From Phytoseiulus persimilis (lineage: Eukaryota > Arthropoda > Arachnida > Mesostigmata > Phytoseiidae), in contig CM075101.1 of the NCBI GenBank assembly GCA_037576195.1, forward strand, positions 10,850,001 to 10,914,000: a stretch of 64,000 nt of DNA, given 5' to 3'. This document shows positions 1-64,000 of the stretch, one piece after another; positions within the stretch are counted from its first letter, which is position 1, and each line of letters begins with the position of its first letter. The notes beneath the pieces were generated by a model. That model made no database searches, had not been told where the DNA came from, and saw only the letters and a program-made list of their open reading frames with translations. Made by a program: the position numbers and the translations under genes.

Positions 1-3000
1 TCGTCGACGTGACCTGGCTTTGGTATGGGCGTTCTCCTTTTTTCACCACTCAGAGGTGTGATCTCGAAACGGATTCCGAAAAATCCACGTCCCGTTTTTC
101 ATCGAGTATTGGTTCAGCCTTCGGAGCCGCCTCCAGTTTTCCGCCAAATTTCACAAAGAATAACTGGTTGATTCCCAGCTCTGAACTTCTGACAACCCGG
201 CCTCGAGGAAATCCACTGATGGGGGACGATCTTGAGCGTCCTCTTTGATAAACTATCAAAAACCGGTCGCTTCGCCATCGATGTTACCTTTTCAAGGCTG
301 CAGCGCTCCATTACCATTGATCCTATTATCGTTAGCCAAGTGGAGTCGACACGGCCTCCGTCTTGCTCCTATCCGAAATATGTGTTATGGACGGTCATGT
401 GTGAAATGCGCTGCATCCGAGGGACGATATTTTGTGCACGTAAGCGAAAGTCGATGCCAACAACGGCCTTCAGTCGCCCGCTTTCTGAGCCATTAGCGTG
501 TTTTATGTTCTATGAACGCCACTGAATCCGTTTAGTGATCGCTCGTCTCGGCCTGGAGCCCCACGGGCACGAAACAGCCGAGAGCTCCCCGAATCCGCGT
601 CAGGCCGCCGATATGTATCAATCGGCTGTGGACAACACGGATCACCTCTGGTATCATTATATTGGGCCACGGCCCTCGAGGAGCCTGATCCGCGACCCGA
701 CCAGAGCTCCGAGCGGAGTCAAGGAATACCGTTTTGCGATCGACCCGCGCCGAATAGAACTCGTGACGAGTAGGACCAACAACGGTTCGAGCGGGCTCTG
801 TTCATGCGAGCAGGAAGCAATTTCGACTTGAAGAGAAAGAGAACCAGGAACACGATCCTCTAATTAGCTCCGGGATCTCGGTGAGAGAGTCGGAGGAGAA
901 GCTCCGATTGGAGCTCGTGAGTCGCAAAGATCAGAGAGTCCTGACGCCAGACCCCTCTTCTTCCCTTTCCGACCAAGAGAACCCGACTTTCCGGAGCTGC
1001 GGACGAAACGATTCTCGTAATGCATCAGGGTGACGAATGCAAGCTCGTTTTTCCCCGTGGAAAGAACCTCGCGACGAAGCGACTCCGTCGTGACGAACCC
1101 TGGGTGAACTACGGCTTCGCGGAGATTCCAGGAGCTGCTTTCAACTCTCACCGTGACAACAAGTTGATGGCATGGGACAGGGAATCCAGCAGCAGGGACT
1201 CCTCCGATGCCCGAAGCTTCGCTGTAAACTCTAATCCTGAGCGGGCAGTTGGTCGCAACCGCGATTAAAAGAAAAAGGCCCTCCAAAGGAGATGAGCGCT
1301 CTGAGGCTTCGAGGCAATCCTGAGAGCGCCGAGACGGCAGGGGAACCGAAACCTCGGACTCTTCATCGAAATTCCGAGCCCAATGCCAGGAAGGTGAAGT
1401 CATGTCATGGAATCGGGAGGTCAGACGCGCCATGTATGTGGAAATAAGTATCTCCCTTTACCCGGACGCAGGGTACCCTGGAACAGGGTACATACGCGGA
1501 AATTGATTCCGCATCCTTGGCACATGGTGTTGAGTAATCGCAACGAAACTTCCGACAAAACTGCAGTAATCTCACGAAAAGCAGCGACATCCGTGGTCGT
1601 GGGTTTGGATTCCGGGCTCACGAACTCACTTCGACGATTGACAATCTGAGACATCCGTATTGGCACTTTTTCCTGATCATTCTCCTCTAGGCGCTTCCTT
1701 CTCCCATACGTTGGCTCGGCCGTTCCGATGATGTTGCTTCTGACGCGACATTTGGGTGAATGGGCGTGAAATTTTGATCCCGAGCAAATCTCCGAGTTGA
1801 CGGAGTTGCGAAGTCCGCAAAGTAACACAAAATGGATGGAAACATCTCTCGATGGACGTCTGATGGTTACTCAGGGCTGCTCCCGCTGCGACATCTCGAT
1901 GATTCCTGCCGCTCGGACCCGAGCTCGAGTAATTTTTGCGCTCTATGGTCTCGGTCTCTATGCAACCGCTGTCTCCCCGCTCACCACAGGATCTCCTTTG
2001 CCTGGTTCTGGCGGGAAACTCCAGCAAGATAGGCAAAAAAGCATAACCAGCTCTGGATTCGCCTGATCCGTTGATTGCATTCTCAAAGTGGGTTATTAGG
2101 CTTCACTAAAAGCTATTTAAAAGTTGCGCATGTTAAGCTCGATGTCCTCCGTGACTTCGGTGCCAGAATCAGACGGAAAAAAAATCTGATATTTTCTTCC
2201 AGGAAAATGTTTCTCGCCACGGAGCCACTCGTGTCGTTCCCAGAAGCGCATCATCGCGACACGGCTGTTTGGCGAGAGCTCTCGCCGACTCGCAGTCTTT
2301 CGAGGAAGGTCGTGTTCCGGGGAAACCTGCGGAAAATAATCAATCGTCCGCTGATTTGGATTGTAAATTGTGCTCTCGCGGGGAGTCGAGCGAGCTGACG
2401 CTCGAACCGTCCGGATTTTCAGTAAATATCAAACCGCGCAGCTCGGGGTCTCTTCGTCTGTTCGAAGTACGCGGAAAGACGTTGCCAAACCCACGCTTGC
2501 CGGGATCGATTGACTTCTAACGGAGCAAGTCGCAGAGACCTTCGGCTACGACAATACCGAATCTAATCTCCGTAAAGCTTTCGGCGGGATCTGGCGGAGT
2601 TTCGCAATCGACTGAAGATTAATCGGCTGGCCTGCGTTGTTGTAAGATGCGCGAACTGGCGCAACAAGCAGGGATTTGGAAAGTGGTTAGTTACGAGAGA
2701 GTTACGAATCCTTTGAAGACAATTAAATCACAACGAGAGAAGGTTCTGACCGCGAGAGCCTGCCCCCGAGAGGATGCGCGGTCGGATGCAGATTCCCACC
2801 TTCCCGCGATCGCCGAACTTTCGTCCGTGCGGTGACATCAGCAGTCCTTTGAGACGACGACAAAGAGGAACGGACGGAAAAACGAATGACTTCTCTCGAC
2901 GGGGGATAACAAATTGATTTGTGAATGTAGAGCCAAAGAATCCCAACCGCGCTCAACGGGAAGGTGTGAAACCGGCCATCAGGTCAGCTCCGAGCGGAAT

Positions 3001-3600
3001 TCTTTCGGCTTTGATGTCGTAATGCGGAGCAGCTCTCGATCTCGCGTTTACGATCGTTCCGCGGAAGGCTCAATGCGCAGAGGGAAAGGGAAGAGCCTGT
3101 CCTACGAGAGCTTCTTTCTCGTTGATCGACTCCCACGAATCGTTCTGACCCTTGACCTCTGCCAACTATCCAGCCCGAATCAATGTTTGAAGGGATCAAT
3201 CATTCGGGAACGTTGATTTTCGCTTATGATCAGCGCGCAGGAAGCTCATCTTCCTATCGTGGCGTGGTCGTCCTCGAAGATTCCGGATCGGAAATCTTCC
3301 ATGCAGCAATCGTTCAGCAAAAAGAGGAGAAAAATCGTTCTTTGTCTTCGGGAAATCGAAGACTACGTTCCCGCGTGCTTTGAAATGTCCACTCCGCGCC
3401 TCACACGACCGTTCTGCGGTCCGCCTCAACTAAGCGCACACAGAGCTGAGGACTTTGCAGAAGTTCCCTGGAACCGAGAAAAGCGAGAGCTCCGAATCGA
3501 GGACAGACTCTGAACGCTGGGAAACTCCCGCACGCCACTGTGTCTGATGGAAGGATATTTAAGCGACGCGACGTCGGAATATTAGAAGCTCGGCGGTGGC
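1..3600. other. unassigned left end
   Basis: No protein family, RNA gene or repeat is recognisable here on either strand. Open frames up to about 190 codons occur (for example the minus strand at 864-1433), but they overlap open frames in other phases and show no known motif, signal peptide or convincing splice chain. Regulatory, intronic or intergenic DNA are all possible. Confidence 0.5.
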
Positions 3601-3622
3601 AACGTCTGACAGCATGGCTCGC

Positions 3623-4339
3623 TCAGGCTGTCCGCGCAGCCCGAAAGTTTTTGGGAATTGTTCTCCGCAAAGAGTTACCGTTCCACGGACGAGACTTCAG
3701 AAGCAGGTCGTGCGCTTCGACACCGAGTGATACTTTGCGCCGTAATGCGGCGGATGAACCCCCGGCCTCCACGATGACTTTCCCGACGAACGCTTCATGA
3801 GAATCCAACATCATCCGTTTCCCTGGATCCACTTTCCGCGGAAGACGAACGTCGGAGAGGAATTCATCTACCGAGTAGGTTAGTGATCGGTTGTCTGTGG
3901 GCACTTCGGCACCCGGAGCGATATCGGCTCGAACATATCGGTTTAAAGTTTTCGGACTCTCTCGCTGCCGAGAGATGTCTTCGGGGTTACTTCTGGGATT
4001 GTGTGTCGGATGGATGTTCTGAGCAGGAGTATGAGGAGAGGAGGCTCCCGTATTTGCCTGACCCGCTCGCCCCTCGCGTCCCCCAACGGTCGCCCTCCCA
4101 CCATTCCGATGCCGTCCAACTTTGTCCGAGTTCGCCCTCGCTCGGATCGAGTCAAACCAACCGTGGGCTCTCCCAGCCTGATACTCACTCCGCCATGGTC
4201 GCCCGAAGGGATAGAGAGAAATTGACTTCACCACGAAGACGATTGCGGGATTCCGAAACGAAGAAGGAGCGAAACGAAACCGCGGCCGACCAACCCCCGA
4301 TCGCTTCCACGAGGACCAACGTCCCGTTCCAGGTCGCAT
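3623..4339 (-). other. long open frame of doubtful coding value
   Basis: A 238-codon open frame lies on the minus strand in locally GC-rich DNA. Its carboxyl half is acidic and hydrophilic; its amino half is rich in Arg, Pro and Gly. The plus strand is also open for about 160 codons over part of the same stretch, and neighbouring minus-strand frames of 139 and 171 codons follow at 4824-5243 and 4412-4927. Overlap in several frames suggests that base composition (few stop codons), not selection, keeps them open. No family is recognised and no splice sites were established. It could be a 5' exon or a CpG-rich promoter region, but I treat it as unproven. Confidence 0.15.
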
Positions 4340-5270
4340 CAGGCTCGAAAGCGGGTCAACCTGTGATGTAATTGGCTCAGGCCGGGGGCGATCGTGGAGG
4401 GACGAACGGTTTCAACGTCGCCAGGCTGCCCCACAAACACTACACCCGCTGTTAGTCCCGTTGTCGCGCCCGATTCGGGCGATATGAGAATCAGATGCGC
4501 ACCTGACCGAGCCAGCGCACTTCAGCTCTCTCAACAACCGGTCGGGCTTTCGCTTTGTTCGAGCGGACTTGCGATTTCGTTCCGCCTGGAGCGAGGAAAA
4601 CCGTTGAGCGATCGAATTCGTCCACCTTCCAGTCGAATCCGGGCTTTTGACTTCGGTTCGCCCCACGAATATCGTCAGTCTCGAACCGCGCTCCGACCAG
4701 AGTCGAAAGCGCTGAGAACGCTTCTCCCCGCGAGGTGATCCGAGTTCGGTGTCGAAGGCTCGGACGTTTCTGGAAACTCCGCTCCATGAAGGGCTCGACA
4801 TCGAGTTGTTTGGGATCTCTGATTCACGGTCGTTCTGAGAATCGAGGTCTGACGCCGCAATCGGTTTGATCGTTCGCCATCGTCGTGAAGGCCGCGGTTC
4901 CGCTGGAGGCAGACCCCGCAATCGCATAGAATACTGGACCCGATCGATAGAACAATCCGATCCGAGAAACCACCATTACAGTGAATACTACATGGAGTAC
5001 TCGCGAAACAGTCGAGATCGAGGGTGAACTCGGCGGGGGAGAAGGGCGTGTATCGATCGCCCGCGCGCCCTCCTTACGTTCGAGGGTCCCGGCCGACGGA
5101 CGCACAATCGCACGATCAGGCAGGGGAGACAGTTCTGAGAAGAGAAATCGAGAACGAGAGGAGAGATTCCATTTGAAACATTTCCTGTTTCTGCCAATAT
5201 GTGGAGATTTGCGCCCTCCGACCCACACTACTAGAGGAGCCAATAACGCAGAAGTCTAATGGCTAGATCT

Positions 5271-5650
5271 GGGCGGTGAACAGAGAACTTCTCGGGGCTT
5301 TGGTTCGCGAGCTCGATTCGGGTGTCGGTGAGGTGTTGGAGGCGGGGGAGCTGAGCGGAGGGTTTGCTGGAGAAAAAAAGACGCTCGGAAGACGACCAAA
5401 AAGGACGGGTGTCGGCCGCCTGAGGGGTGACCGAGACTAGGACCGTCGAGTCAGGAGTACCGGAACCGGGAGCCGGTGGGAGGGACTGGGAGACGACTCA
5501 AAGGGTGGGGGAGGGGGGTAGCCGCCCGCGGAAGGGGTCGGGGAACCGGGTCGGCGGGAGGAAGAAGGGTCCGAGGAAGGGGAATCCGAGTAACGAGAAA
5601 AAAGATCCATCTATTCCGACGAACGGAGTGACCAAGGAGGTCGCCTGAAG
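5271..5650. repeat. purine/G-rich asymmetric tract
   Basis: About 380 bp in which the plus strand is strongly enriched in G and A. It includes closely spaced G runs at about 5478-5518 (GGGAGGGACTGGG, then GGGTGGGGGAGGGGGG) that could form a G-quadruplex. A 73-codon GTG-initiated frame (5427-5648) exists, but it is a low-complexity Gly/Arg/Lys/Pro string best explained by the composition. Confidence 0.6.
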
Positions 5651-8600
5651 GAGTCGCTTCTCAATCGGATTGGGCTGGCCTTGCTCGCTTTTTCGCCTGC
5701 GTTTGCCTGACTAGCCGGATGGCAAGCCTTCCTCAATTTGGTATTGGCCCGACCGAGCTTCGGCCAAAGACTCCCGAGACCTCTGCCTGATCCGAAATCG
5801 CGATTTGAAAAATGGCGTCATTCCGAGTCCACCGTCGGCTGTTTCGTTTTGAAACGCCGCTGGTCATTGCTGCGGCTGCTGCCGCCGACGACGACGCGGC
5901 TGCTGGCTCAGCCACACCCAGGCTCTACAGAGAACTGCACTTTCAGAGCACGCTCGAATCGTGCAATAATCCTTTATGAACAACGACCGACCTCTTGTCA
6001 GGGAGGGGGAGCGAAGTCAGGGACGAAGTTCCACAGCTAAAATCACACCTCATTCTCATGCAGCATTTTGAATTTCTATTGAATTCCTTCATTTGTGTCG
6101 CTGTCGGGTTATGTTGTCGAGCTCGGTCACCACGGGAGCCGTCGCCACGGATCCGCTCGATTTCCGATTCTCGCGAGCGTGCCGCTGCCTCCGCTCACAG
6201 GAACACTGCACGTCGAAAAGCTATCTTCGTATAATCAACGTGGAGTTCCAACGTGTTAGCCTGGTTGGCCTTCACACTTTCTGAGGAGCTCCAAGACCTC
6301 TGGTACGACCTTAGATTTCCACCTGTCCCCCGGGAGAACTCCGAGCCGTGAGCCGACGACTTTGTATGATTAGAACACACGCGACACACTCGGATTTTCT
6401 CGAACTGTGTAAGATTCACAGATGATTCGACATTCTCTTCGGAGGGACTTGCCGACCCCAATCCGCAGCAGTTGACTGCAGCTCACATTTACTGTGCTCG
6501 ACCATGCCCGCCCATGAGAGGTTCATCATCGAAAACCAAACTATCGAACCCCGAGGACAGTGCCCCCAAGCCCTTCTCAGCCTCTCGAAATTCTCGCAAC
6601 AGCTGGAACAGGCAACTCACAGCCTCGAATGGGGAGCGAGGTTCTGGTCAAACATCCCAAACGGTTTTCGCTCGCTAGAGAGCAGAATCGTTCTTGTGAG
6701 GACTCTCAGATTATGAACGACGAGGGAGTAGAGGGTTTTATCAATGAAAATTGAGGACCTCCAGAGAGGATGGTCCTACCAGTCATGAGGATGCTCCCTG
6801 TAGGGGTGATTCCGGATAGCTTCAATCCAAGTATCACAGGAGATTGTTCATTCTGGACGAGCGGGTCCGCGATGCGGCGTTTTTCTGGGTGTGTGTGATA
6901 GCGAGCCGGGAGCAAAGAGCCCCTCCGGTGAATTCCGCGTGCCGTTCGAACACTCTTCCTGAAAAGAACTTGATGATCATCTCGAGGCTCCAGAGCCAGC
7001 TGCGCGTTCCCGATCGGTCGGACCGGACGAGTTGGACGATTCCCAAACATGATTCATCAGAGAGTTGTCTCGATTTTCTATTTCTCTTCATTTTTGCTCG
7101 AGGAGAGGATTCCCTCGCTCGCTCGCTCAATTCCGCCGGCCGGCCAGCCAAGGAACGGTCGAAGCAAAGAAGAGAAAAAATTATCTCCTGAAAGAGACCG
7201 CGACGGATTCAGTGAATAGCCGAGGAGATGGAAGGCTTGGACTGGCCGTGGCACGTCGGAGTATCGTTTGCAAATTAGAACGTCCCCTTCAATCGACTCC
7301 AACGTCCTCTCTGGCCTCTCCCGGCAGCCCTTCGTCAGTGGCAGCCCAGAGTTCTCCCCGAGTTCGGCTTCTTCCCGAGAATTCCTCGCAGTTTCCCTCG
7401 TCTTCCGACGTCAATAGGAAGCCGGAGGAATGATACAGGAAGCCGTTCGCTTCGTCAGGCCTCTTCGAATCATCCTTGGGGACTTTCAGCTCGACGAACA
7501 GTTCATCGTCCTCGATACAATTCCAACACAATGAATTGAGCGATATACACAGAAGCCTCTCCTTTCAGATCTCCGCATTCAAAGCAATGTTAACTGACTC
7601 CAAGCTCTCATTTTCTTCCCCGAACTCAATGTGCGCTATCGTCCACGAAGGAGTCGTTCCGTCAGTTTTCTCTCTCTCGGGGAAATTCCCGCAGTAGCTC
7701 GATAGAAACTTGTCCGCTTCCAGAGGATATCTCAAACGGCTCAATCTGTCTTTGGAACTCGTTATTCAGACGGGCGAGCTTTTACAGTTCAATCAATTTT
7801 GAACATTCGCATCGGGACGATGTCGGGACCTATTCTGCGATAAGAGAGGAAGCCGAACACTAAAGCTCCACCTTCATCTTTTCGAAGAGAAGAAGACGAT
7901 GACGAAGAGAAGAGCACCATCCGACCGGAGCGGAATCTAATCGATGGACTCTGTTCATCAATTTGATTTTGTTCGGCGTAACTTCATGATCGCCGATGAG
8001 GCCTCCGATAAACTCTGCTTCGCGAGGCTCTGAGGGCTCACCCATCGCGCGCGGTCGCTCTTCTCCTCCTGCTGGATGAATTGATCCCGAGATTAACGAA
8101 AAACTCATGAATGAATCGATGAATTAGCTGTTGCTACCGTCTTTTGGCTACCGTGGCCCCAATTTTACGATCGAAACGTCGGATCATTGTCTCTTCACAA
8201 CTCCAATGCTTTCATTGATCGATCCCGAGAATGAAAGCCACTGCGAGAAAACTTTCGAAGCACCGCCTTCTTCGCCTCATCCAGTCCCCACTTCTGTGTG
8301 GCACGGTTCTGGTAACGGAAAAACGGTCGGAAAATCGGTTGGAGGGCTCTGTTGACTTTCCGGAGCAGCACAGAATTTTCCAGAGCGACTTCCGAAACGT
8401 TCTCCGCAACATATTTGTTCGGATGGCCGGGGGCAGCAACCCCGTACTAGCACGAATACGTGCCAGGGTCCAACGTCACTACATCCGACACGCCTCATGC
8501 ACGTTAGCCGAGGCCGAGATTCTCAGCGCCGAACTCTCGCTGAACGTGAGCATTTCCTCGCTTTGAAAGAAGCCGGGTTCCTTCCCTTCTCGTTCGAGAC

Positions 8601-10990
8601 CGACGGAGGAGCAGAACACGAAAGAGGACTCGGTGGAATTCCCATCCGAGCTCAGACTGGCGCGCTGTTTAGTCGCGATAAATCAAATATGAGGTGTGTT
8701 CGGCACAGAATGCGACCGCAATGATACGGTGGCGTCGGCCGACACACCTCCAAGACACAACAACTACTTAGCTAGAAAAAAAAACTCCGAGTCGTGCTCA
8801 GCCGGCGAAAGCCAATCTTCAAACAACGCTATCGCAGAAAACAAGGGACGTCGCTTCGGTCGACGAGGCCGCCGCCGCCAACAACAACGACGACGACGGC
8901 GACCCTCACTGGACAAATGGACTCTTATCGCGGGTACAACTCAGAGTACTACGGCTGAGCCGGGCATTCGCTCCCGTGATAACCCATTGGACTGAACGGA
9001 GGGCAGTCGATAACAACAACGCATTGCAAAGCCGGAGCTCAAAATTGTGCGAGCCACACTCTTGCACTGACGTCAGACACACGGGCTGAAACTTCCGCGG
9101 ACCTCGGGAAGTCGATGTTCGCCACCTGTCGGCTCGCTGGAGTTCTCCCGGCCCACAGCACCGAATGAACTTCCCTCAACGACGTTCGACCGCCTACAGC
9201 TACCGTTCCAGAACCGAATTCTCCAACAGACGATATGGGAAAAGCCACTGCCGTTGTGTTCCACCAGACAAGCAGACTCACAGATCAGAACCATAGGACG
9301 CGAGATTGCGGGACAAGCGGGTCGCTCTGCGGGTGCTGCTTTCCAAAATATGATGACATTACTGCAGCTGTACTACTGTAGTTTCCTTCGCAACGACCCC
9401 GCCGACCGAGAAGGCGCCGAGAGGGAGCGAGCGGAAGACCGAGCGGAAAAGGCCTACTCGGGGATGGTCCACCACTCGACGCGGTCCCGCTATCGGCAAT
9501 CGGGTCTGGACGTGGTCCTGCATCTGGAAAGGCTCTCTAAGCCTGCACGCGCAAGAAGTTTGACGCATTAATCACGCTCAAGAGTCTGGCGGGACGCATC
9601 CATCGAAACTGCAGCCGGAATTCCGCATGCTCCACTCATATCGGTGCGAAAGTGCTCCGAAATAGCACCGCACACGAAGCAGTCGGCCGAGCCAGGCCCT
9701 GTGAACCATGGGCACGCCCTGGAGGCCTCCCTTGAGGAATATTCCAGGAGTCGGCATGAGAGGGCTCCCAGGTTCCCTCGGTCGTACGATCATCGTCTTA
9801 TTTGATTTCCTCAACGTTTCTCCGTTGATGAGAGCGGCTCGATGAGATCGGGGGAGCCGATTCGAAGAATCGATGCGTGGTGATGTCTTCCGGCCGTCAG
9901 AGTCCCGCAAAGCGAGGTCGTTCCGTTCCTGAGAGCATGGCGCACGAAAAAACGAACGCTGAACTGTTAAGATCGAAAAAAGTTCGCGCAAATCATGATG
10001 ATTGAGGTAATGGATAACTGTGGTGTAGAGCTAAGCCGCCTTTGGAACGAACTGAAGCAGGAACGGAGTTATGCAGACCGTTTCTTGGTTCAGTTCGCCC
10101 ACTGGAAAGGTTGACTTGGATCAAGCAGAACTCTGAAAAATTTAACAAAATCTCCTTGCGTAAGGAAATCATTACCCGCAACTCGTGCAACGCGCTGCGC
10201 GGACCGTCATGGGTTCGAATTCGCCTCGTCTTCCCTTATGACGGCATGAGGAGCTTCAAGTAAGAATCAATGGTGAATTCAAATGAGAATCTGAACCAAA
10301 AACTTGGATGGGAAGTAAGGACAATCAGATAGTTTTTCCCATCAGAGGCGTTCTTCTCAACTCCGTTGTCTGTTAGTGATCAGGTGCGATCCCGTGTCTC
10401 GGGAGCTGCGTCTATAACTTGCGGACTCTCTCTGCGCGAGCCACAACATCGTGTCTAATGTTCTACACACACCGTGAAGAAATATACATTGAATCCAAAT
10501 CAGTTCTCCTACACTTTCCACGCGAATATCATAGTCACTCAATCTGGGAATTTCTCGAACTTCAGAACTACATTGGAGTACCACGCGGGATCCCAGGGTA
10601 CCAGTTCGGAACTTCCGGTGAGGCGCTGTTTTTTTTGGCTCCTCGAAGTCTCGAGCTCCATGTATTGCGGATCACGATGTATTCGCAAAAACGGAAATAA
10701 CTCTCTCTACGGACGGATCAAAAATTGAAATCACCAAGAAGACAGAGATTCTTATTTGAAGAAACTCGTGGCGAACTCTATCATTTTTTTCCCTCCGCGG
10801 CTACATCTCGTTGGAGGAGCTCATTCCAAGAAAAGGAGGTTTCGTCGGATCTGGCGAGAACGATAGGAGTCCTGCAGGAGCCAACGGGGAGACTCGTCCA
10901 TTTTGGAAATTGGTCACGGCACAGCCTGAACCAACTGAATGCTAAGCTCATTGAGAATTTGCCAACGTTGTCTTCCTCGAGAGAAGAGCA
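5651..10990. other. unassigned stretch
   Basis: No gene is recognised. The only local structure noticed is a short imperfect trinucleotide tract on the plus strand at about 8869-8905 (CCG, then CAA, then CGA units), which reads as Arg/Gln runs. Scattered open frames below 140 codons occur on both strands, without domains or consistent splice signals. Confidence 0.45.
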
Positions 10991-11009
10991 GGCCGGGGAA
11001 CAGAACAAG

Positions 11010-12750
11010 AGACAAAAAACCAAGGCCGCCGGTGTCAAGCAAATCCGTCAAATGTCAGCCGGCCGGCCAGATCGGATGACATTTTTCGAGCGACGCTCAA
11101 ATTTCGGATGAACATCCTACACTGTGCTGCGAACGTTGCTCCCAAACGAGTTCGGATCGCCGAGATGTTCGTGTCTGGAGACTGAAGTATGTCCAAAACT
11201 GTGGGTCCTATCCACAACGAGGCCTCCTGCGACTCGAATCGACTCCCTTCCCGTCATTTGGGGGAGTCAGCCTTCCTTCGAGTCTCAACCATCTGAATAG
11301 GTTGACAAATGAAGGTTCAGAGCTGAGGAGTCCGCCATGCTGATACGCGACGGTGGGGAGCTCCTCCACTGGGCGTTTCCAGAGTTGAGAGAGAGCTTCC
11401 GATCCCGGGAGGCAACGTTCAAACCGGGGACGCCTCTTGCGAGAACATCGGTCTCTGCGGCACCCCGACTCGGAAGGGACTCCATAAAAATGGGAGATAA
11501 TTGCACCAATCCGTAACACTTACGAAAGATCATTTTCCAATGACCTGCCTTGGCAAGCAATGGTGCCGTGTTCGACGTTTCGAAATCCAGGCTCTGCTGC
11601 TTCCTGAACAGCTCGGATTCCCAGCTGAATCTCGAGGCTGGTGAGCGATGCGTAATCTCCCCATCAGGCGGCGGGATCAGAGTTTGGAGGCGGGCGATAG
11701 GGGCGCTGCGTTTGTTGAGACGAAATGGTAACGTTTGTTGAGACGAAATGGTAACGTTTGTTGAGACGAAATGGTTACGTTTGTTGGGCGCGAATCCGTG
11801 GAGGTCGGCTCATTCAGGACCCATTGCTGTTGTTGAACTTGTTCAACGTAGAGGGGAATGCTCCGTGGGAGCGAATCGCGTCAACCCTGGAATCCGTGCT
11901 CCATAAAGAGTCGGTCATCCTCGGTCTGATTCGAGCAAAATCGAGACCTTCGAGAGTCTAGGAAGGGAGAAGCAGTCCAGGGCAGGGGTAAGGCGAAGAC
12001 GGCCTAATCAAGGCTCGACGAACCGGCGCTGGCAGAAGCGGCGCGGAACCTCGTTCAATTATTGAATCTCAATAAGCCGATACGACGGTTATGTTAACCA
12101 CAACCCCGGTCCCTCATTGACTTAACAGCGAAGTCTATCCGAACCATCGTCGACGGAAACAACAAACTCTCGCTTTGTTCGTCCGCGATGGCGCGCTGTA
12201 GTGCGGGTGGAAAAAAAGGAAGCAGAAGCGGTTTTTACTCGTGATCAGAAAGCACAACATTCCGTTCCGAAGGCGCGTTGTATCTGGCAACTGTACAAAA
12301 TCAGATAAGAACTCCAGCGGACCAGTGTGCCGAACCAGGTTTGAGTCCGTCGAATCGATGACTCTTATCAACGGAATCATTCGCTCCGAGTGCTCCGTTG
12401 CTCAATTCGAAAATCGTTCTCTCGAAAGCTGGAGGTGGTTGTTCCTCGAACCCCGAGGACGAGCATCGAGCTCTGCTGTTGAGAAACCACAGTCGCTGTT
12501 TTTCATCAACCTGAGACGTCGTAGATTTCACCATCCATTTGAGGCTACATCAACGTGCAACCCGAAATGGACGTCCCCTTGCGAATGATTCGACCATCCT
12601 GAATTTTTAGCCGCCAAGACGGAACATAGGTGAGCTTTGAGTTTGATGATACGGAAGCTTGTGGATTGGCCAGACGAGCGGGCGAATGGGTTCCCCCGGA
12701 TGGAAACACGGATTGCATCGCCCAGCCGTGGTATGACCCACAGGAGCTGT
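11010..12750. repeat. degraded dispersed repeat, copy A
   Basis: This stretch aligns in the same orientation with 17350-18850. Anchors include a 27-bp identical block (11093-11119 against 17437-17463), followed by recognisably similar sequence for about 150 bp, and a second similar block at about 12571-12700 against 18696-18820. Spacing between anchors differs (about 1.5 against 1.3 kb), so the copies carry indels. No intact ORF, terminal repeats or target duplication could be defined. An old transposon pair or a segmental duplication are both possible. Confidence 0.5.
11709..11788. repeat. 23-bp tandem repeat, about 3.5 copies
   Basis: Three nearly identical 23-bp units start at 11709, 11732 and 11755, and a partial fourth starts at 11778. 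Each begins CGTTTGTTGAGACGAAATGG. The third differs only near its end (TTA for TAA). It lies inside dispersed-repeat copy A and has no counterpart in copy B, so it probably arose locally. Confidence 0.9.
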
Positions 12751-13311
12751 ATTTGCGTGACGTTGGTAGAGACCGGTGAGAGCTGAACTAACAGTTCAGA
12801 ATTGAAAAGCCAAAATCCGTGGCTGAATCACTCTTACGAGAAAGAGCGCGAGCGGGGCGTGAAATGAACTTGCTCGATGGGCTCCTTTGGCTTTTCGGCT
12901 CGGAGCTTATTTTCAGCGCGATCGGACGCCCACAGAGATCAACAAAACCAATACAAATGAGAGTGATTTTCACAAGTGAGGTGTGATTTTCAAGCTCCAC
13001 ATTTTCACCCAAATGCTCGAGAGCACTCAAGCTTCATCGTTCATCGTGACGCTGGTTGTTGGTACGGATGCGAGTTGATCGATCGGAAAAATTATTCCCC
13101 GAGAATCGCCTCCCCCACGGGCTCACTCAGGTCAGACCGAGATGAACCGCGATAGAGTTTTGGATGAGCCAAGATCGGATAACTGATCTGGAAATCTGAC
13201 GGTTATCATCGGATTCAGAATACCGCACCCTGGGAACCTACTTCAAGTGGAAACGCCTCGCGTCGGCATGTCAGGCATGTTGGGGTGGAGAGATTTTAAG
13301 TTGGCAGCTCT

Positions 13312-14085
13312 CTATTTCATAGCGGAATCGATCCAAACTCCGAATTCGTCCTGCATTCCCCAAAACAAAAGCGACGTGTGGATTTCTCATTGCGCGAACA
13401 TCTCAGACTCCGCGACAACAGCATAATTCACCCCAGATCTTGCGATTTTGATTCGAAGTATTCTCCTATTCCTGTGAACCTGGGTTGAAATCTCGAGCAG
13501 CCTCATCCTTGAGTTTGCGATTTGAGGTGCGATATTCATTCCACCAGAAACGGTATCAATCTGGGCTCTCAATACTTCGTCGAACCACCCCTCATTTATG
13601 AAACCGATTTAATTTGATCTGGAAACGATCGGATCACACGAAGCTCGAGCCGATCAGATCAAGCGAGCGCGCGAGCCATCACAGAACCCCCGTTGGATCG
13701 CCTCCAAGGTATTCTTTCACAGTTTCAACTGTGTGAGCTGCCGTATCGTCCTGTTGACATGTCAGATCAGGGCCGCAGATCCGTTCAGCGTGCTTACCCA
13801 GGTGGTCTTCTTAAGAGTCCGATGCAGCGTCGACTGTTCTATCGATTGCCCATGAAGACCGAATCCTTCTCGCCATGATGTCCGACACCTGCCCACATCG
13901 TTACGCCACCGCCACCCTCCTGACGTCAGCTGAGAGTGATTTCTCTCTTCCGGAAATCGGGAAATAATACGAATTACCATCTGAAACATCCGGATAGGAT
14001 TATTTTTCATCAGGAGGGAGGACTCGGTGTTCCTGATTTGTTCATCTGACTCTTCCGCGAGCGGAGGACTTCTCAGCTCCTCCAT
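13312..14085 (-). CDS. weak three-exon candidate gene, product unknown
   Basis: Three minus-strand segments join in phase 0. The first is 14085-13978, starting ATG, acidic (begins MEELRSPPLAEESDEQ) and ending at a GTAATT donor. The second is 13590-13480 (begins GWFDEVLRAQIDTV), ending at a GTTCAC donor. The third is 13350-13312, after a GCAG acceptor, ending in TAG. The conceptual product is 85 residues. No family is recognised and the signals are only moderate, so chance assembly is quite possible. It has no clear neighbours. Confidence 0.2.
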
Positions 14086-14912
14086 GCCGAGAAAAGGGCG
14101 GGGGTTCGCGCTTCGATTCCATCCTCCCGGGAGTCTCGCATGAGGCGAGGTATTTTCGAACCTTCCGAAGTTCAAGCTGGACCTCCGATCCCGCAGGAGT
14201 TCCACGACAGGGGAGGAAACTTTTCGGAGAAATCCTCCGAATCGCCTTTATTTGTGTCATATCCTGTTGGACATCTCGATAGATCGATAATCACTCGCCC
14301 GCTTCAGTTGTCTAAACTACGGATTTCCAACACCGACACCACAGTTGAGGTTGGCGGCATGGTTGGTATCACCTCACGATGATTAGTCGATGACGGAGGA
14401 GGAGGAAAACCATTTCTAGCCGCTTCGATACTCCTCTGCTGACGGACGCTCACGAAGGAATTCATGTCTGGGCCTGATCGAAATTCCATCATGAGCTTGG
14501 AGGAATCGCAAGTAAATAGGGGTGGGAATCGTTATTGGAGGGACTGGAGCTCTGCTGATTGTGCATTGCAGAACGTCCGCGGGTAGCACTTCACGGAAGC
14601 TCGCGGAAGCGGGCCACAATATTTCCGAATGAACGCGGAATGATGTGTGGCGTACGTGTGTAGGAGGTCGACGTTTCGCATGCGCGATCGAATCGAATCC
14701 CGCAAAGGACGAGAAGCGTCTCTTCGATATTTGATTTTTTCCAGCATCAGCATTGTATTCGGGTTCTATCATCCACCGCTTGCTCAACAAGTTGCACCGG
14801 GGATCGAAGTTCTCCTAGGAGTTATGAGTTAATAAATGTCGAAGGTATTTCACCGTAACCCTAGGAAGACTCTGCAGTCTCCCGACCCAGCTGAGTTCTC
14901 TAATATTGGGAA

Positions 14913-15125
14913 TGGGCATGAATGTCCGAGACTCGGAACTCGGAAGATAATTTCTGACTCGGAAATTAGTATTTAACTCTGGAAACGGAGATCCACTATC
15001 AACGGACGCTCACAACCCGCAGAAATAAATTGAAAAAAACGGTGGATTTCCGTTTTCCGAGACAAATATTAACTTCTTAGTCGGAAATTATTTACCGAGT
15101 TCCGAGTCCAGAAAATACATGCCTG
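14913..15125. mobile_element. hAT-like palindromic MITE, 213 bp
   Basis: The ends are long imperfect inverted repeats: the left arm (GGCATG at 14915, then GACTCGGAACTCGG and AT-rich sequence) matches the reverse complement of the right arm ending in CATGCC at 15123, over some 70 bp each. The flanking 8-mers ATTGGGAA and ATAGGGAG agree at six of eight positions, compatible with a decayed 8-bp target duplication of the hAT type. There is no coding capacity, as expected of a miniature element. The superfamily rests on duplication length and palindromic form only. Confidence 0.6.
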
Positions 15126-17349
15126 ATAGGGAGGTGTATTGAATCAATGCGAAATCCCGACGGCAGCGTGATCTCCTCCCCGAACAGCTACGAGCCGACA
15201 GGAGTGGTTTATGATTGATGCGTCCGCCGTCGGAATCAACCTCGAAGGAAATTCATCATTTCACACACAGAGTCTTCCTCATTCTGCTGGCATCAACCTG
15301 ATCGAGGCGGGTAGGACTAGTGGCCGAGAGCTGCGCGCTTTCACGATCTCCGGAATGAATCGAGAGGGGGGTAAGAACAAGCGAAAACCTCTATCGAGCT
15401 TTTCGCTCTAGATCTCTGGTCAACCGGAAGAGCATGCCATGTCTCACTCGATCCTGTGGTGGAACGAGGAGGATATTGGTAACAGTAGGATTCAACGGTG
15501 AGGCTAATCTCCACGGTCTTTGGTGCAGAACGAAAACTTTTGAAAATATCAAACTATTTGCGTGAATGGCGCAAATGGTGGAGACTTGATCATTGCAATG
15601 GAAAGACTCAGGGTTTCATTCGTCCGCCTTCATGATAAATCTCGAGCTTCAGCGTTGGAGTGAAGCTCTCAATCACGTGGATAGCCTCCTCTACACTAAG
15701 AACTTGGGTCGAATGGGGGGGGGGGGTCACTCTCATCATTAAGCCCTTTTCAGAGAGCAGTGGTTGATGCTGATGACCTCAACCTGAGCCAAGCTTTTTT
15801 CGAGAGCAGTCTCCCGCAATGGGTTCCAGCCTGCATTGACGCAGGAACTGCACGCGCCCGACGAATGAATGAGTTCAATCAACCAACGGGCGAGTGAAGG
15901 GAAGGATTCCGGTAGCTGGGAAAGGTTTCACAGAACTCGTAATGGTCGTGATCGCCATGGATGGCAGCGGATGCAAGTGTGGGTTCAACATGGAAGAGTG
16001 TAAGCCGATATGAGAGCGAGTTCTGACACGACTCGAGACACTTCGGCTGCGTTCCTACGACGATTGGATCCAGAGAAGCGTTGCCTCCTCTGCAACCAGT
16101 TTCGAACCTCGTGACCTGCCGTTATTTTCTTACATTGCTGCATTCTCATTCAAAGAAAAATTGAAGAGGTACTCCTCCGGATCATCGACTCACACCTTTG
16201 TTCATTCATGCAGCGCGCATTCTTGGGCTGAGGAAATGAACGGCACATCTTTGGGCATTAGTTTCTGAGTTGTTGAGCGCATGCTCCAACCTGGACTTCG
16301 TTGTGATTGTGGCTGGTATTGACTCTCCCAATGTTGCAGAATCGTGGCTCCAACGATGTGATGCCAAGACCTCGAAAATTATTGGGAATATACATTACAC
16401 ATGACATACATCAGGCCCCCGTGGCCGTGAATATCGGTCATGTGAAAGAAACGTCAGTCTCAATTTGATAGTAATTGATGGACAGCGCACGGATAACACC
16501 GGAAGGTGTAAGAATCTGCGGCTGAACGGTTTCAGCTCCGCTCCGCATTCGAGTTTCTCAGCGAAGCGTCAGCACTGTGGAGAACTGCCATTCTGAACTA
16601 TGGCTCTCAGCAGAAACTGGTCAACACCCACTCAGGAGCATTTTGAGTATTCCTTTGAGAAACTTCATAACCGATTGTAACTGGTGTCTCTTTCGTTTGA
16701 AATATACACAGTCATTAATGTTCCCAGCCACCGGCTTGAGGGCAAATGTAAATATGATATTGATCACATAACTCACAAACACAATGTCCGTCAACTTCAT
16801 GGTGACTAGACTTCCGGGCACCCAAAGCAAATAGTTTGGCGGTGGTCAGGTTGGGAGTTGGGAGTCATTTTCGCACGCCGCTCTCGAATTTCGCCTGTGA
16901 GCCTTCGCTGAACTAGAAGAACACGGCCCATTTCCGAGAGTCTTCGTCATCAACCTAGGAAATGAAGCTGAAGACTGCGGCGGTCGTCGAAGTTGCAGTT
17001 AGATTGCGAGCCTATTGTTCACTCTGAGTACGAGTCTAGTCAGAACTGGTTTCGGTCGCGAATCGCGAAGCACCGTTGAACTTTTCCACGCCTGCAGTGG
17101 CAATGTCAAGTGACTGGCAGCAGTCAGTGGTTTCTCCAGCTTCGTGGGTGGCCCTACGCTCATACCTCTGGCCCAACGATAGGTGTAGTGGGGAAATGGT
17201 TGGATGCTCACCATTCAGAAAGATGCTCAAGAAGTGAACTAGAATCTGATCCGCCTGCTGTCTGGAGCGGGTAGGATCTGGCCTGAGCCAGCTGACTGCT
17301 GGGCTCGATGAGAGGTCGTCTTCCTCTGGAGAAAAGTCGAGCGAGGAAT
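15126..17349. other. unassigned stretch
   Basis: No gene or repeat is recognised. A run of twelve or more G residues sits near 15715-15727. Open frames are short (the longest about 70 codons) and without motifs. Confidence 0.45.
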
Positions 17350-18850
17350 AGGAGCGGAGACGGAAGAGCCAAGGCCGCTCATTTCAAGCGGATCCGTCGA
17401 GTATCTGCGGGTCGATCGGATAACATCTTCCGATCGCGCTCAAATTTCGGATGAACATCCTACTTTGTGCTCGCTGCTTCGAACCAAGCTCGGGTCAGCG
17501 GAAGGTTCGTTTCTAAAGTCTACTGCACTTCCGAAGTTGTAGCCCTACTCACAACCTGGCCCGTCGCGGCTCGAATACACTTCCCTTGTCCCGTTGGGAG
17601 ATTGAGCCTGATCCTCTCATCCCTTCGTTCTCATTGAGGTCCAGCCCCGATGCTGCACATCGCGTTCCGACCATAGCGAAGCTGGTCATACATGTGGTGC
17701 GGTCGAAAATACACAAGGGCTCTTCTCCGAATCGCAATGCGTCGAAGCGACGCTCCTTTCGCCTACGACTAGGCTCTCAGGCCAATCTAGATTCGCGGAT
17801 CCGAATCCGCAAGAATTTAACGGATCCGGACTCGCAGGATCTGCCGACCCGCGCACATTCGATCGTGAAATTTCATCAGGAAATCGTCGTACGGCAAACA
17901 CGGGATCCCCGCCTCTTGTCCTGGTTACCGCCCGCGTTTCTGTGGCCTGCTGGTGGCAGCCATGCAGCTCGCTCTCTCGAGTTATGGATGCATTTAGACG
18001 GGAACTGGTAAGCAGCGAACGTAGTAATACTTCTACGCATTTAAATCGTGAATTTCTTCTCTTCAGACCGCCGCCTCTTCCCTTTTACAGTTCTCCAATG
18101 AGTTTTCCGGTGTGTGTGTGTGTGACGACTCACTACCAAGTATCGAACCACAGTAGCTTTTTGAGGCAGCTGTCCGTTCGCCACTCCTGTTCTCTGCAAT
18201 AAATCGACGTGGAGTTCCGGGTAGGGAACTCCCGTTCTCCTTCGGTCATATCCTAGTCTGTACAGAGGATAGTCCTGTTATTCTGCCACTTTTGACCGCA
18301 AAACCTCGTGGATCCGTTCCGGAAGGATCCGCGGATCTCACCTCATGGGTCCGCGAATGTCGAGTTTCGCGGATCTTTGGGAGGCCTACCCAAGACCCCC
18401 GTTGCTCATCGATTCGACGAGGAAGTCAGTTTGAACTGTCATCGACGCAACAAATAGCACTTCAGTTCATTTCGAAAGCGCGTTCTCTGGTGAGCAGATT
18501 GAATACGCAGCCGAGCAGAGTGGCCCAGCGGATCCAAGATCGTCGAATTTACGACCCGCATTGTCGGAATCAGTCATCCCATAGCGTTTCACCGGTTTTT
18601 TTTCGGGAACCCATGGTCGAAGCTTTCCTCACCCAGAAACTTCGAGTTCTATCATCCGTTCCGGGCTGCATCATCATATATTCTGGAACGGAAGACCCCT
18701 TGCGAATGGTTCGAGAAGTTTGAATTTTCAAGTGACTCGACGGAACACTCCTGACGTTTGAGTTCAATGATTCGTAAGACTGTGGATTCGTCAGACGATA
18801 GAGCGAGGGAGTCTCCGCTGGAAAAACCATGGGGTTTAATAAACCGGTCA
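17350..18850. repeat. degraded dispersed repeat, copy B
   Basis: This is the direct-orientation partner of 11010-12750. The best-preserved block is 17437-17463, identical over 27 bp to copy A; flanking similarity continues to about 17600 and returns at about 18430-18820. A GT dinucleotide run (about 18109-18122) and a poly-G run (about 18846-18857) lie within or at its edge. The 141-codon plus-strand frame at 17586-18011 has no counterpart frame in copy A, which argues against its being an element-encoded protein. Confidence 0.5.
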
Positions 18851-18859
18851 AAGGGGGGG

Positions 18860-20297
18860 GGGGGCTCTCAAGTAGCTACGTTGCCGCTCAGGTAGACGAG
18901 GTCAAGGGACACTTAACGATCTATTCTAAATTAGATCTGGTGATGATGGACAGCGCTGGATCACGGGGTTCATCTCCTCACCAGAATACTTGATTCCTTC
19001 ACCACCCCACCTCGCGTAGCTAGGGAGCCACTTCTAGGTCTTCGAGTGACTCCTCTCCTCCCTCCTCGGTATTTCTCGCAGTCAAGAAAAGTCATTCATA
19101 GGATGTATCTCATTTCCTCGCTTCGCAGAGGCTGAGTGTGCTCCCGGGATTCACAGGGAGGACTTCGCCCGAGACTCTATGGCTTGCTTGCGGGGTCCTT
19201 CCAAAAGGCCCCATGTGATTTGCGATCGAGCGAAGGATAAGCCCGAGACATCAAAAAGTGTTTGGTATTGTGGAATTCGAGTACCTGCGGTTAACAAGAG
19301 AGAACAAGTGTTCGGTCCAGTATATCGGACCATGCAGAGCTGTTTGACATGGTCATCCTGATTTTTACCCCCTGCATTCGATTTACTCCGGAGCAAGACA
19401 GTCTGAAATCACGCAGATGTGACAGTTGTCAGGTCTCCCATCGGTTACCCATCCTGGCGAGAATCTGATGACGGACTCCAAGACGCGGGTCAAAAGTGCG
19501 AAGAACTTCTGCGGGTGTCGTTTAACGGGAGCTCCCTCGTTGACAGCAAGGGACCATGTCCTCGAATCACACAAAGTTAGAATCAGATCTGGAGCGAAAA
19601 CAACGATGTCATTCCATGATAGCGAAGAGTAAGTCTGGTCGCTGATGACAGCGGCTGATGAATGGCACTTGTGTGCAAAGGACTTCGCAGCAATCCGATT
19701 CGGAGAGCAATTGAGAAAACGATTCCAGTCGCACTCATTCTAAAGGTTCATAAATCTCTTTTATACAAGCAATTTACAGGAACTCGATTGTCCATGAATC
19801 TCTAGTCGGTCGGAGCTTTAGTTGGTTATCTCTTCTGATGTCCTACTCCGGGCTGTTCATAGCAAGACTAGAACGCTCGGGGCTGTGTTCCTCCGTTTCC
19901 TCCTGGGGAAAAATATCCGTCATTTTCCTCCCAAATCTTCAATTTTCGGAATGAAGCATATTTCCTTATACGGATGTACTGCGTTGAGGAATCGGTACCT
20001 CTTCGAGCGTTTCGGTGCTCAGCAGATCATCTAACGGCGAAAGTGTTCGCAAATGTTCTTCGGCATGCGTGAGACGGTTCTGAAGTGCGAGAAATGGGAT
20101 CAATAGAAATATGTATATGAATGAAGAGCTGAGTCGTCGTATTCCTCGATGTTCTCCAAGGGAAGCACACATCATTTCGGCTCGGAGTTTTCGATGAACC
20201 TACAGCTTGACTCGAGTCTCCCTTCCAGTATGGCGAGAACAGGTTTTGATCCTTCGAGCATTGTCCTTCCGAGCTACATCCACAGCTCGGGCATCCA
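18860..20297. other. unassigned stretch downstream of the 20.3-21.6 kb candidate
   Basis: No gene is recognised. A minus-strand frame at 19966-20175 encodes a hydrophobic segment followed by an acidic stretch, but no splice connection to the exons upstream of it on that strand could be fixed. Confidence 0.4.
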
Positions 20298-21650
20298 CTA
20301 CGGATCGTCGTCAACTTCCTTTTCTGACCCCGGCTCATCTCCCGTCTTCCTTTGTCTGTGGAGACCAAAGACTAAGAATGACAGAAGCACTAGAGCACAT
20401 ATGTGGACGCCTATATTATTCGGCGTTCTCCAATGACAAGCTCTTGTGTTACCATCCTGAATAACGAGTCCTCCCGAAGGTGCGGTGTAACTCGAGCCGT
20501 TGTACCCCTGCGACATTTGAGCCGACCACTCGGAGTTTCCTGACTCGTTGAACTGCTCTTCCGTTCCTAGGCTGATGCTATAAGAGTGGCGCGAGTTGAT
20601 TTCCGAAGGGGATGCGGTACCAATACATGGCCCTGAGTATGGAAGTCGAGTGAGGACGAGGTGATCAGAGAATCTTCATCCTCGATGAACTCACTTTTTC
20701 CATCCAACCAGACGTCCATCTGGGGTATGCAGGGGCTGTCGAGATCGAAAAGTGGAAGACGCTTCTCTCTTGATTTCCGCGTTCGTGTTGTAGGATTTGA
20801 AACCGCGGGCAGTGCCATAGGTACCATTGTGTCCTGAAATATCGGATTCGGGATTGAGGAAACCAGTATTTAGCTGAACTCCCCGGGAACTCCCAGCATG
20901 AATGAGCTCCCTAAGGCTGCCGGAAGGAATTGAAAGCCGCGAAGCTTCGTCTGGATCCGGAAGCATGCAGCGAGTAACAGTGACCGGAGATCCATCCCAG
21001 CGATTGAGATCATCATCCGAGCTCTCTGATTACTCACCCGTGAGCGCTCTGTGCTGCTGGAACTCAGGCTCCGTCCGACAGAAGAATGGACACTCTAAAC
21101 AGGACATTGTGAGACTCCATCCGTTGTAATCCATTTCACCTTCCTACGCTTGTCAACCGAAAACGGCAAAGGAATCGATAAGTTGTAATAGGAGACGGTC
21201 GTGAGCAAGTTCCGCACCTGAAAAGAAATCGAGCGGTTGATCGCAAAGCTTGGCGAGCTGAGATCGAATACATGCACACCAAGTCCATTGGAGAGCAGCC
21301 GTCTGTATCTTTATCGGAATTCTGCGCGCGCACATCTCCTGTTACAAGTGAGAAATATTGTGGATCACTTTGCATGATAGCGCGATTCGAGTTTTGATCG
21401 GAGACAAGAAGCTAGGCTCTTCCGAACATCGCCGCCGAGAGTTGTTATATTATCGACTAAAGAGACGAGATCCGGACGGATAATCTGGCGACCAAAGGAA
21501 GACGTGCACACTTACACTTGTCCGAGGGTTGGTCTCTCGCGAGATCGAGGTGCAGGGTGGTCCGCGTTGGTCGAAACACTTTGTTCTCAGTTCTAGTCGG
21601 AATTGAATGGAGCGATCTAGATTCGTTGGTCTCAAAAATTTGGAAGATGT
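20298..21650 (-). CDS. candidate multi-exon gene, product unknown
   Basis: A minus-strand chain of exons with good splice signals. They are b 21338-21280 (Asp/Cys-rich); c 21217-21140, after a strong TTCTTTTCAG acceptor, encoding 26 residues beginning VRNLLTTVSYYNLSIP; d 21092-21038 (CPFFCRTEPEF..., GTGAGT donor); f 20833-20695 (GTGAGT donor); and g 20632-20298, 110 codons to a TAG, with one hydrophobic segment near its end followed by HRQRK and an acidic tail. Exons b-c-d and f-g join in phase. Between d and f a small exon (20950-20880) with a weak donor must be assumed. A possible upstream exon ends at a GTAAGT donor at 21516. No family is recognised; a single-pass membrane protein would fit. 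It lies downstream of the SLC16 gene on the same strand. Confidence 0.3.
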
Positions 21651-22399
21651 CAAATGGGTGAGAGAATATGTGATGCACTCGCTCAAACGGCGCATGGCCA
21701 AGGAGGCGCTTCGAACATCTAGTCTTCCCCAGAACCTCCAAGAGGTATCATGTACGGGTTTATTGCATTGAATTCTCCAACTTTCGGGACCGGGGTCAAA
21801 CGCTGGAAGAGAACGGTTCTCAGGATTTATCCCCGAGCATTTCAGTGAAACTGGGTTAGACAGCCCATGGAACGTGAACAGACTTGGCAGAGTTGCGACA
21901 TCGGAACTCTTGAATCAGCTTGAGCTCAGCAGAAACAAACGACAACTACGCCCGGTGGGATGAATTTTCCCGAGGAACACACGCCCGTCGACGACTCTAG
22001 CTGCGCGCGGGGACATTCCGAGCCTCCCTGAACACATCGCCCAGAATGACAAGCTAATGGAGAGCATGAGCTTCCTTCCTCGGACGGAATCTGGCTGAGG
22101 AACCTCGCAAAGTACTTCATTCGCTCGAATTACTGAAATGGAACCTGTCTACAGGACTGGGAATTCCCTGAGAGTTGTACCCATTGTTCACCTCCGCCTA
22201 GTCATGCCTGGAATTGTGAGTTTTTACTTGGAGCAAATCTTACGCTCGTCGTTCCGTTCTTGACCCTTGAGTGACACGATCGCAACATTGAGAATTTACC
22301 GGAGACCTTGATCAGGAACTTCGGAATCGAGTTGCCAGAGCAGTATGTCTGCCGTAGTTTTCAATCGAAGACAAACCACGGAGGGAGACGGCGCACACC

Positions 22400-22405
22400 T
22401 TTATT
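22400..22405 (-). promoter_or_regulatory. polyadenylation signal overlapping the MCT stop codon
   Basis: The minus strand reads AATAAA across 22405-22400, sharing bases with the TAA stop at 22403-22401. If used, the 3' UTR would be only some tens of bases long. The motif match is exact; use in vivo is not shown. Confidence 0.45.
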
Positions 22406-25400
22406 TCTTCTTGTTTTGTCTCCTGAGTATCAACAAAACAATTCCCCAAACGACAGCCATCGTTAAACAGCAGGTCCCCCAGAAATATAACATGGGGTCA
22501 TATGAACCAACCGTGTCTCGGAAGAACCCTGCGAAGTTGAGCACACAATAGTTCGCACGTCCAATCTCAAGAACGCAGCCTAGATCGAAAACTTATCGAT
22601 GGTAATAATCATGGCGGATAACGCTCACCAATGAAGGCAGGCCTTGCAAATGCGATGAAACCGACAGACGAGCAAATCAAACCATTTGCGACAGCGAGAT
22701 TGTGAACGCCGAGCAAATCTGAAAATTTGAACACACCCAGTTGGTCAGCCTTATCGGTTCATCTCCAATAGGATGAGATGTTCCCTGGCTCAGATAATCG
22801 GACAATCTAATGACGACAGTCGGCCTAATTCCTCCGAGAATACGTCATTCACCAGAAACGACCACCGTGCACATCACCACGGTTGAGCCATAAAACCAGC
22901 CGACGATGAGGAATAACGCAGTGAGTTGAGTGTAACCAGCTACCGAAGGAATGACCATCGCGAGGGTTCCTAGACAGAGATAATTAAATGCGAAAACGAC
23001 CTGCAAAGGAGACGGATGATCCCGATCAGAGACAGCTCTATTCAGAGGCGAGGCTTCAATCGAAACAATGGTACGAAAAATTCTCATGCTTCGCGGCTCG
23101 CCTTGCGGTCCACGATGCCTTTATCGGCGATGAAAGGGAGGGTTATCCTGCCCGCCATATCCGTGACCGAAACGAGAGGAATGGTCGCGATTGCAGTCGT
23201 TTGGTCGACGCCTTTGTCGCAGAACAAATCGACCATTACCTGCAATGAGATCCAATTTACTCGAGAGCCGTTCACCAAATTCCAAGCCGAGAGCCGATTT
23301 CCCGAGCTGTTCACCCAATTCCAAGGCGAGAGCCGATGTCCCGAGCTGATCATCCAAAAAACACTCAGAAATCCAGGAAAAATTAATCTAGGGAGGCAAT
23401 GATACTCCACCGTGAAGAGGATGTCCGTGAATGTTGTGAAAACCAGATAGGACACAATGAGCAGATAAAACAGGGGATTGCAGAAAATCTCTCGCAGGGA
23501 CAGTTCCGAGTCAGGATCGTTCGGATCTTGAAATTCTTCTGATTCTGGAATGCCCTCCGATGAAAATGCGTTCATCGGCGAGAGAATCAAACGCAGTCGC
23601 GTTTCCCCAGGTTCCGCTAAAAGACTGAAAATCTTACTCTTTGCCTCAACGATCGCGCTTATGCATCTGGCGGGTGGTCCGTTGGGGAGCTCGTTCATAG
23701 TCGTCATTGCTGAATAATTTCGCACTGATACATCATCGAGTTGCGGATTTGCGGCGATGGATACATCATCATCCTCCTCCTCGGTTGGAAGCATAGGCAG
23801 TACACCTGAGCTCAGAGAGTCGATGGAGCTGAATCGAGCCAGGAAAGAAGGCGTATCCGAGAGAATCTTGACAGGTGGATCGGGCCCACTCACCCATTCC
23901 GATGTCGGTCGCAAGAACCAGGTCCACATCGCCAGTGCCCAGCTTCACTCCTGCGACGCTGATCGATGTGGATCGACTTCGAGCCGCTCCCATATCGGAC
24001 GTATCGTCAACTCTCGAGCGCATGGTTCCGGATCTCGAGCGGGAGTCCTTCGCCGATGTATCTGTGCGTGAACGCTGTCGAAATTCTCGCTCGTCAATCA
24101 ATTGAAAATTGAAATACAAGTTTATCAAGTTTCCGGGCGTTGGAGCTGCGCCGCGTTCTCTGTATGATGCTCCTTGCAAAGAACGGAGTGGCAGACCTGT
24201 GCTGTGCTCTGTGCTCGAGACTCCCTCACGGAACTTATTGTCATGCGTCTGACGAATTCCCTCCCGATGTCGGGCGCACGCATCTTCTTTCGGGTCCACG
24301 ACGGCTTCCGCATCAGATACGAAACTACTGGCGTGTTCAGCATGATTGCAGCGTATATGAGGAAGAGCTCTGGAATCATATAGCAGATCAGACGAATGGG
24401 TAACGGCACTCGACGAATGAGAATTCATCCATTGAGAAATGTCGCGCACTGAATCCATTGAGCTACTCAGGGGAGCCTCTGACAAGGGGAACTTCTTCGA
24501 ACTAGACTAGCATCCTGTCTTGCCTTTTAGTAGAGCACTCAATTCATAGCTAAATTCAAATCTCATGAAGTCTTATCCGGCAGCGAAGTTATGATCGCCT
24601 TTCCTACTGGAGCAAGTTAACGTACGCGCAATGGAGGGTGCGCAATTCTATCACCAGAGAGGATTGAGGAGGTAGTCCACGATCATGACCGCAAGGAGGT
24701 GTCATATCGTGCTGCCGCTCGGTCGAAAACGATCCAGGGGGGAAAAGTGAGTGCCCAGTCCGTCTCAATGCGTATTACCCACATCAGTCACTAATTCAGG
24801 GTCGGAAACCCGAGTCACCAATCAAGAACGGGGGGGTGGGGGCAATCTGCGCTGGAAAGCAGGAGAACCTCTTTTTTTCGCAATTTCGGACCTCCCTAGA
24901 AAAAAACCACTCCAACTGCGGGCCTGAACATGACCCACCATGGACTACCAAATAGGCACCTTCACTTCGGGTGTTACGCTTCGTATGGTTCTCTTGTGAG
25001 CAAAATACGCTGAGTCGAGACGTTCGAACACCTGAAACAATCAAGGAAGCCTCTGAACCCTCACCTCTCAGGCCGAAAGATTTGTAGAGCAGCTCCATGA
25101 ACTTGGGGAAGACCATCGCTGCGACCGTGGAACCACAATAATTGATGCCCAAGGCGAGCCCCTTATATTTCCGGAAGTAGTGACTGAGAATCACCGGGTT
25201 CAAGTTGTACATGAGACCGGCCCCGATACCTGAGGTGAGTAACGTAGAGACTTCTGTGAGTCATCCCGACACCTCTTCTCCTTACGCATTCTATCCTCGA
25301 AAAGAAAGATCGCCGGAAGAGCTCCTGGAGCAGGCTATTCGCGGTCTCCATCGGAGCGGACTGAATCGACTCACCGTTCAATATTCCAAAAAATATCGTC

Positions 25401-26009
25401 AGATAGGGTATCCCGGTGGCAAAGTAGCAGAGAGTCAAACACAGGAATGACAAACAGCCGCCGATTACGCAGGTGATGCGCAATCCGAGTTTCGTGCTCA
25501 GGGGACCAGACAGAATACCTGAACATCACATTGTAACTTGAGAAAAAATTCAGCTCCTGTCGGAGCGATGTAGAAACCGACCCACCGCTCTCCTCCACTT
25601 TTTGCGTTCATTAGCCCGTTTCGGACCTGCGAAATTGACGAATCCTGAGATGAGCGAGATGGGCCAGGCGGCTTCACCACGGGTCACGTTGAAGGTTTCC
25701 ATGACGGCAACGTACAGAACGGCCGCGGACCGGGTTGAACCCCCCACCAGAAATGTCGTTGTGAAGCATGCCAACACCATGCGCCATGACTCCCAACTGT
25801 CCGGGCCTGAGTTTCGCTTCTGGGGCTCAAAATATAGAGTTAAGAGCTGTTTCTTGGCACTCGCTCAAGGATGGTCCCCGCGTGGCGACTACCCCAGCTG
25901 ATGATCGAGTGAGTTAAAAACTCCCCGAAGTATCTTGTAGCACACATCCCACAATGACGAAACCTACCGTGTCCCTGTCCGCCACGCTTCCGGGCATCTC
26001 GGCAACCAT
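22401..26009 (-). CDS. SLC16-type monocarboxylate transporter (MCT), 11 exons
   Basis: This encodes a 12-helix major-facilitator plasma-membrane carrier of the SLC16 family; known members move monocarboxylates with protons, or other small solutes. Exons run 26009-25968, 25789-25627, 25518-25375, 25229-25065, 24369-24230, 24089-23894, 23805-23411, 23239-23102, 23000-22853, 22718-22629 and 22528-22401. All phases agree and give about 582 residues. Family evidence: the helix-5 signature YFRKYKGLALGINYCGS, the helix-1 segment RMVLACFTTTFLVGG, and a long charged Ser/Arg- and Asp/Glu-rich loop between helices 6 and 7 (exons 5-7). The usual Asp-Gly-Gly-Trp motif before helix 1 reads DTSW. The first exon is the least certain: an alternative acceptor at 25807/25806 would give PDSWESWRMV but breaks phase with it. 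Introns are 88-178 bp except intron 4 (695 bp). Substrate is unknown. Confidence 0.88.
23240..23410 (-). other. MCT intron 7: frame-preserving, with an internal repeat
   Basis: This 171-bp intron (GTGGAG donor, TTGCAG acceptor) has a length divisible by three and contains no stop in the reading frame, so retention would insert 57 residues before transmembrane helix 8. It also carries an imperfect tandem repeat of about 36-39 bp (about 23268-23350), each copy containing CCGAGAGCCGAT or a close variant. The neighbouring intron 8 (23101-23001) appears to start with GC instead of GT. Confidence 0.6.
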
Positions 26010-28139
26010 TGTGAGCAGTTCAAGCGAGATCCAGCGGGGAAGTCCATTCGCGCCGCATCCACAGTTTCACCATGGTTTATGAGGAGACAATCTAGCAGTC
26101 GAGTTTTACTGCTGCTGATGCGCAATTCAGGGAGGAAACTCGATCCGAAACACTCGGTTAATCAACCGATTCGTGATGCTCGATGCAAGAATAGGACGGA
26201 GATGGTCCCATGAATGTCAGAGTGAGCGGGAAGCGACGTCCGGGAGTCTGAACAAGACGCTCGTTTCCTGATCAGTGCGTTGGAGGGAGAATCTTACGTT
26301 TCTCATGCCCCGTAGACTAACGGTGGAGTTTGTCAACAGGAGCGAGCGTTCGCCGCCCTTATCCCCGAAATCTTCGCTCAGAATAGAAGAAAGCCTATCC
26401 ATGAGCTCGCAAAGAGGTCAGCGCGCTCTTCAGTTGCGCAGATTCATTCGGACTGATTCAATAACTTCGGATCCAATCGGATATTCAGATAAGAATATGC
26501 CTACGGGGTGGGTGTTCTGGTTTGAATACTCCAGTACAATTGGGATTCAGCTCATGGAAATGTCCTCGTTCCTGCGCCGGAAGGGAGCGGTAATAATTCC
26601 GGGATTGATTAACTGTCCTGCTCGAGCACGAGCGATCGACCGATTTCCCGAAACACGAAGAGTACTGAGCTCCATTCCTCAGTGATCGGACCAATAATTC
26701 TACGAAGAGAGCGCACCTCATCTTCCTCCTCCACGTCATTCGCTCCGCTTCTCAGCGCGACGTGTACACGATTTTTGACTGGCAATCGTCCCCGAATTCC
26801 CCCTCACATCGATGACTAAATACGCGTTCCATCGAATAGACTGATCCTTCCGGAACTAGTAGTCCACGTTAACCCTCACGGGTTGGGCGATTGTCGTCCA
26901 TTGGGAAAGCGGTCATCGCGCCCGAGGAGTGCTCTTCGAATGACAAGCTCGATGCTCCGGAGGAACTCCCTCCATTCTCCAGCGAGCGTTCGGCTGCTGA
27001 TTTCAAGCCGTCTTCCTGTCGATTTTTGATGATTTATTCCGCAGTCATACACAACAAAATTATACGTTATACACAACGCGGACCGGTTGATCGTGATCTT
27101 CTCTCAGCTCTATTTCTGGAGGACTGTTCTCGCGGTCCACGCGCATGAAGCGAAAGTCCAAGCGCTCTTGTCGAATCTCTGTGTGTGAACCAGAGATTTA
27201 TGGTGCACCTCCACTGCACTACGATCGGCTACGGGGAAACGATTTTTGGGAAACGGGCTGTAACCACTAGATCAGTGGTGGGCACTTCTCTCCCGTGGGC
27301 CAGAACGCGGGCTGAGAAACTCCGGACGGGCCACGGAGTTCCAACACGGTCGGTACCATATGGATGTACACTCTCACCATCCTGCTTTTCAAGTTTTCCA
27401 TTCGATGTTTCCGATGAGCATGCTCCTGAAGTATTCTCAGTCACCACCCATAACGGGGTTGGCGGAACTCGACAATTCGGATCTCAAAACGCTTGAGCTT
27501 GACTCCGAGCGCATATTTAGTCAAGAACTCTGCAGGCACGAAAAAACTGATACATGACCGGAGTTGGTTCTCGCTCCAGTATATACTCCGTCAGCTCGAT
27601 CAGGGTTGAGCATCCATTGCGGGAAACGATGATTGATAAGAAGGGTCGGAGAGACTGCTTGAGAGAAGTGCTGAATCCCGTAATTCAGCATGAACTGCGT
27701 CTCGAATTTCGATTTCTCTCACCGAAAGCACGAGCTCTCCCAGCTGTTCTGTAATGGTATTGTTTCGCAAGAAACAGGATCGATGAAGTTCGTCGTCCTC
27801 GAACCAAACTCTCGCACAGACGGGAAAGACACTTCAGTTGGTTTCTTGTCAGTCCAAAGTACACGTTAAAAAGGCCTGCATAATGGGGCGGCACAAGCGC
27901 CCCACGGAAAAATACGATTTGAAAGAAATTAAAATACTCATCTTAAGAACCGACAGGAGCTACAGCGCCGATAAAAAAAAACCGTTGTGAGGCTCTTTCC
28001 GAGGGCTATCGAATGCCAGGGAGTCGCGGAGAACTCTTCTCCGGTCGGGGTGAATGAAAATCTTGTTGGTTGTCCTGGAAAGAGAAGGCTGACCACCTTC
28101 TCGGATGTCGCTAGAAGTACCCCTCTTCATAATCTACTT
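26010..28139. other. upstream flank of the MCT gene
   Basis: This should hold the MCT promoter, but no core promoter motif could be fixed. A minus-strand frame at 26402-26300 starts with ATG, ends at a GTAAGA donor and could be an alternative or untranslated first exon. The remainder shows only short, motif-free frames. Confidence 0.35.
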
Positions 28140-28781
28140 GCACGGCAAGTTTCATGCCGATGCGTCTTTCCGGGGCCCAGAAATCAACAGCTGAACATAG
28201 GAGGTGAAGCGGTTTTTCCCCAGATCGGTCCCGGAATCACCCTCCCAGACTCGGAAAAGTATTCTCAGATGGGTCCGGGAATCACCCCCGTAGTCCCCAA
28301 AAGTATGCTCAGATCGAGCCAGGAATAGCTCCAAAGATCCCCAGAATTATGGTCAGATCGATCCCGGAATCACCTCCAAGGAGCCGAATGAAGCTCACAC
28401 GTGGGAACTGGCGTCTCCTACCCCTCCTAGGCAGCCCGTCGTGCCCCGTCCGGCTGACAACTTCTCTGAGCTCTTCGCGCCCAACGAGACTGAGTCCGAA
28501 GCTGAAACTGACGGTGAAATCGATGGACCTTCTTAAGCAGGATGACAATGGATGCATTGATTTCGAGGAGGCGATGCTCCACTGCCTTCTGCGTTTTCTT
28601 TCCGTCCGGGTTCGCTTCATTAGGCTCTGCGGAGGTGATTCCGGGACCAATTTGAGCATACTTCCCCGAGCTTGGGAGAGGTGATTCCGAGATCGATCTG
28701 GGGGCAACCCGCTTCATCGCCTATGTTCAGCTGCTGATTTCCCGGCCCCGCAAACTCGAATCGGGATGAAACTTGCCATGC
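28140..28781. mobile_element. foldback-like inverted-repeat element with 45-bp units in its arms
   Basis: The outer arms are inverted copies: the left begins GCACGGCAAGTTTCAT at 28140, and the right ends with the complement of GCATGGCAAGTTTCAT at 28781. Similarity continues inward for about 75 bp (both arms share CAGCTGAACATAGG) and then into diverged copies of the 45-bp unit found at 54.8-56.4 kb. The left arm holds three units reading on the minus strand; the right arm holds about one on the plus strand. The central 220 bp is unique and includes a short acidic open frame ending in TAA near 28535. No target duplication was found. It may be a foldback transposon or two related elements meeting head to head. 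Confidence 0.6.
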
Positions 28782-29099
28782 GATTAGACCACGAAGAGGG
28801 GTACTTTCAGCGACTGCCGAGAAGTTGGTCAGCCTTTTTCATCTTCCTCGACTGCAGGAAGTCTTCGCGACTCATATGGCATCCGATAGCCCTTGAAAAG
28901 AACTTCACAACGGTTTCTTTGATCAACGCTGTAGCTCCACTGGTTCTAGAGACATGAGCATTTCACGTTTTCCAGAATCAATTTTTTTTGAGCTTCCGGC
29001 ATGTAGGTCCATGACGTCTCTGTAAACGATCGTTGCCAGTTCAAAAATCGTCCGCGGCTATACTCTTCGCAAATCCTCGGACCATAAAGTTTTCGATGT

Positions 29100-29215
29100 T
29101 CTGCAGCTGGGGAAGTCGCTGAGATTCGATCTGACCATACTTTTCCAGGTCTAGGAAGGTGGTTCCAGGATCTGCCTGGCCATACTTTTCTGAGACTGAA
29201 GAGGTGATTCCGGGA
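29100..29215 (+). repeat. diverged 45-bp repeat units
   Basis: About two tandem units in plus orientation match the 54.8-56.4 kb minisatellite consensus in the diagnostic words GATCTG, CCATACTTTTC and GAGGTGATTCCGGGAT. They are considerably more diverged than the large array. Confidence 0.65.
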
Positions 29216-29499
29216 TGGAACTTTTTACGAGGGTGGAGAAATCTTCTCGGTCGACCAAAGCCTCCAGGCCCTTAACAGTTGGGCGATTCCTACAGAACTC
29301 CATTCTCCGCTCGATATGGTCTGGGAACCGCCAACAGGCATAAATTCTGGCCGACTGCGTACTTGAAGCTTGCTTCCTGCGAGTTTACTTATCATCGTGA
29401 CTTCAAGTTTCCCGTGCGACAGCAAGGTATCGGTGCGTCACGTTGTTTCTGCCGGCCTGTCAGTCTTCGACAGCGCTCTCTATGGCTGGATTGGGGGTC

Positions 29500-29736
29500 C
29501 ATGGGATCAATCTGACATAACTTTTCCAAGTCTTTTGAGGTTATTCAGGGGTCGACCCGACCATACTTTTGGAGTCTGATGAGGTGATTGTGGAGCAGAT
29601 CTGACCATAACAACATGCACCAATCAACCGAATTGGAAGATAGATTTAGTAATGATGCGGACCAAATGAAGAGTGAGAAAAGTGCCTCCATGCCAGGGAC
29701 CGCAGTCGAACCGCGCAAAGCGCGCGGGCTGGCTGG
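29500..29736 (+). mobile_element. degraded Helitron 3' part, second copy
   Basis: About 2.5 diverged 45-bp units (29500-29620) are followed by a tail matching the end of the Helitron at 54.7-56.6 kb. Shared words include GAGAAAAGTGCCTC and CCGCGC, and both end GGCTGG followed by host TT. A hairpin (CGCGC-AAA-GCGCG at 29712-29724) stands 12 nt before the CTGG terminus at 29733-29736, the usual Helitron 3' arrangement. The 5' end was not found, so this copy is truncated or too diverged. Confidence 0.6.
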
Positions 29737-29749
29737 TTCGCAATGGTTC

Positions 29750-32700
29750 GGTTCTCGATGTGTCGCCTTTTCGGAATTTCGGAGAAAATCACGAGCAAGT
29801 AGCGCTGAGCTTCCCTGAGGCCTTGTGGCCGCACAACACCTATCATGTCGTTCGGAGATTTCGCCAACTGCCGAAATCTCGGAAATCCTTCCGTATAAAT
29901 ACTCCCGATCGTATCTGTGACCTTCTCCCTGGACTCAGTGGTTCCATCGGGAGTGGGGCTTACTCGAGAGCGACTCAAACGCGAGGCTGCGGAAAGCATG
30001 GCATACATTATTATATTCTTCCACTGAACGGAGTCCTCAATACATCGATGGGGGAGATGGTCATGTCTATATTCGAAAGCTAGGCCTGTTTTCTCCCATT
30101 AGAACCTCGGAGCAACTTTGGAAAAATCGGGGTCCGGGCTGAAGCCTCGACTCGGAAGCTCTGACTCCCCAATTCCTCTCCTCTATACTCCCTGTCTGGA
30201 GTATCCGTTTCGTTTTCAACGGCAGAGGGAACAGAAATCGCTTTCCACTCCTCGACCTCCTCAAAGTTATCCATCATGCCTGCATACGCTCTCGACATGA
30301 ACCTCGACCGATGTGTCGAAAGGCCATTCGATCCGGCGTCCGCGAGAACGGAGCTCCGGCATTGGGACTCGATTGAGGTGCTCCTCGTGGGGCTCGTAGT
30401 TCATTTGGCCGGAATACAACAGGTAGATGCGGAGTTTGATCTGTGAGGAGAACTCTGTGCGGCTCTGTCGAACGAGCTATGTTTGTCAACAGACGCAACG
30501 TGCGAGGATACAGGCATGCAGGAACTCAACAGGCTGTGATCCCGATTCATCAGCAGAATCTGCTGCGGTATCAACGAAAAGCAGACCGTGGTGCGAATAA
30601 GCAGCCTGAAGCGAGTGATCAGGAGCATTCATCAATGACGATTGAATCTGCTCGTTCAGGCGCGGCTCTTCTTCTGTGATCTCCGTGCTGTTGTCAATCG
30701 AGCTGCACGTATCAATCGTCACAATGTCAGGGGCGGAGTTGCGAAGCTTGTATCCATGCTCTTTCCTGTCGGTTCACGGGATATCACGAAAACTCCAAGT
30801 GCTCGGAATGTTCCAACTCTGATATGCGAACTGGTTACGTAGATGAATGTCTCAACGGCTATGGACCCTCGACGGACCTCTTACTGGGATTTGGTGACGA
30901 AATTATTCATCGTTCCACTTGCCCCGTGTTCGATAGAACCTTCCTGTCCACTTGATTGGGCAAGCCGTCGTTCGGTTGAATGGAGGTTGAAAACTACTGA
31001 AAAGCATCTCGAAACCGTGTTGACAGAACCAATGCCCCATCGGCCACTCGGCCGCCTTCGCGGAAGAATGGTGCTCGAAAATACGGCCTCAAGTCATTAC
31101 TTCGGAACACCTTGTTCATGTTGTTCCAGCAGTATCAGATGAGATTTCTGCGCATGGCACGCCAGCATCTTTCACGCTTCACTTTCACTGGAACTCGACA
31201 ACCAAAATGCAGTGTCATTCGAGGTATGTTCGGGGTACACGGTGGAAATTCGTCACAAACACAGCCGCAGATAGGATGTAGAATGGCATGGATCGATATT
31301 TGAGATGCTGTCGAAGAATCGACGTCAAGGCATTCTTCAGGGGGGGTCAGCTCGCACAAGCCGGGTCTCATCAAGAGCGTCGAACAATCACTTTCGATCA
31401 CCTCGCGCTGAAATTCATCCATGACTGAATCAAAGCGCTCAAGATATACCTCGTTCGATCGACAAGACCGTGAGAATCGCCTCCTCACTCACATTCGCAC
31501 GAGAACCTGATCTGAGATGCTGAGTGAGTAGCTTAAGCTGTGTTCACAGGCTGTGCTTGTAGCGGGCGAGAGCAGCATGAGTTAGACAAAAAAAATTAGC
31601 TGTGAGGAAACCGTTTCTCAGGCTGACAGATGCTCGAGACATTCTTTCGTTGACGGAGATACGCTTCATGAATTTCGGAGCATGCAAAGCTTCAGCTTCT
31701 GTGGACTCCATGTGTTCACGCGGCGGAGAGGAACAAGAGGGTTTGTCAAGGTCACGCAGTATGGATTTCGTTTTCGTAAAAGGAAAATACGTTCACAGAG
31801 ACATCGAGTCGCACCGAAAGACGTTGGTGCGCACCTACGCGGTCACGGGCACCATATGCAGATTTATCGGTCGAATAGGAACTACTCAGGCGTTTCTTTC
31901 TGCACTCCGATTTCGGGTGACGCCAAGGGAGCACGCCTTGCGCAGCCCCGGTCTGCCTCCAACAATCATGCTCAGAAGCGGTTTTCGGAACGATCCGAGA
32001 ATTCGTCGCCGAGCGTATCTGAACCGAAAGTATTCTCAACCTGCTTGGTCCGCGAAATTCGAATCGATATTCTCACACACATCCTTTAACTTTTATTGAA
32101 TGTATTTCTGACAACTCGTCGACGCACTATGTTCATTCGTTGTCACACTCCGAAAATATACATCGATACGCCATTTTAGTTTTTGCCTGCATTCGAGTCT
32201 TTGGAAACTGGGAACTGTGCTCGGCTTCCTCGCTGAAGCTGCTCATGATTCCAACAGTGTTAACCTTTTTGACAGAAAGCTCGATTCGCTCTTTCGAGTC
32301 ACCCACTCCAACATTAGTAGCTTCGAACCTCGAATCGAACCGCAGATCACCATGTAAAAGAGAATGGCATAAGAATTCAAAATTAGAGTCTGGCTCGAGA
32401 AGAGAATCTCACTTGAAGCCAGCAAAGGAGGGCGTTCTTCAGCAAATTCGTCTGCTCATGTCTACCTAGTTTTCCGCATTTCACTTTCATCCATCTTTCG
32501 GTATGGATATTCAATACTTCATTGAGGATTGACGACGATCGAACCGGTACCATCTGCATTCCGATCCGCTTCTCTCTGAGGAGGATGTGATCATCCGTCG
32601 GAACGCAGACACGATGTCGGGTCATCCACTTTCACTCCTGAGAATACCTCGACCTTCGAGGTTCTTTCTGGATCTCTGCTCGCGACCTCGTTTGCGCTCG

Positions 32701-33940
32701 GAGTGGATGATGTCTTCCCCGTCGCCGTTCATGGAAGTGAGTTGAAATGTCGATTGCTATTTACATTAAACTTGGTCCGAAGAATAGAACCCAGAAAAAA
32801 GAGAACGGACGCTGGTAAGGGACAGAATGATTGTACATCTCAGAATGAGTCTCTCGTAGTCTTTGGAATCCACCTGTCTCCTGGCTGGAGCTCTCATTTC
32901 GGGAACCCGTGCTCTGTGAGGTTCTAAGCGACTTTATAGTCGATTCAGAAAACTTTGTTTCGAGGAGATATTACTCGAACGGGATCGATGACTTCGAGCT
33001 ATTTCCCAAAGCGAAATCTCTGAGCGTTAGACACATCATCCGTTGCGGCAAAATCTGGTTCTTTCCAGGTCGGAGCAGAACGCTTCCTCACGCTTCTGAT
33101 CGTCTTCTACAGCGCTAATCGGTGGGAGTCTCTCTCCAATGCAAAGTCATTCCAGCAAATGCTCGAGGAGTCCCATGTGAATCACTTGATCGCGCACATT
33201 TTTTATGGTGGCGATGGAGCTGTTCATGTGCAGTTCCAGCGGATCCGGCTGAAATCGGAGATTCAAATTTCGATTTCCATTGAATCCTGTTTCGGCGCGC
33301 GTCGGAGCATTGATGCGGCGCACAGTCCGCTTTCCGAGTGCGCCGTCGACGTCTTAGTCTTCTTAGGCCGAACAAAAACGGTCAATGATCCCGAACGCTG
33401 GCGACGATATTTGTGGATACGTCAACAATAATGTACGTCTGCGCTTGCCGACACGACGGCTGCGATGCATGAATGCATAAATCAGTGAATCAGCCAAGCT
33501 ACCCGAAACCAGGATCAGATGTTGGATCTGACTACCGGTGAGACGTTCTCGAACGCTACACCGCCTTGATTACTGAGCACTCTGTGAAGTCTGTTCCGAA
33601 GTTGCTTGATCCAGGAAGGTGTGCGTCTTTGAATGTCGTCGTCATCATCTTCAACATGTCCCTCTTCTTTCTCCTCGGAATCTATCGTCAATATAATCAA
33701 CATACTCTAATCACGTCTCACACTCTAACACACCGCCCTGTAGCGACGCAACCAAACGCCGCAGCATATTTTCTCGTGATCGCAGCCAGCATTCGTTGGT
33801 TGATTGCTTCCAGGCGAGGTGCGCTTTAGCATTCCGCCGTTGATTATTTCTCGAAATCCTCCCGCAAATACCTAATATGGACCGTTGGACAGAGAGCTCC
33901 TGGTTCTTGGAGCGAAATCCGTTGGGGAAGTATCGAACAC
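29750..33940. other. intergenic stretch with weak candidate exons
   Basis: No family is recognised. Two minus-strand stretches look protein-like. One is 30755-30486, an 80-residue acidic frame. The other, near 30470-30310, reads in a different frame and includes SSQIKLRIYLLYSGQMNYEP. A further ATG-initiated minus-strand frame (32625-32410) ends at a GTGAGA donor. Putative introns linking the first two would be under 50 bp, which is suspiciously short, so a decayed gene is as likely as a live one. Confidence 0.25.
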
Positions 33941-36900
33941 TCAAGGAGCAGGGCCACCAAGGTCGAGTAAGGTCTCGTTCAAGGCGTGGTGATCGTGCTG
34001 ACCCTCCACATGGGATAAGAAAGCCACGAGTTGTCCCAAACCGAGCATGATGGCGAATCCGAGTACCACAGCCGTCAGTTGCAGAAGTCCGTGGAGCGAC
34101 GTGTTCTTCTGTTTTTGTAAAACCTGGAATATAATGACTCGCTTTGGTGAAATTATTCGAGGACACCCATCGATGAGCGGTTGGGCGAGGAAGGGTCAAA
34201 TCAAAACGTGGTAAATCCGATCGGAAGCTCCAGTATCTCGAGATGAGCACAGACCTCGAAGAAGACCACAAACAACAACGTGCCGACTGCCAGGCCGTTC
34301 AGGACGGCCGTTACGAGAGTGTTTTCGTCTATCACAGACTGCGCCACTACCCCTGCGAACGCTCCGATTGGTGACATTATGCTGAAGATCAGTATGTTAA
34401 CCATGACGTTTATCTGTAAGAGACCGCTTGCTGTAGGTCGGATCACGAGGTTCAGACAACGAGAGAGATGCTCGAGTATCCTGTGGGTTCGCAGTGGGGT
34501 TCGGCTGCAGTGCCAAGGGATGAATGAGACTGCGATGGGATTTCATCGGAGAACCGATTATAGATATTTTAGAGTCTCCGTTACCTTCTTGTAGCCCGTT
34601 GCGCATAGCTCGAAACCGACCACGAAAGCTATAGCGAGCTTATGCATTGCGATGGCCAGTGTCAACAGCCATGTTTTGCCAGTGGAGTCCTGCAGGCCAA
34701 GCGATAATCCCTGCAAAGCAAGTCCACGAGTCAGTGTATCCCATGAGATTAGGAACTACTCTCTGCATTTCGAATTCACTGGGAAATCATGAGTGGACCC
34801 AGGATCGGAACTTTCCAGCTCGATCCGGCTTTTATCTTCAAGATATTTTCCGATCGAGCTGATGTGCACGATCCGACGACCTGGTTCTCTAGGGTGTATA
34901 TCCAGAGGAACTCAAACGGTACTCACCTCGAAAACCGAGTGGAAGCTCAGGGCCGCCACGGTTATCAGGCCCCCAATGCTCACCGAAGTCACCTTTTTCG
35001 GCGCGGGATTAGCAGTCCCGCCCTCCATTTGATTGAACGCGGTGAAATGAGAGTACGGCTTCGAATTCGGGCCGTTCCCCGTTTGCTCGCCATTGCTGAG
35101 AACAGAGATGGAAGAGCTCATCGGAGAGTGTAATGGATGGAGTTATACAGAATTCATCGATGAATAATCATGCATGAATCCCTAATCCACGAGCCCCCCA
35201 TCAATCTCATCCGTGATTTTCAGAAGGTGTGCGCATATTTCCAGCTGATCGATTTCCGGGAGTTCTTTCAGAGCTCCACGAGCCCGGTAACCCGGTTCCT
35301 CCTGCTTTGGCCGTTAATGGGTCCGGAGAAATACGGAAGGCGAACGACGTGTTCGAAAGGAAAACATCGACAACAAGACATACCTCCAACGGGAAGCGAC
35401 AATACGGAAGAACAGCATGATCATCAACAGCGAACGTATTCTGGCTCGCGTCGTCTGCCTTTCGTACGACGAAATGGCCTTCATTTCGGAAAACCCCTAC
35501 AGGGTCCCGGGCGAAATTACAGCAGTAGAGGTCCGAGGTTCGAGAGACGGTCGTTGCATGCGCAGTCAATGGAGGAAACAAACTATTCTTCCTCTGCTGG
35601 ATAAGGTGACCCATTAGCGCACATTCAATGAACAGCAGCCACAACAACAGTTTAACCAGTCGAGCCTATGAAGGGTTTTCACGGCCGTTTGAGGCCGCTG
35701 ACGCACCTTTGGGCGTTCTCGCGTGCGCACAGAAAATCACATCCATCGCCGAGGGATCCTTCGAATCGAACTTTTCTCTCCTCGTTCTTAAACAAGGGAC
35801 GAGAGCGCTCACTTTTTGGTACGAGCGGAAGATGTTTCTGGAATCATCGTCCGCTGTTTTCACAGAGTGAATCCCCGCAGGGAGTTCCTGGTAGTGTCGA
35901 GGTGAATCCCCAACACGCAAAACCCACTGACCGGTGGCTGAAATCCAGTCCTCTACAAATGGAATTTAATTGCTGCCAATCAAGTATAATTCTCCTCACG
36001 CAAAGGCTAATTGGGAATTTCTGGTACTTTAATAACTTCGTCCTGACGGGGATGATTCGTTCCTTCTCGACCCCTTCCAGCGATTGTCAACAGAATTCAT
36101 TCACCAAGGGCTTCACAATCGGGAAGACGATCCAAGAGAACGCGATTGGCACCAGCCCTATGATTCAAGAGAGTCAGACGAGCAGCTTGGAAGCGGAACT
36201 GTCGATCCACGTTCCAGTATCAGCACCTGTGCATACAGACTTCTCAGCTGAGAGAACATCCGAGCCGTCGAAGCACCGAGCCGACATCGAAGTGAAGGAA
36301 CTCTGTCTTTCTGGATCGAAGGAGGCGCCCGGAAAACCACGAACCCTTCTGGGTTTTCCAGTCCGATGTCGCGAGTGGCGTGACTGCGTGTGACCGAACG
36401 CATGACTGCCATCATCCCCGTGGTCTGCCAAACCGAGAGCCATCTCATCGACGTTCTCGCCATGTCTGTCAGCTCGGCAGCGCTGACATAACAGTGACCC
36501 AACGGTAAAATGCGCATTTCATTGACACTGGGTCAAATTGTGGGAGGAATAACTAGAGCGGACATCGACCCATCCCGCAGAACGGGTTGAAAGACCAATG
36601 TGCTCTGCTGTGACGAGTCGCTCATTCACTCTGCCAAGCAGCAGAGCGATGTTCTCTGATAACTCCGATCGATGACGGACGCCGTCTAGTATCAGAACTT
36701 CATTAGACCCTGGTGGAAACGAGCGGGCGAGCTTTGTTACGTCAAAGTTAGCCTCAACCTTCACGCAATCGCTTCGAGGGAATGGCGGCCACTCTGTAAA
36801 TGGAAGACAAGGACATACGGCTCTCGATCTCCGAACCGACGCTCCGAACGGCGATGAGTTACCTAACATCATCCAGCCAATGTTGCTCTGAAGCAGGGCG

Positions 36901-39900
36901 ATTCCGCTATTCGTAGCGGCCAAAACAATAACTTCTGGCGGGGATTCGAGAGAAAGTCGTCGGTGATTATCTGGCGCTTCCCCTTCGGCTGCGCTTGGTT
37001 CCCAGGCACCCCCGTTCAGTTCTCGAGCAGGTCGCCCTACTCTCTCTCTCACGCCACCTAACTGGAATTACATCCCATTTTCTCTGGAATCGTTTCTCGC
37101 ATTCTCAGGGCCCGATTCGTGACAGCCAAAACAGACACAGAGTAGCCATAAATTGTGGCGCGATTGAATGTTGGCTACCTGAGTGACCCACCGAGCGGTT
37201 GACGGCGGACGCTCGGGCTGACTGGATGAGTTACTAGAACGGAAACTCGTGGAACGCTGAATCACGAATAACAGCGGAAATGATCGAACTTGCCATTGAA
37301 CGGTTCGCAATTTTTAGGGGTTATGTCCCGGTTGACGATTAAACCCAATCAGCGTATTCCCCTATAGTATTCGGTTCGGATAAACAATGCGCTCATGAAA
37401 CCGATCATTCAGCGTGTTATCGAGGCCCGAGGTCTCTCACTGACTGTGGCACGAAGCACGATCAAGTGCCGTCGCAAATCTCACATAGTTGACCACATAC
37501 AATTGATACAATTGAACCACCCGACATCTCAGCATTGCGATTATGAACAGGAACTCCAGATAAGTTTGGAATGTTGATCGTTGCTCCCGTTGGACTGAAC
37601 GGCCGAACAGAGTTCAGACAAGAACAATAGCCGAGTGTGGGCCATTTATTCGTCTCCGCATCGTGTATGCGAGCCTGTCAAAATATGCTTTCGGAAGAGC
37701 TTCTCAGGGAGTTTGTGCACGAGAAAATCGTCAGATGGCAGGCCCGCTCTCCGACCGCTCCCACGTCCGTCGATATCGACTTCACAATATCGTTTTTAGT
37801 TCCTTACGATTTCCAAGTCACGATAGTACGGTGCTGTTGCTCACAGAAAGAATGCCGTTGATCGTATGACATGGTTCCGCCGACGAAAGAAGAGCATAGA
37901 ATGTTCCCGGTTTCAACATCGCGAAAAAACGCTGCCATGAACAATCACGCAGAATCGAGTAACATGACGTGGGATTTGATGCTCATATGCTTCGGCATAT
38001 TTTTTTTGCGAATTGTGCTTCACGATAGAGTGTCAAGGTCTGAATACGGGCCAGCGCCCGACGCACCACGGCCATGGCAGCGGAGAGTAATTGAAACTCA
38101 TGAAGCGGAAAGGAAAATGAAAGGTGAGAAAACAAAGGAAACTACTCACGTGGCGCACTGAATGACTTGTGCCGAATGCGAGTGTCCATGGTCTTCGTTG
38201 ACGTGACTCTTGTGACCGAGGCACGCGTGGATGACCTGGAATTTCGATCCGAGTTGACGATGGCGAAACGCGTGCGATGGGAAACTAGCTGCGCGACCCT
38301 CTCATCATTCATAATTCTTCAGAGTCAAGCCACCCTCTTCGGTGTGTGAGAGTTTTTTTTATCCCAATCACAGGCGATCAATGCGGGAAACCGGAAACTC
38401 TTGGTCGGATTTGTCTCACTACGCTTCCCGATGAGTCTTGTATGTTTTTTTGAGGAAAATAAACCCCTCCTATCTTAATTCTTTCGGGCTGGAGAATTCG
38501 AATAAAGCAGCCATGATATCAGAAGGGCGCGCAGCGGCTCGCTGACATGAGCGCTATCGGCTATGGAGGAAAACATATCCAGGTCACTCAGGCGCCCGGG
38601 GGATCACTTCAGGACATCAATTGGGAAGCCAAGCCGAAGCCTCCTATTGTCGGAAATGATGAACTGCGACTGCGCCGTCGCGTCGAGCTCATAGGAAAGG
38701 GGAGTTCTGAACAACGGAAACTCTTGCGGGTGGGAATGAATGAAGGAATCAACAAGAAGCTCACCTCGTCGATGAGATACACTATCAGGAATCCTAAGCA
38801 GACTACAAATTCTGTCAAAGGAAAGCTGTGATCATGACCGTGGTCCGAATGGTGCCTCGACTCGTTGCGGCTGTGCGCGGGGTGCGGGTGTTCTGCTTCG
38901 TGCGAGTCATTGTTCCACCGTTGGAAGCCAGCTCGAGCTTCCGGAAGGATGTGAATAAGCGCTGTCGCGAAGAGGACTCCTCCTCTGCAAGGGAAGAAGC
39001 GAAACGTTAATCGAGCCTCTGGGGTAGAGAGGTCAACGGATAGATTCATGCTCCTTCACTCCGACTCCTAGGAGTAGCCGACAGCGAATTTCGAAAGCGT
39101 TTGCGGTAACGCTTGGGGTTCGTTACGAAGAGACGAACGACTGAAAATCGAACGCAAGCGCTCATCAGGTTGCAGGGGCAGAGCGCTCCTCGAGAACGTT
39201 AAGTACATAGATTGTTTCTAGGCGAATCGTCCGTTACAACAATTCAAACCAAATGTTATGATCTTCTAGCTGTTGCCTGCCACGGCTCAATGCGGTACAG
39301 CGTTCATTGACGGCCTTTCGACGGCGGTTGCGTGTGACTCGCAGACCACGGTCGCTTTCTGAGCAGCTGATACTCCTGGACAGACTGCTCAAGGTGCGCT
39401 GTGAGCTGTTTGTAAATCACCATCTGATACCCTGGGCAAGAAGACTTTCTTTTGTTTCTGTACGAAAGTTCACTAGCGGCCGGCGGCGTCTCCCAGAGAG
39501 GAAGTCGGACGTCCAGCATCGGCAGCACACGTTCTGTGTGGATAGAATAGAACTCTTGGCTGAATTTTTGCAAGTCTTCAGCTACGAATAGGGGACGAGC
39601 TGAGTCAGATCCATCAACACCTCTTATTGAGATTCGCTCCCTGATGGAGAGGCGCTGGTTCCACAGATGAGCCAATGTTTGCAGTTTCGATATTTCCGCC
39701 TTCCTGGCCAAACAAACAAGGTATCCTGCAGGAAGCCTGATTCACTTGGGTCTCTTCTATTAAGATTTCCTCAGCGTCAAGTCCAATGTTCATGGAATGC
39801 TCGACTTCCGAGCAAAGTAAGCCCCACATGAATTTCTGCAAGAACGCGGGATTCGAACAAAGCCGTGCCATCGGAACAAAGTCTCGTTGGATTCGGCAGG

Positions 39901-42900
39901 AAAACAATGTTACGTCTGACGGGGTAAATTTTTCATGGTTCAGCGGATGCATTGAATTTAGTGGGAACACATCCGGAAAGTTGAACGGCTTTCACTCAAA
40001 ATCTCGAAACAAAACGAGTCCGGCCGATTTTGTTCGTTCAACTCATTTCATCACTCCGTCCATGTCTATTCTCGCGTGAAGCAGCCTGACAGACCGTGTG
40101 CTGGTTACGATTCTGTCAAGTTTTGTTGCAAACTACTTTTTTTTGCATCGATGGCGCTATTCTTGCATCATGGGGGAAAACTGCACGGGAATCGTTTCTT
40201 GTTGTGACAACTGACGCCACGAGTTCTGTAGGTTCATTTTGATTGCACTGCAACTCTCGAATCAGTTGTTTCTAGAGATGACATGATAGACATAAATCAC
40301 GTAGGCATACATGATGGATGGAAGCAAGTAATCATCCACCATGGAATGCTTCCATCCGACGTGGTTCTTCCACCGTTATCCAATAACGGTCCAGTTCTGC
40401 AGCAGTCAACAGTTGTGCCACAGAATATTCCAATAGATTGTCTATTGCCAGATCTGTTGTCGGTAGCCGATTCGAGTCGGTTCCCAGCGCCTATTTTGTA
40501 CGTCGACGAAGAAAGAGTTCTACTCTCACTCGTCATTGGGCGCTAGCGACATGATCTCATCCCTGGCAGAAAACGGTTGCCGGGGAAGAATAACAGCGAC
40601 ATTTTCAGGAATCTGATGACGAGAGTTATTCACAAGAGTCGGGAAACAACAGCGATCTTTAACGAGCGTCAAGGACATGAGTCCCCCTACATGGCTGATT
40701 TTCCTCCTCTTTGCTTCCCCCTACATAATTCCATTCAGGATCATAACTTTCCCAGTTCTCCGGAACAGTCCCACCAGAACCCAGTTGAGCAGTTTCGAAG
40801 CGATGCCAGGCGATTCCGTGCGGAGTTGTTTTGCGCGGAGCCAAAACTCACGATTTATGATACTATTATACATGTTGCGAGGTGATGCAGACTAGTATTT
40901 ATCACGCAGAAGGCATTCGAATTCAAGGTAGAGAGACGAGCGAGATTTATTATGGAGGAGACATTTGAATTCGAGGAAGGATGGAGAGATTGTGTCGACC
41001 GATATTAGAATCCCGATTGTTTCAAACTCTCGATCATTCGCACCTTCGTCTCCGTATCACCTACCAGGCTCATGGAGTTCTGGTCAGTTTTCCAGTCGCG
41101 TAGCAGCACCTATTCCGCCACATCTGTGTGTGAATGATTTTTGCAGCGAAAACTTGGATCCCGTGTTGTCTTGCAGAACATGGGCATTTCGAAACCCATT
41201 CGTACCACGGAAACCCTGTGCGACCGCGTGATGAAGAGGGCGTTACGAGCTCCATAGTGCTTGAGGTATTCGAGAGTTATGTTTGGATGATTCATGGTCC
41301 AAGAGATTCGTTTAACGTAGGCTCCCAAGAGCCGTGAATTATCAGGATTCTAGTGATGCTTTGGATTCCGAGCACGGTGATGCCTGTGACGGTTAGGGAC
41401 GAATGGATGCGAAGAGATGCACCATTGTGTGAGGGAGGCTGCTGAGCTTGGAAAGGGGAAAACAGAGCTGATCAGACAAATCATAGCACCACAGAATTGC
41501 CCGCGTAAACCGCTTGAGACTTTGATGCACAGCATCTGAGAGGAGCGCAAGAAGCAGGGGAGATCACCGTTTGAGCAGCGATGGCTGGAAAATTCCGACT
41601 CGGTCATCTGAACACTCTAAACGGCGGATGCCGGAAGGAGTCGAATAAGCTCGGTCGGAAGAATGACTCCCACTCAGTCGAGAATCGCCAGTCGCTCTCA
41701 CATGCAAACCCTCCCATTCAATCAAGCATAAACTCGAAGTCATGGCTCGTCGCGTGCTTCTTTCGCACACCTCAATCAGGCAGTAGAAAAACAAGGGACG
41801 AGTCCCATGAGGTCATGGTTGACATTTCTAGGCGAAGCAGGTCCTGAACAATCGAAGACAAGTTTAAAATTTTCTAGTTGTCGGATGTTTGAGGAATCAA
41901 AAATTATTGACACACCTCTCTCCGCAACAATTTTCCGTCTTTACTGGAGCGAAGCTGCGAAACGATTCATGCATTCAACGATCACATCGGGACTTAATCA
42001 GTTTGTCTCGAGTGGTGAGTTCTGTAGCGATTTTTAGAACCATGGTTACATCTCATCTTCGAAAGCGATCACGCAACCGTCGAAACATGAAACCCCGGCG
42101 AAGAGAAATCGATCCGGTGTCACAAGAAGTTTCTGATCACAAGACTGAACTCGGGAAGAACATTCCGCGGTCGCGTGGAATCTCAAGACATGACCACAGC
42201 CCTTAGCACTGCGAAGGCACTCGCTATATTCCGCGGATCGCGCGTCGTTCGAAACCTCGAAAACCTCTTTCCGGGTTTCCGCTCTCCGTTAGCGCTGGGC
42301 TAGTTGGAAATCTTGAGGAGTTGAATCTCCAGGTTCCACGAGCCCTCGTGTTCAGCGTCTTGAACGGATCGAAATCGTCGATGCGCACGTTCGGTCCAGA
42401 AACGAGTTTCGTCCGGGAAACAGACATTCTTAGAGACTTCTCAAGCATCAGCGATGCGAACTGATATTCAATCGAATCTTAGAATAAGTATCCTATCTCT
42501 ATTTTCTGAGCGGCTCTTCGACTAAGCGTGAGCGTGTTTACGTGCTGATGTTTGTCTGGGCATCAGCGGCGCTCGGAATCGCTGTAAACGTTTGTGGAAG
42601 CTGGAGCATCTCCACTTGAGAGTGATTCTCCCAACGGTTCTCTAGGTGTTTCTCTGCATTTCTCGATGTCCACTCGCGTGAGCTCTTTGGGCTCGCTTCG
42701 ATGCTGCGCATTCGGCGATTCGGTAGTCAGCGATGTCAACATTTGCTCGGCTCTCGGCAACGTTCGGAATTTCGATATCCACTGTCTCAGTCGACCCCAA
42801 CGACTAAACATTGCAACGAGATGCAGCGGAGAGCTCCGTGTCACTGCGTTTTCCACGATCTGGCGGGCGATGTTTCCATAGCTCATGAAAGCGTTCCACC

Positions 42901-45900
42901 TCTTGGTGACGATTGTTACTCCTTATTCGGATCGGAGCCGGGCTTCCGAAGTCCGCGGGTTCTTCAGTCTCAGTTCTTTTTATGAAAGGAACCGCCGTGC
43001 CGTCTGCCATTGAGGGATTCTCGCTCTATCGAGGAGTGCCACTTTGGTGCGAAAGCGCCGGGATTCGCGCGCGGAGATAGCAGCGTCATTTATATTTATT
43101 CCTTTCCCCACTGTCAGTGACTGCGTTTTCGCACGTTGGTACTTTTCCGGACGGCCAGACTTATTCAGTATGTTCTCAGACTGTCTTTGCCCCTGTCTAC
43201 GGATCAACCCTGTTGGCGTCGCCGTGTGTCTGTTTCCACCAATCCGTAGAAGTCTGCGCATGTTTCATTCCTCTTCTCGCTCGCGGTTCTATTGAACCGA
43301 TCGACGACACAGACTTGAATGGCTCAAGGAAGCAGACGGACAATCTGTCAGGAACGTTGCCTGAAGCTGCAAGGGGGAGCGAACAGGGGCGAGAAGAAAA
43401 AGTTTCAAATATAGGAAAGGCAGTTAGCCTTTCATAGAAATCCGTGACTGGGATGGTGCGACCTCGACGTCCAAATTCAAAGACGCATCAACACAACAAG
43501 CGTCAGGGTCACAGCGGTAGTCGTCGGGATCAACCGATTTTCTGACTGCTCATATTTATCGTTTCATTTTTCGGGAATACTTTCTGAATTCTCGACAGTT
43601 TTTGCTGCCGTGTTTCCCAGCTCACCCGGGCAGGCGGATATCTTCAGAGCTCATGAAATATATCCCCCTGGAATCCGAGCCCTCCTCCTCTGAGCCTTGA
43701 CTTGGGAGAACGACGGCGAGCAGTCCGTAAGCTCATCAGCCGGCTGGTCGGAAAAATAAACACGTGAATTGCTCAAGATCTGCATACAGAGATCCGATAC
43801 TCGAAGCACACACAGTCGGTTTCAGGCCGGCAGCTCGAGAGCCCGGGAGCTCTGAGAGAAATACCGAGTGCTCGAAAACCCTCTCCCTCAAATTCGGTTC
43901 CGTTCCATCTCAACGAACCTCCTATCCAGAGCATTCGGGTTCCCGATGGGGCGGCGAACATATTAGGAGGTACATCCAAGCGGCATTTGGATATCGAGTG
44001 TAGCTTTGTATTCCCAGGTCGCACAGCAGAGGGAAGCATCAACTCTTGCAAACAGCGACACCCTTGGATTTGAGTCGAAAATCATGTCGTTTTCGTAGTC
44101 CTCATTCGAGTTTCTTGCAACGATACGAGGCAAGAGAAAGCCTGTGCATACTCAATTCTATGGAATGACCTGTATCTCGCGTTGACACATGGTTCAATAA
44201 ATTCGTATTATCTTTTCCACTATCTACCCAGAGGGTCCGTTGTGTCCAAGTCGAACCCGATTTGAGGGAAAAAGTTCTCGAGCTTTTTTCGACATGCCGG
44301 GTTTTCGAGCTCCCATTTGCGCACCACACAGTCGTGCAAGATTTCGTGGGCGCTATCCGTTCCGCACCGAGATTCCTGGAATGCTCAGGGCAGACGCTCA
44401 CAGGTCAGTGGGAAGGTACACGAACGGCGCGTTCGGGGAATCGCGGGCCCAACTCGATTCCACCGGTCTGGGTGGAACGAATTTCCATTGCATAAATTAC
44501 GGATATATAATAAATAGATCGAAACAAAGCAAGCACATCTCAGCTCGAACGGTTGGTACTGTGCCAAGGAGCGTCTTAGTGAATCCCAACTCTTTGGGCT
44601 CATCGAGTTGCAGATCCTCGCCTCACGAGATTCACAGAAAAATGTTTCCAGATAAACCAAGCAGGTGGAGGAGGGAAATGTGAGCGGTCCAACCTATCGA
44701 CTGGACGCTGTAAACTCTGGTATATACTTTCGACTTTGAGACAAGAAAGCCATTCACGAGACCCCTTAAGTGCATGTGGTTTATGAGGACCACTAAGAAG
44801 GATACGATCGTCAAAGACGAATGAAAACGAGACACTTGGAACGAAGCAGGGGCAACTTGACAAGAACCACGAGCCAAGGTCGCCGTGAAAGCCACCCGGT
44901 GTGAAATTCGTGCCCAAAACCACCTATCTGCGCAAAGGGCATCGTTTTCTGGGCTTGTGTAACAGCATTGTAGCGGTGCCGGTCTTGCTGAGAATGTCAC
45001 CAGCGGCGTCGACCGCCCGTGTTTGCGTCTAGCGATTGAAGCATTATATCCCCAGGTTTTCCGGATCGAAGCGGCAATGCACGGCGACAAGGCTTTTTTC
45101 GACACGTCGCGAGCAACGTTCTACATCCGTCGAACAGCTGACACACGCCGTCGCGAGAGTTCCCGATTCATGGTAGCCGAAACCGAAGGCAGTGGAACGG
45201 CGGGCACTATCAGGATAGTTAACCCGCTGCTCACCTTTGATTGACTTGGAAACCCCACAGCCATAAGGTCTGGCAGAGGCAGAGATTTCAGCGTTGCATC
45301 GACATTGCAGTTGCTTCCCGGCTCAGACTAGTCGGACGGGGCTTCGCGTCATGAGAAACGCCGCCAGCTAACTGGCTAACCGGTGCCAGGATCTCATTCG
45401 CTTCTGCTTGCTGACGGGGAATACCGCGAATGCAGCATTTCCTGCTTCCCAATCGGCCTCATCTCGCTGTGGTCTGGCTGAGCTGGAACAAGCAGCCAGC
45501 TTTCCACTGGTACTTCGCTACGGTCTTGTTGATGCTGCCGCTATTATCACCATCATCAGCGTTACTATTATCGTCACATCGAATAGTATCCAAGCGAGCG
45601 GCCGACAGACGCGAGGCTCAATCAGCCGAAAGCCTCACCTGCTCCGCTCGCCACAACCAGCCTGTAGTGCGCGCCGGTTCGGACAACAAGTGTCAGACAT
45701 TACAAGCGATACGGAGGCGTCTCATTGTTATGACTTCTTTGAGTCTGTCGGCGCGTGTACACTGTTCAACTATGGAGGATCGTCCGAGCTCGAAAGTTCG
45801 TTGCGCACGGAGTGGGTGATCGAGGCGGGAAAAGCACGCTCAACGAACTTTCGAGCTCGGGCGTTCATCCAAAGTGAAACAGTGTAAACGCGCTATGCGT

Positions 45901-46208
45901 CCCGCTTCGGAACTCGCCGGGAATTTCTTTGAAGACCTGCACCAGACAGACGGTCGAAATGAGAAGGAAAGTTGTATAGCATTATTGAAGCGGAATACTC
46001 ACCCGACGCATGCCGTGAACGAGATCACTTTTGAATCGTGTGTCTGTCCGCCGTCAGTTTTTTTCTTCTCTGGTTTGACGATGAGGATTGGACAGAGTCC
46101 AAAAGCCATTGTCAAGCAAAATAGCAACAGTGGGGCCACGATTTTTGACACATGGTATGCAAGTTCCTGAGGCGGACCTGTGGCGTGGCCATCCAAAGCG
46201 CCCAACAT
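33941..46208 (-). CDS. ZIP-family zinc transporter (SLC39A1/2/3-like), 7 coding exons
   Basis: ZIP proteins carry zinc and related divalent metals into the cytoplasm, usually at the plasma membrane for this subgroup. Coding exons are 46208-46003, 38984-38765, 38235-38150, 35095-34927, 34710-34585, 34413-34255 and 34123-33941. All phases agree, giving 382 residues against roughly 310-370 for close relatives. Evidence: helix 1 IVAPLLLFCLTMAFGLCPIL; helix 3 GGVLFATALIHILPEA; FPLTEFVVCLGFLIVYLIDE; a His-rich loop (EDHGHSHSAQVIQC); the metal-site helices 4 and 5, ALSFHSVFEGLSLGLQ and IAMHKLAIAFVVGFEL; MSPIGAFAG in helix 6; and a short tail after helix 8. An extra His-rich stretch lies between helix 3 and the FPLTEF segment (exon 2). 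The start is the first ATG after an acceptor at 46226; no in-frame stop precedes it in that exon, so translation could begin in an unseen upstream exon. Confidence 0.92.
40317..40358. repeat. small inverted repeat
   Basis: GGATGGAAGCA (40317-40327) pairs perfectly with TGCTTCCATCC (40348-40358) around a 20-nt loop. It lies in ZIP intron 1. A second short palindrome (CCGTTAT-CCA-ATAACGG) follows at about 40373-40389. Confidence 0.7.
45784..45860. repeat. perfect 20-bp hairpin in ZIP intron 1
   Basis: CCGAGCTCGAAAGTTCGTTG (45784-45803) is exactly complementary to 45841-45860, with a 37-nt loop. The geometry resembles a small-RNA precursor hairpin or a relic of a miniature inverted-repeat element. 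Neither is proven: the stem is shorter than a typical microRNA precursor, and no target duplication is evident. Confidence 0.8.
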
Positions 46209-46225
46209 TCTGAGTTCCCGAACTC

Positions 46226-49200
46226 CTGGAAAGAAATCGAAATATCCATCAGTCATGGCTCCTAATGACAATCTCGAGCGGCACGAATCCCGATCCAATT
46301 TTCACACGATATTCAACTCCCTAGAGTGGAGTGAAGCGGTCATCAACAGTCCCTTGTTGTTTGGGACAGCGTGGAGCCCAGCTCGCTCGGAATATGAATC
46401 CGATTGGGCCAGTCGCTCTTCAAACGATCCAGGATCCGACTGGAAACGGTGTCGAATGTCAGGCCGTAGGCGAGCTGAACACCTTGTCAATCAAGTAATG
46501 GATCACAAGATCAATAGTTCTTGGAGGGACTTCCACGCAGAAAGCATTCCGTCGGCAAGAACAGAGCGGAGAGAGAACGCCTTCACAGCGGGCAGTGTGT
46601 TCTCGTCTCAACACTGATTGTATAACGGTTCTTCTCCAGAATCGGGCGTTGTTACGGAACCGCTGGAACCCACACGCGCGTTCTTCATCAGCGCGTCATC
46701 CTGCGAGCTCAAGTCTGACCGTGTGTCATCCCGACGGGGAGGGAACGAGAAAATTTCCCGGCCGTTCAGAGCCTCTCCCGCAATATTTTCAAGGAACAAG
46801 ATGCATTGTGGGTCGGGACAATTCAAAATATCAAAAGTCTGGAGATCTCCTTGAGGTATTCCGAAACTTCAGAAAGCCGAGAGTACATGTCAGAATAATG
46901 CGTCTGGAAATCTTGGCTCTCTCTCCCATTCCAATTCCAATTTCAGCAAATGAATGGGGCGAATTGTTGGAGCATGTCGGTTTTCCACGATTGCCAAAAT
47001 GATTGCACGGGGCACCGATGGTGCAGGCGATTATTCAACGAAACCAAGTGAGTCATCAGTGAAAGTAGTTCCCATTCTAGCAGGCGATTCGTCCCTGAAT
47101 TTGTTGAACGGAACGACTCATCCTTGAATAACGTTGACCGATGGCATGGTACGACGCTTATCTATGAAACGGCTTTCGTATTTCGAACACGTCTCCAGCC
47201 CTGCGGCACGTTTCAGCGTATTCTCTAACGATCATTGGGGAGTTGCTCGTGCACCAGATCGAGGCGATCTGTTGAGCGTCTCGACATTGGATTCTCGTGC
47301 TTGGTGAAGGGAGGAAACGGCGTTACAGCGATCCTAGCTGCAGCCTAAACCACAGGAGAGAAATCCGTATTGGCACAGTTCCTCGGCTCGACAGGCCTCC
47401 ATCATCAGGTATGCGCGAGCTTATCGTGAAACTCGGAGTAAATTACTGACCACTCGAAATCGATGGTCAACGGACACGATCAACAGAAAATCGGAGCCTC
47501 GAAGAGCCGATGTAGTGATTTTCATCGAACCCTACATTCAAAGTACACCATCGCTATTCCGGTTCGCAGATGATGACTATCATACCAAGGACTTCGGGAT
47601 TTGTTTCGAGAGGAAATCGAAAAGAGCTCTGATATGAACTCTGCCACAGCCAGACGGTGTTTGGAGTATGAATTTTCGAGATGGAAGAAGAAGAACGGAA
47701 TGATGTAGAGGCAGATAGAATGAATGGAAATGCGCAGAAGGAACAGACAGGTGCAAGGTTCCTCAGAATTTCAAAGTGGCGACAATCACCATCAACTCTC
47801 TAAACAAACCCACATGATGGGCTGTGAACTGTGAATAATTCGAAGATTCGATCGATCGCAGAACATCGGAGCGTCGGCGACGAAACGGAGTTTGTGGCAG
47901 CTCATCAACCGGGAAAAATATTCGAATTACAGAACGATTTAGTTATGCGATACCGCGAATCCCGAGAATAGAAACTACGAGCTTCTGTGCGGTCCACTCG
48001 AAGTCCAAGGTTCAGAAATCAATAGTCTGACGGAAGATCCATCTCTGCATCAGGGGATACGTTATTCAACATCCCCAGTTCATCTTACGATCGGCGACTG
48101 CATCATTAGCGTCTCCACGGAGCACGCTTCGCTTCAAAATTCAGTTTTCAGAATCCTACGAATGTATCCTTCGCAGGCATTCGACTAGGGGAATTTGATG
48201 AAAGGATACATCCCGCAGACAGGTTCAGCATCGAATACCTTCGACGTCAACAACGTCTAACTTGAGGCTCGAGCGACCACGAGACAACCCGGCGTGAGAC
48301 CCTGTTTCAACGAACCCGTTCGGCCGTGCTGTCGCCGGAACAACTTCAGATGGCTCTCGTTACAACGAATGAACTTCGCCTGCGCTGTAAAACCTATTAA
48401 CGGGCACACCAGTCGCGTATGATGCCTCCCGCACGAGGCGATGGCGGACACATGGTTGACGATTCTGATCGTTCCATCAAGAGAAGCATCTAAAAATAGC
48501 AGTCTCCAACAAAATTAAAGATAGTGCAGAGCGAAGGGACAAGCTTCTGCCCAAGGAACTCAGCAGGAGCAACATGTCCCTCTCGGAGTCCTGATTACAT
48601 CTTGAATGCATATGCAACTCTCGCGATGACTCAAACAGCCGCTAATCTCGCCCCGTCTGCTTGACTCTCTGGATGATTTGTTTTCATTCCGAATTCGTCA
48701 AGTTGCCCCGATGTCGACGTGGACACGAACAAACTCACTTTGTGCATGCCAGAAAGACTTGAGAGGCTTTGACCGACTTCAGTCACTCACAAGAGCTGGA
48801 AAGTAATTCTGAATCAGATCGATCGATCGATTCAGCCTGATTTCCACGCGATAACGGGAGAGAGGGGAAGTCGCCAACATAAACTGTATAATTGACCACT
48901 CCGCATTAATGTCGACATGGACGTCGGTCTCTAGAGGGCATTCGAGCGCCATAAAATGATCTCGAGGGCCGCAATAGCAGAAAATAGCCACGCAGATAAG
49001 ATTTGGTGCCCACGGCGCGTGCTCAATTCCCGAAATACTTTCAAATTTTTCGCAAGACATGTGAAGGAATTCAGGCTGTGCAGTGACACGCCAACTCCGC
49101 GACAAGAGCCGACGCGATTCTCCGGGAGGCACGTAAACGAGGAACAGCTCTTACTCTGTAGTCTCCTCTCGAGAAAATGTCCTCCGAATGGCAACGCACT

Positions 49201-49823
49201 CACTCAGGTGGAATCGATAATATCCACTGTGCGGCAGATCCTGGTAGAGATTCCGACGCTCTCGTCCGACCGGAGAGTGTGGCGAACGATCGCTCTCACG
49301 TTTGTGGCACCGATGGAAAACTGTCGCCGATATTGCTTCGACAGTCGGGAGAACACTGTTTCACAGTCAAAGCACTTCCAGCACCACGCACTCCAAGTTC
49401 GACGATCGGAAGTTGTCCTCGACAAGCTTGCGCAAACCCGATCCGAGTTTATCTCGGATACTCCTGAGCTGATTTTCGTCCGCACTCGGTCACCATATAT
49501 ACTCTGGGTTTCGCGGGCTCATTCGACGCTGCTCCGTTTCAATCTATTCATTTTATTTATCTACACAGGCAAGTGCCGAATGCTGCTTTCGGAAAGGGTC
49601 GTAAAACGCTCCTTCAGATGCTAAGCGCTCTCCACATCTGCGGCGAGAGGCCTGGCCGTGACGCCGCTCCAGGCGCGTATTTCCAGCGCGCTTCGTCTTT
49701 CAGTTCGTTCCTCTCACCGATTCGAGGAGTCGTTACGCGTGAGTGAGGCACCGCACAGTCGCGATCGCAAGCGCTGTATGGTTCGAAACCTCTTCAATAG
49801 GCTAGCATCACAACCCAGGACAA
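46226..49823. other. upstream flank of the ZIP gene; unassigned
   Basis: This should contain the ZIP promoter and any untranslated first exon, joining the acceptor at 46226. No core promoter motif is convincing. Open frames below about 145 codons occur without recognised domains. The longest nearby, plus strand 48956-49624 (222 codons), overlaps open minus-strand frames and shows no family motif. Confidence 0.4.
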
Positions 49824-50096
49824 ATGAGCGCGATCAGTCATTCACACATGCAACCGCAAACACAAACGCCTGGTACAACTGGCGGTGGCAGCGGCGGCAA
49901 AATCAGCGGCACTGCCAAATTCGAGACACCACCATGGGCATCACTGGTGTTGCGGAACTCGGTCCCATTTGCCAGACACGCGAGCCGGATAGCTCGGCTG
50001 TAGGATTTCTTCTCTCACCCCTCTATTTTCATCATCTCGGCGGCGGTTGTGACTTTCGGAGGGGGAGCACGCGAAGAGACCGTTAAGCGCTCATGA
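49824..50096 (+). pseudogene. possible small protein gene interrupted by TAG
   Basis: An ATG at 49824 opens 59 codons. The first 25 or so residues are rich in His, Gln, Thr and Gly (MSAISHSHMQPQTQTPGTTG...), then a basic amphipathic stretch runs to an in-frame TAG at 50001. The same frame continues after the stop for 30 codons, including a hydrophobic segment (HPSIFIISAAVVTFGGGA), and ends at TGA 50094-50096. A continuous hydrophobic continuation suggests a decayed gene, but an intron starting at the GTAGGA overlapping the stop is an alternative. The family is not recognised. Confidence 0.25.
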
Positions 50097-50447
50097 GAGG
50101 CTCAGTTTTCTGTGGAGAACACCGGCGATACCCGTCTCAGAGAAGCGCAAGCATGATTTCAGCGGTTTGCCTCGGTTTGATTTCTGAAGAGCCTCCGAGC
50201 TACATCTGGAGATCTCGAGACCACTAGCTGCGGACTATGTCAGGGAAGGAGGGTTTTGCGATCTGAGCCTGCGGACGAACGATTGGATGCGCTGGGAATT
50301 CTCGAATCAAGACACCTATTCCACCAGGAGACCGTTGGCTGCTTTCGCAAGATATGATGTGTTTCAAATATGACGACTCTCGGACCGAACTGTTGTTTCA
50401 ACCCACTCGCGACTCGAAGCCAACTGGCCCCGCTGTCCTTGTTTCAG

Positions 50448-50623
50448 CACTCACGGTTCGACGCGAAACCGTTCTCCCGGCAGAATGGGTTCATGGACCC
50501 GGATGACGACTTGGATATGCTTCTGACGTTTCACTGGAACGGTGATATGTGGAACCGCTCGAACCGCAGCTATGTTCTGAGTCTGTATTCGGCGGTCCTA
50601 CACCAACTAGAGACTTGCTTTAG
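50448..50623 (+). CDS. isolated candidate exon, product unknown
   Basis: A strong acceptor (GTCCTTGTTTCAG) precedes 58 codons ending at an AG/GTCTGT donor. The encoded piece is acidic, then Trp/Asn-rich (FMDPDDDLDMLLTFHWNG...). No in-phase partner exon was identified up- or downstream, and the family is unknown. Confidence 0.25.
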
Positions 50624-52435
50624 GTCTGTAGATTTCTGATAGTCAACTGGAAAAAGACGGCTCGGCCTCGACCAGGGCTTGCACGAATAAGCGCTTTGTG
50701 GCACTCACCGCGCCCACGAGTGAGGAGGCTGTGTCGGCCTGGACTCTGATCAGACTTGCATTCACTACAGGAAACATCGTTCAGCAAAGATTCGCATCCA
50801 TTTGTTGTGGATATATTCGCACAACATACCATATTTGTACGCAACGTACCGAAACCAGTCTGATTGATGATCCAACTGTGACTCCGAGAGCGTATCTTCG
50901 AACAATGAGACTGCGTTCGAGAACTAGGACATTATCATGAGACGACCGTTTATGAAGCATATTTAGTTCTCCCGCGAAACTCCGAGTGCAAAATTGGAAT
51001 GAACACCCAGATCAGAAGTTTCGACATCCCCTCCACCCCCATTCAGATTCACTGGAAAAGTTACAGTACAACGTGAGTGTCGATTCCTGAGGAAATTTCA
51101 CCAGTTCCGAGTGAGGCTGCTGTTGATCCAATCAGATAGAAGTCTTGTCACCATTTTGCACCAAGTGCACGGAATCTTCGGCACAAATCTCCAGGCAGCC
51201 AGTATTGTGGGTTCCGCTCGGATTCAGATCAGAGTCTGTGCTTTGATCATGTGAGATTTTTCTCACTCACCTGACGTATACGATCATCTACCTGCTCAGA
51301 TTTCGCTGATGTTCCGGCGGTCTGAAAGCGATAGTGACTTCCAGGGTGGGGAGATGCTCGCTGAAGCCCAACCCTGTTCTTTCTAGAAACGACGGCACCG
51401 ATCTTGAGTTTAAGTAAGAGTTCGCAACCGGGTCAGCCGGCAAGTTCAGGCAGCTTCCTATGCTGTACATCGCTGTCCCCAGAAGAGTTAACGCTACGCC
51501 AATGTTCTTTACTCACAATATTCGCTAGTTTCGGAGAGAGAGACGACACCAGAACAGGTCCATTGCGCTCATGCACTCCTATGGAACATCACGTTTAGAT
51601 CTCAGCAGGTAGAGAACCGGTTCGCGGATTATGTGAAACATTCTTCCGAAACCCAAACGCTTTCGAAGTCGTCCGAATCCAAGCTGAGTCCAACTACGCG
51701 TCATCCATCATGTGGTCGCTAACAAAAAGTCTGAGTAAAGCAACGCAAAAACTCGTTGAGATAAAGTCCGCGAAGCTCGCCGATTTCAGAAGAGAACTCC
51801 AACCCGTAAATCGACGATAGAAATCTCGGAGCGTGTCATCGGCTATGAAGTCGTCTGAGCACACTCAAACTCCGGAAGTTTTTTTTCCTGAATTGAGCTC
51901 TTTCAGGGTTCCGAAGATCACCAGCGCGAGTTCGCGATGATCTCACGTGTTAGAGTTCCGAAACGATTAGTCAAATTCAACAACGCTCCCTCTAATAATC
52001 TCTCGCCGGAACAGGTTATTGTTGTTCATCAGCTATCCTGAATCAAAATGCCCGAAAAACCACATTGCGAATATCTGCAAGGAGACGATTCGCCACGGAG
52101 GTCTGGACGAAAAGGTTACGGCCCATTCGATAGGACCCATTCGAATTCTTCAATGTGTGTGTGGTGAGACTCCTCTCTCGAAACGGAACATTGTCGCTGA
52201 GCCAGTCCACCTTGATCGCCCATATCCTCGAGATCGTAATGGGCAGAGAGACATTACCCTCGGAACCCAAAGTTCAAGTGAATTCCTGTCCCCCGAATAA
52301 CAGCGCTGGAGACTCCTGGCTGGTCAATGGAAAATCATAATTTCTTTGCTGCAACCCGCATCGGAATGCGAAGAATACCGAAAGATGAACAGACTGGATG
52401 TGAGCGAAAGGTGGCTCTTTTGATCGTCCCATCCC

Positions 52436-53115
52436 AGTTACCCGAGTCCTACTCACCCGGGTCCCACTCACCCGAATACCAGTTACCCGAATCCAAATTA
52501 TTCTCTCATCGTCAAACCCTCACGCTCTAGAGTCTGTAGTCACGGCGGACCCCTGAGAGAAGCATAGAAACTGACTGAAACAGATATCGACTCCACTGAC
52601 GTAACAAGGGTGGAACTCATAGGATTATACGAAGTCGTTTTCGTGCAGTGAAATACAGCGCAGTGTACAGTGTATTTCCACCAATCTCCAGCCTCAGGTA
52701 TGACGTGCGAAGTACAAATATGGCTGGAAACCCACGAGCAAAAACTCGCGGGAATCTACTAGGTTCTCCGGTATGTGGCCAGATTTCCCCAGAAGCGCGC
52801 ACAGCAGAGCAGGCGATGGCATGGTTGACGATTCTTGACCACTAAATCAACGAAAGAGCATCAAGATAAGAATATTGAGAAAGATACTTCATAGTGAAGG
52901 ATGATTTTCTGAGTTCCAGTGAAAATATCAAAAACTTCCAGCGAGATGGGAGACTGTAACCCTTGGGTAACGTCATCTCGAGGGAAAGGTAGTATCGCTT
53001 GAGTTGAACTCCCGACGCTCCATCGGCGCGCGAATCGCTAGGCACAAGGGGCTTCAATGCATGAAGATCTAGCGGTGAGAGAGGGTAATTTGGATTCGGG
53101 TAACTGGTACCCGAC
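52436..53115. mobile_element. inverted-repeat element with ACCCG motif arrays
   Basis: A 24-bp perfect inverted pair (52477-52500 and 53086-53109; it contains AGTTACCCGAATCCAAATTA) is separated by about 585 bp. On the left the arm is preceded by two or three related ~15-bp units built on ACCCGR (from 52436). Similarity continues imperfectly past both arms. The inside carries no recognised protein. A non-autonomous DNA transposon is the likeliest reading; superfamily and target duplication were not determined. Confidence 0.5.
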
Positions 53116-54213
53116 CCATTTGATGAAGGGTCAAATAGAATCAAAGTATGATAATACTGAGACTCGGAAGAGCGACCGCGGGTGACAACAAGGGAACAAG
53201 GTCGAGGTATCGAGAATTTCTAAAATACATGCGAACCATGAAACCTCGGACGCAATCCAATTCACCTCTGTACATTTTGGCAATTCGGCACAACAAAAAG
53301 AAGAGACCGGATCGGTTTTCCCAAGACCGTTTCAAAAGCAGAGAGCTGGCCTAGCTCATGCGGTTTTGTTTTTCTCGGTTCTCTGCTGGTTTTTGAGGCT
53401 CTTGCGCTGGTATTCTCATATTTAGCAAGCGTCATCCGAGGTTATTTCCCTGAAATCAAATCCCTCGATAAGGAGCCTCTCTCGAGTTCGCACGGGTGAA
53501 CTCGTTGATGTTGACGATGATTTAGAGTCAATATTGTAGGATTGTAAATGATCTCGCCCCATTTAGCTCCAACTCTAGGTATCGCTCATTGTTCCCGCCA
53601 CCGCTAGAGAGCGCCCCGGCCATCTCCTCGGAGAAGATGGTGCGAGGGCGGAATTGGAAAGGAGAATTAGAAGTTGATCATAGAGAGAGAACAGAGAGTC
53701 ACTTTTTCGGCACACGGAATCGAGATCGGCGCAGTCGCGATACCCGGTCCAGATTCAAAGAGCCAGCGAATAAAAGCGAGTGAAACCCCAAGATCCGGCA
53801 GTTTTACAATATGGAAGCCTTACGAGCCATGTGAAGACGCGTGTACACTCGACTGAGACTCACAATTGCAGAGATATGCTTCAGCAGAAACGTTGAATGA
53901 TAACTCTCGAACGGGGAGATCCTGGGGCGGGAAACTCTCAATCAAGCAAGAACCCAAGGAATGATTAGTCGGCATGGGCACAGCCGGCCCATGGACACAG
54001 GCCGTTTATCGCAGGTAGGTTTCGTGCATCCCGTGATAAGGCATCCCGAAGAAATGGATGGTCCCAACTCTTCTGCACAGAACACCCGATTCACGAACAT
54101 CTCTCGCGGAATAAAATTGACTGTCACTCTACGGCAAGTAAGTCATATTCGATCGGAACCAATGTAATTTGTAGTATTTCGAGTCAGAAGTATATCGAGG
54201 ATCAAGGACGATA

Positions 54214-54234
54214 CAGTAGAACCTCAATTATATC
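54214..54234 (+). repeat. Tigger left terminal inverted repeat
   Basis: Starts CAGTAGAACCTC immediately after the TA at 54212-54213. It differs from the right repeat at two of 21 positions. Confidence 0.9.
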
Positions 54235-54263
54235 AATAATGGATGTCAGAATTCGTTGACTTA

Positions 54264-54358
54264 ATCGAGGTTCATTCATCGGAGTTGATACAATCGAGGT
54301 TCATTCATCGGAGTTGATACAATCGAGGTTCATTGATCGGAGTTGATACAATCGAGGT
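54264..54358 (+). repeat. 29-bp subterminal repeats of Tigger
   Basis: Three 29-bp units begin at 54264, 54293 and 54322 (each starting ATCGAGGTTCATT), followed by the first bases of a fourth at 54351. They share GTTGATA and ATCGAGGTT with the right-end repeats, which suggests transposase-binding sites, though that role is inferred. Confidence 0.85.
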
Positions 54359-54717
54359 TTTGAGGTACAGCATGCTCCAAACAGAATAGGATTCTTCGGG
54401 CCTTTCCTGGATCTAAAGTCCTTCGGATCGTTCATAAAATATATGAAACAGTATATACGTTCAGCAGAAGTTCAGTTGAATGAATAATAAAATAATTTTG
54501 TCTTGTCAACACAACTCTTTCGCAAGGGCTCCGAGCCCGAGCTTTGAGATGGCTTCGAGAAAGCTTCATGAATGTGACGGCATGTCGAGATTGCTTTCGT
54601 CGCATTGCGTTCCGAGCATTCGGAGTGACAACACGCATCGTGCTCTTGCCTCTTCAGTCATCAAGTTTTGGTGCGCGGAGACTCTGTCTCAGAGAAAGCC
54701 GAGAACGGTACTGAGCA

Positions 54718-56554
54718 TCCTTACTATATATAATCGGCTTAGTCTGTCAGTTTGTCTGTCAGTTTGTCCGCACTTTTTCTGAAAGACATGAAGGTGATTC
54801 TGGGACCTATCTGAACATACTCTCCCGAGTCTGGAGAGGTGATTCCGGTACGAGTCTGACTATACTTTTCAGAAGCTGGAGGGGTGATTCTAGAACCAAT
54901 CTGACCATACTTTCCAAAACGTGGAGGGGTGATTCTAGAACCAATCTGACCATACTTTTCAAAACGTGGAGGGGTGATTTCGGAACCGATCTGACCATTA
55001 CTTTTCAAGTCTGGAGGGGTGATTCCGAGACCAATCTGAGCATTACTTCCCAACTCTGGAGGGGTGATTCCGAGACCAATCTGAGTATTACTTCCCAACT
55101 CTGGAGGGGTGATTTCGAGACCAATCTGAGCATTACTTTCCAACTCTGGAGGGGTGATTCCGAGACCAATCTGAGCATTACTTTCCAACTCTGGAGGGGT
55201 GATTCCGAGACCAATCTGAGCATTACTTTCCAACTCTGGAGGGGTGATTTCGAGACCAATCTGAGCATTACTTTCCAACTCTGGAGGGGGGATTCCGAGA
55301 CCAATCTGAGCATTACTTTCCAACTCTGGAGGGGTGATTCCGGAACCGATCTGACCATTACTTTTCAAGTCTGGAGGGGTGATTCCGAGACCAATCTGAG
55401 CATTACTTTCCAACTCTGGAGGGGTGATTCCGAGACCAATCTGAGCATTACTTTCCAACTCTGGAGGGGTGATTCCGAGACCAATCTGAGCATTATTTCC
55501 CAACTCTGGAGGGGTGATTCCGAGACCAATCTGAGCATTACTTTCCAACTCTGGAGGGGTGATTTCGAGACCAATCTGAGCATTACTTTCCAACTCTGGA
55601 GGGGTGATTCCGAGACCAATCTGAGCATTACTTTCCAACTCTGGAGGGGTGATTCCGAGACCAATCTGAGCATTATTTCCCAACTCTGGAGGGGTGATTC
55701 CGAGACCAATCTGAGCATTACTTTCCAACTCTGGAGGGGTGATTTCGAGACCAATCTGAGCATTACTTTCCAACTCTGGAGGGGTGATTCCGAGACCAAT
55801 CTGAGCATTACTTTCCAACTCTGGAGGGGTGATTCCGAGACCAATCTGAGCATTATTTCCCAACTCTGGAGGGGTGATTCCGAGACCAATCTGAGCATTA
55901 CTTTCCAACTCTGGAGGGGTGATTTCGAGACCAATCTGAGCATTACTTTCCAACTCTGGAGGGGTGATTCCGAGACCAATCTGAGCATTATTTCCCAACT
56001 CTGGAGGGGTGATTCCGAGACCAATCTGAGCATTATTTCCCAACTCTGGAGGGGTGATTCCGAGACCAATCTGAGCATTACTTTCCAACTCTGGAGGGGT
56101 GATTTCGAGACCAATCTGAGCATTACTTTCCAACTCTGGAGGGGTGATTCCGAGAGCAATCTGAGCATTACTTCTCAACTCTGGAGGGGTGATTCCGAGA
56201 CCAATCTGAGCATTACTTCTCAACTCTGGAGGGGTGATTCCGAGACCAATCTGAGCATCACTTCCCAACTCTGGAGGGGTGATTCCGAGACCAATCTGAG
56301 CATTACTTCTCAACTCTGGAGGGGTGATTCCGGGGTCAATCTGAGCATTACTTCCCAACTCTGGAGGGGTGATTCCGAGACCAATCTGAGCATTACTTCC
56401 CAACTCTGGAGGGGTGATTCCGGGGTCAATCTGACCATATTTCTCAAAATCAGAATGCTGACCCAGTGAAGGGAGAGAAAAGTGCCTCGATGGCAGGGAA
56501 CGCCGTCCAACCGCGCGCAGCGCGGCCGACTCCAGTCGGCCAAAGGCCGGCTGG
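54718..56554 (+). mobile_element. non-autonomous Helitron inserted in the Tigger transposase
   Basis: The 5' end reads TCCTTACTATATATAATC, close to the TC...TACTA-type Helitron terminus. The 3' end is CTGG (56551-56554), fitting CTRR, and lies nine bases after an 8-bp-stem hairpin (GGCCGACT-CC-AGTCGGCC, 56524-56541). Insertion is between host A (54717) and T (56555) without target duplication, as Helitrons do; removing it rejoins the transposase frame as ...VLS-IQDKLF.... The interior is a 12-bp double repeat (54742-54765), 36 copies of a 45-bp unit and a GC-rich tail, with no Rep/helicase. The same tail recurs at 29.66-29.74 kb, supporting a mobile family. Confidence 0.8.
54796..56440. repeat. 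45-bp minisatellite, 36 full copies, with a 180-bp higher-order repeat
   Basis: Units start every 45 bp from 54796 to 56416, the last incomplete. The common unit begins GATTCCGAGACCAATCTGAG and ends AACTCTGGAGGGGT. Outer left units are more diverged. From 55381 to 56100 the array is organised as four 180-bp blocks of four units: the second and third (55561-55740, 55741-55920) are identical, and the first and fourth differ by only one or a few bases, showing recent homogenisation or unequal exchange. Because 45 is a multiple of three and the unit lacks stops, the minus strand stays open for 613 codons (repeat TPPELESNAQIGLGI), and a second minus frame is open as well. The frame is a by-product, not a gene. 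Confidence 0.97.
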
Positions 56555-58489
56555 TTCAAGATAAATTGTTCATTATCCAATCCCTGGAAGGAGGCACAGG
56601 GGTTGGAGTCCTAGCAACGAGGTACAATGTCTCCGTTTCTGCCGTTTCGCGAATGAAGAAGGATGCGCGAAGCCTGAAGAATTACGCGGAAGCAGTAAAC
56701 GAACATCGTGGACGCGCTAATGCTAAGGCTATGAAGACACCTAAGAATGAAGTTCTGGATGCGGCCTTGATTATGTGGTTCGAACAGAAACGGACGCTTC
56801 GATTCCCTGTGTCGGGCTATGTTATCTGTGAGAAAGCATTGGGCCTGAATCAACGACTCGGAGGAGACCCTAATTTCAAGGCGAGCCAGGGTTGGTTGGA
56901 AAAGTTCAAGCAACGACATGGGATACGCCAACGGGGACTCGAAGGTGAAAGAATTTCTGCGAACGCAGAAGCAGCCGAGTCTTTCGGAAACGAATTCAGA
57001 GCGTTCGTAGCATCTGAGGGGTATGATCCTGATTTTGTCTTCAACGCAGTGAAACTGCACTGTTCTACAAAGCGTTGCCAAGCAAATCCCCGGCATCTCG
57101 TCGAGAACAATCTGTTCCAGGGCACAAAAGTAGCAAAGAGCGGATCACTGCCATGGTGTGCGCTAACATGACTGGGACCCATAAAATTCCGATGTTCGTT
57201 ATTGGAAAATCCCAGAATCCGAGATGCTTCCGGGGAACGAGTGTTCCAGTGGTTTACAAGGGCCAGAAGAAGGCTTGGATGACGAGTGACATCTTCAGGG
57301 AATGGTATGATCACACTTTCCTTCCCGACGTGAGAGCGTTCCAGGAAGTTCTGGGGAAAGATGGGAAAGTACTTCTGCTTTTAGACAATGCGCCGTCACA
57401 TCCCCAGAAAGAGTCTCTCGAAAGGCAAAACGGAAAGTTCACCGTTATCTTTCTGCCTCCGAACGTCACAGCTGTTTTGCAGCCCATGGGCCAAGGGGTT
57501 AATGCGTCACTGAAACGGTTGTGCCGGAAGCAGTTATTACTCAAATTATTCTTGTCAGATGATCCTGATGACATCGACGCAATGCGGAATTTCATGAAGA
57601 GCATCAACATCAGAGATGCCTGTTTCATGTTGGCACAAGCTTGGGATTCCGTGAAGCCCACTACTCTGTGTAACGCTTGGAATACGCTCACGGGCACTCA
57701 GTCAGCTTGCGCCGCAGAACCAGCTTCCCTCGAGTTCGGAGCTTTCGGGGAACGACTTCCCGACATCCGAGGCTTCGAAGACTGCGACAGTGCCAATCTT
57801 TCAGAATGGTTGGATTGCGATTTTGCGTTAGAAAATTCGCACTACCTCACCGATGAGGAAATTATGGCTACGGTCACGGAACAAGAAGAGCCTCACGGTT
57901 CGAGAGAATCAGGAGATGAAGAAGCATCACCTCCTTTTTCTCCGATTACCTCTCGACCGACAGCCGCGGAAGCGGTCATGGCATTCGACGTTGCCCTGCA
58001 ATGGTTGGAGAACACCACTGAGTGCGAGCCTTTAGATTTGTCCCGATTGGCGCGTCTCCGCGCTGCAGCGTTGGCAATGGACGAGTCAGCCCCAAGCAAC
58101 GCTGCCGAGTAAATATCGGGAAAGTTCGGTCGAGAAATCAGAAGCATCGTGGATACGGTGGAAGCAAAAGCGAACGCTGCGGTGGAATCTCACTCACAGT
58201 CTGAGCTGTCGAATTGTTATGGGCATATGTGAGCGCAGAAATCGGATCCCGTCTCATCGAAATTGAAATGCTTGTATGAACATCAGTCTGAATCTTATTT
58301 TCAGCAGTCTCTGTTCGATCTGAACTTTTCGAAATTCTTCTGAGCGAAGAATAAATATACGTTCGTTCCATCTGTTAGCCTCATCGAAGTTGACTTTTTC
58401 CAGGAAGCTGACTTTAGGCGAGCTGGATTTGATAGAGATTGAGCTTTTCAAATAATTGGGGTTTTTACCGTCTTGAATTGATCTGATCG

Positions 58490-58556
58490 CGAGTTGATAT
58501 AATGGAGGTTGATATAACTGAGGTTGATTCAATGGAGGTTGATATAATCGAGGTTT
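58490..58556 (+). repeat. right subterminal repeats of Tigger
   Basis: Four short tandem units of roughly 14-16 bp built on GAGGTTGATATAAT or close variants run up to the right terminal repeat. They resemble the left-end 29-bp units in the GTTGATA core. Confidence 0.75.
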
Positions 58557-58561
58557 TACTG
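58541..58561 (-). repeat. Tigger right terminal inverted repeat
   Basis: Ends GGTTTTACTG directly before the TA at 58562-58563. Confidence 0.9.
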
Positions 58562-58563
58562 TA

Positions 58564-60139
58564 TTCCGTTTTGAGAGAAGAATCAGCTGTACCCTTCATA
58601 CATCCCACGTGTCATGCTGCATGAACAGCTATGAGTGTTAATCTCAAGCAGGTTCGCGGTTGCGGGTTACGTTCCATGAGTCTTGAATGTCTATCTCGAT
58701 TGCTCCAGACTATCATTTCGACGGGAATGGAATTCGTAGAGCTGTTGTAAAAGTTGGACAAGCTTCATTAGGAGCTATACGAGCCCGAAGCTATTCTGAT
58801 CTCGGAAGAGAGTGCCGAGTATCGTTCGTGACTCCGTATCGTTACGCTGTTTCTACGAACGAGACGCTTCAGAGACGAAGTCTTCATGGGTTGTTCATGG
58901 CGCGCCGAGTTTACAGGATGAAGAATGTTTTGTTCTTCCGCCATACGCGATCTCCACTTGTGAGCTAGTCTGGGAAAGGCGATGGGCGTATGAGCGCCGC
59001 CATGGTAAGACATAGGAGAAATTACCGGTTTCCGAATTGTCAGCGGAACCTCAGCGGAGGATGACACGATGAGGCGAGTTCTTTCTGGAACCCCCATTCC
59101 TCGGCATTCCAACGATATTGAACGGTTCGCTTGATCTTCAAAGAGTCTCGCTGGATCAAGTGGATACTTTCTCAACAGAGACTTTCGAAGTTTTCACTTC
59201 CAGTTGAGTCACTACGTGAAAACTCCTTTGTCAACTTCGCCGATCATTTCTCACTCCGCAGATGGGAAATAAGACAAATCCAAGTATCACTTCACCAACA
59301 ATCATATTCACTCACTTATGATCACATATATATAATCAAATATATATATTTCGATAATAACTGAGTTAAAATCAGCGAATTTCCATAGCAATTGAGTGAT
59401 TGACTGCGCTGTTTTTGAACTGTGGACTTCAGAACAAATCTTGGCTCCACGGCAGGTAATATTAACCGAATCCTGGGCCCTATCCGGAGCAGATATGCCA
59501 AACGGAAACCTCACAAAAATGAGATTCAGGCAATCCGCCCGACGGCGGGTTGCTGTTACCATGACGCTTTTTAGATCTCTGCGATACGGCCTCCGCTAGG
59601 CATCTGCCGCTCATTCCTCGGCCAGCGGGGTACCTAACGTTTGTTTACCTATCGGGAGACAACGGCATGGAGGCAGAATCAACTCTTCTTCAACGAGCCC
59701 CACCCCCCCGCTGCGTTCTCCATTCTCTCGGGTCGTGCGTGAATGCATTTTTCCTATGACTCTTCAATCTTGCTTGAAGTACGATATCTAGATAGCAACA
59801 AGTGTCGAATTCATTGGGATCCGTTCGATTTCATGTTTTCGGAGTGATTCGGATCCTCGCCCATTCTTCAATCAGATGGTCCGTTGCTCCACAGATTTAT
59901 TCCGAGCTCAAGGACTTGTTGTTTCAAACCCAGAACCTCAGAATTCCCGTTCAGCCTCGCATAGGATGTGGAGAGCTATCCGCTCCAGGAGCCGCGACGG
60001 AAACAGGGACCCACGATTCCGGACCAGGCAGAATCACCTAGACAGGGCATCTGGAAAGGAGTTATTCTACACTTCCTCATGCTTCGTCACTTGAACCCAA
60101 AGTCTGAAACCTTCCGGCAGCAAATCTTGGACATCATAG
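58564..60139. other. unassigned stretch
   Basis: No gene is recognised. A short AT repeat lies near 59325-59352. Open frames reach about 135 codons on the minus strand (58768-59175), without motifs. Confidence 0.4.
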
Positions 60140-60147
60140 CCTTGCTG

Positions 60148-60405
60148 CAGGGGCGTACCCAGCTTTTTTTTTTGGGGGGGGGCCAAGGATGTGATGATGA
60201 TGCCGATGATGATGATGATCATCGTCTCGAGATTTTCATGACGCAATCAACATGGTTTTCAAACCTGTGAGAGTTTTCCTGATAAGACTGAATCTTTGTG
60301 GAACTTTTTCGTCCAATAAATTAGAATATAATCCACCCTTCCCAATATTATCGAAGAGTTTTGGGGGGGCCATGGCCCCCTTGGCCCCCCCTGGGTACGC
60401 CACTG
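60148..60405. mobile_element. non-autonomous hAT element, 258 bp
   Basis: Terminal inverted repeats CAGGGGCGTACCCAG (left) and the complement CAGTGGCGTACCCAG (right) match at 14 of 15 positions. The 8-bp target duplication CCTTGCTG is perfect (60140-60147 and 60406-60413). The left end continues into poly-T and poly-G, and the right end carries C/G runs (GGCCCCCC). The interior has a GAT-rich simple repeat (about 60194-60220) and no coding potential. Eight-base duplications and CAG-ended repeats are the hAT hallmarks. The intact duplication suggests a fairly recent insertion. Confidence 0.92.
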
Positions 60406-60413
60406 CCTTGCTG

Positions 60414-61937
60414 GAATGGAAATCCCTCCAGATTCCTCGTGCGAATAGTCCACATCGTATCGAACGGAGGAAGGCCGTGATTTCTGACAAGGAAGCATCC
60501 CTCGCTCCGAAGCCCTCTGCGTTATAGACTTCGTTTGCCGGTGACAGACAAGTCACCGCAACCATGATCGATGGAAGTCTCGTTCTAAATAGCCACGATT
60601 CGACGAGCTCATCCAAGCCACCCGAAGGAAAAACTCCACATTTTCCAACCCATTCTCAGTTATCTAATCCCTCCGAGTCAACGCAGCGAGCGACAGTAAC
60701 TTTCTGCTCTCCACACTCACGCATTCCGGTTCGCCACCGTTCCGCCAGTTTGAGCCTGTTTTTGACGAGTTATCTCGGCTCCGCGGACAGACGATCAAGT
60801 CCGGGAAGAAGCTCCGGCCCTAGGAGATGAAGTCAGAGAAGATCACCTCATTCAAACCGATTCCGGACATGGACCTAAATCGAAGTCTGACTCATCGACG
60901 AGTCGGTCCAGTGATTCACAGACTCCGGATTCATCCAAATGGAATCCATGGAAGTCTCAGGGGGAGCCAGGGATGCCCAACTGCTACCGAGAGACCAATT
61001 GTTTCAATACAGATCAGAGATCTCCGACGTGACGCGCCACGAATACATAATCGTCCTCTGGCTCTAGATATGTCTTCCACTGCGATCCGGGACGAGTTGA
61101 GAGATATCTACCCAGCCCTGGATATTCCGAGTACCAGCGGCCTGAATACACTGGCGTCGATCCGACGCTGTTATTCGGTGTTGGACATGGTATACGGTCG
61201 TGTCACAGCTCACCTTGGATTCGGATATTGTGGACTGGGCGCTGGAAATTCTATCTCAGTCGATGTCAACAGGCTCTGAGCGGGGGAATACCCAAAATAA
61301 TATTATTCTCATAGAAACAATTCGCATCGGTTCGGCTTAAGGAAGAACAAAGTGAATCACAGATTCGGGAGACAAAGTCTGAATAGGAAAGGGTGAGGAG
61401 GCAGTCTTCGTTCCAAGCTGTGCCTCAGTCACCGTCAGAAGCGAGATTTAGTGGGCGGACTTCCCTGGGGCCCGCTTCGAGTTGACGCATCAATGAGATC
61501 GTCTCCCCTGATCATTCAAGTAGCTGATGTTCCCTCCCGAATCTATGGGTGCAAGTTGGTCGAGGCGATTTCCGGATTCCCCTCCGGTCGGTCACTGTTT
61601 CAGCGATGAGGCTCAATACAGAAGCTTAATTCCAACAACTCCTTGTCGAGCATTCAACGGTAAGCTGCACGTTCAGGCTTGGAACTAAGGATTTCCTGAC
61701 GGTTCGGTCTCGAATGTCTCGAGGAGGGCTAGGTCTAATTACTACTGCGAAGCAAACTGGTCGGCAACATGTCGCGCATCGAAGAGACGCGTACGTCGTG
61801 ATCAAACTCGGGAGAGAACGCGTGTTGATCGGTAGCTAACCGAGGGCAGCAGATACGTCGCTACTTGGGAAGCAGTTGCGGAGCGAACGGAGGCCAATCG
61901 TAACTTCGATAGAATCTTCCATCGCTTTCGCGGAAAA
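60414..61937. other. unassigned stretch
   Basis: No family is recognised. The plus strand has a 150-codon frame (60827-61279), and a second frame over the same bases reads as a Ser/Asp/Lys-rich hydrophilic string for about 90 codons. Which of them is real, if either, cannot be decided from the sequence. Confidence 0.35.
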
Positions 61938-62746
61938 TTACTCCACATTCATATCGCGGCGCACTTTGGATCGCCTTTCGCGCCCGCAAGCGTTCGATAG
62001 CGCCTGATTGGGCGTTAACGACGAAGGAGCTTGGCTGCCTTCAGACAGCTGGAAGGCACGTGCGAGACGTTGAATAAACCTCAGCTCAGTGGCGGTGTAG
62101 ACACCCAGACATTCGGTGGTTTTCGAACATGTTTGTGGCAAAGCTTCACGCCATGAGAAACCAGCGACGCTTCTTGAGATATCGTATAGCAGAAACCAAA
62201 TCTCTTGGCTAACGATTCGACGCTTCATGCGCTTCGGAACGCATGTGTAAGCTCGAGGCAAGAAGGTGGGTATCAGTTTCCTGACGTTATAATCTGCCAG
62301 CTATGCGATCTGAATCTGAGGTAATATGAGTCAAAGTGTTTCATGCATCATGAGGTCGATATGTTGGAACCTGACAAAGAAAAGACGAATCTTCTCATCT
62401 CCTGTGGAACTGAATTTACGAGCTCCAGGTGGCCACAGGCCAAGTTCTGAATCGAGAATTGTTCCTTTCTTAAGAGTCGTCCTTCTAGCTCCTCGCACGT
62501 ATCACACGAGGAATCAGCACAGTATTTAGCCGGCTCCAGTGCGATATAAATCTGACGCAGAGGGAGAAAAATATTTTCGAATTTCCGGCCTCTCAATGGC
62601 GAATCATGCTGGGCTAGAGCCGCGAGGGCCAGAACCAGGTTCTTCCAGTGCAAATTCAGGTGGCGGTGGGAACAGTCCAGATTCAACAGCACTCTATCCA
62701 ACCTCGCTGGAGGACGCCGGTTAACGGCTTGTCCAGAGACGACCAA
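61938..62746 (-). CDS. weak two-exon candidate, product unknown
   Basis: Two minus-strand open stretches lie close together: 62746-62348 (132 codons, with a Cys cluster CADSSCDTCEELEG) and 62261-61938 (107 codons to a stop). Possible donors (a GTAAAT inside the first stretch, or CAG/GTTCC near its end) and an acceptor upstream of the second would give a short intron, but phase was not settled. No family is recognised. Confidence 0.2.
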
Positions 62747-62798
62747 GGAGGTTCAGCGATCGGATACTACTCACAACCAGAGCAAGCTGACCAGAGAA

Positions 62799-62876
62799 AT
62801 ACCTCCTTGCGATTGCCCTGCCGAATACCTCCTTGTGATTGCCCTGCCGAATACCTCCTTGTGATTGCCCTGCCGA
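62799..62876. repeat. 26-bp tandem repeat, three copies
   Basis: Units start at 62799, 62825 and 62851, each ATACCTCCTTGYGATTGCCC plus six bases. Only the Y position varies, and a partial fourth follows at 62877. The near-identity points to a recent local duplication. Confidence 0.9.
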
Positions 62877-62919
62877 ATACCCGACCTCCTTTATTGTCTC
62901 ATGATTCAGGAAAGGAATG

Positions 62920-64000
62920 AGGCAATCTCCGATCTTATTTCGGGTCTGGTTCCCATGCGCGGCCTTTAGCCGCCTTATTTCGGAGGAAAACTTGGGCAGC
63001 CTGTTCGGAGTCGGGTGACCTGGATATGTGAACGCATAGTCAATAGGGACGACGTAAAGCCAGGGAGGGGTACATTCCGTGAGCTCCTAAACAACCATGT
63101 CGCAAGCGGTCATAAGCAGACAGGAGCCGCCCGAGGTCTGACTCGACGCGCAGAAGAGCCCTGGGTCGCTCGAGTTCCGGGAATATGAGGAATCGAACAA
63201 TCTAGCGTGATTGTGAGCTGAAGTTGCTACACCGTCGACCCTCAAAAATCTGCCGTCACATCCTTCCAAGCTCAAGGAGCTCCTCGTCCATCTGGAGCAA
63301 TGGTTTATATATTGTCTAGTTCACAGAGGGGAAAGTGCGTTGAGATATTCAAGAAAGCGCACCAAATTCAGCGTTGATCTCTCTCTCTCTCCCCCCCTCT
63401 CTCTCTCTCGCATCGTCTGCGGCATCGAGCTCCTGTTAGATGCATCCCATTAACAAGAGACTGTCTCGATTGCCGGAGAACACTTCATTCGGAAGATACG
63501 ATGCGTAGCCGGAACATTCAGACAAACGACCATGCCGCGCGCCGAAAATCACGTCGGAAGTTCTCATCCGCAGTCGGACAACAGACTTGCCCGTACCTAA
63601 TGCTTAGCCGGAGCAATCGTGAAGTAGTATCGGCTGGCTCTGGATAATTTCGAATGCATCTTCGAAACTCATGTGAGCGGATCCACGTGGAGAACCGCGC
63701 CAGAGGTGAATGGTGTCACGAGGAAAACGAACCAACAGCTCCTCAAAATAAGTTTATTACTCCCCTCTCCTCTGATATGTATAGAGCTATATACATGGGC
63801 AATCCCAAATGTAAGCGCAAAACTTCCACTCTCGTCACATTCGGCCACGTAATTCTGCTTCCGATGTATGAGTGTCCTGGAACCTGTCGGGGGGCCTTCC
63901 GGTTTCCTCGCGAGTCTCTCCATCTCACATCAAGGAGCTGACAAGTCTAAGAGGATGCGGAAATACGGGTTATTCGCAGCCGCTTGTCATACGCAGTATG
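62920..64000. other. unassigned right end
   Basis: No gene is recognised. A CT-rich simple repeat occupies about 63380-63412. Short open frames of up to 95 codons lie near 63650-63940 on both strands, without motifs. Confidence 0.4.

Follow-up and report, generated by a model that had tools for sequence, protein, structure and literature searches.

A minisatellite-bearing non-autonomous Helitron nested in a Tigger element of Phytoseiulus persimilis, and its probable autonomous partner

Results

The locus

The stretch of Phytoseiulus persimilis DNA analysed here (the window; 64,000 nucleotides, C1:10850001-10914000) contains a Tigger/pogo element at 54214-58561 with a Helitron nested inside it. 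The genome searches covered 181 Mb in 127 contigs, four of them large (54.7, 52.0, 38.9 and 28.1 Mb). For a window gene similar to monocarboxylate transporters, two of 3655 candidate proteins match at E 1e-10 or better, and both belong to mesostigmatid mites: Galendromus occidentalis (38% identity) and Tropilaelaps mercedesae (35%). The features are as follows (^ marks an insertion point).

54214..54717, + strand: left part of the Tigger/pogo element, with terminal inverted repeat (TA at 54212-54213), subterminal 29-bp repeats and the start of the transposase frame
54717..54718: left insertion junction A^TC (from the sequence read and the empty sites)
54718..56554, + strand: non-autonomous Helitron of 1837 bp with both ends present (from termini, empty sites and other genomic copies)
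54718..54792, + strand: 5' terminus TCCTTACTATATATAATCGG... with GTCAGTTT-like repeats (from genome matches of the first 75 and first 27 bases)
54793..56457, + strand: 45-bp minisatellite of 37 units, with special first units, a homogenised core and a special last unit (from TRF, 54793-56438, and unit decomposition)
56458..56554, + strand: 97-bp tail and 3' terminus ending in CTGG (from end matches, the fold and the partner's last 48 bp)
56511-56525 and 56532-56554: 3' hairpins (alternative arms 56524-56531/56534-56541)
56554..56555: right insertion junction CTGG^T (from the sequence read and the empty sites)
56555..58561, + strand: right part of the Tigger/pogo element, with the remaining transposase, terminal inverted repeat and TA at 58562-58563

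The host, which we take to be a Tigger/pogo element, has terminal inverted repeats identical at 24 of 26 bases (TA side included), a TA on both sides, and the Tc5-type DNA-binding and DDE_1 domains of that group; a domain scan of the right part placed HTH_Tnp_Tc5 (E 2.4e-16) and DDE_1 (E 7.6e-44) to the right of the insert. The transposase frame rejoins across the insert (AGC A^TT CAA GAT). Independently of the insert this Tigger copy is broken, its right part being in two overlapping frames (overlap 57033-57171). Short subterminal tandem repeats stand beside both Tigger ends (29 bp at 54263-54359, 15 bp at 58493-58555).

At the left junction the sequence reads AGCA followed by TCCTTACTATATATAATC (54717/54718) and at the right junction GGCCGGCTGG followed by TTCAAGAT (56554/56555), the position of the cut being ambiguous by one base, a T common to the element's first base and the right flank. 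The segment 56500-56554 folds into two hairpins at -18.5 kcal/mol, against a shuffle mean of -12.64 (sd 2.03, z -2.89), and none of 200 shuffles folded equally well. Terminal or subterminal inverted repeats above chance were absent when the 5' 75 bases were compared with the reversed 3' 115 bases (longest word 8, matched by 19 of 200 shuffles). The element combines the canonical Helitron characters, i.e. 5'-TC, CTRR with a 3' hairpin, insertion at A/T without target duplication and a lack of terminal inverted repeats, with a Rep-helicase partner in the same genome whose ends are similar, not identical (88-93% at the 5' end, 96% over the last 48 bases). The initial annotation had described a non-autonomous Helitron caught inside a Tigger transposase, and the features it named lie where it had placed them; the TC terminus, the hairpin with CTGG, the A/T target and the rejoined frame are all present. 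Elsewhere in the window there are traces of an older relative, with decayed minisatellite pieces (69-85% by piece) and a Helitron tail (83%) at 28221-28379 (-), 28625-28700 (+) and 29655-29724 (+).

Empty sites in other Tigger copies

Both Tigger flanks were joined to a query of 263 bases, and the genome search with it returned 14 matches. Nine of these span the insertion point without a gap within 30 bases on either side: L031-L036 cover the full 263 bases at 90-96% identity, L037-L039 cover 166-196 bases, and eight are gapless throughout, L039 having a single 1-base gap farther from the junction. The junction reads AGCATTCAAGAT exactly in six of them and differs at one of 12 bases in the other three (after the junction in L038, before it in L035 and L036). 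Four of the nine crossing Tiggers come from one region of C3 (33.8-34.4 Mb) and are possibly not independent observations. The remaining five matches comprise the window's own two halves, L042, which stops before the junction, and the 78-79% identical L043 and L044, of which the former ends 4 bases past the junction and the latter starts beyond it; no Helitron end was detected in either L043 or L044.

The empty paralogue that had been predicted as proof of insertion was thus found nine times, six times letter for letter, and none of the nine crossing Tiggers carries the insert at this site, whose presence there in paralogues had been named as fatal to the claim. The empty copies also fix both ends of the Helitron to the base, apart from the one shared T. 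Because the Helitron is nested in the Tigger, the Tigger is the older element, as initially proposed, and divergence agrees: among the Tigger paralogues that match all 263 bases the closest has 96% identity, and Helitron ends identical to those of the window copy occur elsewhere.

L039 and L042 (C3:34366465-34377734) are apparent halves of one Tigger, 11 kb apart. The break falls some 35-40 bases to the left of the junction, and near it, in L039, the family's 5' end is represented by two fragments of 27 and 31 bases. In L032, L033 and L034 a related Helitron tail (92-95% over 79 bases) is located about 1.2 kb downstream of the junction.

A large family with constant ends

The first 75 bases of the element gave at least 42 matches (40 of 441 first-look candidates scored) and the last 115 bases at least 40 (40 of 848 scored); ends identical to those of the window copy were found elsewhere at two loci (75/75 bases) and thirteen loci (115/115), respectively. 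Whole-genome pattern counts allowing at most one mismatch yielded 265 sites for the first 27 bases and 237 for the last 31 bases plus the flanking T, with zero for the reversed-pattern control in each case.

Thirty loci were fetched for each end, the window copy included. The 3' end is CTGG in 29 and TTGG in one, a T follows it in all 30, and the 30 3' flanks are all different. One locus was dropped from 5'-end scoring as 5'-truncated, so that a TC start is present in 29 of 30; the base before it is A in 25 of 29, G in three (one duplicated flank) and T in one. The proposed search with both ends therefore gave what had been expected of it, many copies with both ends in common and A/T flanks, and the other outcome named as refuting, a lack of further copies with these ends, did not occur. 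The 3' flank is A/T-rich at +6..+11 (158 of 180 bases) versus +12..+31 (310 of 600), with a Fisher P of 5e-20 that pools bases as if they were independent. An AT preference on the 3' side is likewise reported for Helraiser (PMC4778049).

L020 (C1:8589645) holds two copies exactly head to head (GGA^TCC), the arrangement expected if one copy had inserted at the A^TC border of another, older one. L009 (the same locus as L030) and L024 each have two 5' ends 0.9-1.1 kb apart; with an identical flank at both 5' ends, L024 looks like a duplication. The best matches listed by our search of open papers include no description of the array-bearing Helitron family (subscription papers and Repbase lay outside its scope).

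The 45-bp minisatellite

TRF reports the 45-bp array at 54793-56438 with 36.6 copies, 92% matches and 0% indels. Eleven copies of the element with both ends readable, that of the window included, are 446-2698 bp long, and ten of them were resolved into 6-56 units each (in L052 the parser halted after the first unit). All ten arrays start with special units that closely resemble one another and finish with a particular last unit, in some cases in variant form, after which comes the tail of 97 or 98 bp; between these edge units the core is homogenised and variable among the ten. C1:4895632 and L070 share long runs of unit order with block differences.

Exact matches to a 17-base core of the unit number 32,268 genome-wide (control 0), which sets a floor of 1.45 Mb or 0.80% of the genome. 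A calibrated estimate comes to about 53,000 units or 2.4 Mb, based on ten copies in which the exact core is present in some 61% of units (16-75% among copies). For the phytoseiid Neoseiulus cucumeris a genome of 173 Mb with 0.99% Helitron is reported (PMC6902594). Since the units exceed 237-265 copies times 37 several-fold, many of them should reside in longer arrays, older copies or other Helitron types. A second type of 5' end, beginning with TCTATCATAAAAATC, is present at 157 sites (at most two mismatches). In L079 and L081 it continues into the array, as it does with minor deviations in L080 and L082. Near the start of its contig, C1:25522-31554 shows the family's 5' end followed by a run of array units of about 5.7 kb.

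A protein-coding role of the array, which is open for 584 aa on the + and 623 aa on the - strand, is not supported: among 54 distinct interior unit types from ten copies (types with more than eight changes from the consensus left out), changes fall 53/90/28 on codon positions 1/2/3. The long open frames arise because the 45-bp unit has no stops in those frames. Compared with shuffles the array folds poorly (z +4.11, 200 of 200 shuffles folding better). A description of it as strikingly unstructured is weakened by a comparison with tandems of shuffled single units, since equally low structure is seen in 5 of 300 for the + and 13 of 300 for the - strand; the low single-strand structure is suggestive only, and the values for the two strands are not independent.

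The probable autonomous partner

A PF14214 profile search of the genome gave 101 matches. The sequence around one of them reads as a complete element:

C3:24444287-24453759: probable autonomous partner, 9473 bp from the outermost 5' end (from sequence reading around the PF14214 match)

Its gene is an unbroken Rep-helicase frame of 1951 aa with Helitron_like_N (E 2.1e-61), PIF1 helicase (E 4.5e-53) and PIF1 2B domains. Upstream of the gene the family's 5' end occurs five times in a stack (88-93% identity), together with 55 units of the 45-bp array. The first six units match those of the window at 38-45 of 45 bases, the fourth being identical to the window's fourth (45/45), and the last 48 bases are 96% identical to those of the window element. 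No match was found in the partner for the roughly 55 bases that precede these 48 in the window element. In L081 a Helitron with the other, TCTATCATAAAAATC-type 5' end terminates in almost the complete tail (102 bases at 92% identity). The missing tail bases and the tail shared with L081 together mean that the small family is not a simple deletion of the partner, and recombination appears likelier than one clean deletion as its origin. The differences in units and 5' ends mark the partner as a relative and not the immediate source.

The partner protein has at least 44 matches in the genome (24 of 1826 first-look candidates scored). Among the scored matches only the partner itself covers residues 1-1951 in one piece without a stop, and the others at 93-94% identity are partial and contain stops. 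A closer partner may have been overlooked, 24 of the 1826 candidates having been scored and the flanks of one unbroken family element read. A broken relative at C1:21.1 Mb consists of pieces of 36-94% identity (the best three 91-94%) and has a 92% match to the last 48 bases; here, too, the array lies directly upstream of the gene, with a reversed small copy nested in that place. Two members of the autonomous lineage are thus associated with the array. The 'small family' of the initial annotation is wrong if few copies are meant (265 and 237 end sites), and the partner removes the view that the array is peculiar to the small element.

Helitrons with a distantly related Rep-helicase (37-40% identity; C3:245624-250597 and C4:1883133-1886720) were considered as owners of the array and rejected on reading L079 and L081, where the array is part of a small Helitron in its own right (5' TCTATCATAAAAATC, 3' CTGG) that adjoins the start of the large element. 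L079 (C3:250500-254500) and L081 (C4:1886600-1890100) show the same row of three abutting Helitrons: one ending in CTAG, the small array-bearing one ending in CTGG, and the element with the distant Rep-helicase. These neighbours may travel together, or the segment may have been duplicated.

Surroundings of the partner and stacked 5' ends

The partner's 3' flank is the inverted 5' end of another copy, and the matching half is missing from its 5' flank. A 43-base stretch ending in CCTATACATC (42 or 43 of 43 bases) precedes Helitrons with different 5' ends in L076, L080 and L082, where its last TC forms the first two bases of the Helitron; it is also present in L079, and a 40/43 copy stands inverted after the partner in L075 (C3:24446500-24456400).

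An A precedes the partner's four inner 5' ends as well as one inner end each in L013 and L019, and in the last two it is a base of the array (GGTGA^T, CCAA^T), as a nested A^T insertion would leave it. To judge from the flanks, the family's 5' end read backwards (CCGA^TTATATATAG) may itself serve as a target: both the partner and L066 have it as their 3' flank, and the 5' flank of L013 stops there. It is not continued, however, by the 5' flank of the partner or by the 3' flank of L013, and the flanks of L013 give no one clean target, which means that these two loci are rearranged or that their reading is incomplete.

Stacked 5' ends could have arisen by repeated nested A^T insertion followed by a transfer that started at the outermost 5' end and stopped at the first 3' end, or, as a published alternative has it, by rolling-circle amplification (PMC12628747). 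The several kinds of junction read favour neither route.

Kinship of the Rep-helicase

A tree of the Rep region was built from 35 sequences, the partner and 34 chosen from the best 120 of 2085 matches. The partner groups with eight strongylid nematode sequences (support 100/100), the nearest being Nippostrongylus at weaker support (92/85), and three Galendromus sequences fall into another group together with one Ancylostoma and three Caenorhabditis sequences. Among the matches listed, the best identity is 61% to Haemonchus contortus versus 47% to Galendromus. This comparison of proteins, drawn from the top matches, suggests a horizontal transfer that was not recent.

Discussion

Our analysis identifies the insert, with high confidence, as a canonical non-autonomous Helitron that entered an A/T site in the N-terminal coding part of an older Tigger and was moved in trans by the Rep-helicase of a related Helitron in the same genome. 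As far as sequences can establish it, the insertion, both ends, the empty sites, the copy number, the unbroken partner gene and the array upstream of that gene are secure. The enzyme would have come from the partner or from a recent sister of it. A single strand would be peeled off from the TC to the 3' hairpin and then joined at A^T. In Helraiser the 5' TC is joined to the target A and the 3' CTRR to the T (PMC4778049), and the hairpin close to the 3' end marks where the copy terminates (PMC4778049, PMC12628747). Ends, flanks and empty sites in the mite fit every step of the Helraiser scheme that leaves a trace. The small family itself probably arose by recombination, which would have united a 5' end and array of the partner's type with a tail that is also found in Helitrons with the other 5' end. 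Array length would then change by slippage or unequal exchange, the edge units staying nearly fixed.

The best-surviving alternative, which we nevertheless consider unlikely, holds that a small Helitron captured a host satellite and that the array in the autonomous element stems from a second, independent capture or from conversion. The unit does occur in Helitrons with the TCTATCATAAAAATC 5' end, and the units by far exceed the content of 237-265 copies, so some arrays may stand alone. Against capture, the partner's array follows the 5' end just as it does in the small copies, down to the identical fourth unit, and the second, broken partner likewise carries the array upstream of its gene.

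Much less probable still is a Helentron-type element (HINE/DINE-1-like), similar to many repeat-bearing rolling-circle elements of arthropods and molluscs. An endonuclease domain in the autonomous partner is the mark of Helentrons and HINEs, and none is among the seven Pfam families found in the 1951-aa protein. Tandem arrays are possible in HINEs and DINE-1-like elements (PMC7492417, PMC4067079), but the mite element ends in TC...CTGG with a hairpin at the terminus and sits at A^T with a mixed A/T-rich 3' flank, and the subterminal inverted repeats and T-rich preference of the HINEs described in PMC4067079 are both lacking here.

The notion that the insert is original to a Tigger subfamily and that the empty copies are deletions, for which no support was found, has practically no chance of being right: nine Tiggers join at the identical point with continuous sequence, which refutes it for the loci examined, and at other loci the same ends stand next to unrelated sequence (no two of 30 loci share a 3' flank).

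Returning to the canonical Helitron moved in trans, its array occurs in the partner, in the small copies and with different types of 5' end, and folds less than most shuffled units. On this basis we put forward, as speculation, that the 45-bp array, far from being passive filler, is a working and exchangeable module of a group of mite Helitrons which has reached about 1% of the genome through rolling-circle copying, in a lineage horizontally transferred in link with parasitic nematodes.

In this one genome a readable insertion can be joined to the empty sites that match it, to the older element that hosts it, to a large family and to a probable partner with an uninterrupted gene. The value of the case lies in this completeness and in the presence of the array inside an autonomous element whose gene is unbroken. 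It provides a system in which two matters can be put to the test, the way in which Helitrons generate and disperse satellite-like arrays and the origin of arrays that combine several 5' ends with one 3' end.

Comparison with known systems

Array-bearing Helitrons and Helentrons are already known from flies, oysters and worms (PMC3833285, PMC4067079, PMC7492417, PMC4039745). New in the mite are the likely autonomous partner with the same minisatellite, the amplified unit core common to a second type of 5' end, and a Rep-helicase that groups with those of nematodes. The host matches the Tigger/pogo group in HTH_Tnp_Tc5 and DDE_1 domains, terminal inverted repeats and TA on both sides, the frame of this copy being broken.

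Bat Helraiser/HeliBat shares the 5'-TC, the 3' palindrome with CTRR, the A^T target and the AT-rich 3' side; it differs as an active element that was reconstructed and tested, and the available text describes no minisatellite in it (PMC4778049). HelitronY4_CE of Caenorhabditis elegans is likewise a Helitron with tandem repeats, but its units of 15 bp and 40 bp are unlike the 45-bp unit (PMC4039745). In DINE-1/HINE elements of Drosophila and other insects some copies consist to about half of simple or tandem repeats, and they are linked to partners at more than 95% identity; those autonomous partners, however, are Helentrons (PMC4067079). Cg_HINE of Crassostrea gigas resembles the mite family as a non-autonomous element with a central satellite-like array and variously combined array and flank modules, but it is of the Helentron type and is presented in the available text as having no linkable autonomous partner, whereas a probable one exists here (PMC7492417).

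Helitron-2 of Drosophila virilis is 9.1 kb long and has 154-bp tandem repeats near its 5' end (positions 237-1087); as in the mite, the array is close to the 5' end, and its spread was mainly via truncated copies (PMC3833285). The unit differs (154 bp, four in the consensus), and the abundant copies are 5' fragments in contrast to the both-ended small copies of the mite (PMC3833285). Finally, the Helitron arrays of plants (Xiong et al. 2016, as reviewed in PMC12628747) have several 5' ends and a single 3' end, as does the partner; according to the review these are partly decayed, truncated copies, whereas in the mite five 5' ends precede an unbroken Rep-helicase gene.
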